From Chthonomonadaceae bacterium (lineage in GTDB: Bacteria; Armatimonadota; Fimbriimonadia; Fimbriimonadales; Fimbriimonadaceae), in the NCBI GenBank assembly GCA_016788345.1, contig JAEURO010000003.1:1-38447 (forward strand): DNA of 38,447 nucleotides. The letters run 5' to 3'. Both the position numbers and the translations under genes were made by a program. Below are positions 1-38,447 of this stretch, piece by piece (position 1 is the stretch's first letter; the number at the start of each line of letters is the position of its first letter). The notes under the pieces are model-generated. The model was given only the letters and a program-made list of their open reading frames with translations, ran no database searches and was not told the DNA's origin.

Positions 1-117
1 TTGCGAGCAACGTCATCTTACAACAAGAAACGCTCCGTTACTAAAGTGTTTCAAGCCGTAGGCGAAATTCACCCATGCTGGCTTCAGGGCTCTAATACAG
101 CTATACCGCGGCACCAC
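1..117. other. Window edge, no gene seen
   Basis: The first 117 bases lie downstream of the minus-strand phosphoesterase gene. No convincing reading frame, RNA or hairpin with a T-tract is visible. Confidence 0.5.
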
Positions 118-1722
118 CTAAATCACACGAACTAGACGACGGTCAGAATATGACTGCCCAAACATATCCGTCGTACGGATATCCACGACATGCGTTCCAA
201 CCTGAAGATTTGACGGCAACTTAGCCTTCCACAAGTGCTGCGTCAATGAAGGTTTGGGCAGTTTGAGCCCAGGAGGCGGGTTTGGCCCAGCCTCGATTTC
301 TTTGAGACGAGCAAAGAAGGGATCATAGCCTTCGAAGTTCGTCATCCTCTCCCATTCGCCACCCCCGACCCGGATGTCGACGATAGACCGGATAGAGCCT
401 GCGAAAACGTTCACGACAACCTCTGTGTTAGCTGTTTCAGAGCAACTGACCTGCTCAGGGATCCATATGTTCATCTGGTCATTCAGCGGCCGGTTAGCGG
501 GCCGAAAAGCCACTTTGTACTTTGCACCGTCAAACTCGACGATCGAGTAGCCGTTGGGGGCACCGTCACTCATCGTTGCATGAGGGATTCCGCGTTCGTC
601 CGGCGCACCTTCCCACCACGATCCACATACGGTCGCATGGTTCAGATGGTGGTGTGGCTCTTCGCCGCGCCAACCATCCTCACTGGACAAGAAATGGTGC
701 TCCTGAACGTGCGTATGGGCAGATAAAGACAAGGTGTGCGGTCGGGCCTCGATGAGACGGTACAGATCCTCGCGATTTTCAACGTCCACGATAGGTATGT
801 GCATGGCAATGACGACGAGCCGATCTAAGGGGACATGCTCCAAGTCGCGTTTGACAAACTCGAGTTGTTGCGCCGTGATTTCGCCCTTATAGCCGCCGGT
901 CTTGCTACCGTTCCAAACGACATTGTTGAGGACAATGAAGTGGACTTTGGCAAAGTTGAACGCATAGTGCGGCGGGCCAAAGACCCGCTGAAACGTCTCT
1001 GTTGACGTCGAATTGTCTGGCGCGTCGTAGTTCAGGTCGTGGTTGCCGACTGTGTTGTACCAAGGCAGCCCAATGGTGCCAACCGTTTGGTTCAGACTCT
1101 CATAAAGCGAGAGCACATCGAACATCTCGTCACCGAGGCTCATGCCGAACTTCGCCCCCTGTGCTGCCGCATCAAGGGCAGCTTGCTCGACGACATCATG
1201 GGCAATATAGTCCACTTCTGTTTGGTTGCGCGGCTGCGGATCGCCGAAGAGGACCATTCTAAATTTTGCGTCTTCTCTTTGGGGCAGCAAGGGAAAATCG
1301 ATCGAATCTGGCAGGGAGCCAGTCGGCTCGACTCCACGATATTTAGAGTCGGGCGAACCAGTTGGCTTGTGGACATAGTAATAGTTTGGGAGGTTGTACT
1401 CGTCCAAGGGCACCTGCCAGCCACTTGGCTTGATGACAAAGAGAATTGTGTCTTCGGTCACGGGTAGCCGCCACCGACCTTGCGCGTCGGTCTTAACGAC
1501 ATCGCGTCCGTTCGAAACGCAAACTCCGGACACTCCAGGGTCGCCAGCCTCTCTTTTGCCACTCCGGTTGCGGTCATGGAACACGACACCTTCTGCATAG
1601 CGGACACCTCGCTTATCCACCTGGAACCGATCAATGAAGACCGTTGAGGCCCGAGACAGTTGGGAGGCGGCAATCAGGGACATGACGGTGCCCGTCCGTT
1701 GAAGGAATTCCCGTCGATTCAT
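118..1722 (-). CDS. Tat-exported calcineurin-like metallophosphoesterase
   Basis: A protein of about 534 residues that probably hydrolyses a phosphoester outside the cytoplasm; the substrate is unknown. The N-terminus MNRREFLQ is a twin-arginine motif followed by a hydrophobic stretch, so Tat export is likely. Residues about 40-105 look like the small beta domain that precedes this subgroup of phosphoesterases. The metallophosphatase core follows: GDPQP (near 160), GDE (near 197), GNHD (near 226), MHIP (near 310) and SAHTH (near 338). A C-terminal beta domain closes the protein. I chose ATG 1722 rather than the in-frame TTG at 1731 because the twin-arginine motif then sits at the very N-terminus and a GGTAACTT box lies 8 nt upstream. 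It stands alone and is divergent from the next gene. Confidence 0.87.
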   Translation of the reverse strand: MNRREFLQRTGTVMSLIAASQLSRASTVFIDRFQVDKRGVRYAEGVVFHDRNRSGKREAGDPGVSGVCVSNGRDVVKTDAQGRWRLPVTEDTILFVIKPSGWQVPLDEYNLPNYYYVHKPTGSPDSKYRGVEPTGSLPDSIDFPLLPQREDAKFRMVLFGDPQPRNQTEVDYIAHDVVEQAALDAAAQGAKFGMSLGDEMFDVLSLYESLNQTVGTIGLPWYNTVGNHDLNYDAPDNSTSTETFQRVFGPPHYAFNFAKVHFIVLNNVVWNGSKTGGYKGEITAQQLEFVKRDLEHVPLDRLVVIAMHIPIVDVENREDLYRLIEARPHTLSLSAHTHVQEHHFLSSEDGWRGEEPHHHLNHATVCGSWWEGAPDERGIPHATMSDGAPNGYSIVEFDGAKYKVAFRPANRPLNDQMNIWIPEQVSCSETANTEVVVNVFAGSIRSIVDIRVGGGEWERMTNFEGYDPFFARLKEIEAGPNPPPGLKLPKPSLTQHLWKAKLPSNLQVGTHVVDIRTTDMFGQSYSDRRLVRVI

Positions 1723-1730
1723 GAGTGCCA

Positions 1731-1738
1731 AAGTTACC
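1731..1738 (-). promoter_or_regulatory. -10-like box GGTAACTT of the phosphoesterase gene
   Basis: On the minus strand GGTAACTT ends 8 nt before ATG 1722. Immediately upstream lies a perfect palindrome, GACAGTT-G-AACTGTC (1740-1754), in the position where an operator could sit. No transcript data are available, so promoter activity is inferred from position and from recurrence of the motif elsewhere in the window. Confidence 0.45.
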
Positions 1739-1739
1739 T

Positions 1740-1754
1740 GACAGTTGAACTGTC
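1740..1754. repeat. 15-bp palindrome between divergent genes
   Basis: GACAGTT and AACTGTC are exact reverse complements around a single central base. The palindrome abuts the presumed -10 box of the phosphoesterase gene and lies about 95 bases before the plus-strand hypothetical gene. It may be an operator for a dimeric regulator; no known consensus is recognised. Confidence 0.4.
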
Positions 1755-1849
1755 CGGAAGTGTGGGCCGTACTTACTGAGAAGTCTTTACGATTTCTTCA
1801 TAGTTCCTACACTTTGAGCGTGTCGGTCCACTTCAAGGTACCTTTGGCC

Positions 1850-2368
1850 ATGACTCAATGGATCTTGCCGATTTTGACTTATTGCGCCATGATGCCTGAC
1901 CAGAAGAAGACATACACGTTCTTCGGCAGCAAATTTGTACACCGGCACTCCGATGGGGGGTTGCACGAATTTACGCCAAAAGACCAACCCAATCTAGACA
2001 ATTGGACGGAGATGCTCACCGTTAACCGATATGCCACTATCAAGGCTGGAGAAGATTTGGCGAAGGTGGCCAACAATGTCCTGGGCGCATACCAAGACCA
2101 TGGAGGCAAGGTGCTAAAAACATCTTCGATCCCTCGGACGGAGAAGCGGACCGCTGAACACCTCATAGTTGTTTCTTTCGACCGCAACAAGTTTTCAGAA
2201 GTCGCATTTTCACGGTTCTTGATTGATGGCGGCATCGGATGCTCGCTAGTCTTCTCCCACCGAAGCTACGGCGGAAAGTCCCGGGCAGAAGTCGCAGCTT
2301 GGATCGCAAAGAACGGTGCAAAGATTGAAAAGGAACTGATGGCAGTTAAAGTCATGCCGAAACCGTAG
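1850..2368 (+). CDS. Small exported protein of unknown function
   Basis: A protein of about 172 residues that I do not recognise. The start MTQWILPILTYCAMM is short and hydrophobic, suggesting a secretion signal or membrane anchor. The open frame extends upstream to 1745, but that stretch reads unlike protein, and a GGTACCTT box lies 5 nt before ATG 1850, so the internal ATG is preferred. The remainder is mixed alpha/beta in appearance, with a strand-rich centre and a C-terminal segment (AEVAAWIAKNGAKIEKEL) that looks helical. There are no catalytic motifs. It precedes another small exported protein in the same direction. Confidence 0.6.
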   Translation: MTQWILPILTYCAMMPDQKKTYTFFGSKFVHRHSDGGLHEFTPKDQPNLDNWTEMLTVNRYATIKAGEDLAKVANNVLGAYQDHGGKVLKTSSIPRTEKRTAEHLIVVSFDRNKFSEVAFSRFLIDGGIGCSLVFSHRSYGGKSRAEVAAWIAKNGAKIEKELMAVKVMPKP

Positions 2369-2381
2369 AAAGTGGGCCAGT

Positions 2382-2516
2382 ATGGAAGAACACCACAAAG
2401 CCCCTCTACCATTTTGGCAAGCAAAACCTGCTGCCGCACGGACCCTGCCAGAGTGGTTTTCAACTCAACCAGAATTTGGGCCATACGAAGACTCGATTCT
2501 GCAGCGGGTAGCATAA
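2382..2516 (+). CDS. Possible 44-residue small protein
   Basis: An ATG-to-TAA frame of 44 codons fills most of the gap between two hypothetical genes. Its translation begins MEEHHKAPLPFWQAKPAAAR, is rich in Pro, Glu and aromatic residues, and looks protein-like rather than random. A purine-rich GAAAGTGGG lies 5-13 nt upstream and could serve as a weak ribosome-binding site. It overlaps no other accepted gene; its last codons coincide with the presumed promoter of the next gene. It has no signal peptide or transmembrane segment. Function is unknown, and it may be a chance frame. Confidence 0.35.
   Translation: MEEHHKAPLPFWQAKPAAARTLPEWFSTQPEFGPYEDSILQRVA
2507..2514 (+). promoter_or_regulatory. 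-10-like box GGTAGCAT before the gene at 2522
   Basis: TAGCAT ends exactly 7 nt before ATG 2522 and no Shine-Dalgarno sequence is visible. This is the spacing expected if transcription starts on the A of the start codon. It also supports choosing 2522 over the upstream in-frame start at 2372. Confidence 0.45.
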
Positions 2517-2521
2517 GTCAA

Positions 2522-3088
2522 ATGAACAGCGCAGTTCTCATGCTTGCTATGCAACAGTCTCCTATTTCGTCGGAGGAGACTGCTCTCAAATGGGCTGTTG
2601 CCGCTCTCAATGCGATGGGTTACCAGACACCTAAGGTAGCCCCAAGTGTGCGGTCGGGTTACGCCGACCAGCGCGAGCCTGCATACATCCTTAAGGGAGA
2701 AGGGTTTACGATGACTCTGAAGAAGTCAGGCGTTCTCAGCAACTTTCAAAGGACGATTCCCACACTTGCCCAAATTCCACATAAACGTAAACTCCTAACA
2801 CCTGGTGAAGCAAAAGAATACTTGACCAAAGTTTCACACTTACTAAGCACGCATACGGACGCTATTCCTGAAAGCGTTGGATGGAAACCGGGGAACACTA
2901 GGGCATTCAATGATGCCAGTGAAATCTTTATCTGCCCAATATGGACTGGGCCGAACAGAAAGAAGTATTCACTTGGAATGCTGACGGCAGACCCTGTCAC
3001 TGGAGCAGTCATCTCCTATTTCCCTGGGCACTCGCTTGATTACCCTGAGATGATCGTGCCACTCCAAGCGATGACCAAGAAAAAGTGA
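2522..3088 (+). CDS. Small exported protein of unknown function, possibly PepSY-like
   Basis: A protein of about 188 residues, unrecognised. The N-terminus MNSAVLMLAMQQSP is hydrophobic and may be a short signal sequence. The middle (EAKEYLTKVSHLLST) resembles an amphipathic helix. The end (KKYSLGMLTADPVTGAVISY) resembles the strand pairs of PepSY/YcdB-type domains, in which a residue pattern like DPVTG precedes a strand. That resemblance is faint and is only my reading. The longer frame from 2372 is rejected because its first 50 residues read as out-of-frame noise and a -10-like box sits 7 nt before ATG 2522. It is convergent with the tRNA gene that follows. Confidence 0.6.
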   Translation: MNSAVLMLAMQQSPISSEETALKWAVAALNAMGYQTPKVAPSVRSGYADQREPAYILKGEGFTMTLKKSGVLSNFQRTIPTLAQIPHKRKLLTPGEAKEYLTKVSHLLSTHTDAIPESVGWKPGNTRAFNDASEIFICPIWTGPNRKKYSLGMLTADPVTGAVISYFPGHSLDYPEMIVPLQAMTKKK

Positions 3089-3117
3089 ACTTTGCAGGCG
3101 CTGGAGCCAAATCAAAA

Positions 3118-3192
3118 TGGTGGGCGGTACTGGATTCGAACCAGTGACCCCTTCGATGTGAACGAAGTGCTCTACCGCTGAGCCAACCGCCC
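3118..3192 (-). tRNA. tRNA-Val (anticodon CAC)
   Basis: On the minus strand the acceptor arms GGGCGGT and ACCGCCC pair fully. The D arm reads GGCTCAGCGGTAGAGC. The anticodon stem CTTCG/CGAAG encloses the loop TTCACAT with anticodon CAC, which reads GTG. The T arm contains GGTTCGAATCC, and the 3' CCA is encoded after discriminator A. The gene is 75 nt long including CCA. Confidence 0.95.
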
Positions 3193-3203
3193 AATGAACT
3201 AGA

Positions 3204-3259
3204 GGTTACCCTATCCCAGAACCGCGACCGAACTCAGGGCGTCTCAACATAGGGTAACC
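3204..3259. promoter_or_regulatory. Mirrored divergent promoters (11-bp inverted repeat)
   Basis: GGTTACCCTAT (3204-3214) and ATAGGGTAACC (3249-3259) are perfect inverted copies 34 nt apart. Read outward, each arm presents TAGGGTAACC: one faces the tRNA-Val gene, ending 11 nt before its first base, and the other ends 2 nt before ATG 3262. The simplest reading is two copies of the same -10-like element driving divergent transcription. A dimeric regulator site is the alternative. Confidence 0.5.
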
Positions 3260-3261
3260 AA

Positions 3262-3888
3262 ATGACAACGAGCCTTTTCGCCCTCTTTGCCGTCTCGTTC
3301 CTACCTGCCCTTGGCGACGAGCAGCTTAGCGAGTCGATCGCCGACCTTCTCCACAGGGCCGACGTTCAAGGGGAAGTCAACCTGACCCGTTCACAATTGG
3401 ACAAGTGGCTCAAATTGGATCCACCTCCTAAAGCCAAGGTGCACAGTTCATTTGCACCAGACTCTCTTGAGTTGGCCGACCCAGACGTCCAAGCCAAGAG
3501 AGAACAGGAGAGAGAAAAACGGGTGTGGTCGCTCCTCAGTCCGTCCCAAGTTTCACGACTCATGGAACTCTATATTCAGCGGTCAGGGCCGGCATGCCTT
3601 GCCCGTAATGACGTGCAGGCCGTTCTTGAATTCTCGGCACCGCAATGTGACGAAGTCCGCAGAGCTACGTCCGAGTATCGTTTTCTGGTCAATAGCATCA
3701 TCAAACTGCAAACAGAGAAGCGTTCCGAATTTGACCGGCCCGACCCCAAAAAACTCAACGACCGACTGAAGCTGGCCAAGTCAAAACTACGAGAATCCCT
3801 GGATAGAGCCATGAATCCTGACCAGCGCGACAAGCTCAAGCAGCTTGGCGGTAAGGAGTTCTCGTTCGCGACCTGGCCCGGTAAATAG
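3262..3888 (+). CDS. Exported LTxxQ-like helical protein
   Basis: A protein of 208 residues with a clear signal peptide (MTTSLFALFAVSFLPALG, cleavage likely before DEQ). The mature part is largely helical and charged. It has two repeats of the kind LSPSQ...ME/L (about 95-105) and FSAPQCDEVR (about 125-135), then MNPDQRDKLKQLGG near the end. Such LTxxQ-type periplasmic helical proteins occur in CpxP/Spy-like and planctomycete families. Here the role could be stress sensing or chaperoning, but this is not established. ATG 3262 follows the mirrored promoter element at very short distance and has no Shine-Dalgarno sequence. Confidence 0.7.
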   Translation: MTTSLFALFAVSFLPALGDEQLSESIADLLHRADVQGEVNLTRSQLDKWLKLDPPPKAKVHSSFAPDSLELADPDVQAKREQEREKRVWSLLSPSQVSRLMELYIQRSGPACLARNDVQAVLEFSAPQCDEVRRATSEYRFLVNSIIKLQTEKRSEFDRPDPKKLNDRLKLAKSKLRESLDRAMNPDQRDKLKQLGGKEFSFATWPGK

Positions 3889-3993
3889 ACTAGGCTTAGG
3901 GCCATGCCGCACTGTTAGAGTTTGCCCTCAAAGTGAGGTTTCGCCTGGTCGTCATGGTGCTCAAAGACCTGAGGGTCAGCACCTGACCAATCG

Positions 3994-4992
3994 TCAAACG
4001 TGCTGTCTACGCCACAGGACAAACAAGAGCAGCGGGGCACCGAGAGCGGCCGTTATGGCGCCAAGTGGCAATTCCGTCCCTGGCTTTAGACTCTGTGCCA
4101 AGACGTCGGCGACAAGCAACAAGACTGTCCCATAAGCCACTGACATCGGCAAGGAGAACCTTAAGTCCGGGCCCACGCTGCGCCTGGCCAAATGTGGTGC
4201 GACTAGGCCGACAAACCCAATCATTCCGACACACCCCACGACCACCCCCACGATGACCGTGGTCAAAGTAAGGACCACCCACTTCGTCCGGTTCACGTCG
4301 ATCCCTTGGGTGCCAGCCATCGTTTCGCTCACGGACACTGCGGTGAGTTTGCGAGACTGCATATAGAGAAGGACAAAGATAGGCGCGCCTACAACGGCCA
4401 ACGTGGCGACCCGGTCCCAATACATCGGAGTCGTGCTGCCCAGCAGCCACCACAGGACTCGATTTGTGTCTTGCCCTGCAAACCATAGGTTCAGCGTTGT
4501 CCAGCCCGCGAGTAATGAACTTGTCACGACACCTCCAAGTAGCAAGGTCTCCATGTTGATCGCGCCTTGCCTCCTGGCTAAAGCTACGACAAACATCAAG
4601 CTCAAACATCCTCCTAGGCACGCCGCTATAATCCTGACCAAACCAATGTCCAGCCCAACTAGAATGGCGATTGTGCCACCTACCGCTGCCCCGCTGGAGA
4701 CCCCCAAAACGTAGGGCTCGGCAAGAGGGTTGCGCAAGAGCGCTTGATAGACACACCCGACACAGCCGAGCACCCCACCGGACAGGGCGCATGCGAGGGC
4801 ACGTGGCAGACGGACTTGCCACAAAATGAGGTGGGAGGTAGATCCTGTCTGTCCAGGGCCCAGCATGAGGTCTCGTGCGATCTCGGACAAGGGAATGCCC
4901 ACTGAGCCGACACTGATGTACACAAGTACAGCGGCCAAAACCGCCAAAAAGCCGATGGCGATTGTACGCCACGGCCTTTTCAGACGATCCAT
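3994..4992 (-). CDS. FecCD/BtuC-type ABC transporter permease
   Basis: A protein of 332 residues with about nine or ten transmembrane helices. It carries the family signature GVLGCVGCVYQALLRNPLAE (near 75-95) followed by PYVLGVSSGAAVGG, and the C-terminal GFVGLVAPHLARR loop that contacts the ATPase. Relatives move ferric siderophores, haem or cobalamin through the inner membrane as dimers with an ATPase and a binding protein. No partner gene is present in this window: upstream is the divergent uracil-DNA glycosylase, and downstream is a convergent unrelated gene. A CATAAT sequence lies 5 nt before its ATG. The substrate cannot be told from the sequence. Confidence 0.9.
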   Translation of the reverse strand: MDRLKRPWRTIAIGFLAVLAAVLVYISVGSVGIPLSEIARDLMLGPGQTGSTSHLILWQVRLPRALACALSGGVLGCVGCVYQALLRNPLAEPYVLGVSSGAAVGGTIAILVGLDIGLVRIIAACLGGCLSLMFVVALARRQGAINMETLLLGGVVTSSLLAGWTTLNLWFAGQDTNRVLWWLLGSTTPMYWDRVATLAVVGAPIFVLLYMQSRKLTAVSVSETMAGTQGIDVNRTKWVVLTLTTVIVGVVVGCVGMIGFVGLVAPHLARRSVGPDLRFSLPMSVAYGTVLLLVADVLAQSLKPGTELPLGAITAALGAPLLLFVLWRRQHV

Positions 4993-5056
4993 GACCCATT
5001 ATGCAACTGCCAAGCAGGGTGCCGTTCGGCACGCAGTGCACGATTCTCTGCCATGA

Positions 5057-5710
5057 TTGACTACGGTGCGCCTCGATGACCTGAGAGAGTCTTGCCTTGG
5101 ATGCAAGGAGTGTGGACTTGCTGAGCGACGAACCCATGTCGTGTTTGGAGAGGGAAACCCGGATGCGCCACTCCTCCTTGTAGGTGAGGGGCCAGGCGAA
5201 GAGGAAGACAAGACTGGGCGGCCTTTTGTGGGCCGGGCCGGCCAACTTTTGGACAAAGCCCTACTAGAAAACAACTTGACCCGTGAGCATGTATATATCT
5301 GCAACACGGTTAAGTGCCGTGCTGCAAACTGGACCACTGGGAGACCGATCAACCGGCCCCCGACGGACACTGAAGCCCAAACTTGTCGAAAGTGGCTCCT
5401 GCCGCAAATTGAGACAGTTGCTCCAAAAGTCGTGCTCTGCGTTGGTGCCCCCTCAGCTAAAAATCTGATCAGGCCTGACTTTAGAATCACATTGGAACGC
5501 GGAAAGCTGTTCCGTTCGACCTACGCTCGAGCCATAATGGCCACTCTCCATCCGTCCTACGTTTTGCGGCAGATGTACAGACAAGGCGACACCTCGTATT
5601 CCTACCTTGTCTCCGACATCTCTAAGGCCTGGACAACGGCGACTCAATTGAAAGAGAAATCCGAAAGTGGAACCAAATTCGGAGCCTCTCAAATGGGGCT
5701 CGACCTATGA
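5057..5710 (+). CDS. Family 4 uracil-DNA glycosylase (Fe-S)
   Basis: A protein of about 217 residues that would remove uracil from DNA in base-excision repair. Seen motifs: CLGCKEC near 13-19, GEGPGEEED near 44 (active-site motif A), RPFVGRAGQLLD near 56, CNTVKCR near 82 and HPSYVLRQ near 165 (motif B histidine). C16, C19, C87 and C110 fit the four iron-sulfur ligands. The C87-C110 spacing is several residues longer than the usual KCRPP...C pattern, with an insertion around ANWTTGRPIN. An in-frame stop lies just upstream, so the start is TTG 5057 or GTG 5066. It overlaps the LptC-like gene by ATGA and so heads the Lpt operon. Confidence 0.88.
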   Translation: MTTVRLDDLRESCLGCKECGLAERRTHVVFGEGNPDAPLLLVGEGPGEEEDKTGRPFVGRAGQLLDKALLENNLTREHVYICNTVKCRAANWTTGRPINRPPTDTEAQTCRKWLLPQIETVAPKVVLCVGAPSAKNLIRPDFRITLERGKLFRSTYARAIMATLHPSYVLRQMYRQGDTSYSYLVSDISKAWTTATQLKEKSESGTKFGASQMGLDL

Positions 5711-6285
5711 CCCTGCCCGGAATGGTCCGGAAAGCGATTTTGCCTCTTATTACCGTGGCCCAGATTGGGTGTGGGCCGGGCGATTCTCTGAAAACGCCTG
5801 TCCCGGAATCACCTGTGCCCGTCAACCGAATCAAGGCCGTCGCCCCAACATTGACGATGGTGGAGGGAGACCGGACCGTTTCTATCCATGCGGACCAGTC
5901 TGAGTTGAACCTACATGATTCCGGCAAGCCTAAGCTCGGAACGATCAGCTATCCAACAGGTGAAGTAAAGGTGTCAGGAAAGACGGTCAGCCGCTTTACC
6001 GCTACAAATGGCACCGTCGACCAGGACAAAAAGACCCTTCTGCTGACGGGAAACGTCAAAATCACAGACGAGACAAGAGGTCTCCTGCTCACAGCCAGGG
6101 AAGTCAAATATGGCCAGCTGCTCCGCCGCTATGAGGCGAAAGGCGATGTATGGGTGACCAAGCTGGAGAAAGACAATAGCGGACAGGTGACTACTTCCGA
6201 AGCCATGCGTATGGGCCCCTTGCCTGTCATGTGGGCCAACGAAGACCTCGACAAGATTGCGACACCCAAAAAATTCAATGACTAA
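5707..6285 (+). CDS. LptC-like LPS export protein
   Basis: A protein of 192 residues with an N-terminal hydrophobic segment (about 10-22, KAILPLITVAQIGCG), probably a membrane anchor. A cysteine follows, but the preceding residues fit a lipobox poorly. The rest is a run of short beta strands (VSIHADQSELNL, KVSGKTVSRFTATNGTV, LLLTGNVKITDE, LLTAREVKYG) typical of the OstA/LptC beta-jellyroll, where lipid slides along a curved sheet. The assignment as LptC rather than LptA rests on size, the N-terminal anchor and gene order before an LptA-like gene and lptB. It overlaps both neighbours, implying translational coupling. Confidence 0.72.
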   Translation: MTLPGMVRKAILPLITVAQIGCGPGDSLKTPVPESPVPVNRIKAVAPTLTMVEGDRTVSIHADQSELNLHDSGKPKLGTISYPTGEVKVSGKTVSRFTATNGTVDQDKKTLLLTGNVKITDETRGLLLTAREVKYGQLLRRYEAKGDVWVTKLEKDNSGQVTTSEAMRMGPLPVMWANEDLDKIATPKKFND

Positions 6286-7147
6286 ACGCAGCCCGATCAA
6301 TACACGCAGCACGTTAGCCCGAATGTCGGGATTCTTGGTGTGCACAGGAGTCGCAGTTTGGATCACTGCACAAACTCAGTCAATACCACAACTTTCGGAC
6401 AAGAGGAAGCAGTTCGCGCTTTACTTTCAAGAGGCATCGACTGAGTTTCCAGACAAGAACACCATCGATTTCGATGTGTCCGGTTCTCCCGTCCACGGGT
6501 ATTCAAAGTCTCAGAATCTGGAGTTTGCGGGCCAAAACATGACCGGCCGCATCAAGCAAAGAACTACTGGCAAGGATACGGCCATGCATTTGGAAAGGGG
6601 CACACTGACCGGAAACGCGACCGTGACCGTCGCCGACGATAAGGGCGCGACCACCAAGTTTGTTGGCCAAAAAGTGTCTGTGGAAGACGATGGGGAGTCC
6701 GCCAAGGTCACGGTGCCCGCAGCTTTCACGGTCACAAGTTCAACCCAGACCGAGTCTGGACAAAGAGTCATGACTGTCACAGCCAAATCGGGAACCTTCA
6801 TTCTCAAGAGCTTGAGTAAGAAGGACGACAACCCATTGACCAGTGCGATCGTCGTCGGACCCGTGACGTTGCGCGTCGATCAAAAGGCGGCAAGTGGGAA
6901 AGCCAACCTCTATACGATCACTGGAGACCGATTGACCATGAGGTCCGAAGGAGACAACAAAATCGTAACTCTTTCGGGCCACGTCCATGTTTCCAGCGAT
7001 ACAACGAGCGAAGACGGAGGGGGGTTTATCGGCCAAATGGATGTTGAGACAGCGATCGCCACTCTTGACAAAGCCAACAATATGACCAAGCTCTCGACCA
7101 AGGGGGCTCCTGGGTCGGGTCAGCTAAAAGAGAAGTCTGGCGGATGA
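6278..7147 (+). CDS. LptA/OstA-like periplasmic protein
   Basis: A protein of about 289 residues. The N-terminus (MTKRSPINTRSTLARMSGFL then a hydrophobic run ending ITAQ) is a signal sequence with cleavage near residue 33. The body repeats strand patterns such as ATHL/MHLERGTLTGNATVTVADD, TGDRLTMRSEGDNKIVTLSG and HVHVSSD, the OstA fold used to bridge lipopolysaccharide across the periplasm. It is longer than E. coli LptA (185 residues), so it may hold two stacked modules. ATG 6278 overlaps the stop of the LptC-like gene; its own stop overlaps the lptB start by ATGA. Confidence 0.75.
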   Translation: MTKRSPINTRSTLARMSGFLVCTGVAVWITAQTQSIPQLSDKRKQFALYFQEASTEFPDKNTIDFDVSGSPVHGYSKSQNLEFAGQNMTGRIKQRTTGKDTAMHLERGTLTGNATVTVADDKGATTKFVGQKVSVEDDGESAKVTVPAAFTVTSSTQTESGQRVMTVTAKSGTFILKSLSKKDDNPLTSAIVVGPVTLRVDQKAASGKANLYTITGDRLTMRSEGDNKIVTLSGHVHVSSDTTSEDGGGFIGQMDVETAIATLDKANNMTKLSTKGAPGSGQLKEKSGG

Positions 7148-7878
7148 GGATTGAAGCCCAAAGCCTCGTCAAAGCCTACAAGAAACGCCGTGTGGTCAAC
7201 GGGGTCTCGTTCGCATTCGAACAGGGCCAGGTCGTAGGGTTGCTCGGACCCAACGGGGCTGGAAAAACGACCACCTTTTACATGATCACTGGGCTTATCC
7301 GCCCGACCGAAGGCAATGTCGCGTTTGACGGCCAGGTCGTCACGAAGTGGCCCATGTTTCGTCGCGCAAGGGCGGGAGTCGGATACTTGGCCCAAGAATC
7401 AAGCGTGTTTCGGCGATTGTCAGTGGCTGACAACCTCAGACTCGTGCTTGAAACGACAGGCGCCTCCCGTACCGAGATTGAAACAAAGGTTACACAACTG
7501 ACCGAGGATCTTCACATCTCCCATATTAAGGATTCTCCAGGCGGTGTCCTCTCTGGCGGCGAAAGGCGGCGGGTCGAGATAGCGCGTGCTCTTGCGACGG
7601 AACCTAAGTTCATTCTTCTCGACGAACCGTTCACTGGGATCGACCCTGTCACTATTGAAGAACTGCAGGTCATCATTCGCCGTCTGGCAAGGCAGGGAAT
7701 CGGAATCCTCATCACCGACCACAATGTCAACGCGACCCTGTCCATCACCGACTACAACTACATTCTTATAAGTGGTGTCATCCAGTCAGAAGGCGACGAG
7801 ACGACGATCCGGAACGACCCCCATGTGCGCAAGTACTACTTGGGCGAGGGCTTCAAGCAGGAACCGCAGGGCGAATAG
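7144..7878 (+). CDS. lptB: LPS export ABC transporter ATP-binding protein LptB
   Basis: A protein of 244 residues, the normal LptB length. It hydrolyses ATP on the cytoplasmic face to drive lipopolysaccharide extraction by the LptFG permease. Walker A is GPNGAGKT (35-42), the Q-loop region is YLAQESSVFRRLSVADNL, the ABC signature LSGGERRRVEIARAL lies near 138-152, Walker B FILLDEPFTGIDP near 158-170, and the H-loop ITDHN near 196. The YLAQESSVFR/LSVADN stretch is characteristic of LptB among ABC ATPases. It sits between the LptA-like gene and an LptF/G gene, with the next ATG directly after its stop. Confidence 0.96.
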   Translation: MRIEAQSLVKAYKKRRVVNGVSFAFEQGQVVGLLGPNGAGKTTTFYMITGLIRPTEGNVAFDGQVVTKWPMFRRARAGVGYLAQESSVFRRLSVADNLRLVLETTGASRTEIETKVTQLTEDLHISHIKDSPGGVLSGGERRRVEIARALATEPKFILLDEPFTGIDPVTIEELQVIIRRLARQGIGILITDHNVNATLSITDYNYILISGVIQSEGDETTIRNDPHVRKYYLGEGFKQEPQGE

Positions 7879-9027
7879 ATGAAGAAGCTCGACCGGCTTG
7901 TGCTTTCCGAGATGTTCGGACCTTGGGCTTTTGGCGTCGCCATGTTCACGGTCCTGATCATGGCCGGTTCGTTTCTGTTCGAACTCACTGGCTACCTCGC
8001 TCGCGGCGTCGACTTTCTCACCATCCTCCGGCTGACTGGGCTACTCCTGCCTGGAATCATGGCCAAGACGTTTCCGATGGCAGTCCTTCTCAGCGGCCTG
8101 CTGAGTTTCGGCAGGCTCAGTGGCGACAGCGAAATCGTCGCGATTAAGGCAGCAGGGGTCAGCGTGCTCCGCATCATGGTTCCGGTCTTCATCTTTGGAT
8201 TAGGAGTCTCCGCGCTCACGTTCGTGATCAATGAACGTGTGGTCCCCCCCTCCACCCTGAGTTCGCTGCGCATCAAGAACAGGATTGAGAACCAACTCCG
8301 GGGGAAGACCGCTCAGGCGATGGCTGACACCCACTATGAAAACGGCAAACTCAAGGCGTCATTCCTTGCGAATGACTTTGATTTTGGAAACCGGACTCTT
8401 GAGGGTGTCACGATCACTCTCTTCGACGACCACCGCCAGCCGACCGCGTTCTTGTACGTCGAGCAATTCCAGTTCACTGACACTAAGCACTGGGAAATGC
8501 GGGGAAAAGCGTTGTTGATTCCTGCAGATGGAGGGTCTCGGATCGACTTTGAACGGGCCATCCCGACTGGAAGCCCCCAAGCCCAGAGACTTCTGCCGAA
8601 CGGGATCCCCGGCCCAGATGCGACCCCGGAGGAGCTCTTAGCCAAAAAACTGTCCGAGCTGGACGCCCTCCCAATCGACCAAATGGGTGAGCAAATCAAG
8701 CAACTCAAAAACACCCCTGACCCGGCAGGGCAACTCAAACCACAGATCAGTAACTTGGAGTTCGGCTATTGGAACAAAATCGCCCTCCCGCTGGCAGGAC
8801 TTGTCTTTGGTTTGGTTGGCGCACCGCTTGGAATCCGGTCTCACCGAGTCGCTGCCTCAGCCGGCTTTTGGCAAGCTGTCATCATTATCTTTGCTTACAT
8901 GGTCCTTGCAAGAGCTCTAGCCATTACTGCCCAGGGCGGTCGGGTGCCAGCGATCGTCGCCAGCTTCTTGCCCATTTTGATCGGCCTGTTCGTGGCTGGT
9001 TATCTGATCTGGAAGAGGGACAACTAG
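7879..9027 (+). CDS. LptF/LptG-family permease
   Basis: A protein of 382 residues of the YjgP/YjgQ family, the inner-membrane part of the Lpt exporter. Hydrophobic segments lie near 15-37, 55-80 and 98-120, then a periplasmic beta-jellyroll region (about 135-285), then three more helices (about 290-380). This is the standard 3+3 layout. Family features include MAKTFPMAVLLSGLLSFGRL and the C-terminal LPLAGLVFGLVGAPLGI. Only one such gene is present, whereas E. coli uses LptF plus LptG. The partner may be elsewhere, or a homodimer may act, as has been proposed for groups with a single gene. Its ATG abuts the lptB stop. Confidence 0.92.
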   Translation: MKKLDRLVLSEMFGPWAFGVAMFTVLIMAGSFLFELTGYLARGVDFLTILRLTGLLLPGIMAKTFPMAVLLSGLLSFGRLSGDSEIVAIKAAGVSVLRIMVPVFIFGLGVSALTFVINERVVPPSTLSSLRIKNRIENQLRGKTAQAMADTHYENGKLKASFLANDFDFGNRTLEGVTITLFDDHRQPTAFLYVEQFQFTDTKHWEMRGKALLIPADGGSRIDFERAIPTGSPQAQRLLPNGIPGPDATPEELLAKKLSELDALPIDQMGEQIKQLKNTPDPAGQLKPQISNLEFGYWNKIALPLAGLVFGLVGAPLGIRSHRVAASAGFWQAVIIIFAYMVLARALAITAQGGRVPAIVASFLPILIGLFVAGYLIWKRDN

Positions 9028-9030
9028 ACC

Positions 9031-10527
9031 ATGTATGGCGCGCTCCTCTTGGTTTTTGTGGTCATCTTGTCGGGCGCATTGTCCTACTACGGAGATGTCG
9101 TGGGACGCAAGCTTGGGAAGAAACGGCTGACTATTGGAAAACTGCGACCCAGACACACCGCAGCCGTTATGACTGCGCTCTTTGGAATGATCGGCTCTAG
9201 CATCGCGATTGGTACGCTTCTCATCATCTCGGAACCAGTACGGGCCATGTTGTTCGAAGGAGACCAAGTCAGGCTCCGGTTGTCCAACTTGCAAGGCGAC
9301 ATGAAGGTCCTTAAGGGTGACCTCGCTCAAAGGCAAGGTGAGCTAGAGAAGACCCAACGTGACGTCAAGACTGAGAGGCAGAATGTCCAATCTGAGAGGT
9401 CGAAACTCGCACAAGCCAAGAAGGACGTGTCGTCACTTCGTTCACTAGCGCAGTCACTTAGGCAGCAGGCCCAATTGAGGAAAGCCCAGATCGAGACGGT
9501 TCGTCGCCAGCTCTTGGCCCTCAAGCCACAGTATGAAAAACTCAGGCGAGAATCGGCCACCCTGCAGGCGACGAACAACTACCTGAAGGGCGACAACAAG
9601 AGTCTGCAAGACAGAAACTTGAGCATCGAGAAACGAAACCGCGAACTCGAGAGGGACATCAAAGACAAGGAGTCAAAGCTCAAAGAACTGGAGTCGCTTC
9701 TCAAGCAGCAGGCCAACGATTTGAAGACTCTCAAAGAAGAGTACGAGCGACAGGAAAAGCAAAGCAAAGAAAGCATTGCTGGACTCCAAGGAGACATAAA
9801 AGAGCTTACAAAAGCGTGGGAAGAGGCCAATTTGAGTCTCCAGGCCGCAAGAGCTGCCGCCAGGCAGCTCAATATTGTCACTAGGACCCAGCCTCAAACC
9901 TTCGCAAGAGGAGACGAGTTAGCCAGGATCCAAGTGCGAGACAGGCTCAACTCGGCCGAAGGAAAATCCTATCTCCTCGCAACAATAGAGCAAGCGTCTG
10001 CAGCAGCCCGGGCCCGCGGTGCCCAGCCCGTCGTACCAAACGGGTCTGAGGCCGTGCTTGCTCCGCTCGACGATGGCAAGAGGATCATTCCAGAATCCGA
10101 GTTGTTTGTCCAACTTGTTGAGAAGATCGCCGGCCAACCTGGGCCGCAAGTCTTGATCGCTTCGGCGATCTACAACAGTTTCCGAGGCGAGCCTGTCGGC
10201 CTTGTCGTCAGAGTGCTGCCAAACCCTGTCGTCTATCGCACCGGACAAACAATCCTTGAAGGAAGGTTCGACGGTACTGCTTCGCAGGATCAGATTGTGC
10301 TTGCCATTACGCAGTTCTTGCAAGACGAACTCGCTCCGAAAGCGATCAAGGACGGTCTTCTGCCGGCTCTTGGCCAGGCGAACCCCCTCGGCGAAGTCAA
10401 GCAAGACGAACTGCTCAAGCTCGTGGCAGAGATCAAGTCCAGGCCGTTTGTCAGCCGAGTGCGGTTCGTCGCGGCCCAAGAGACGCGCGCGGGCGACAGG
10501 ATCCGTCTGGATTTTAAGTTCCCATGA
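9031..10527 (+). CDS. DUF3084 membrane-anchored coiled-coil protein
   Basis: A protein of 498 residues. It has one transmembrane helix at 4-20, a conserved basic linker GDVVGRKLGKKRLTIGKLRP, a second helix at about 46-67, a long heptad-rich coiled coil (about 78-275, rich in K, E, Q, L), and a globular C-terminal domain (about 290-498). This layout matches DUF3084 proteins known from cyanobacteria and some other diderms; their molecular role is not settled. The C-terminal domain probably faces the periplasm or cytoplasm at the end of a long rod. It starts 3 bases after the LptF/G stop and overlaps the next gene by ATGA, which ties it to the Lpt operon. Confidence 0.85.
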   Translation: MYGALLLVFVVILSGALSYYGDVVGRKLGKKRLTIGKLRPRHTAAVMTALFGMIGSSIAIGTLLIISEPVRAMLFEGDQVRLRLSNLQGDMKVLKGDLAQRQGELEKTQRDVKTERQNVQSERSKLAQAKKDVSSLRSLAQSLRQQAQLRKAQIETVRRQLLALKPQYEKLRRESATLQATNNYLKGDNKSLQDRNLSIEKRNRELERDIKDKESKLKELESLLKQQANDLKTLKEEYERQEKQSKESIAGLQGDIKELTKAWEEANLSLQAARAAARQLNIVTRTQPQTFARGDELARIQVRDRLNSAEGKSYLLATIEQASAAARARGAQPVVPNGSEAVLAPLDDGKRIIPESELFVQLVEKIAGQPGPQVLIASAIYNSFRGEPVGLVVRVLPNPVVYRTGQTILEGRFDGTASQDQIVLAITQFLQDELAPKAIKDGLLPALGQANPLGEVKQDELLKLVAEIKSRPFVSRVRFVAAQETRAGDRIRLDFKFP

Positions 10528-10946
10528 GTCAGCTTGGACCACGCACAGTGCTCGCAGTAGATCCGGGAAGCAGCAAATGTGGGCTGGCAGTCGTCTCCCG
10601 GTCTGCCGGGGGCAGGATCGACCTACTTTGGCGCTGCATTGTCCCAGTCGAGGCCCTGGTAGACGAAATCAATGCCGTTGCACATGCCCATCCCTTCTCA
10701 ATGGTCATCGTCGGCAATGGCACCAGGTCCAAGGACATCGCCGGGCTCATTCGAGACGGCTCACCGAGCATGGGGATCTTGGTCGTTGACGAAAGGGACA
10801 CGACCATGCAAGCCAGGGAGCGCTATTGGGAGCACAACCCGCGGCGGGGCTGGCGCAGACTTCTGCCAGCGACGCTTCAGACTCCTCCCGAGCCAGTAGA
10901 CGACTTTGTCGCGCTCATCTTAGCAGAGCGGGTTCTTAAGGAGTGA
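10524..10946 (+). CDS. RuvC/YqgF-like RNase H-fold protein
   Basis: A protein of 140 residues with an RNase H-like fold. VLAVDPGSSKCGLAVV (near 9-24) is the first strand with the catalytic-type aspartate; MVIVGNGTRS (near 60-70) and VVDERDTTMQARERYW (near 90-105) follow, and PVDDFVALILAERVL near the end supplies a further acidic pair. It resembles the small Holliday-resolvase/pre-16S-rRNA-nuclease relatives rather than true RuvC. From memory, a similar gene follows DUF3084 genes in cyanobacteria, which suggests a conserved pairing of unknown meaning. It is the last gene of the operon. Confidence 0.75.
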   Translation: MSQLGPRTVLAVDPGSSKCGLAVVSRSAGGRIDLLWRCIVPVEALVDEINAVAHAHPFSMVIVGNGTRSKDIAGLIRDGSPSMGILVVDERDTTMQARERYWEHNPRRGWRRLLPATLQTPPEPVDDFVALILAERVLKE

Positions 10947-10976
10947 ATCTACTCCGCCATAGCCCACGTGCCACAA

Positions 10977-10982
10977 TAGGCT
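10977..10982 (+). promoter_or_regulatory. -10-like box TAGGCT before the holin-like gene
   Basis: TAGGCT ends 7 nt before ATG 10990 in the 43-base gap after the Lpt operon, and no Shine-Dalgarno sequence is seen. It probably starts the holin-like/yvcK/gmk/coaBC transcript as a leaderless message. Confidence 0.4.
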
Positions 10983-10989
10983 AGATATC

Positions 10990-11379
10990 ATGAAGTCTCT
11001 GCTCGTCAGATGGCTCGTCTTAGCTTTGTCCCTACTAGTCGCGGCTGCCTTGACGAACCTACTGTTGCCCGGTCGGTTTATTGCAAAGGTCGGCAGTGTC
11101 GGCGATTTCTTGATGCTGATGCTGGGAGTCGCCGCCCTTGCCTTGATCAACGTGACCCTTGGCACTCTCATCAAAGTCCTCACGATCCCACTCAACTGTC
11201 TGACCCTTGGGCTTGTTTCGCTTCTCGTGAACGCTCTCATGCTCCTCATCGCGGCGAATCTGGGATTTGGGTTCAAGATCGATGGGTTTTTGGCAGCTTT
11301 CGTAGGCAGTTTGCTCCTCTCCGCAGTCAACGCGGTCCTCCTCGCGTTTGTCCCTCGCCCCAAGGATGATAAAGAGTAA
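10990..11379 (+). CDS. Four-helix holin-like (PF04020-type) membrane protein
   Basis: A protein of 129 residues made almost wholly of four hydrophobic helices (about 5-25, 33-58, 60-85 and 98-122). It contains the family pattern LALINVTLGTLIKVLTIPLNCLTLGLVSLLVNALMLL region, with a central proline-containing loop. Databases label this family 'phage holin family 4 TMS', but there is no prophage here and chromosomal members are common housekeeping membrane proteins of unknown role. It overlaps yvcK by 14 bases and so probably is co-translated with it. Confidence 0.82.
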   Translation: MKSLLVRWLVLALSLLVAAALTNLLLPGRFIAKVGSVGDFLMLMLGVAALALINVTLGTLIKVLTIPLNCLTLGLVSLLVNALMLLIAANLGFGFKIDGFLAAFVGSLLLSAVNAVLLAFVPRPKDDKE

Positions 11380-12676
11380 GTTTTTCGGGTTCCGGTTTCG
11401 GCGATGGCTCTCGCCAGCCCGAGGGTTGCGCCGATACATGCTGATCGCGCTCTTGGGCCTGCTTCTCTTTATGGCAGGCACAGCTCTCAGCTTCAAGCCA
11501 TTGTTTGGACCAGTGGCCGAGTGGACGACCACGACTTGGAACCAGATCGCTCGTGGCCTGGCCCCCAATGGGTCGAAGGATCAGACCAACCATGTCCTTG
11601 GGCTCATCCTCCTCCTAGGCGGCGTTACTTTGCTCTACGTCGGTGTGGCCCGGGCCATAGTCCGATTGCAAGAAGGTCCGAATTCTAAGTCCGGAACGAT
11701 AGACGCATGGCGTGAAAAGCAAAAGCTGGCCAGTGGCCCCCGCATTGTCGCCGTTGGAGGGGGCACCGGTTTGTCGACCCTTCTCCGAGGGCTCAAGCAG
11801 TACTCGTCTAACATCACTGCCGTCGTCACTGTCAGCGACGATGGCGGGTCAAGCGGGCGGCTCGTGAAGGACATGGGCATCATTCCACCTGGAGACATCC
11901 GAAGCTGCCTGGTTGCGCTAGCCGACGCCGAAAAGCTCATGACCGATCTCTTTCAGCATCGGTTCAAAGGCTCTAGTGGATCGCTAAGTGGCCACTCTGT
12001 CGGCAACTTGGTCATCGCAGGTCTGGTCGAGCAGTGTGACGGTGACATCGATAAAGCCCTCGAAATGGCAAGCGACGTACTGGCCATCCGTGGCCGGGTC
12101 GTTCCGTCGACGAAGGATCAAGTGCGACTGAGGGCACTCATGGAGGATGGAACCGAAATCTGCGGTGAGACGGCCATCGTCGGTTCAGGTCGAAGGATCC
12201 GACGCATCTACCTAGATCCCTCAAACCCGAGGCCACATAGCACGGCCCTGGAAGCCATCGCAGACGCAGAAATCATCTGCATTGGGCCAGGAAGTGTCTA
12301 CACGAGCATCATCCCCAATCTTCTTGTGCCTGGGATCGCAGAAGCCTTGGCCGAGAGCCCGGCCCCTAAGGTCTACATTTGCAATGTCATGACCCAGAGA
12401 GGCGAAAGCGAGAGTTTCTCAGCGGCCGAGCACCTGGTCGCCATCCAAGCGAATGTTCAAACGAAAGTCGCTGACTATGTTCTTGTCAACACTGCAGTAC
12501 CGAGTGAGGCGGCCCTTGAAAAATACCGAGGATATCAGCAGGAGTTTGTCGCGCCTGACTTTGAACGCGTCGCGACCATGGGATACAAACCCTTGACTGG
12601 AGACTTCATGAGCGAACTCGATTATGTCCGTCATGACCCGGTCAAACTCGCTTCACGTGTTATGGATCTCTTATGA
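11366..12676 (+). CDS. yvcK: YvcK/CofD-like gluconeogenesis factor with N-terminal membrane helices
   Basis: A protein of about 436 residues. Two transmembrane segments (about 24-43 and 77-97) precede the cytosolic YvcK core. The core carries AVGGGTGLSTLLRGLK (near 128-144), VTVSDDGGSSGRL (near 155), PPGDIRSCLVALAD, and IGPGSVYTSIIPNLLVPGI. YvcK proteins bind UDP-sugars and support cell-wall precursor and carbon metabolism. The membrane-anchored form is longer than the roughly 320-residue Bacillus protein and occurs in several phyla. ATG 11366 is chosen over TTG 11348 on codon grounds; either start overlaps the preceding gene. The gmk ATG overlaps its stop. Confidence 0.9.
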   Translation: MIKSKFFGFRFRRWLSPARGLRRYMLIALLGLLLFMAGTALSFKPLFGPVAEWTTTTWNQIARGLAPNGSKDQTNHVLGLILLLGGVTLLYVGVARAIVRLQEGPNSKSGTIDAWREKQKLASGPRIVAVGGGTGLSTLLRGLKQYSSNITAVVTVSDDGGSSGRLVKDMGIIPPGDIRSCLVALADAEKLMTDLFQHRFKGSSGSLSGHSVGNLVIAGLVEQCDGDIDKALEMASDVLAIRGRVVPSTKDQVRLRALMEDGTEICGETAIVGSGRRIRRIYLDPSNPRPHSTALEAIADAEIICIGPGSVYTSIIPNLLVPGIAEALAESPAPKVYICNVMTQRGESESFSAAEHLVAIQANVQTKVADYVLVNTAVPSEAALEKYRGYQQEFVAPDFERVATMGYKPLTGDFMSELDYVRHDPVKLASRVMDLL

Positions 12677-13236
12677 ACGGGCGAGTCTTGATCGTGAGCG
12701 GCCCAAGTGGTGTCGGCAAGGACACGGTGATTGAGGCTTGGCAGGCGGCGAACCCTCTAGTTCGGCGGGTTGTCGCCTACACCACCAGGGAACCTCGACC
12801 AGGCGAGACGGCTGGTGAGGATTACATTTTCGTGACGGACAGCGAGTTCGAAGACCTCGTGAATTCAAACGGGTTTTTGGAGCACAAGTCTGTCCATGGC
12901 GCCAGATACGGCACTCCAAAGGCGACGGTCGAGAGGCTCCTGTCAGAGGGCAAAATCGCTGTGCTCAAAATAGACGTGCAGGGTGCGCTAGAAGTCATGA
13001 GCCTCGACTCCGAGATTCAAAGTGTCTTTCTTCTGCCGCCTAGTCAGGCCGACTTGGAAAATCGTTTGAGGTCTCGAGGGACAGAGAGCGATGAGAAAAT
13101 CCTAGAAAGGCTTGCTAACGCACAGGAAGAGATGGCGCTTGCGCATTGCTACGATCATCCAATTGTAAATGATTCTGTTGCAGAATGTGTTTCAAAACTT
13201 GAACATATCGTCTCAAAAGTGGAGCAAGTGAAGTGA
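12673..13236 (+). CDS. gmk: Guanylate kinase
   Basis: A protein of 187 residues that phosphorylates GMP to GDP with ATP. The P-loop is SGPSGVGKDTV (near 9-19), where most family members have GKS or GKT before the next residue; an Asp here is a variant, with the following Thr possibly filling the Mg-binding role. YTTREPRPGETAGEDYIFV (near 36-54) is the GMP-binding segment, and GARYGTPKATVERLLSEGK and DVQGALEVM follow in standard order. The lid contains RLRSRGTESDEKILERL. It overlaps yvcK by ATGA and coaBC by ATGA. There is no rpoZ neighbour, unlike many bacteria. Confidence 0.95.
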   Translation: MNGRVLIVSGPSGVGKDTVIEAWQAANPLVRRVVAYTTREPRPGETAGEDYIFVTDSEFEDLVNSNGFLEHKSVHGARYGTPKATVERLLSEGKIAVLKIDVQGALEVMSLDSEIQSVFLLPPSQADLENRLRSRGTESDEKILERLANAQEEMALAHCYDHPIVNDSVAECVSKLEHIVSKVEQVK

Positions 13237-14414
13237 AGACGGTCGTCTTAGGTGTTTCCGGCAGTGTCGCCTGCTATCGGGCTTGCGACATCGCCCGGGA
13301 ACTCATGCGTAATGACTGCAGAGTGAGGGTGTGCTTGACCCATGCGGCTTCGAAGTTTGTTTCGCCTAGCCTTTTTGAAGCCCTTACTGGCCAACCATGC
13401 CTCGTGTCGGCATTCGATGAACCCGAACAAGGGAGGATGGCTCACATCGATTGGGCGAGGGAAGCCGACGTGGTCACTGTCGCCCCTGCCACAGCGAACA
13501 TTTTGAACAAGCTGGCGAACGGGTACGCGGACGACATGCTGACAACATTGGCTCTTGCGTATGATGGGCCGACCGTGGTGGCTCCCGCCATGAACCCGAC
13601 CATGTTTGGCAACGAGACGACTCAAGCTTCCCTCAGGGCAATTGAGGCGCGCGGGGCTAGCATAGTCTGGCCCCAGTCCGGCGACGTAGCCTGTGGCGAG
13701 AACGGCCAGGGCAAGTTAGCCGCAGTTCAGGACATCGTCGATGCCACCTTAGGGGTACTGGCCCGCTCCAAAACCCTCGTTGGAAAAACTGTGTTGATAA
13801 CCAGTGGCCCGACCCAAGAGCCGATTGACGACGTGCGTTTTCTCAGCAATCGGTCGAGTGGCAAAATGGGGGCTGCCCTCGCACGCGCAGCACTCGACCG
13901 GGGGGCTAGCGTCGTGCTCGTCACCGGGCCGACAAACACTGTGCTTCCATCTGGGGCAACTCTTGTCTGGGTCAGAACCGCGCGTGAAATGTTGGCAGCG
14001 GCAATGAGTCACGTAGGCAATTCAGACTTAATATTCGGCGCCGCGGCCGTTTCAGATTTTTCGCCCGCCATGCTCGTTTCAGGAAAAATTCGAAAAGCAG
14101 ACGGGCTGCCCACGGTGGCGCTCGTTGTCAATCCCGACATCATTGCTGAACTCGCGAAGGCGGCTCCTGCGAGCGCACGGGTCATCGCGTTTGCAGCCGA
14201 GCCAAATCCCGACTTAGAAGTCGCAAGAAGAAAGCTCGAGGAGAAGGGTGTCTATGCGGTCGCCCATAACGATGTGTCAGACGCGGGGATCGGTTTCGAA
14301 TCGGACGACAACGAGTTAACGCTAGTCACAAGAGACCGAGAAGTAAGGTCGCCCCGAGCCCCAAAGATCGTTTGTGCCCACTGGCTGCTCGAGCAGACCA
14401 CCTTGCCCAACTGA
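13233..14414 (+). CDS. coaBC: Bifunctional CoaBC (phosphopantothenoylcysteine synthetase/decarboxylase)
   Basis: A protein of 393 residues catalysing the two middle steps of coenzyme A synthesis. The N-terminal CoaC flavoprotein half shows GVSGSVACYRACDIARELMR, ATANILNKLANGYADDMLTTL, the PAMNPTMF loop and ACGENGQGKLA with the active-site cysteine (near 152). The C-terminal CoaB half shows ITSGPTQEPIDDVRFLSNRS, SGKMGAALARAA, and the AAVSDFSP and KIRK motifs (near 270-288). Length and domain order match the usual fusion. It ends the holin-like/yvcK/gmk/coaBC run. Confidence 0.95.
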   Translation: MKTVVLGVSGSVACYRACDIARELMRNDCRVRVCLTHAASKFVSPSLFEALTGQPCLVSAFDEPEQGRMAHIDWAREADVVTVAPATANILNKLANGYADDMLTTLALAYDGPTVVAPAMNPTMFGNETTQASLRAIEARGASIVWPQSGDVACGENGQGKLAAVQDIVDATLGVLARSKTLVGKTVLITSGPTQEPIDDVRFLSNRSSGKMGAALARAALDRGASVVLVTGPTNTVLPSGATLVWVRTAREMLAAAMSHVGNSDLIFGAAAVSDFSPAMLVSGKIRKADGLPTVALVVNPDIIAELAKAAPASARVIAFAAEPNPDLEVARRKLEEKGVYAVAHNDVSDAGIGFESDDNELTLVTRDREVRSPRAPKIVCAHWLLEQTTLPN

Positions 14415-14419
14415 ACCTG

Positions 14420-14427
14420 GGTAGCCT
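14420..14427 (+). promoter_or_regulatory. -10-like box GGTAGCCT before the AAA+ ATPase gene
   Basis: GGTAGCCT ends 8 nt before ATG 14436, within the 21-base gap after coaBC. The following CTGGGGGA could act as a weak ribosome-binding site, so both a new leaderless transcript and read-through with normal initiation are possible. Confidence 0.4.
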
Positions 14428-14435
14428 CTGGGGGA

Positions 14436-15947
14436 ATGGACGCCCGCCGCGAAATTGAAGTCCTGATACGAGCGAAGTACCCGATCGTCTATGTCGTCAG
14501 TTGGGAAGAGAGGAGGGTGGAACAAGCCCTGCAATCGGTCAGCCAGACCTTGAACCGCAAACTGCACAGTTGGAGCGTGACTCAGGGCATGAAACCAGCT
14601 GTAGTGCGCACAACCGGACCGGCGAACCCATCGCAGCTTCCAGGAGAACTCGAGGCGCTTGCCCTCATCCATGAGGCACCCGAATACTCGGTTTTTCTGC
14701 TGAAAGATTTCCACGTCTACATGCGCGACTCTCGGGTCGTCAGGTTGATGCGCGACCTTGCGGCTCGGCTCAGAGGGCGTACGCAAACTTTGTTCATCGT
14801 GTCTCCCAGTTTGAATCTTCCCGTGGAATTGGAAAAGGATGTGACGGTCATGGAGTTTCCGTTCCCGGAACCTCCCGAGATCGAAGCACAGATCAAAGAA
14901 GCCGCTGAAGCCGCCAAAGACAACCCGAAGCTCGACCTCGCACTTGCACCTGAACAACTCGAGCTACTGGTCCGGTCTGCACAAGGGCTCACTGCCGACG
15001 AAATCGAGTCTGCCCTCGCTAGAAGCCTTGTCGAAACCAAAAAGCTTAGTGTCGACCAAATCATCGAGGAAAAGAAGCAGATCGTCCGCAAATCCGGAAT
15101 TCTTCAGTTTTATCCAGCTGACAGTGGACTGAAAGACGTTGGTGGACTCGATCTCCTGAAGGACTGGCTCGAAACACGCGAAAAAAGTTTCACTGACGCG
15201 GCTCGCGAATTTGGCATCCCCTATCCAAAGGGTGTCCTCCTGCTAGGCGTCCAGGGTTGCGGAAAGTCGTTGGTAGCCAAGGCGATATCGGCAACCTACT
15301 CCTTACCGATGCTCAAAATGGATGTGGGCCGCGTGTTTGGCAGCCTGGTCGGCCAAAGTGAAGACAACATGCGAAAAGCAATCCGGATCGCAGAAAGTCT
15401 CGCACCTTGTATTCTGTGGATAGATGAACTCGAAAAAGGGTTTGCTGGGACGGGAGGAGGAGGCATCAGCGACAGTGGGACGACTGCCCGTGTCTTTTCC
15501 ACTTTCCTGACCTGGATGCAAGAAAAGACAAAGCCCGTCTTCATCGTCGCAACCGCCAATGATGTGAGTTCTTTACCTCCCGAACTTCTGCGAAAGGGAA
15601 GATTTGACGAGATTTTCTTCGTCGATCTCCCATCTGGCGAAGAACGGGCTGACATCTTCAAAATTCATCTGGGCAAGAGAAAGCGCGATCCGCAGAACTT
15701 TAACATAAAGACATTGGCCAAATCGACTGACGGATTCAGTGGTGCGGAAATCGAACAGGTGGTCGTCGGAGCGCTCAACAGAGCTTTCGACCAGGGCCGG
15801 GAGCTGTTGGACTCCGATCTACTTGACGAAGCCAAGGCACAGGTGCCGTTAAGCAGAACCATGGCTGAGGACATTGCGGCCCTCCGGGCCTGGGCAAAGG
15901 TTCGCGCAAGACCGAGCGCATCTCCAAAGTCAGGCCAAAATCGTTGA
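14436..15947 (+). CDS. Ycf46-like AAA+ ATPase
   Basis: A protein of 503 residues resembling the Ycf46 group of AAA+ proteins found in plastids, cyanobacteria and some bacteria. The N-terminal half (about 1-200) is a degenerate P-loop-like domain. The C-terminal AAA module has Walker A GVQGCGKS (271-278), Walker B CILWIDE (325-331), sensor-1 region [20 protein letters not shown] (near 368-387) and the arginine-finger context KGRFDE. There is no transmembrane helix and no protease domain, so it is not FtsH. Cyanobacterial relatives have been linked to carbon-uptake or photosynthesis regulation, which does not transfer readily here. Its tail overlaps holB by 18 bases, tail to tail. Confidence 0.85.
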
Positions 15948-16805
15948 CCAAACCGAGTCGAAAACGCAGCCAGGATTGACCATTCCCAGTACCATTTTGT
16001 GTGCGTCCACTACATATTGAGACTTTCCGGGGGAGCGGGCGTGCGCCTTGACTGCCCAGAAAGCCAGGCACCTTAGGACTTCTGCATTCGCGCTCCGCGA
16101 AGTCATCCCACTTGTTTTCGACAGTTTCTCGGCAATAGACCTGGACTTTTCCGCAAACGCCAATGCTCCCCCTCTTGGGGCATCCGTGCTCGAAAGGGCC
16201 TCTTCGTACAGCTCCTGATAAATCGGCCTAAGGTCGTCGGGCATATATAGGGAACCTGTCTTACCCCCGAAAACGGTCACAAGCGGGTCACTCTCATCAA
16301 TCTTGCTTGGAGCGACTGAAAATGGCAAGCAGCGGGATCTTATCGTCGAAACAATTTGCCCCAGACTCGTCGTCGTGAGCACAAATTTTGCAAATCCTGG
16401 CGGCTCTTCTAGGATCTTCAAAAGCGCGTTGGCAGCTTCCTTGTTTAACCTGTCCGCCTCGTGTAAGACTACGACCTTCGTTGCAGCCATGAGCGGGGGC
16501 GTGCGGAGGAACGACGACACGTTGTTCGGCGGTCTCTCTTCATCAGGCGGAGTTGCATTGACGGGCCTGAGGGCCGAAATCTTTAGCAAATGTGCTTTGC
16601 CCCATGGCCGGAACACGGCTAAATCGACGGCCCTCTCTCCCAACACAGTGCGACAGACGGGGCACTCTCCGCACCGACCATTGACGCACATCCACTCTTG
16701 CGCCAATTCGACGGCGATGGCCTCGAGGTCGCTAAGTGAGGCCCCATGGCACAGGATTGCGTGACAGGCTGAGAGTCGCGCCAATTCAAAACCTGACAAA
16801 TTCAT
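15930..16805 (-). CDS. holB: DNA polymerase III delta-prime-like clamp-loader subunit
   Basis: A protein of 291 residues resembling the delta-prime subunit that opens the sliding-clamp loader. C40, C45, C48 and C51 (CVNGRCGECPVC) form the zinc-binding insert of this family. KVVVLHEADRLNKEAANALLKILEEPP (near 115-140) is the usual Walker-B-to-sensor stretch, and TIRSRCLPF carries the SRC motif. The P-loop position reads HGASLSDLEA, with no Gly-Lys-Thr, as expected of a subunit that does not hydrolyse ATP. The C-terminal part is short and diverged. It overlaps darA by 20 bases, the same pairing seen in Firmicutes. Confidence 0.8.
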   Translation of the reverse strand: MNLSGFELARLSACHAILCHGASLSDLEAIAVELAQEWMCVNGRCGECPVCRTVLGERAVDLAVFRPWGKAHLLKISALRPVNATPPDEERPPNNVSSFLRTPPLMAATKVVVLHEADRLNKEAANALLKILEEPPGFAKFVLTTTSLGQIVSTIRSRCLPFSVAPSKIDESDPLVTVFGGKTGSLYMPDDLRPIYQELYEEALSSTDAPRGGALAFAEKSRSIAEKLSKTSGMTSRSANAEVLRCLAFWAVKAHARSPGKSQYVVDAHKMVLGMVNPGCVFDSVWSTILA

Positions 16806-17115
16806 TCACCTCGACGACAAAAACAACGGCCCCACCGACTTGAACAGTCATTGCACTTGGAACAAACGCGACACTGGCGGCGGATTCATAAGGGACAGCG
16901 TTGACAACTTGTTCCCTAGCTCTGCAGTTCACTTCGATGATCTGTTTGAGCAGGTCGAGTTTATCGTCCTGGACACAGGACAGCAGGGTTGTGTTCCCTT
17001 CTCTCAAGAAACCACCTGACGAGCCAATCACGGTGAATTTGAATTCAGATTTGACCAGCTGGTCGCAGAGCCGGTTTCTGTCACGATTGTGGACTATGCA
17101 GACCACCAGCTTCAT
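16786..17115 (-). CDS. darA: DarA-like (YaaQ) PII-family c-di-AMP receptor
   Basis: A protein of about 109 residues. MKLVVCIVHNRDRNRLCDQL followed by FTVIGSSGGFLREGNTTLL, a loop region and INVNCRAREQ-like NCRAREQVV match the YaaQ/DarA pattern, where the GG-FLREGNTT segment helps bind cyclic di-AMP. In Bacillus the gene neighbours holB, as here. Its cellular target is not known for this lineage. ATG 17115 is chosen because the conserved first strand begins there and a GGTATCCT box lies 10 nt upstream; the frame extends nine codons further upstream. A diadenylate cyclase gene is not visible in the window. Confidence 0.85.
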   Translation of the reverse strand: MKLVVCIVHNRDRNRLCDQLVKSEFKFTVIGSSGGFLREGNTTLLSCVQDDKLDLLKQIIEVNCRAREQVVNAVPYESAASVAFVPSAMTVQVGGAVVFVVEVNEFVRF

Positions 17116-17125
17116 GTTTGCTGAG

Positions 17126-17133
17126 AGGATACC
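17126..17133 (-). promoter_or_regulatory. -10-like box GGTATCCT of darA-holB
   Basis: GGTATCCT on the minus strand ends 10 nt before ATG 17115, overlapping the tail of neither accepted gene but lying just before the end of the upstream M55 peptidase gene (stop at 17139). It suggests darA-holB has its own start separate from the ppa transcript. Confidence 0.4.
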
Positions 17134-17138
17134 ACCGA

Positions 17139-17981
17139 TCACTTGCTGGCTTGGCTAGACAGCGACGAATACGCCATGGCCACACGCGTGGCTCTGTGCG
17201 CATCGGCCCAGGTTGGAAACTTGCCTTCATACGCATAGGCGTCAACCCGTGTCCATCCTGGGATAAGGGACGAATAATCACACTGCTCGGACTGGTTGTG
17301 TTCGATCTTGATGTGGACAGGTTCGCTTGGCCGCCAAGGCTTGATATCTGGGGCACTCTGGACACCTTGCTGGGCCGCAGACTCAATGAGGACTCGGGTC
17401 TGGTCTGGGTGGGCCAACCGGGCGATGTAGCGGCCCATCCCGATCTTGGTTTGTGCAGTTTTGATTCCTGGAACCAGCGATGCTGCCTCTGCACATCCTT
17501 TGTCATCTGAGCTGACCATGACAAGAGGGACTCCGAATGTGCCTGCGGTAGCAATAGACATGGCCAATTCCCCAGACTCCTGGCCATTGATCCACATTCG
17601 ATGGATCGACCCCGAAATCGTGTGCTCCATGACTCCGTCCTGAGTGCCAGCCCTTCCATGGTAGCCGACGAGCATCGCACAGTCAAATGTCGAATCTATG
17701 CCAGTCATCATGCCGCCCGGATGGGGGCCTGTGCCAGAAATGAGCTCGACACCGGGTTCCAATTCGTCGATCAAAAGGTTACGGGAAGAACCGTGCGAGT
17801 CCTTTAAGACGATATGCGTCGCGCCGCCAGACCGTGCGCCTCGAATAGCGGCGTTCGCGTCATGGGTCATCATTCTCCTAGCATACATCCAGTCGTAGTG
17901 ACTAGAGTTCGGGCCACCGCATTGAGACCAACTTACGAGGCCTGTGACCCCCTCTATATCCACAGACACAAACACTCTCAT
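17139..17981 (-). CDS. M55 family D-aminopeptidase (DppA-like)
   Basis: A protein of 280 residues of the DppA family of self-compartmentalising zinc peptidases that release D-Ala from short peptides. SVDIEGVTG (6-14) supplies Asp8 and Glu10, DSHGSS the histidine near 63, VGYHGR the histidine near 108, and VMEHT the glutamate near 119; these fit the dizinc site. No signal peptide is seen, so it would act in the cytoplasm on imported or recycled peptidoglycan peptides. It overlaps the pyrophosphatase gene by ATGA, indicating co-translation, although the two activities have no obvious link. Confidence 0.92.
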   Translation of the reverse strand: MRVFVSVDIEGVTGLVSWSQCGGPNSSHYDWMYARRMMTHDANAAIRGARSGGATHIVLKDSHGSSRNLLIDELEPGVELISGTGPHPGGMMTGIDSTFDCAMLVGYHGRAGTQDGVMEHTISGSIHRMWINGQESGELAMSIATAGTFGVPLVMVSSDDKGCAEAASLVPGIKTAQTKIGMGRYIARLAHPDQTRVLIESAAQQGVQSAPDIKPWRPSEPVHIKIEHNQSEQCDYSSLIPGWTRVDAYAYEGKFPTWADAHRATRVAMAYSSLSSQASK

Positions 17982-18502
17982 GCCATGTCCTTGGCTTCGT
18001 CTGTCCTATATGACTTCAGAATGTGGTGGGCAACTTCAACATCCTTCCAACCGACAATCTCGACTTCCTTGTTCTCTAGAGCCTTATAAACTTCGAAAAA
18101 GTGGACGATCTCCGCGAGTGTGTGAGGGTTCATGTCTCCCATGTTGTATCGCTTATTGAACCTCGGGTCCTTGGTGGCGACACACAGGATTTTTTCGTCC
18201 GGCATGCCGCCGTCGCGCATTTCCAAGACCCCAACCGGACGAGCCTCGACGACCACTCCAGGGAATGTCGGCCGAGAAATGAGTACAAGAGCATCAACCG
18301 GGTCCCCATCTTCATACTTTGTTTGGGGGACAAAACCATAGTCCGCAGGGTAGTGGAGAGGAGAAAACAGCACTCTGTCCAAACGCATGACTCCCCAATC
18401 GGGATCCATCTCATACTTGTTTTGGCTCAATCGAGGGATCTCGATGATGACGTTGACTTCATCTGGGCAATGGGATCCTATCGGCACATTGAGTAGAGAC
18501 AT
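17978..18502 (-). CDS. ppa: Family I inorganic pyrophosphatase
   Basis: A protein of 174 residues that hydrolyses pyrophosphate to phosphate in the cytoplasm, pulling biosynthetic reactions forward. The signature DGDPVDALVL (near 65-75) with its three metal-binding aspartates is intact. Also present are the substrate-binding segments NVIIEIPRLSQNKYE (near 17-31), HYPADYGFVPQT and the KDPRFN...HFFEVYKALE C-terminal part. Length is typical for the bacterial hexameric form. The start ATG 18502 lies 9 nt after a GGTACCCT box. The M55 peptidase gene is translationally coupled downstream. Confidence 0.96.
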   Translation of the reverse strand: MSLLNVPIGSHCPDEVNVIIEIPRLSQNKYEMDPDWGVMRLDRVLFSPLHYPADYGFVPQTKYEDGDPVDALVLISRPTFPGVVVEARPVGVLEMRDGGMPDEKILCVATKDPRFNKRYNMGDMNPHTLAEIVHFFEVYKALENKEVEIVGWKDVEVAHHILKSYRTDEAKDMA

Positions 18503-18511
18503 CGCTGCTTA

Positions 18512-18519
18512 AGGGTACC
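18512..18519 (-). promoter_or_regulatory. -10-like box GGTACCCT of ppa
   Basis: GGTACCCT ends 9 nt before the ppa ATG in the short gap separating it from the DprE2-like gene. No Shine-Dalgarno sequence is apparent between the two, although an AAGCAGCG stretch lies there. Confidence 0.4.
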
Positions 18520-18535
18520 GGACTCGCCCTGATGA

Positions 18536-19285
18536 TCAAAGGCTGGTCTTCTTGAACAACCTTTCAGGCACGCTCCGCAAGATGAACATGATGAGTCGCC
18601 AAGGCCCCGGAGTATAGAGCACGTCCTTTCGCTTGGCGACCGCACGAACGATGTCCGATGCGACCTTTTCTGGCGGGCAAAGCAAGGGGAGCTTGCTCAT
18701 TCCAAAAGTCATAGATGTGTCCACTGGCCCCGGCTTGACGGTCAAGACATGGACACCCGATTTTTGTAGGCGGGAGCGCAGCCCCTGAAGAAACACCGAT
18801 AGCCCCCCTTTGGCCGAACCGTACACATAATTGCTCATTCGGCCCCTATCGCCGGCCACAGACGACAGGACGGCGATCCAGCCAGTTTCGAGAGATTCCA
18901 AGTGCGACGCGCAGGCATGGCAAAGCACGGCGACGTCCACAAAATTAGTGCCCAAGACCTTTTCGCATTCGGCAACGTCAGTTTCTGAGGTCGACTGGTC
19001 GCCCATGTATCCTAGCGCGATCAGGAATCCCTCAATGGCGCCCGCCTGGTCTGCGATCTCTCGAACAAGGGCGGCATGGCCGGTATGCTCGTTTGAGTCG
19101 AACTGCTTGTGCCAGACCTTCACTCCACAGCGAAGTTCGAGGTCAGTGGAGATCCGCTGGAGCTCATCGGTGTCTCGCCCCAATAAATAGATAGGATAAC
19201 CAGCTTCCGCCCACTGCACCCCGAGAGAACGGGCGATCCCACTGGTCGCTCCAAAGATAACGACAACGTTTCTATCTATGGACAG
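18536..19285 (-). CDS. DprE2-like short-chain dehydrogenase
   Basis: An SDR of about 249 residues. VVVIFGATSGIARSLG is the nucleotide-binding segment, VLSSVAGDRG holds the catalytic serine, and YVYGSAKGGL holds the Tyr-x3-Lys pair. The surrounding RMSNYVYGSAKGGLSVFLQG and a C-terminal GPWRLIMFILRSVPERLF resemble DprE2, which reduces the 2-keto intermediate made by DprE1 on decaprenyl-phosphate ribose. No ATG, GTG or TTG fits the start. GAGGAGG (19294-19300) lies 8 nt before CTG 19285, so CTG is proposed. The only conventional start in frame, TTG 19354, would overlap the upstream gene by 79 bases and has no ribosome-binding site. The DprE1-like gene is directly upstream. Confidence 0.78.
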   Translation of the reverse strand: MSIDRNVVVIFGATSGIARSLGVQWAEAGYPIYLLGRDTDELQRISTDLELRCGVKVWHKQFDSNEHTGHAALVREIADQAGAIEGFLIALGYMGDQSTSETDVAECEKVLGTNFVDVAVLCHACASHLESLETGWIAVLSSVAGDRGRMSNYVYGSAKGGLSVFLQGLRSRLQKSGVHVLTVKPGPVDTSMTFGMSKLPLLCPPEKVASDIVRAVAKRKDVLYTPGPWRLIMFILRSVPERLFKKTSL

Positions 19286-20598
19286 AGCTTTAACCTCCTC
19301 GACAAATCGGAGGAGAACCTTCCGGCTGGATCGACCAAGCGCCTGACTTCGCAAAACTCGTCTAGGCGTGGGTACCCAGCTCGGAGCATTTCAGGACCCA
19401 TCCTTGAGTCCTTGGCAAGATAGATCCTGCCCCCATGGTTCCTCACAAATGCGTCCATTCCATCTAAGAATTCCAAAATGCCGGAAGACATTGGGATGTC
19501 GAGCGACAGTGTCAATCCTTCCGTCGGAAACGACAAGAGGCCGGGGCCCTGGGCCCCAAAACGTTTGAGCACGGCCAAGAACGACGCTCGCCGTGCCTCG
19601 GAGAACCGCCGCAGGACTTCACGCATGGCTATTTGCGCTGTAGCAGCCGGTAGAACGAACTGATACTGCACAAATCCCCGCTTGCCATACATACGGTTCC
19701 ACTGGTCTATGCCGTCCAGCGGATAAAAGAAAGAAGGGTATGGTGACAAAAACTCTCCTCGTCGGCCCTGGAACGAATTGTAAGCGGCATTAAACAGCTT
19801 TATCGTGAACGGGTTGAGGGCAAAGCCTGGCAAATCGATAGGAAAAGGCTTCGTGTTCTTCATCTTAAGCCGGAGAGGATCCTCACGGTTCAAGGGGACG
19901 GCCGACTTTGGGGCATGGTCGCCTGCCATGAAAACTCCGCGGCCCAAGCTGGCTCCTGAAGCCAGGCAATCGATCCAAGCCACCGTGTATTGGGCGTCAT
20001 GGGCTGGATCGGTCAAGAGCTCGATAGTCGTGTCAAGGTCTGGAGATTTAACATGTTTGACCTGCATGTACGCAGTTTCGACTGGAATTAGTTGGAGCTC
20101 AACTTCCCGAATGATCCCTGTCAAGCCCATGCCCCCAGCCGTCGCCCAAAACAGGGGGTCAGACTGATTGAGCACACGGGTCTCACCGCTCGCCAAAACT
20201 AAGGTGGCCTTGGTGACATGTCGACTGAAGGTCCCGTCCCGGTGATGGTTCTTGCCGTGGACATCTGCGGCCAAGCACCCACCCAGAGTACAGTTCTGGG
20301 TCCCTGGTGTCACCGGGACAAACCACCCTCTCGGCACCATCGCTTTCAAAAGGGCGCCAAGTGACAGCCCAGCCTCTGCCCTCACAAGCCCGGTAGTCGC
20401 ATCGAACTCGACAAACCTGTCCAGCTTTGTCGTGAGGACTGTGGTGCCCGAGCTATTGAGCGCCGCGTCCCCATAAGACCTCCCCAACCCTCGAGCAATA
20501 ACTGAATCGCCAACAGGGACTAGGTCTCTCAACCGTTCAGGGCGGACCAGGTTTGCCTCTGTCACCGGGAAGTTGCCCCAGCCAGCCAATTGCTCCAC
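19276..20598 (-). CDS. DprE1-like FAD-linked oxidase
   Basis: A protein of 440 residues. RGLGRSYGDAALN (36-48) and GCLAADVHGKNHHRDGTFSRH (near 107-127) mark the FAD-binding half. FYPLDGIDQWNRMYGKRGFVQYQFV (near 291-315) and LAKDSRM (near 394-400) match the decaprenyl-phosphoryl-ribose oxidase DprE1. That enzyme oxidises the 2-OH of polyprenyl-phosphate ribose as half of an epimerisation to arabinose. From memory, the benzothiazinone-reactive cysteine of the mycobacterial enzyme aligns with Ser365 (LTLSLDIP) here. The start is GTG 20598, 23 bases after the serS stop. It pairs with the SDR gene downstream. A generic sugar-lactone oxidase is the alternative reading. Confidence 0.82.
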   Translation of the reverse strand: MEQLAGWGNFPVTEANLVRPERLRDLVPVGDSVIARGLGRSYGDAALNSSGTTVLTTKLDRFVEFDATTGLVRAEAGLSLGALLKAMVPRGWFVPVTPGTQNCTLGGCLAADVHGKNHHRDGTFSRHVTKATLVLASGETRVLNQSDPLFWATAGGMGLTGIIREVELQLIPVETAYMQVKHVKSPDLDTTIELLTDPAHDAQYTVAWIDCLASGASLGRGVFMAGDHAPKSAVPLNREDPLRLKMKNTKPFPIDLPGFALNPFTIKLFNAAYNSFQGRRGEFLSPYPSFFYPLDGIDQWNRMYGKRGFVQYQFVLPAATAQIAMREVLRRFSEARRASFLAVLKRFGAQGPGLLSFPTEGLTLSLDIPMSSGILEFLDGMDAFVRNHGGRIYLAKDSRMGPEMLRAGYPRLDEFCEVRRLVDPAGRFSSDLSRRLKLCP

Positions 20599-20621
20599 GT
20601 GTTTTGTCCGGGTTTCTACCT

Positions 20622-21905
20622 CTATGACTCCTTGACGAGGACGTCCACCCCGACATACGGCTTCAACGCTTGCGGGACGACGATGTCTCCGTTCTGGCTC
20701 AGTCTATAGGTCTCCAATAATGAAACCAGCAACCTGGGGACAGCCAAACCAGATCCGTTCAATACATGGACAAACTCAGGTTTTTCGCCTGGGCCTCTGC
20801 GAAACCTTATGTTGGCACGGCGAGCTTGATAAGCCTCAAAATTTGTGCAGCTCGACACTTCAAGATAGCGGTTTTCGCCCGGCGACCAGACTTCGATGTC
20901 ATAACACTTGCACCCTTTGTCCCCCATGTCGCCAGCGCACAACAGCACGACCCGGTAATGGAGCCCGAGCGCCTGCAAAACCGACTCGGCATCAGTTACG
21001 AGCGACTCAAGTTCGTTGTACGATTCTTCGGGCAATACAAACTTGACCAATTCGACCTTCTCAAACTGGTGCGTCCTCAAGATGCCACGAGTGTCTTTGC
21101 CAGCCGCACCCGCCTCACGGCGAAAGCACGGCGTGAAGGCTGCCAGCTTGATGGGAAGCTCAGTCCCATCTAAAACTTCGTCCCGGTACAGGTTTGTGAC
21201 AGGGACCTCGGCGGTAGGAATCAGATAGAGATCGTCACAAGTCTTGTACAGATCTTCTTCAAACTTTGGCAGGTTCCCTGTCCCGATCAAGGATTCTGCA
21301 GTCACGAGTGACGGCGGATAGACTTCTTCGTAGCCGTTCTGCGATGTCTGATGGTCCAGCATGAACTGTATGAGGGCACGGTGAAGCTTGGCACCTTGGC
21401 CTGTATAAACTGCAAAACCACTACCGCTGATCTTGCTAGCCCTCTCAAAGTCAATGAGATTGTGTTCGGCAGCAATTTGCCAATGTGTGTGCGGCGGTTC
21501 TGCGAAAGAAGGTTTATCGCCCCACTCCCGCACGACCACGTTGTCTTCTGCAGTCGCCCCTTCTGGGACAGAACTGTGCGGAAGGTTGGGAAACTTCAGC
21601 TCGACGAGATGGAGCGCATCTTCCAGCTCTCGAACCTGGTGCTCAAGGGCAGGAATTTTGGACTTGGTCTCTGCGGCCAGAATCTTGGCCGCCTCTGCCT
21701 CGTCTTTTTGACCGGCAGCCATGAGCGACCCGATGCTCTTGCTGACCCTGTTGGATTCGGCTTGCAGAACTTCGAGCTCTTGGATCTTGTCCCTCCACTC
21801 TTTGTCGATTTTCAAAAACTCGTCGACTGGAGCGGCCACCCTTTTTCGGGCAGACTGAATCCGGACTTGGTCGGGGCTCTGTCTGACGAATTGGCGGTCC
21901 AGCAT
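20622..21905 (-). CDS. serS: Seryl-tRNA synthetase
   Basis: A protein of 427 residues, typical of bacterial SerRS, which charges tRNA-Ser. The N-terminal helical arm (about 30-105, coiled coil) binds the tRNA variable arm. Class II motifs follow: LIPTAEVPVTNLY (near 228), FRREAGAAGKDTRGILRTHQFEKVEL (motif 2, near 262-287) and NGSGLAVPRLLVSLLETYR (motif 3, near 385-403). ATG 21905 is preceded by a GGTAACCT box at 7 nt and no Shine-Dalgarno sequence. The two sugar-epimerase-like genes follow in the same direction and may share its transcript. Confidence 0.97.
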   Translation of the reverse strand: MLDRQFVRQSPDQVRIQSARKRVAAPVDEFLKIDKEWRDKIQELEVLQAESNRVSKSIGSLMAAGQKDEAEAAKILAAETKSKIPALEHQVRELEDALHLVELKFPNLPHSSVPEGATAEDNVVVREWGDKPSFAEPPHTHWQIAAEHNLIDFERASKISGSGFAVYTGQGAKLHRALIQFMLDHQTSQNGYEEVYPPSLVTAESLIGTGNLPKFEEDLYKTCDDLYLIPTAEVPVTNLYRDEVLDGTELPIKLAAFTPCFRREAGAAGKDTRGILRTHQFEKVELVKFVLPEESYNELESLVTDAESVLQALGLHYRVVLLCAGDMGDKGCKCYDIEVWSPGENRYLEVSSCTNFEAYQARRANIRFRRGPGEKPEFVHVLNGSGLAVPRLLVSLLETYRLSQNGDIVVPQALKPYVGVDVLVKES

Positions 21906-21912
21906 GGTTCAG

Positions 21913-21920
21913 AGGTTACC
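21913..21920 (-). promoter_or_regulatory. -10-like box GGTAACCT of serS
   Basis: GGTAACCT ends 7 nt before the serS ATG, the spacing that would place transcription start on the initiator codon. The sequence GGTTACCC here is the same core as in the tRNA-Val promoter arm at 3204. Confidence 0.5.
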
Positions 21921-21956
21921 CATTGCACTCGCCACGAACCGGGTTTTGCTGGACAA

Positions 21957-21991
21957 ATGACAGGGCCTTTTCCATGAGGGAAAGGCCCTGT
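21957..21991 (-). terminator. Hairpin after the outer-membrane protein gene
   Basis: ACAGGGCCTTTTCC (21960-21973) pairs with GGGAAAGGCCCTGT (21978-21991) around a 4-base loop with one bulge. It lies 8 bases after the stop of the minus-strand gene ending at 21999 and upstream of serS. The T-tract that follows on the minus strand is weak (CATTTG), so termination may be partial. Confidence 0.6.
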
Positions 21992-21998
21992 TATGGTC

Positions 21999-22508
21999 TC
22001 AGAACCGGTAACCGAGGTAGACGCCGGCCGAGTTAGCTCTTGCGCCGTCGGCGTCGTCACTCAAAATGATGTTGATTTCACCAAAGATGTGCTCGCCAAA
22101 CTCTCGTCCGAAACCTGCGCGGGCAGCCAATACTGTCTTGCTGTTATTGACATCGATAATCGCAGCACCGGCACCCAAGAAGAAGTAACCTCTGGTGCCA
22201 GCTTCTTCGCTACTGTTTGGGTTGTACCAACGCTGGTTGATCATCATGGGGAAGATGTTGCCGTGGGCCCCACTCCCGCTCTTACCCAGCCAGTCAACCG
22301 ACACAGAAGTTTCGCCACCAGCGACCAAGCTGCGATCGAAGAAGTAGTCGAACCCTGCGCCGATGAAATTTTTGACCAGGTCACGGGTGTTATTGTCGAT
22401 GGGATAGGCTGCGCCGATCCTTAGGGCCAAGTTGACGGGAGTGGAAACGGGTTGTGCCGTCGCCAAAACAGCCCCGCCGACTACGGCTAAAGCAAGCAAT
22501 GTCCTCAT
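21999..22508 (-). CDS. Small outer-membrane beta-barrel-like protein
   Basis: A protein of 169 residues with a signal peptide (MRTLLALAVVGGAVLATAQ). The mature chain alternates hydrophobic and polar residues in short strands (NLALRIGAAYPI, GAGFDYFF, TSVSVDWLG, YFFLGAGAAII, LAARAGFGREF, FGEINIIL, AGVYLGYRF). It ends in an aromatic residue (GYRF), the usual recognition feature for outer-membrane insertion. An eight-stranded barrel is plausible. Unlike most group-leading genes here it has a good ribosome-binding site, GGAGG, 8 nt before ATG 22508, and a TAGAAT -10 candidate further upstream. Function is unknown. Confidence 0.7.
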   Translation of the reverse strand: MRTLLALAVVGGAVLATAQPVSTPVNLALRIGAAYPIDNNTRDLVKNFIGAGFDYFFDRSLVAGGETSVSVDWLGKSGSGAHGNIFPMMINQRWYNPNSSEEAGTRGYFFLGAGAAIIDVNNSKTVLAARAGFGREFGEHIFGEINIILSDDADGARANSAGVYLGYRF

Positions 22509-22610
22509 ATTTTGTCCTCCGTGACTGCTTCACGGGCTCAATCCAGTTGAGCTACCGCCTATTCTACTTGCAGAGTGTCCTCGGCGCAACGGTCAAGGTC
22601 AAATTACGAC

Positions 22611-22618
22611 GGTAAACT
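22611..22618 (+). promoter_or_regulatory. -10-like box GGTAAACT of glyS
   Basis: GGTAAACT ends exactly 7 nt before ATG 22626. The same 8-mer at the same distance precedes asnS. It also shows that the in-frame codons upstream of 22626 are not translated. Confidence 0.5.
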
Positions 22619-22625
22619 GCCGTCC

Positions 22626-24638
22626 ATGTCTGAATTGGTCGTCGAAATCGGCTGTGAAGAGCTTCCTGCCTCCTCGCTTCTCTCAGCTTGCGCCGACCTA
22701 CGGGACGGAATCGCGAGGCGCCTGACCGAAGCCGGGCTTCCTGGATTCTCCGTCAATGACCTGCTCTACACCCCGAGAAGACTTATTGTCGGGTTCGACG
22801 GACTGCCAGGGGAACAGCCCCCTCAAAATGTGGAAGCCCGGGGCCCGTCTGTGACGGCTGCCTACGACGCAGAAGGCAAACCAACAAAGGCGCTCGAGGG
22901 TTTTTGTCGGGGCCAAGGGGTCGACCCCTCTGATGCCGAGTCGGACGGTCAATATGTCTGGGTTCGGAAAACCCTGCCTGGACAAGCCACAAACGTGCTC
23001 CTATCTTCACTTGTCCCGGACGCGGTTGCGGACATTCGGTTCGCAAAAACGATGCGGTGGGCAAATGGGACTTTTCGGTTTGCCCGGCCGATCCGCTGGA
23101 TCGTGTCACTTTTTGATGGAGAGGTCGTGCCCTTTTCGGTCGCCGGCGTTCCTTCCGGAGCAGAGAGCCGTGGACACCGTTTCATCAGTCCGGCTAAGTT
23201 CACTGTGACGTCCTACGCCCAACTTGTCAGCGAACTCGTAGCCCGCTCTGTCCAGCCTTGTCCTAGGAAGCGTCAGGATGGCATCCGCGTGCAGCTTACA
23301 GAATTTGGACTTGACCCTGGCTCCGAGCAAAACTTGATAGACGAGAATGCAAACTTGACCGAGTGGCCGCAAGCCCTGATCGGAGAATTCAACTCCGACT
23401 TCCTAGTTTTGCCAGACCCGGTGCTCAAGACAGTCATGGCCAAACATGAGCGCTTTTTTCCAGTTCGTGGTAGCGACGGCAGACTGATTAACAAGTTTGT
23501 ATCTGTGCGGAACGGTGGCCAGGAGTCCGACGTGCGCGAGGGCAACCGGTGGGTGCTCAACGCACGGTTCAACGACGCAAAGTTCTTTTACGAGGACGAC
23601 CTCAAGCACTCACTCGATCACTTTCTAGAAAAAACATCTGCCATGAACTTTCACGACAGGCTAGGGACAATCCGAGACCGCTGTGCCCGGTTAGAGTCTC
23701 TTGTCAAGTCTGTCGCCCTTTGGTCAGGCACTGGGAGGTTTGCTAAAGCCGACTTGACGACGGGTTTGGTTTCTGAGCTTGACGAGCTGCAAGGCGTGAT
23801 TGGCGGTGAATACGCGCTGAGAGAAGGCATGCCGCAACTCGTCTCATCCGCGATCAGTGACCACTACCGCGCAGACAAACTCGCATTGGACAATCCTGGT
23901 TCCCAGGCGGCTGCCATAGTGATGTTGGCTGACCAGATCGACAAGTTGGCTGGTTTCGTGGGCACGGGCAGCGTTCCAACCGGATCCAGCGACCCGTTCG
24001 GGCTCCGAAGGTCTGCCACACAAATCATTGAAATTGTCTGGAATTGGCCGAAACCCTTGCCTTCCCTATCGCCAATGTTTGAAAAAGCTGCGGCCCTGTA
24101 CAGGCACCAAGGAGTCGACATAAGTGAGGCTACGGCTGTATTGCAAGAGATTTTTGCGGCCCGATACGAATCATTACTGGGCGAATCAAAGTCTCTCGTC
24201 GACGTCGTGACATTCTCAGACCTCGACCCGCGGGCCACTAGGTTCCGAATGGACACAATGCGCCAAATCATCCAGGACGCGACGTTCGTCCAAACCTGCA
24301 CCAGGCCAGCCAATATTGTCGCAGCTGCACTCAAGAAAGGTATTGGGTTCTTCGACTCTTCCACAGAGGGCGCGCGTCTCCAGTCGACCGAAGGAGAGTC
24401 GCTTCGTGATGTTGTTTTGCGACAAAGCCCGGTTGCCCATAAGGCCGCTCAAGCCGAAGACTCAGACGGTCTCATTGCCGCACTGAAACCTCTTGCCGAG
24501 CCAATCAACGCTTTTTTCGACTCGACCATGGTCATGGTCGAGGATGACGCAGTTAGGGACGCAAGGCTCAAGATGCTCGATGGATGCGTCGCCCTATTGC
24601 GATTGGCTGGCGACTTTACCAAGGTCGAAACTGCTTAG
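22626..24638 (+). CDS. glyS: Glycyl-tRNA synthetase beta subunit
   Basis: A protein of about 670 residues, the beta chain of the bacterial alpha2beta2 GlyRS that charges tRNA-Gly. ELVVEIGCEELPA at the N-terminus and LPKTMRW-like RFAKTMRWANGTFRFARPIRW (near 135-155) are hallmark segments. VMAKHERFFPV, HDRLGTIRDR and DPFGLRRSATQIIEIVW (near 455-470) continue the order, ending in the helical anticodon-binding region. The alpha subunit gene glyQ, commonly adjacent, is absent: the gene upstream is divergent and the one downstream convergent. ATG 22626 is preferred to the upstream in-frame start because of its -10-like box. Confidence 0.95.
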   Translation: MSELVVEIGCEELPASSLLSACADLRDGIARRLTEAGLPGFSVNDLLYTPRRLIVGFDGLPGEQPPQNVEARGPSVTAAYDAEGKPTKALEGFCRGQGVDPSDAESDGQYVWVRKTLPGQATNVLLSSLVPDAVADIRFAKTMRWANGTFRFARPIRWIVSLFDGEVVPFSVAGVPSGAESRGHRFISPAKFTVTSYAQLVSELVARSVQPCPRKRQDGIRVQLTEFGLDPGSEQNLIDENANLTEWPQALIGEFNSDFLVLPDPVLKTVMAKHERFFPVRGSDGRLINKFVSVRNGGQESDVREGNRWVLNARFNDAKFFYEDDLKHSLDHFLEKTSAMNFHDRLGTIRDRCARLESLVKSVALWSGTGRFAKADLTTGLVSELDELQGVIGGEYALREGMPQLVSSAISDHYRADKLALDNPGSQAAAIVMLADQIDKLAGFVGTGSVPTGSSDPFGLRRSATQIIEIVWNWPKPLPSLSPMFEKAAALYRHQGVDISEATAVLQEIFAARYESLLGESKSLVDVVTFSDLDPRATRFRMDTMRQIIQDATFVQTCTRPANIVAAALKKGIGFFDSSTEGARLQSTEGESLRDVVLRQSPVAHKAAQAEDSDGLIAALKPLAEPINAFFDSTMVMVEDDAVRDARLKMLDGCVALLRLAGDFTKVETA

Positions 24639-24649
24639 CCAAAAAGCAG

Positions 24650-24683
24650 GTGGCCCAGATCCTTGGGTAAGGACCTGGGCCAC
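24650..24683. terminator. Bidirectional terminator between glyS and the S41 protease gene
   Basis: GTGGCCCAGATCC (24650-24662) pairs with GGACCTGGGCCAC (24671-24683), 13 bp with one mismatch and an 8-base loop. On the minus strand a TTTTT run follows within a few bases, giving a standard intrinsic terminator for the protease gene. On the plus strand, after glyS, only a weak tract follows. Confidence 0.8.
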
Positions 24684-24703
24684 TCTTGCACGGAGCGCTT
24701 GGC

Positions 24704-27700
24704 TTACTTTTTGACCCGCGGGAACTCGGGATACTTCCGAGACTTGGATCCTTTCTTGAGCTCTCCATTGAGATATTCGATCCCTCGATCCAAGACGGGA
24801 TCCTTGCCTTGTGCGATCAAGTCTGGCCGTGCATCGACTGTAATGTCCGGGTCGACGCCCTTGTTCTCAGCGATCCACTCACCCTTGTCTCGATCGTAGA
24901 TTCCGAACGCCGGGGCGGTCACGCCACCTGCATCGACGGCATCATGGAACCCATTGATTCCGACGAGGCCACCCCATGTCCGTGTGCCAATGAGCGGGCC
25001 AAGGCCGTTGCGCTTAAACAGCCACGGGAACATGTCACCGCCTGAGCCAGCAAACTCGTTGATGAGCATGCACTTTGGACCATTGAGGGTTTGGTTCGTC
25101 AGATCCTGATCCATGCCGTACCTTGGCTTGAACACCGTTTGTGGAGTCCGCATCAGGTACTCGATAAAGAACGTCGGAATCCATCCGCCACCGTTATATC
25201 GTTCATCAATGATAAATGCTTCGGCGTCAGAGTTCGAATAGTAGCCCTTAATGAACTCAATTATGCCTTGGACGTTAGTGTTGGGGACGTGCATATAGCC
25301 AATCTTTCCGCCGCTCATTTTTTTGACATAAGACCGGTTCGTTTCGACCCATTCGATGTAGCGGAGGTTTTGTTCATTCGCGATTGGGCGGACGACCACC
25401 TTCCTCGTGCTTGTAGGTGACTGACCGACAGTCAAGGTCACGGACTTGTCCACCTTGTCGACCAAGAGTGAACTTACGCTTGTCTGGTCGGTCACAGGTG
25501 TACCGTTGATCGCGATCAAGTAGTCGCCGTCTTCGACGTTGACCCCGGGTGCACCAAGCGGGCCCGACCTTTCAGCTTCGAAGTTGAGTCCTTTGTAGAC
25601 TTTCTTGAACCGGACTTTTCCGCCAACGGTCTCGTAGTCGGCACCCAACATTCCCACGGGGACGTTTGGAGCTGAATAGCCCGTCTCGCCCGGTTGTGTG
25701 TATGCGTGGCCGGTCCCCAGCTCGCCAATCATGAGGCCGATGAGGTACGTCAGGTCGGCTCGGTTGGAGCAATAGGGCAATAGTGCCGCATACTTGTTAC
25801 CGATGGCTTTCCAGTCGAGCCCCAGCATCTTGGGGTCATAGTAATTGTCCCTTTCGTGCCGCCAAGCTTCCCAGAAGATCTGGTTCCATTCGTCGGTCGG
25901 GTTCCACATTGTGGCGACATCGGTGAGCGTCACTTTGCCTTCGCCTGGCTCGATGCCCGGATGGATGTCTGTGATTCCCACGACTCCGCCTGCAGCATAA
26001 GCCAGCTTCGTCCGCTTTTGGTTGAACGCCAAGTTGGATGGCCCAGCCAAGATCGACTGCGATTTTTTCGAGTCAAAGTCGAACTTGACCAAGCTGCCGT
26101 TCGAAACAGTCATGACGCCGTTTGTCGTCCCCACCAAGAAGCCGTAGTTTCCAGGTCCCCATGGAAGGGCGATCATTCGACGGTCCAAGCCGTCAAAGTC
26201 GATTTTTACGTCCGTGCCCTCGGCTGGCTTGGCGTCCTCTTTCTTGTCTCCAGTGACCGGCTCCTCGTCCGCAGGTGGGAGTAGTGGGTTGGTTTGATCC
26301 TTGCTGAGGACTATCGCATAGACTCGTTGGATCGAGGATTGATAGAGCCCTATTTCGAGCGGGCCAGGATTGGCCGCATATGTCCTACCTGAAACGACAT
26401 AAAGGTACTTCCCATTGAGATCGAACGAAACGGCAGTGTCAGCATAATATCCTTCCGTGATTTTCCGATCGGTTTTTGCCTTGACGTCATAGATGTTGAT
26501 CGCAGTGAACATGTTCTTCTGCGTCATGCTGTGGGCGATCCAGTTACTGTCTGGCGACCAATCAAACGCGGTTCCCTGGGCCGGGTCTGTATAGACCTTG
26601 TCTGTCGCACCCGAAGCGATGTCATGGACATAGAGTGAATTGTCAACAGTCCAGAAGCTGATTTTCTTTCCGTCTGGCGAGAAGCTGAATCCTTGGATGA
26701 TCACACCTGTTGGCGTGTTCAGTTCTTTGGCCACGCCGCCCATCTGCGGCATTTGGTAGATCCGTTTTTCACCGGACTTGTCGCTGATGAAGAAAATGGA
26801 TTGTCCGTCATATGACCATTGTGGGTTCGTTTCGCGCGATTTTGGACTGGCAGTCAAGTTCCGCGTCTCACCATTTTTGGCTGGGACACTGTACAGGTCT
26901 CCTCTAGCCTCGACGACCAAGCGCTTTCCACTAGGTGAAAGGTCGAAGCCGGCGACCGCATCGCCAAATCTTCTAAACCGGGGACGGGCCATGACCATGT
27001 CGCTGGCGACCCGGATTTTGAGATCGACCGACTGCATTGTCGCCAAGTCGAGAGCCCCGAGTTGGCCGTTCCTCTCGAAAACAAGTGTCTTACCGTCTGT
27101 GCTCGGGTTCTTCATGTCCCCGTCCTCATAGTTCGTCACCTGCTTTGAGGAGCGGTTGCCCGTGTCGTAACTCCACAAATTGATGTTTTCGCTCGACTTG
27201 TCTGACAGGTAGTAGACCTTGTCGCCGACCCACATCGGCCAATAGTTTTGTTCTCGTCCAGTGGGAAGTTCCCAATACTTCTTTTGCGCAAAGTCGTAGA
27301 AACAGACGCGGCCCTGCGTTCCGCCACGGTACCTGCGCCAGTTGTAGCCATAGCTATTGTTGCGGTTGTAAGCCATAGTCGTACCGTCAGGCGAAAATGT
27401 ACCGTTCGAATACTCGGCCAAGTCAGTTCTTTCAGGCATACCCGCATTGAGCCCGACTTTCCACAAACGGCCGGTAAAGGCCGAACCAAGCGACGATGAG
27501 TAAGTGACCTTGCCGTCCGGTGACCAGCCCGTCACGTTACATGGTGCGGGGTCAAACGTCAGTCTCTGCGGTGACCCACCCTCTGATGGAATGACATAAA
27601 CGCTCGGTACGGCTGAATCGTACTGGCCACTAAAGGCGATCCACTTTCCGTCTGGGGAGAACCTCGGCCAGGTCTCGGAGCCTGCGCTTGTGGTCAGTCT

Positions 27701-27853
27701 TCTGGCCAGACCCCCTTTGAGGTCTGCAGTCCAGATGTCGCCCCCGTAGACAAATGCGATAGAGTCGCCATGGACTGTCGGGTACCGAAGGAGCTTGATC
27801 TCAGTACCGTTCGATTGAGCCAGGGCGACAGCAAGAATTGATGTCGCAAACAT
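24704..27853 (-). CDS. Tricorn-like S41 serine protease with propeller and PDZ domains
   Basis: A protein of 1049 residues with a signal peptide (MFATSILAVALAQ). Repeats of the type FSPDGK, WSPDGK and YDGQSIFF over about 30-560 form WD40/TolB-like propeller blades as in tricorn protease. After about 650 comes the S41 core: a GTGHAYTQPGE histidine region, a PDZ segment (GVNVEDGDYLIAINGTPV, near 785) and the nucleophile in FAGSGGDMF (Ser937) with GTRTWGG after it. Tricorn-like enzymes degrade peptides, here probably in the periplasm. It is divergent from a second S41 gene of similar design. GAGGTAAGAAT precedes the start. Confidence 0.93.
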   Translation of the reverse strand: MFATSILAVALAQSNGTEIKLLRYPTVHGDSIAFVYGGDIWTADLKGGLARRLTTSAGSETWPRFSPDGKWIAFSGQYDSAVPSVYVIPSEGGSPQRLTFDPAPCNVTGWSPDGKVTYSSSLGSAFTGRLWKVGLNAGMPERTDLAEYSNGTFSPDGTTMAYNRNNSYGYNWRRYRGGTQGRVCFYDFAQKKYWELPTGREQNYWPMWVGDKVYYLSDKSSENINLWSYDTGNRSSKQVTNYEDGDMKNPSTDGKTLVFERNGQLGALDLATMQSVDLKIRVASDMVMARPRFRRFGDAVAGFDLSPSGKRLVVEARGDLYSVPAKNGETRNLTASPKSRETNPQWSYDGQSIFFISDKSGEKRIYQMPQMGGVAKELNTPTGVIIQGFSFSPDGKKISFWTVDNSLYVHDIASGATDKVYTDPAQGTAFDWSPDSNWIAHSMTQKNMFTAINIYDVKAKTDRKITEGYYADTAVSFDLNGKYLYVVSGRTYAANPGPLEIGLYQSSIQRVYAIVLSKDQTNPLLPPADEEPVTGDKKEDAKPAEGTDVKIDFDGLDRRMIALPWGPGNYGFLVGTTNGVMTVSNGSLVKFDFDSKKSQSILAGPSNLAFNQKRTKLAYAAGGVVGITDIHPGIEPGEGKVTLTDVATMWNPTDEWNQIFWEAWRHERDNYYDPKMLGLDWKAIGNKYAALLPYCSNRADLTYLIGLMIGELGTGHAYTQPGETGYSAPNVPVGMLGADYETVGGKVRFKKVYKGLNFEAERSGPLGAPGVNVEDGDYLIAINGTPVTDQTSVSSLLVDKVDKSVTLTVGQSPTSTRKVVVRPIANEQNLRYIEWVETNRSYVKKMSGGKIGYMHVPNTNVQGIIEFIKGYYSNSDAEAFIIDERYNGGGWIPTFFIEYLMRTPQTVFKPRYGMDQDLTNQTLNGPKCMLINEFAGSGGDMFPWLFKRNGLGPLIGTRTWGGLVGINGFHDAVDAGGVTAPAFGIYDRDKGEWIAENKGVDPDITVDARPDLIAQGKDPVLDRGIEYLNGELKKGSKSRKYPEFPRVKK

Positions 27854-27861
27854 ACGCGTTG

Positions 27862-27870
27862 ATTCTTACC
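27862..27870 (-). promoter_or_regulatory. -10-like GGTAAGAAT of the minus-strand protease gene
   Basis: GGTAAGAAT on the minus strand ends 8 nt before ATG 27853. It fits the local motif only with a one-base shift. GAGG at its 5' edge could instead be a distant ribosome-binding site. Confidence 0.3.
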
Positions 27871-27923
27871 TCGCACAGGTGGCCAACGTTCCGTTGCCTC
27901 AGGACATTGGGTCTTTTAAGGGA

Positions 27924-27931
27924 GGTATCTT
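27924..27931 (+). promoter_or_regulatory. -10-like box GGTATCTT of the plus-strand protease gene
   Basis: GGTATCTT ends 8 nt before ATG 27940. The GGGAGG just before it would be too far (14 nt) for efficient ribosome binding at this ATG, so it favours reading the sequence as a promoter element. Confidence 0.4.
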
Positions 27932-27939
27932 GTCGGATC

Positions 27940-30900
27940 ATGGCCGCTCGAGCTCTACTTTGCGGAATTGCTCTATTAGCTTGTATGGCGTCTCACGCCA
28001 ACACGATTGTCAGAACATCCGATCCCTGCCTCTCCCCCGACGGAAAGTCACTTGCGTTCGCGTGGCAGGGGGACATATGGACAGTTCCCAGTACGGGTGG
28101 GACAGCCACTAGATTGACCGTCCATCCGGCTGAAGAGAGCCTTCCCAAGTGGTCCCCAGACGGCAAGAAGATTTACTTTGCCAGTTCTCGCTTCGGTTCA
28201 CTCGACGTGTTTTGTACGGGCGCCGACGGATCGGGCCTCAAGCGACTGACCTTTGAAAGCAGTAGCGAATACCCCTCTTCGGTGTCTCCTGACGGGCAAT
28301 ATGTCTATGGGTACACGAACAATTTTGGTCGCCTCGACGTGTTCCGAGTGCGGTCGACCGGCGGCGAGGTCGTTCGATTGACCGCTGGCGTGATGGAGTA
28401 CGAGTACTACCCCACATTGTCGCCGGACGGTCAGTGGATGGCTTACAACTCAGGCGGCGGGCCGGGAAACTGGCGAAAGCCTGGACACAGCGGCGCAAAT
28501 ACAGCCCGCATTTGGATCACCCAGGCAACTGCGCCAGTCAGACAGAGCCGCTTGGTCATTCCTGGGGACCGGAACGACCTTTTCCCGGTGTTTCTGGACA
28601 ACGACACGTTGGCGTTTGTCTCGAACCGCGGGACTGCCCCCAACGTATGGACCGGCAACACTCAAGGTGGGGGGCTCAAACAACTGACCCAATTCACCTC
28701 GGGTACGGTGCGAGTCCTTAGTGCCAGCAAAGATGGCAAACTCCTGAGCTTTCAAAAAGATTCCAGGATATGGACGCTTGATCGGACCACAGGCTCTGCG
28801 CATCCACTCGAAATTTTGGCTCCTGCAGACGCGCCCAGAGACCCTGTGCAAGAATTGAGCCTCAGCACAGGCGCTTCTGACTTTTCCGTGTCTCCAAACG
28901 GTAAGAGGGCTGTGATCCAGCTTCGCGGCGACCTCTTCCTTATTCCAGAAAAAGGCGGTACGACACGTAGGCTGACGACTTCGCCCCGGCTAGATTCAAG
29001 CCCAGTTTGGTTGGATGACACAAAGATCTTGTACGTTGCGAGTGGTGCCAAGGGCCTCCGTTCACTGAAGACAGTCACCATCGAAGGCAAGATCGTCGAC
29101 TACCAAAATGACGTGAAGGATCTCAACAGCCCTATGCCGTCGCCCGACCACAAGTGGGTCGCCTTCCATCGCGGTGACCGCGAAATCCTGGTCTGTGCGG
29201 CTTCTGGTGGCGAAGCCAAGGTGGTCGCAAAAGGTGACTTTGGCGACGCAGTCTCCGGGGGCCGTACCTACAATTGGTCCCCGGACAGCCAGTGGATCGC
29301 TTACCGTGCCACAAGCCAGCGGGGAGTCAGGATCCAAGTGGCAAAGGTGGATGGCACCGGCGTTATCGAAGTCACAAGGGTCGGCAAATCTAGCTCGACG
29401 CCAGTGTTCAGCGCCGACGGCAAATCTTTGGTGTTTGCCGGAAACGAAGGAGTGAATTACTCCGAAACCCGAGACTCGAGGACGCCAATGTTTGTGATCG
29501 ACCTTGTGCCCCAACCTCTCACCTGGTCCGAAGACGACCTGGACAAGATCGACGCAGCTAAAGAAGAGCCAAGCAAAGATACGTCCGTAAAAATTGTTAT
29601 CAAGGGCATAGAGGGACGGCGCAGGGTCCTTGACACAGGCGACGCCGGGGGGATCTGGCCTGGCGCGGACGGAAAGTCCATGTACGCCAATATCGAGGGC
29701 CAACTGTCCACGGTCGACTTGAAATCTGGGTCAGTCAAGCCCGTCGCTACCGTCACCGGCCCGGTCAATGGGATCGAGTGGGCTGCGAACAAGCAGAAAC
29801 TCTATTTCCTTCAGGCCGGAAAGGTTAATGCCATGTCCGTTGCCGGAGGGGCGGTGTCACCGGTTGGATTTAATGCACAGTTCAGTGTCAACTTAGCCGA
29901 TGAAGAGCTCTGCCTCTTTGACGAGGTCTGGTGGGCAATGAGCAGGATGTACTACAACCCAGCCATGAACAATAAAGATTGGGCGGCCATCCACGACAAG
30001 TTCGCCGAAATTGTCCCTGGAGTCCAGAGTCGTGACGACTTCTACGCGCTGATGGGCGAAATGCTCGAACTCCTGGACAGTAGCCACTTGGGTGCGAACG
30101 GCCCCGGAGGGTATCGGGCCCCCGTCCCTGACGAGACTGGATGGCTCGGCGTCGATTGGGACATGGACGCGCTCGATGCCCGTGGAAGTTTCGTAGTGAG
30201 CAAGGTCTACGACAATTCTCCCGCTGCGCACCCAGACTCTCAACTCAGCGAGGGGGACAGGGTGACAAAAGTCGATGGTGTCGATTTAGGCAAGGGGACG
30301 ACCATGGCTGAGGCGCTCAACCGAAAGGCTGGCAAGCGGGTCAGGTTGACCCTCATCCGACGTGAAAAAACAGTCGAGGTCGCCATTCAACCAGTTAGGC
30401 CATCGACAAAGACTTCCGCATGGTACGATGCTTGGGTTCGGTCGAACAAAGACATCGTGGACAAGCTAAGCGGTGGAAAGCTCGGATACATCCACATACA
30501 AAGCATGGATGTTCCCAGCCTCGACACATTCTTACGAGAAATCTACACCGATCTCGATGGGAAAGACGGTGTTTTGCTAGACGTCCGCTACAATGGTGGC
30601 GGATTCACAAGCCACATCATCCTTAACACGATGCTTAAGAGGCCTTGGCTCATCCGGACCAATCGCGACGACCCTGATCATCGGTTCAGCGAAAACAGCT
30701 ACCGGGGCAACGCGCTCGAAATGCCTGCAGCATGCCTGACGAACCAATACTCGTTCAGTAATGCAGAAATTTTTTCCGAAGGATTTCGGTTCCTCAAGCT
30801 GGGGCCAGTCATCGGCGAGCGGACTGCAGGAGGCGTCATTGGCACTGGCGCATACAGCCTATGGGACGGTGGCTCCATCCGGATGCCAGGTAGCGGCGCC

Positions 30901-31044
30901 TACGCCATGAATGGCGAGAACCTCGAGCAAAATGGGCGCAAGCCAGACGTTGAGGTGCGCTGGACACCGAACGATTCTGTCGACGGTAGGGACCGTCAGC
31001 TTGAAGCTGCTGTCAAAGAACTCATGAAGCATGTCAAAAAGTGA
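27940..31044 (+). CDS. Tricorn-like S41 serine protease, second copy
   Basis: A protein of about 1034 residues. MAARALLCGIALLACMASHA is a signal peptide. Propeller repeats (LSPDGKSLAFAWQGDIW, WSPDGKKIYFAS, VSPDGQYVYG) fill about 30-600; a PDZ-like segment (LSEGDRVTKVDGVDLG, near 770) and the S41 core follow. The core has SHLGANGPGG (histidine), LLDVRYNGGGFTSH, and the nucleophile in SFSNAEIF (Ser940), then IGERTAGG. In the first copy the nucleophile context is GSGGD; here it is FSNAE, so the two are diverged paralogues, perhaps with different substrates. The start is set by the signal peptide and the -10-like box; the frame itself extends to 27838. Confidence 0.93.
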   Translation: MAARALLCGIALLACMASHANTIVRTSDPCLSPDGKSLAFAWQGDIWTVPSTGGTATRLTVHPAEESLPKWSPDGKKIYFASSRFGSLDVFCTGADGSGLKRLTFESSSEYPSSVSPDGQYVYGYTNNFGRLDVFRVRSTGGEVVRLTAGVMEYEYYPTLSPDGQWMAYNSGGGPGNWRKPGHSGANTARIWITQATAPVRQSRLVIPGDRNDLFPVFLDNDTLAFVSNRGTAPNVWTGNTQGGGLKQLTQFTSGTVRVLSASKDGKLLSFQKDSRIWTLDRTTGSAHPLEILAPADAPRDPVQELSLSTGASDFSVSPNGKRAVIQLRGDLFLIPEKGGTTRRLTTSPRLDSSPVWLDDTKILYVASGAKGLRSLKTVTIEGKIVDYQNDVKDLNSPMPSPDHKWVAFHRGDREILVCAASGGEAKVVAKGDFGDAVSGGRTYNWSPDSQWIAYRATSQRGVRIQVAKVDGTGVIEVTRVGKSSSTPVFSADGKSLVFAGNEGVNYSETRDSRTPMFVIDLVPQPLTWSEDDLDKIDAAKEEPSKDTSVKIVIKGIEGRRRVLDTGDAGGIWPGADGKSMYANIEGQLSTVDLKSGSVKPVATVTGPVNGIEWAANKQKLYFLQAGKVNAMSVAGGAVSPVGFNAQFSVNLADEELCLFDEVWWAMSRMYYNPAMNNKDWAAIHDKFAEIVPGVQSRDDFYALMGEMLELLDSSHLGANGPGGYRAPVPDETGWLGVDWDMDALDARGSFVVSKVYDNSPAAHPDSQLSEGDRVTKVDGVDLGKGTTMAEALNRKAGKRVRLTLIRREKTVEVAIQPVRPSTKTSAWYDAWVRSNKDIVDKLSGGKLGYIHIQSMDVPSLDTFLREIYTDLDGKDGVLLDVRYNGGGFTSHIILNTMLKRPWLIRTNRDDPDHRFSENSYRGNALEMPAACLTNQYSFSNAEIFSEGFRFLKLGPVIGERTAGGVIGTGAYSLWDGGSIRMPGSGAYAMNGENLEQNGRKPDVEVRWTPNDSVDGRDRQLEAAVKELMKHVKK

Positions 31045-31097
31045 GAATAGAGAACCACGCAAAGACAGCCTCTTGTGCCCGCAATTTTGCCAAATCT

Positions 31098-31103
31098 TAT
31101 AAT
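31098..31103 (+). promoter_or_regulatory. TATAAT promoter candidate for the HAF/lectin gene
   Basis: A perfect TATAAT lies 77 nt before ATG 31181, with TTGTGC about 19 nt upstream as a poor -35. A second candidate, CATAAT (31120-31125), follows. The gap is AT-richer than its surroundings, so this gene seems to have a conventional leader, ending in the ribosome-binding site GGAGAAAGG (31168-31176). Confidence 0.5.
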
Positions 31104-31180
31104 CCCGTATGTTTATTAGCATAATCTGAGGATTCCTATTCAGGGACTAGCCATAATGCGGATTTACGGAGAAAGGTTTT

Positions 31181-33571
31181 ATGAAAACTCGATTTGCAAT
31201 TACGCTGTCGGCCTTCTGGTGTCTTACTGGATCCGCAACAGCACAAACGCTTTTCTATAACATTGGAAATCTGGGACAGGGGGTCGGCTCTGACGCCCTT
31301 GGCTTGAGCAGGGATGGAGGCACAGTAGTTGGGATGTCGTCGTTTGGCGCCTTTGGCCGCGCTATCAAATGGACTGTGTCTGGTGGGATGACCAACCTTG
31401 GCGTCCTTTCTCTTGGATTCTCGTCGACTGCGTATGGGGCCAGTTCAAATGGAGCCGTCATTGCCGGGTTTGGCGACCCGCACGCCTTTCGATGGACGCA
31501 GGGCACGGGAATGACGACCCTTGGAAGCCTGGATGGCGGCGCAAATTCCGTGGCACGAGCCATCAGCAGCGATGGAAACGTGATTGTAGGCCAGTCCAGC
31601 ACTCAATCCGGCCCAGTTGCCGCTTTTCGTTGGACACAAGGAACTGGGATGGTCAACCTCGGCTATCTCCCAAATGGATCGGCGGTCGCCAGCGCCGGAG
31701 GGGTCAACCAAGATGGGAGCGTTGTCGTCGGCTACAGCTTAAAGGACGACGGCCAGCATGCCTTTCGATGGACTCAAGCGGGAGGCATGGCCGACCTCGG
31801 TGTTGGTTATGCCAACGCCGTAAGCGACAACGGATCAGTGGTTGTTGGCGGAGCCGGCAACGGCAACGCTTTCAGGTGGACGCAAGCCACGGGCATGCAG
31901 AACATCGGCGGCAACTTGGCCCGTGCGGTCAGCTCGGATGGTTCAATTGTTGGAGGCTCAGCGAACAACCGGGCGTTCCTCTGGAGTTCGGCTACCGGAT
32001 TGGTCGACTTAAACGAGTTCTTGCCCACTCAGGGTGTCGATCTGACCGGCTGGGTCCTGACAAGCACGTCCGGAATTAGCAGCAATGGCCAAAGTGTCTG
32101 CGGTCAAGGCACCTTCAACGGTTCGCCTCGTGGCTGGTACGTCTCTGGCCTCAAGCTATCGACAAGCGACTGGGTGCAGTGGGGCGGGAACGGACACTGG
32201 TACCGGGCGATTTACATACCGGCTGGTTGCAGTTGGGTCGAGGCCGACATCATCGCTCGCCAACAGGGCGGGCACTTGGCCACCATGACGACTGCCGCAG
32301 AAAACGATTTTGTTTTTTCGCTCGCCGATGACCCCCGGTACTTCGTGACCGACCCGAACAATGGCAACATCTACGGCCCGTGGATCGGGCTCGTCCAAGC
32401 TGCCAATGGCCAAGAACCTGGCGGCGGATGGGGCTGGGTGACAGGAGAAGCCTTTAGCTATACGCGATGGTTCCCCGGAGAACCGAACAACACTGCTGGA
32501 CAAGAAGACTGGGGCTGCTTCCTGCAGAAAAGCGGAAACTTGGGGCCCTTCTGGAACGACTTGTTCGACGGGTCTCGGCCAAGAAACAACCCACAACTGA
32601 CGAGCCTCATTGTTGAATCGCCATATCCGCCATCGGAATGGACCCAATGGGGTGGCAACGGACACTGGTACAAGGCCGTATCGTGCCCGGCAGGCATACG
32701 ATGGACGGACGCCCAGGCGCAAGCGACAATGGAGGGCGGCTACCTTGCCACAACAACGACGACCGCTGAAAACTCGTTTGTCTATAACCTGCTTTTCAGT
32801 GACCGCTTTCGGATTCCGGACTCGACAAACCAAACCTATATCAGTGGATGGCTGGGCTTGTTCCAACCAGATGGCGCACCCGAACCTAGCGGCGGTTGGC
32901 TCTGGTCGAGCCTAGAACAGGACACGTTTAGAAACTGGGCTAGTGGCGAACCCAACAACTTCCTCGACATAGAGGATTTCGCGAACTATCGTTATCCGAT
33001 TGGATCGTCCAACTCAGGCTGGAACGACTTTCCAAACTCCGGTTACCCAGGCGAGTTCGTGCCTAGCTTTGTCATTGAGCGGGACACTGCGCCACTGACC
33101 GGAAACCCAGCAGTGACCGCGTTACCTTCTACAGTGACGCTCACTCGCGGAAACATTGCGAGCGGTTTGCTGCCAGACCTGTTCGAAATCGACACAGACT
33201 TGCTCCAATTCAAGAAAGGTATAGTCATCAACCAGTCGGAGGCGCCGATCAACTTCACAGTCGGCACCACCTCTCCTTGGAACTCCGCCCGGGCCATGAC
33301 ACTCAACATGAGCCTCCGGGCCAATAGCACTTCCGTTCAAATGACGACCGAAGCCCTCGACTGGGTGTCTCAGAGCTATGTGGTCATTGACCAACGGCTA
33401 ACACCGACGGCAGAGACTCTGGTGGCCGTGAACTTGACTTTCCCAGAGCGATTCATCAAGTTCGAAACTCGAGAAATCCGGACACGGGTCAGCTTCAAGC
33501 CCATTGGCCCTGTCAGTCAGCAAGATTGGCGGGTTTTCATCAATTGGTTCAAGCATGACGTCACCCCGTGA
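31181..33571 (+). CDS. Secreted HAF-repeat and double C-type-lectin-like protein
   Basis: A protein of 796 residues with a signal peptide (cleavage near AQT, 22). Residues about 25-325 hold six or more HAF-type repeats, each with the core A-F-R-W-T-Q-x-x-G-M-x-x-L-G and an AVSSDGSVVVG-like strand. Two tandem C-type-lectin-like domains follow (331-478 and 487-633), each opening with TQWGGNGHWY-like residues and holding EPNN and WND, the calcium/sugar-binding style. The C-terminal domain (about 650-796) is strand-rich, begins LTRGNIASGLLPDLFEID and has no name known to me. CTLD1 keeps Cys350 and Cys446, CTLD2 only Cys502. It may bind surface or environmental glycans. It is a single gene with its own terminator. 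Confidence 0.85.
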   Translation: MKTRFAITLSAFWCLTGSATAQTLFYNIGNLGQGVGSDALGLSRDGGTVVGMSSFGAFGRAIKWTVSGGMTNLGVLSLGFSSTAYGASSNGAVIAGFGDPHAFRWTQGTGMTTLGSLDGGANSVARAISSDGNVIVGQSSTQSGPVAAFRWTQGTGMVNLGYLPNGSAVASAGGVNQDGSVVVGYSLKDDGQHAFRWTQAGGMADLGVGYANAVSDNGSVVVGGAGNGNAFRWTQATGMQNIGGNLARAVSSDGSIVGGSANNRAFLWSSATGLVDLNEFLPTQGVDLTGWVLTSTSGISSNGQSVCGQGTFNGSPRGWYVSGLKLSTSDWVQWGGNGHWYRAIYIPAGCSWVEADIIARQQGGHLATMTTAAENDFVFSLADDPRYFVTDPNNGNIYGPWIGLVQAANGQEPGGGWGWVTGEAFSYTRWFPGEPNNTAGQEDWGCFLQKSGNLGPFWNDLFDGSRPRNNPQLTSLIVESPYPPSEWTQWGGNGHWYKAVSCPAGIRWTDAQAQATMEGGYLATTTTTAENSFVYNLLFSDRFRIPDSTNQTYISGWLGLFQPDGAPEPSGGWLWSSLEQDTFRNWASGEPNNFLDIEDFANYRYPIGSSNSGWNDFPNSGYPGEFVPSFVIERDTAPLTGNPAVTALPSTVTLTRGNIASGLLPDLFEIDTDLLQFKKGIVINQSEAPINFTVGTTSPWNSARAMTLNMSLRANSTSVQMTTEALDWVSQSYVVIDQRLTPTAETLVAVNLTFPERFIKFETREIRTRVSFKPIGPVSQQDWRVFINWFKHDVTP

Positions 33572-33586
33572 TCTCAACTGACACCC

Positions 33587-33617
33587 CTCCCCCAGTGCAG
33601 ACACTGGGGGAGTTTTT
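33587..33617 (+). terminator. Intrinsic terminator after the HAF/lectin gene
   Basis: CTCCCCCAGTG (33587-33597) pairs perfectly with CACTGGGGGAG (33602-33612) around a 4-base loop, followed by TTTTT. It lies 15 bases after the stop codon and separates this gene from glnA. Confidence 0.93.
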
Positions 33618-33632
33618 GTTATTTCTTCAAGA

Positions 33633-33666
33633 TTTACCATTAATTTTGAAAAATTAATGGTAAAAT
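33633..33666 (+). promoter_or_regulatory. glnA promoter overlapped by a perfect 15-bp inverted repeat
   Basis: TTTACCATTAATTTT (33633-33647) and AAAATTAATGGTAAA (33650-33664) are exact inverted copies separated by GA. The right arm runs into GGTAAAAT (33659-33666), a -10-like box ending 10 nt before ATG 33677; the -35 position falls in the left arm. A bound dimer would cover the whole promoter, so repression is the likely mode. The sequence does not fit the NtcA (GTA-N8-TAC) or GlnR/TnrA patterns. No Shine-Dalgarno sequence lies before the ATG. Confidence 0.7.
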
Positions 33667-33676
33667 ACAACATGTT

Positions 33677-35176
33677 ATGATTTCAGATCCAATACGAAGT
33701 GCAATTGAGTCCATATCAACGGCCGACGGGCCTTACAAACCCACAAAGCCTCTCCGGAACTTCCTGGAAATTCCCTATGACGAGTTGGAGGAGCTCAATC
33801 TCGCAGCCAAGACACGGCAGTTGGAGCGGACTCCAGACAAGGATTTGCAGAAGCACTACCTCAAGTACTTAGAGTCGACCAAAGAGATCAAGGCCGTCAC
33901 CGTCTGTTTCACCGACATTGAGGGAAGGTTCCACACCCTCGACTATGACAAGAAATTCCTCCTCAAGAGTCACGACAACCTGACCTTCGACGGTTCCTCA
34001 ATCCGCGGATTCTCGGTTGTCAACGAGTCGGATTTGCGACTCGGAATTGACTGGGGCTCATTCCGGTGGCTGCCGAGTGATATTTTTGGGCCAGGAAAAG
34101 TAATAGTATTTGGCCTGATCTTAGACAAAGACGGCACTCCCTACGCAAGCGACATGCGTGGCAGGCTCAAGATTCTGAGCGACGAGCTGGCCAAAAAAAA
34201 GATGACCGCCAACATCGCGGTAGAGTGCGAGGGCTTTCTGTTCGCAGGTCTCAATGCCGAACAGGAGTACAACAGCCGCGACGGTTTCGTACCTGTTCAT
34301 AGTGGAGGCTACTTTAACAGTCTGCCGAACGATCCGCTCAAGCTTTTCATTGACAGGCTCGCAGAGTGTCAGCGTGCGCTCGGATTCGAAAACGAGAAGG
34401 ACCATCCCGAAGTCGCTCCCTCGCAGTTTGAGCTCAACTACTCGTATACAGAAGCATTGCTCGCCGCAGACCAGTTGCAGCTTTACAAGCTGACAGCCCG
34501 GCAGGTCGCCGCAAACATGGGCTGCACGGCAAGTTTCTTGCCCAAGCCAATCGCAGGTATCAACGGCAGCGGCATGCACACGAACATGTCGATTTCCAAG
34601 GAAGGCAAGAACTTGATGTATGACGCAAAGGGCGAAGACAAACTGTCTTCTTTTGGATGGGAATTCATAGACCGATTGCTCAACAGTGCAAATGAAATCT
34701 GCCTGGTTTTGAATCCGTCTGTAAACGCATACCGACGGCTTGATCCGCACTTCGAGGCACCAAACCAGATCAAGTCGTCTGCAGTCGACAGGACATCAAT
34801 GGTCAGAATTCCGCTGGGCAACGACAAGTCTGCACGCATCGAAGTTCGCACGGTCGCACCCGATGCCAACCCTTACATGGCGTTCTACGTGCTCATCAAG
34901 ACTGGACTGGAGGGGCCAATGACCGAGAAGATCTCCTCAGAAGAGCGGCGGACGCGGACGCGCTATCTTCCTGGGAGCATTTACGATGCTGTGAGGCATA
35001 TGAAAGGGTCATCAATGATGGGTTCGCTCCTGGGAGAAGACGTCAAGGACAAGTTCATCGAGCGCAAAGAGGCTGTCGCAGAGCGCTCACCAAAGGAGCT
35101 GGGATCCCTGATCAAAACCACCGAGATCCTCTTTCACCATGAGGTCACCAACCAGTACCTCTGGTCGAGGTTTTGA
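33677..35176 (+). CDS. glnA: Glutamine synthetase, type I-like
   Basis: A protein of 499 residues that would form glutamine from glutamate, ammonia and ATP. The N-terminal beta-grasp domain includes DGSSIRGF (near 105). The catalytic domain shows EVAPSQFELNY (metal and glutamate ligands, near 250), NGSGMHTNMS (near 295, with the ATP/glutamate histidine), NPSVNAYRRLDPHFEAPNQI (near 350) and IPLGNDKSARIEVRT. The region where E. coli carries its adenylylated tyrosine (NLYDLPPEE) reads PGSIYDAVRHMK, so that control is doubtful. An N-terminal extension of about 65 residues before the usual beta-grasp start is also present. It is the only gene between two terminator hairpins. Confidence 0.92.
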   Translation: MISDPIRSAIESISTADGPYKPTKPLRNFLEIPYDELEELNLAAKTRQLERTPDKDLQKHYLKYLESTKEIKAVTVCFTDIEGRFHTLDYDKKFLLKSHDNLTFDGSSIRGFSVVNESDLRLGIDWGSFRWLPSDIFGPGKVIVFGLILDKDGTPYASDMRGRLKILSDELAKKKMTANIAVECEGFLFAGLNAEQEYNSRDGFVPVHSGGYFNSLPNDPLKLFIDRLAECQRALGFENEKDHPEVAPSQFELNYSYTEALLAADQLQLYKLTARQVAANMGCTASFLPKPIAGINGSGMHTNMSISKEGKNLMYDAKGEDKLSSFGWEFIDRLLNSANEICLVLNPSVNAYRRLDPHFEAPNQIKSSAVDRTSMVRIPLGNDKSARIEVRTVAPDANPYMAFYVLIKTGLEGPMTEKISSEERRTRTRYLPGSIYDAVRHMKGSSMMGSLLGEDVKDKFIERKEAVAERSPKELGSLIKTTEILFHHEVTNQYLWSRF

Positions 35177-35183
35177 TCTGCCC

Positions 35184-35215
35184 TGCCCCCGCTCGACTGA
35201 TTCAGAGCGGGGGCA
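35184..35215. terminator. Hairpin between glnA and the convergent DUF3592 gene
   Basis: TGCCCCCGCTC (35184-35194) pairs perfectly with GAGCGGGGGCA (35205-35215) around a 10-base loop, just after the glnA stop. Neither strand has a T-tract, so termination would be by a strong hairpin alone, or it may protect the 3' end. Confidence 0.6.
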
Positions 35216-35261
35216 TGTCATTGGTCTTGCGTCGAATCCACCATCAATTGATTGCCGAAAC

Positions 35262-35747
35262 CTATCTGAACAATCCACTTATGCCGACTGCAATAGCCCC
35301 GATTCCTACTGGCACTAGCACAAAGACAAAAGCAAACGGGGCACAACCGAGGCCCGGCTTGTTGAGTTCGAGGACGCTTTCGGACGGGGCCGATGGATCG
35401 TAATGTACTGTGCACTGCGTTCCCACCGGATAGTTCGTGACCACTTCGCTTGCTGATGCGTACTTGCCTAATTGTCCGGCACCGCTAAACCAGATGCGCT
35501 CAGAAACATACTCTGTGCCTACTGCAGTGAACTTGTATTTGATCCGCGGTTCGGTCACACGCACGGTGCGTCGCACTGCCTCAGACGACAAAATGACCCC
35601 TTCGGTCGTCGGCCAATGCTGGGCCCGCTTGTTCCCAAAGTGTGCTTCTAATTCTTGTCGCAGCAACACCCAGGCCCCATAGAGGACCAGCCCTCCGATT
35701 CCAGTGACAAAGATGCCGATGATCACTTTCATGACAAACTCGGCCAT
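35262..35747 (-). CDS. DUF3592 membrane protein
   Basis: A protein of 161 residues with an N-terminal helix (about 7-28, [22 protein letters not shown]) and a C-terminal helix (about 135-157). The intervening domain is strand-rich and holds [12 protein letters not shown] (near 45), [17 protein letters not shown] and [13 protein letters not shown], the usual DUF3592 landmarks (W-P-x-x-x-G and Y-x-P-x-x-P). Its role is unknown in the family. Its ATG lies 9 nt after a GGTAGAGT box, in a promoter region shared with asnS. Confidence 0.82.
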
Positions 35748-35756
35748 TGCCCATTG

Positions 35757-35788
35757 ACTCTACCCGCGGGAACGACCACCGGTAAACT
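35757..35788. promoter_or_regulatory. Divergent -10-like boxes of DUF3592 gene and asnS
   Basis: On the minus strand GGTAGAGT (35757-35764) ends 9 nt before ATG 35747; on the plus strand GGTAAACT (35781-35788) ends 7 nt before ATG 35796. The start codons are only 48 bases apart, leaving no room for leaders of normal length with separate ribosome-binding sites. Confidence 0.5.
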
Positions 35789-35795
35789 GGCCACC

Positions 35796-37208
35796 ATGGA
35801 CTATCGGCGCCGAAGTATTCGAGACCTGCTTGGAAGTGAGCCTGGCGGCGGGGCCGAGGCATATGGATGGGTCAAGACTCGACGCGATAGCAAAGAAGTG
35901 AGCTTCGTCCAACTGAACGATGGCTCGTGCTTTCAAGACCTCCAGATCGTTCTTGAAGCTGGCACAGTGGCCGACGACCTCTTGAAAAAACTTTCGACAG
36001 GAGCCTGCGTCAGGTTCGAAGGGATCCTTGTTGAGTCGCCAGCAGCAGGCCAGACCGTCGAATTGAAGGCGACAGCTTTGGAACTGCTTGGCGAAGCCGA
36101 CCCGGCGACCTACCCGCTTCAAAAGAAGGGGGCGACGATGGAGTTTCTCCGCGAGATCGCTCACTTGAAAGTCCGTGGCAACACGTTTGGGGCCGTCACC
36201 AGAGTGCGCAACCGGGCGGCTTGGGCAGTCCATTCTTTCTTCCAGTCGAGAGGGTTTTCATGGATCCATACGCCGATCATCACGGCAAGCGATTGCGAAG
36301 GAGCTGGAGCAATGTTCGCCGTGACGACACTGCTAGACCACGAATCCCCGACCCAGGATGAGGCTGAGTCCACGTTCCGGCTAAAGTCCACTGATCCCGG
36401 CGACGACTTTTTCGGTAAGCCTGCCTACTTGACGGTGAGCGGGCAACTCAATGTTGAGTCCTATGCCATGGGCCTGACAAATGTTTACACGTTCGGGCCG
36501 ACATTTCGAGCGGAGAACTCCAATACGCCGAGGCACTTGGCAGAGTTTTGGATGATTGAGCCCGAAATGGCCTTCTGTGACATCGAGGGTGACATGAATT
36601 TAGCCGAAGAGTTTGTCAAAGAGGTCATCTCCGATGTCTTAGACAATTGTGGGCCCGACCTTGACTTCTTCAACCAACGGATCGAACCTGAACTGCTGAC
36701 AACGCTTCGACACGTCGTCGACTCGGGGTTTGAGCGCATGACCTATTCGCATGCTGTCGACTTACTCATGAAATCTGGAGAGAATTGGGAGTTCCCTGTC
36801 TCGTGGGGCAGTGACCTGCAAAGCGAACATGAAAGGTGGCTGACTGAGAAAAAGATCGGCAAGCCAGTCATTCTTATCGATTATCCAAAGGACATCAAGG
36901 CTTTCTATATGAAGCAGAACCCGGACGGAAAGACAGTCCGCGCCATGGACGTCCTCGTCCCCAGGATCGGTGAGCTCATTGGAGGTTCCCAAAGAGAAGA
37001 CGATCTGGCGACCCTGGAGGCCCGGATTGATGAGCTTGGGCTGCCTAAGGCTGCCTACTGGTGGTACCTCGACCTGCGCCGCTATGGCTCGGCACCGCAC
37101 TCCGGTTTTGGGCTTGGTTTTGAAAGGCTCATCATGTATCTAACGGGCATGAAGAACATCCGTGACGTGATCCCGTTTCCCAGGACCCCCGGACAGGCCG
37201 AGTTCTGA
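35796..37208 (+). CDS. asnS: Asparaginyl-tRNA synthetase
   Basis: A protein of about 470 residues that charges tRNA-Asn. The N-terminal OB-fold anticodon domain (about 20-110) opens with [24 protein letters not shown]. The class II core has [22 protein letters not shown] (near 165), [26 protein letters not shown] (motif 2, near 232-257) and [21 protein letters not shown] (motif 3, near 430-450). The Asn-type [14 protein letters not shown] segment distinguishes it from AspRS. ATG 35796 is chosen over the long in-frame upstream extension because it begins at the conserved N-terminus and has the -10-like box at 7 nt. Confidence 0.95.
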
Positions 37209-37217
37209 AAGAGGGCA

Positions 37218-37229
37218 GGTAGCCATAAT
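37218..37229 (+). promoter_or_regulatory. -10-like GGTAGCCATAAT before the M20 peptidase gene
   Basis: GGTAGCCATAAT lies 9 nt before ATG 37239, within the 30-base gap after asnS. CATAAT (37224-37229) is the better -10 hexamer; the GGTAGCCA copy of the local motif overlaps it. TTGGG between box and ATG could also weakly bind the ribosome. Confidence 0.35.
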
Positions 37230-37238
37230 TGGGACTCA

Positions 37239-38447
37239 ATGACCGCAGTAGACACGCTGAAAGCTTGGCTCAAAGTCCACGAGGCAGAGCTTCTGCACAA
37301 TTACAGAAAACTGCTCCAAATCCCATCACTGGAGGCTGAAGCAGAGCCAGGTGCACCGTTCGGAGCCGAAAACCGCCGTGCACTGGACTTTATGCTGGGT
37401 TTGGCTGAACAAGCCGGTATGACCACGAAGGACATTGAAGGATACTGCGGTTGGGCCGAGTTTGGATCTGGTGAGCGGATGGTCATGAGCTTGGGACATG
37501 TAGACGTTGTGCCTGTCGGGCCGGGTTGGAAACATGAACCTTTCGGCGCAGAGATCGACGAAGGCTATGTCTATGCAAGAGGCGCAGTCGACGACAAGGG
37601 CCCGACAATCGCCTCATTCTATGCCATGAGGGCGATCCAAGAATGCTGCCCCGATATTGGCGCAAGGCTGAGAAGTGTCTTTGGATGTAACGAAGAGTCT
37701 GGATTTAAGTGCGTGCACCGGTACATGGAAACCGAAGAGCCGCCAACCTTTGGCGTCGCCCCCGACTCTGGATGGCCGTGCATCCATGGGGAAAAAGGCA
37801 TCGCCAACTTCATTATCCATCGGCCTTTGGTGACTGGCGACCTTGCACTGGTCAGTATCGAGGGTGGGCAACGCCCCAACATTGTCATCGACAGTTGTAG
37901 GGCAGTGGCAAGAGTCGCCCCAGGCGCCCACGCGCACGTCGAAAGCAAAGTTCGTGAAAATTGGGATCGGAACGTCTCGGCGACATGGCACGGCGACGAA
38001 CTGCACGTCGAGGCAGTCGGAAAGGCCGCGCATGGGGCCTGGCCAATGGGCGGGGACAATGCCGCGACCAGAGTCTTCCGATATCTACGCGACATCGCCC
38101 CTCTCTCAGAGCAACGATCCTACGAAGAACTGATGGAGATTGGTCACATTGGTGGCGCAGGGCTCGGAATCGCAGGATCAGATGAACCCAGCCGCGACCT
38201 GACTGCCAACCTTGGGATCGTCCAGACGGTCGAGGGCAAGATCGTCCTCACTATCAATGTCCGCTATCCTGTGACGTGGTCAGGGGCTACGCTCAAAGTC
38301 AAATGTGAGGAAACGTTGGCTAAGCTGAAGGGCGGTCTGAGCCTTGCAAGTTTCAGCGATTCGGCTCCGCTCTACTTTCCTATTGACCACCCCTTGGTCC
38401 AGACAATTTGTGAGGTGTATCGTGCCGAGACCGGAGACATGAAGGAA
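37239..38447 (+). CDS. M20 family metallopeptidase, PepV-like (3' end cut off)
   Basis: 403 codons are open to the window end, so the C-terminus is missing. The protein resembles PepV-type dizinc dipeptidases. SLGHVDVVPVGPGW supplies His87 and Asp89, RGAVDDKGP Asp119, GCNEESGFKC the two glutamates near 152-153, and APDSGWP Asp176. A dimerisation/lid insert follows (about 185-300), and the second half of the catalytic domain begins after PVTWSGATLKVK. PepV relatives release amino acids from di- and tripeptides in the cytoplasm; no signal peptide is seen. About 60 residues, including the last zinc-binding histidine, would lie beyond the window. It follows asnS by 30 bases. Confidence 0.9.
   Translation, partial: MTAVDTLKAWLKVHEAELLHNYRKLLQIPSLEAEAEPGAPFGAENRRALDFMLGLAEQAGMTTKDIEGYCGWAEFGSGERMVMSLGHVDVVPVGPGWKHEPFGAEIDEGYVYARGAVDDKGPTIASFYAMRAIQECCPDIGARLRSVFGCNEESGFKCVHRYMETEEPPTFGVAPDSGWPCIHGEKGIANFIIHRPLVTGDLALVSIEGGQRPNIVIDSCRAVARVAPGAHAHVESKVRENWDRNVSATWHGDELHVEAVGKAAHGAWPMGGDNAATRVFRYLRDIAPLSEQRSYEELMEIGHIGGAGLGIAGSDEPSRDLTANLGIVQTVEGKIVLTINVRYPVTWSGATLKVKCEETLAKLKGGLSLASFSDSAPLYFPIDHPLVQTICEVYRAETGDMKE

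Follow-up and report, generated by a model that had tools for sequence, protein, structure and literature searches.

The control of glutamine synthetase (GS) by nitrogen is known in detail in few phyla. To our knowledge, no nitrogen regulator has been described for the Armatimonadota, the Sericytochromatia and most of the Bdellovibrionota. Among the closest described systems, GlnR, a MerR family protein of Firmicutes, represses glnA together with feedback-inhibited GS (PMC9249791), the NtrC regulon encompasses glnA, amtB and glnBK (PMC5343134), and, in Sulfolobus, the glutamine-responsive Sa-Lrp binds the control regions of glnA (PMC3584215). In the window (the whole 38,447-bp stretch of DNA analyzed here), a GS gene is preceded by a perfect inverted repeat, the conspicuous core of a series of three probable protein-binding boxes that ends on the glnA promoter. 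The window is part of a metagenome-assembled genome that, to judge from its relatives, belongs to the Fimbriimonadaceae (Armatimonadota).

Like the operators of GlnR and TnrA, this site is an inverted repeat at the glnA promoter, but the consensus, the arrangement and the spacing of the half-sites (7 and 14 bp here) differ, and the array advances in 21-bp steps; furthermore, glnR belongs to the glnA operon, whereas no regulator gene adjoins glnA here. The core targets, glnA and amtB, are shared with the NtrC regulon, although consensus sites for NtrC and sigma-54 are absent and a search of the window genome for PII genes was negative. Lrp/AsnC sites, such as those of Sa-Lrp at Sulfolobus glnA and gltB, offer a parallel in the tandem sites on one face of the DNA and in the regulation of nitrogen genes by an amino-acid-sensing protein (PMC3584215), but the Lrp/AsnC gene is unlinked and missing from some array-bearing genomes, and the site sequence is different. 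The LysR-type nitrogen regulators, such as NAC, come to mind because of a LysR gene with boxes at its start codon in an acidobacterial genome (G061), but a LysR of this kind was not found in Fimbriimonadaceae.

The view of the first-pass annotation that the repeat fits no known nitrogen-regulator site held up when consensus patterns for GlnR/TnrA, NtcA, NtrC, sigma-54, NrpR, the ARG-box, FadR-type sites and actinobacterial GlnR were scanned on the repeat region, none of them matching (the GlnR pattern was taken from PMC9249791). The GlnR/TnrA pattern TGTNA-N7-TNACA is not present in the repeat, the nearest instance (1 mismatch in 8 positions) being located where the upstream gene ends (33567). 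The best matches to the NtcA pattern GTA-N8-TAC, the NtrC enhancer TGCACY-N5-GGTGCA and the sigma-54 promoter TGGCACG-N4-TTGCW had 2 mismatches in 6 positions, 4 in 12 and 5 in 12, respectively.

The inverted repeat and the three-box array

The features of the glnA upstream region are as follows (those without a strand are not strand-specific).

33587..33612, plus strand: intrinsic terminator of the upstream gene (31181-33571)
33613..33663: putative operator array of three boxes with a period of 21 bp, TTAnnnTWA-N12-TWAnnnTWA-N12-TWAnnnTAA, with one mismatch over the 18 positions
33613..33621: box 1, TTTTTGTTA, the weakest, overlapping the terminator T-tract of the preceding gene
33633..33664: inverted repeat, 32 bp, boxes 2 and 3 in perfect dyad symmetry
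33634..33642: box 2, TTACCATTA
33655..33663: box 3, TAATGGTAA, promoter-proximal, its final TAA being the start of the -10-like hexamer
33661..33666, plus strand: presumed -10 element TAAAAT, 10 nt before the glnA ATG, overlapped by the right arm of the repeat
33677..35176, plus strand: glnA, encoding a GS of 499 aa from a family with an N-terminal extension; three congeneric species share this start

The repeat, originally placed at 33633-33666, has indeed two arms that are complementary at 15 of 15 positions, TTTACCATTAATTTT (33633-33647) and AAAATTAATGGTAAA (33650-33664), around the 2-nt centre GA, but it ends at 33664. The resulting 32-mer has the layout TTTA-N3-TTAA-N10-TTAA-N3-TAAA and, as noted previously, is far more AT-rich than its surroundings (16% G+C vs 55% for the window). 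It is the sole perfect inverted repeat with arms of at least 12 and a spacer of at most 12 in the window; when the surrounding 100 bp of intergenic DNA was shuffled 3000 times with dinucleotides preserved, an arm of at least 15 never occurred and one of at least 11 occurred twice. The 317 contigs (2.56 Mb) of the host genome contain no further copies at up to 3 mismatches, and a single arm recurs only at 2 mismatches. The half-site search proposed in the first pass did not yield a second strong site in this genome, which suggests that glnA may be the sole strong target in the host species.

The boxes of the window array are TTTA-N3-TAAA-like and spaced 21 bp centre to centre. This array is the top match of the host genome to the three-box pattern, the next best one within the glnA locus having 6 mismatches. 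At 33587-33621, the lectin-domain gene upstream ends in a terminator whose T-tract (33613-33617) also contributes to box 1, so that terminator and putative operator are fused.

The repeat had been described as covering both the -35 and the -10 of glnA. Its right arm does overlap the -10-like TAAAAT, but no -35 was found, nor was any sigma-70-type -35/-10 pair upstream of the window glnA. Similar hexamers (TAATAT, TATCAT, TAAGAT, TAAAAT) are located 9-10 nt before the ATG in seven relatives, and, across the window and these seven Fimbriimonadales, the hexamer is TANNAT, with the first half provided by the TAA of the last box (TAT in L004). The hexamer was seen at this distance upstream of GS at L002-L005, L008, L010, L053 and L054. 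This position suggests a nearly leaderless or leaderless glnA mRNA, with the box lying on the -10, in Fimbriimonadales; from the predicted transcription start position, we infer a glnA leader of ~2-5 nt or none. Outside this order, the array is usually found 50-130 bp before the start codon. In one genome (G078), it is ~230 bp upstream of the glnA ATG.

The glutamine synthetase and nitrogen genes of the host

The suggestion that the adenylylation-site region of the enzyme is altered is borne out: this GS lacks the adenylylated-tyrosine loop of the enterobacterial GS, the loop aligned to that segment being EKISSEERRTRTRYLPGS, and the NLYDLPPE-type motif of GSI-beta is absent. The match of the protein to TIGR00653 is under the cut-off of that model, and the PDB entries most similar to it are shorter GS, of about 446-467 residues. 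Neither P-II (PF00543) nor amtB (PF00909) was found in the window genome, which is 89% complete, and, among 10 Fimbriimonadaceae genomes with the window-type GS, P-II is present in 2 and amtB in 3. Given the lack of the adenylylation loop, the short-type PDB matches and the failure to find PII and amtB, transcriptional control may be the main control of this enzyme, in line with the first-pass proposal.

The glnA neighbours in the window are ORFs for a lectin-domain protein and a DUF3592 protein, and no conserved neighbour gene of glnA was found in ~80 loci, so that no gene beside glnA qualifies as the regulator. Farther upstream, there are two divergent genes for tricorn-like S41 peptidases (24704-27853, minus strand, and 27838-31044, plus strand; PD40, Tricorn_C1, PDZ and Peptidase_S41 domains), the longest ORFs of which overlap by 16 bp at the 5' ends.

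Conservation of the array upstream of orthologous glnA genes

We analyzed the upstream DNA of 83 non-redundant orthologues of the window GS. Motif learning on these sequences, seeded with the window site, produced TTTAnnnTAAAt-N8-aTTTAnnnTAAA. With a plain 16-position score and dinucleotide shuffles, 31 of the 83 upstream regions reached a shuffle p<=0.02, where ~2 were expected, a count that is partly circular because the score was drawn up after a dozen of the sequences had been viewed. The box definitions, likewise, were taken partly from sequences that were later scored with them; the spacing, three-box and later tests are less circular than the 16-position count. Distances between single boxes peak at 21 bp (37 occurrences vs 2.7 expected, z 15.9), 42 bp (15 vs 1.8) and 63 bp (8 vs 1.2). 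The three-box pattern was found within 220 bp of glnA with 0-3 mismatches in 18 positions at 33 loci; away from glnA, these loci usually match it with 5-9 mismatches at best.

The boxes and their spacing are retained, and the intervening letters are not, in orthologues from Armatimonadota, Sericytochromatia, Bdellovibrionota, Myxococcota and some Acidobacteriota. The comparison of orthologous upstream regions, suggested in the first pass as a check on the repeat, does not bear out the refuting outcome named there (no conservation before orthologous glnA genes). It recovers an array across several phyla, but not the 15-bp palindrome as the conserved unit: what is kept is tandem TTA-N3-TWA boxes in 21-bp steps, and palindromy at the N positions is near chance in the relatives. 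Judging from these relatives, the perfect palindrome of the window is a locally sharpened version of a pattern that is conserved at the level of DNA. By eye, two other Fimbriimonadaceae (L006, with TGGAGCCTTAATCTTGCGAGATTAAGGCTCCA, and L007) have dyads that occupy the same frame and are perfect or nearly so, although the letters are partly changed, and a third (L004) has three boxes with the symmetry centred on the middle one.

On the GS tree, the distribution of the array is strongly clustered (14 changes vs a shuffled mean of 26.1, with 0 of 500 shuffles as low), with several losses or gains. Roughly one half of the GS family members sampled, most of them from outside Fimbriimonadales, do not have it, and two Fimbriimonadaceae members (L006 and L011) failed the array test. 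Among canonical-type GS genes from genomes of the same family and order that lack the window GS family, the array was absent in all 20 sampled. In a delta-proteobacterial genome (L047, 2750-2960), repeated GACGTC/ACGTCGAC-like units are located between the array and glnA.

Genome-wide specificity and target genes

In 21 genomes, the three-box pattern with at most one mismatch occurs at 14 places, of which 12 are glnA, one is a porin gene and one (G080:C400) is unexplained; low-mismatch arrays thus mark glnA in 12 genomes. At two mismatches, a reversed-pattern control gave an approximately equal count in AT-rich genomes, so that only the low-mismatch ranks are informative, and, because chance arrays are numerous in the AT-rich Sericytochromatia genomes, extra matches there were excluded from the regulon. 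A 30-bp version of the pattern, which is a rough control only, gave 3 matches in 10 genomes, none at glnA.

Apart from glnA, two or three boxes stand upstream of amtB in three genomes, which represent two lineages (G021, L147; G074, L169; G078, L238), and the array or its two-box form precedes a porin gene (PF07642, BBP2) of G074 and its counterpart in G021. The amtB and porin arrays are weaker than those of glnA, and no boxes were found at amtB of G001 and G013. The presence of the same row before a GS gene in unrelated phyla and before amtB in three genomes points to a nitrogen-control circuit, and this predicted, array-defined regulon is well supported.

In the acidobacterial genome G061 (L174), a LysR-type gene (3358-4242, plus strand) has a site of two to three boxes (3328-3359) that reaches its start codon, and the 21-bp register is kept at a 73% identical relative in G062 (L180). 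This LysR-type gene is more likely a target in that clade, its product being possibly a NAC-like secondary regulator, than the general regulator, given that the Fimbriimonadaceae have no such LysR; a single-sequence LysR query had no match in 12 Fimbriimonadales genomes. No autoregulated transcription factor emerged among the listed 3-mismatch matches of G021, G000 (the window genome), G003 and G010, most of which are intragenic or upstream of unrelated genes; a match in G010 that precedes a MerR-type gene by ~180 bp was judged to be due to chance. The long array at L235, 2897-2989 (G080:C220:12396-12488), with five boxes in 21-bp steps, comes from a Sericytochromatia genome, where it occupies an extended intergenic region with no recognised nitrogen gene adjoining.

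Proposed mechanism and alternative explanations

As read from the DNA, the array, its spacing and conservation, its register with the -10-like hexamer in Fimbriimonadales and its target genes make it fairly likely that the three boxes are the operator of a putative dimeric regulator and that glnA is repressed in nitrogen sufficiency. We infer protein binding, cooperativity, repression and a nitrogen signal as follows. A dimeric DNA-binding protein would occupy each TTTA-N3-TAAA-like box; with boxes 21 bp, that is, two helical turns, apart, the dimers would lie on one face of the DNA and bind jointly; the protein bound at the last box, over the -10, would deny RNA polymerase access; and glnA, joined in other genomes by amtB and the BBP2 porin gene, would remain repressed until nitrogen is short.

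We hold with moderate confidence that the regulator acts as a repressor. NtcA, NtrC and actinobacterial GlnR are activators under nitrogen shortage elsewhere, and the boxes might similarly be bound by an activator that recruits polymerase to a -10-like hexamer without a good -35 partner. Such an arrangement would account for the failure to find a -35 hexamer and for the boxes 50-130 bp before the start codon in other phyla, where an activator could sit, but it is unlikely because, in eight Fimbriimonadales species, the last box overlaps the -10 itself, a position that is typical of repressors. Short palindromes two turns apart, like the boxes, suit oligomers of the Lrp/AsnC type. An octamer of this family sensing an amino acid such as glutamine could be the bound protein, all the more as the window genome encodes one such protein and Sa-Lrp provides a precedent at Sulfolobus glnA (PMC3584215). 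The distribution of the gene, however, does not match that of the array, making this identity improbable: there is no PF01037 match in G061, G065 and G067 (possibly incomplete genomes), whose GS genes bear the motif, whereas Fimbriimonadaceae carry the gene irrespective of the GS type; lrp genes have no boxes; the box centre is not AT-rich; and the TGAAAWWWTTTCA consensus is absent.

With 16% G+C in a window of 55%, the repeat could be no more than an AT-rich, curved promoter stretch, an UP-element or a site for a nucleoid protein, that serves no specific regulator. This explanation is improbable because the distances between boxes, counted from 12 bp upward, have their maxima at 21, 42 and 63 bp and show no phase of 10-11 bp, the rough 30-bp control missed glnA, and low-mismatch arrays mark this gene in 12 genomes. 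The repeat might also work at the level of the transcript, by forming a hairpin in the 5' leader of the glnA mRNA or an attenuator, and its predicted single-strand fold is a 14-bp stem of -12.7 kcal/mol (z -3.4). This explanation is very improbable: with the -10-like hexamer at its 3' end, the repeat would be mostly untranscribed, no T-run follows the stem, and no Rfam family reaches the threshold. Furthermore, in 27 relatives with strong sites, the facing N3 positions pair 8, 11 and 7 times vs 7.1, 6.6 and 7.4 expected; the letters between the boxes being neither kept nor pairing, the conserved entity is not an RNA hairpin.

Returning to repression by a box-binding dimer, a broader proposition, which we advance tentatively, with the odds close to even, is an undescribed nitrogen-control system in at least 5 phyla, whose regulator, from a protein family with no established link to nitrogen, binds 21-bp-stepped TTA-N3-TWA arrays and controls one GS family together with amtB, in many cases where no PII gene was found.

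Concluding remarks

Operator arrays and nitrogen regulons are of known kinds; no description of the present sequence, its 21-bp stepping, its host range and the missing regulator was found in the openly accessible literature searched. A common, easily recognised operator provides a direct handle, through DNA-affinity capture, on the putative regulator, and the regulon becomes predictable from sequence.
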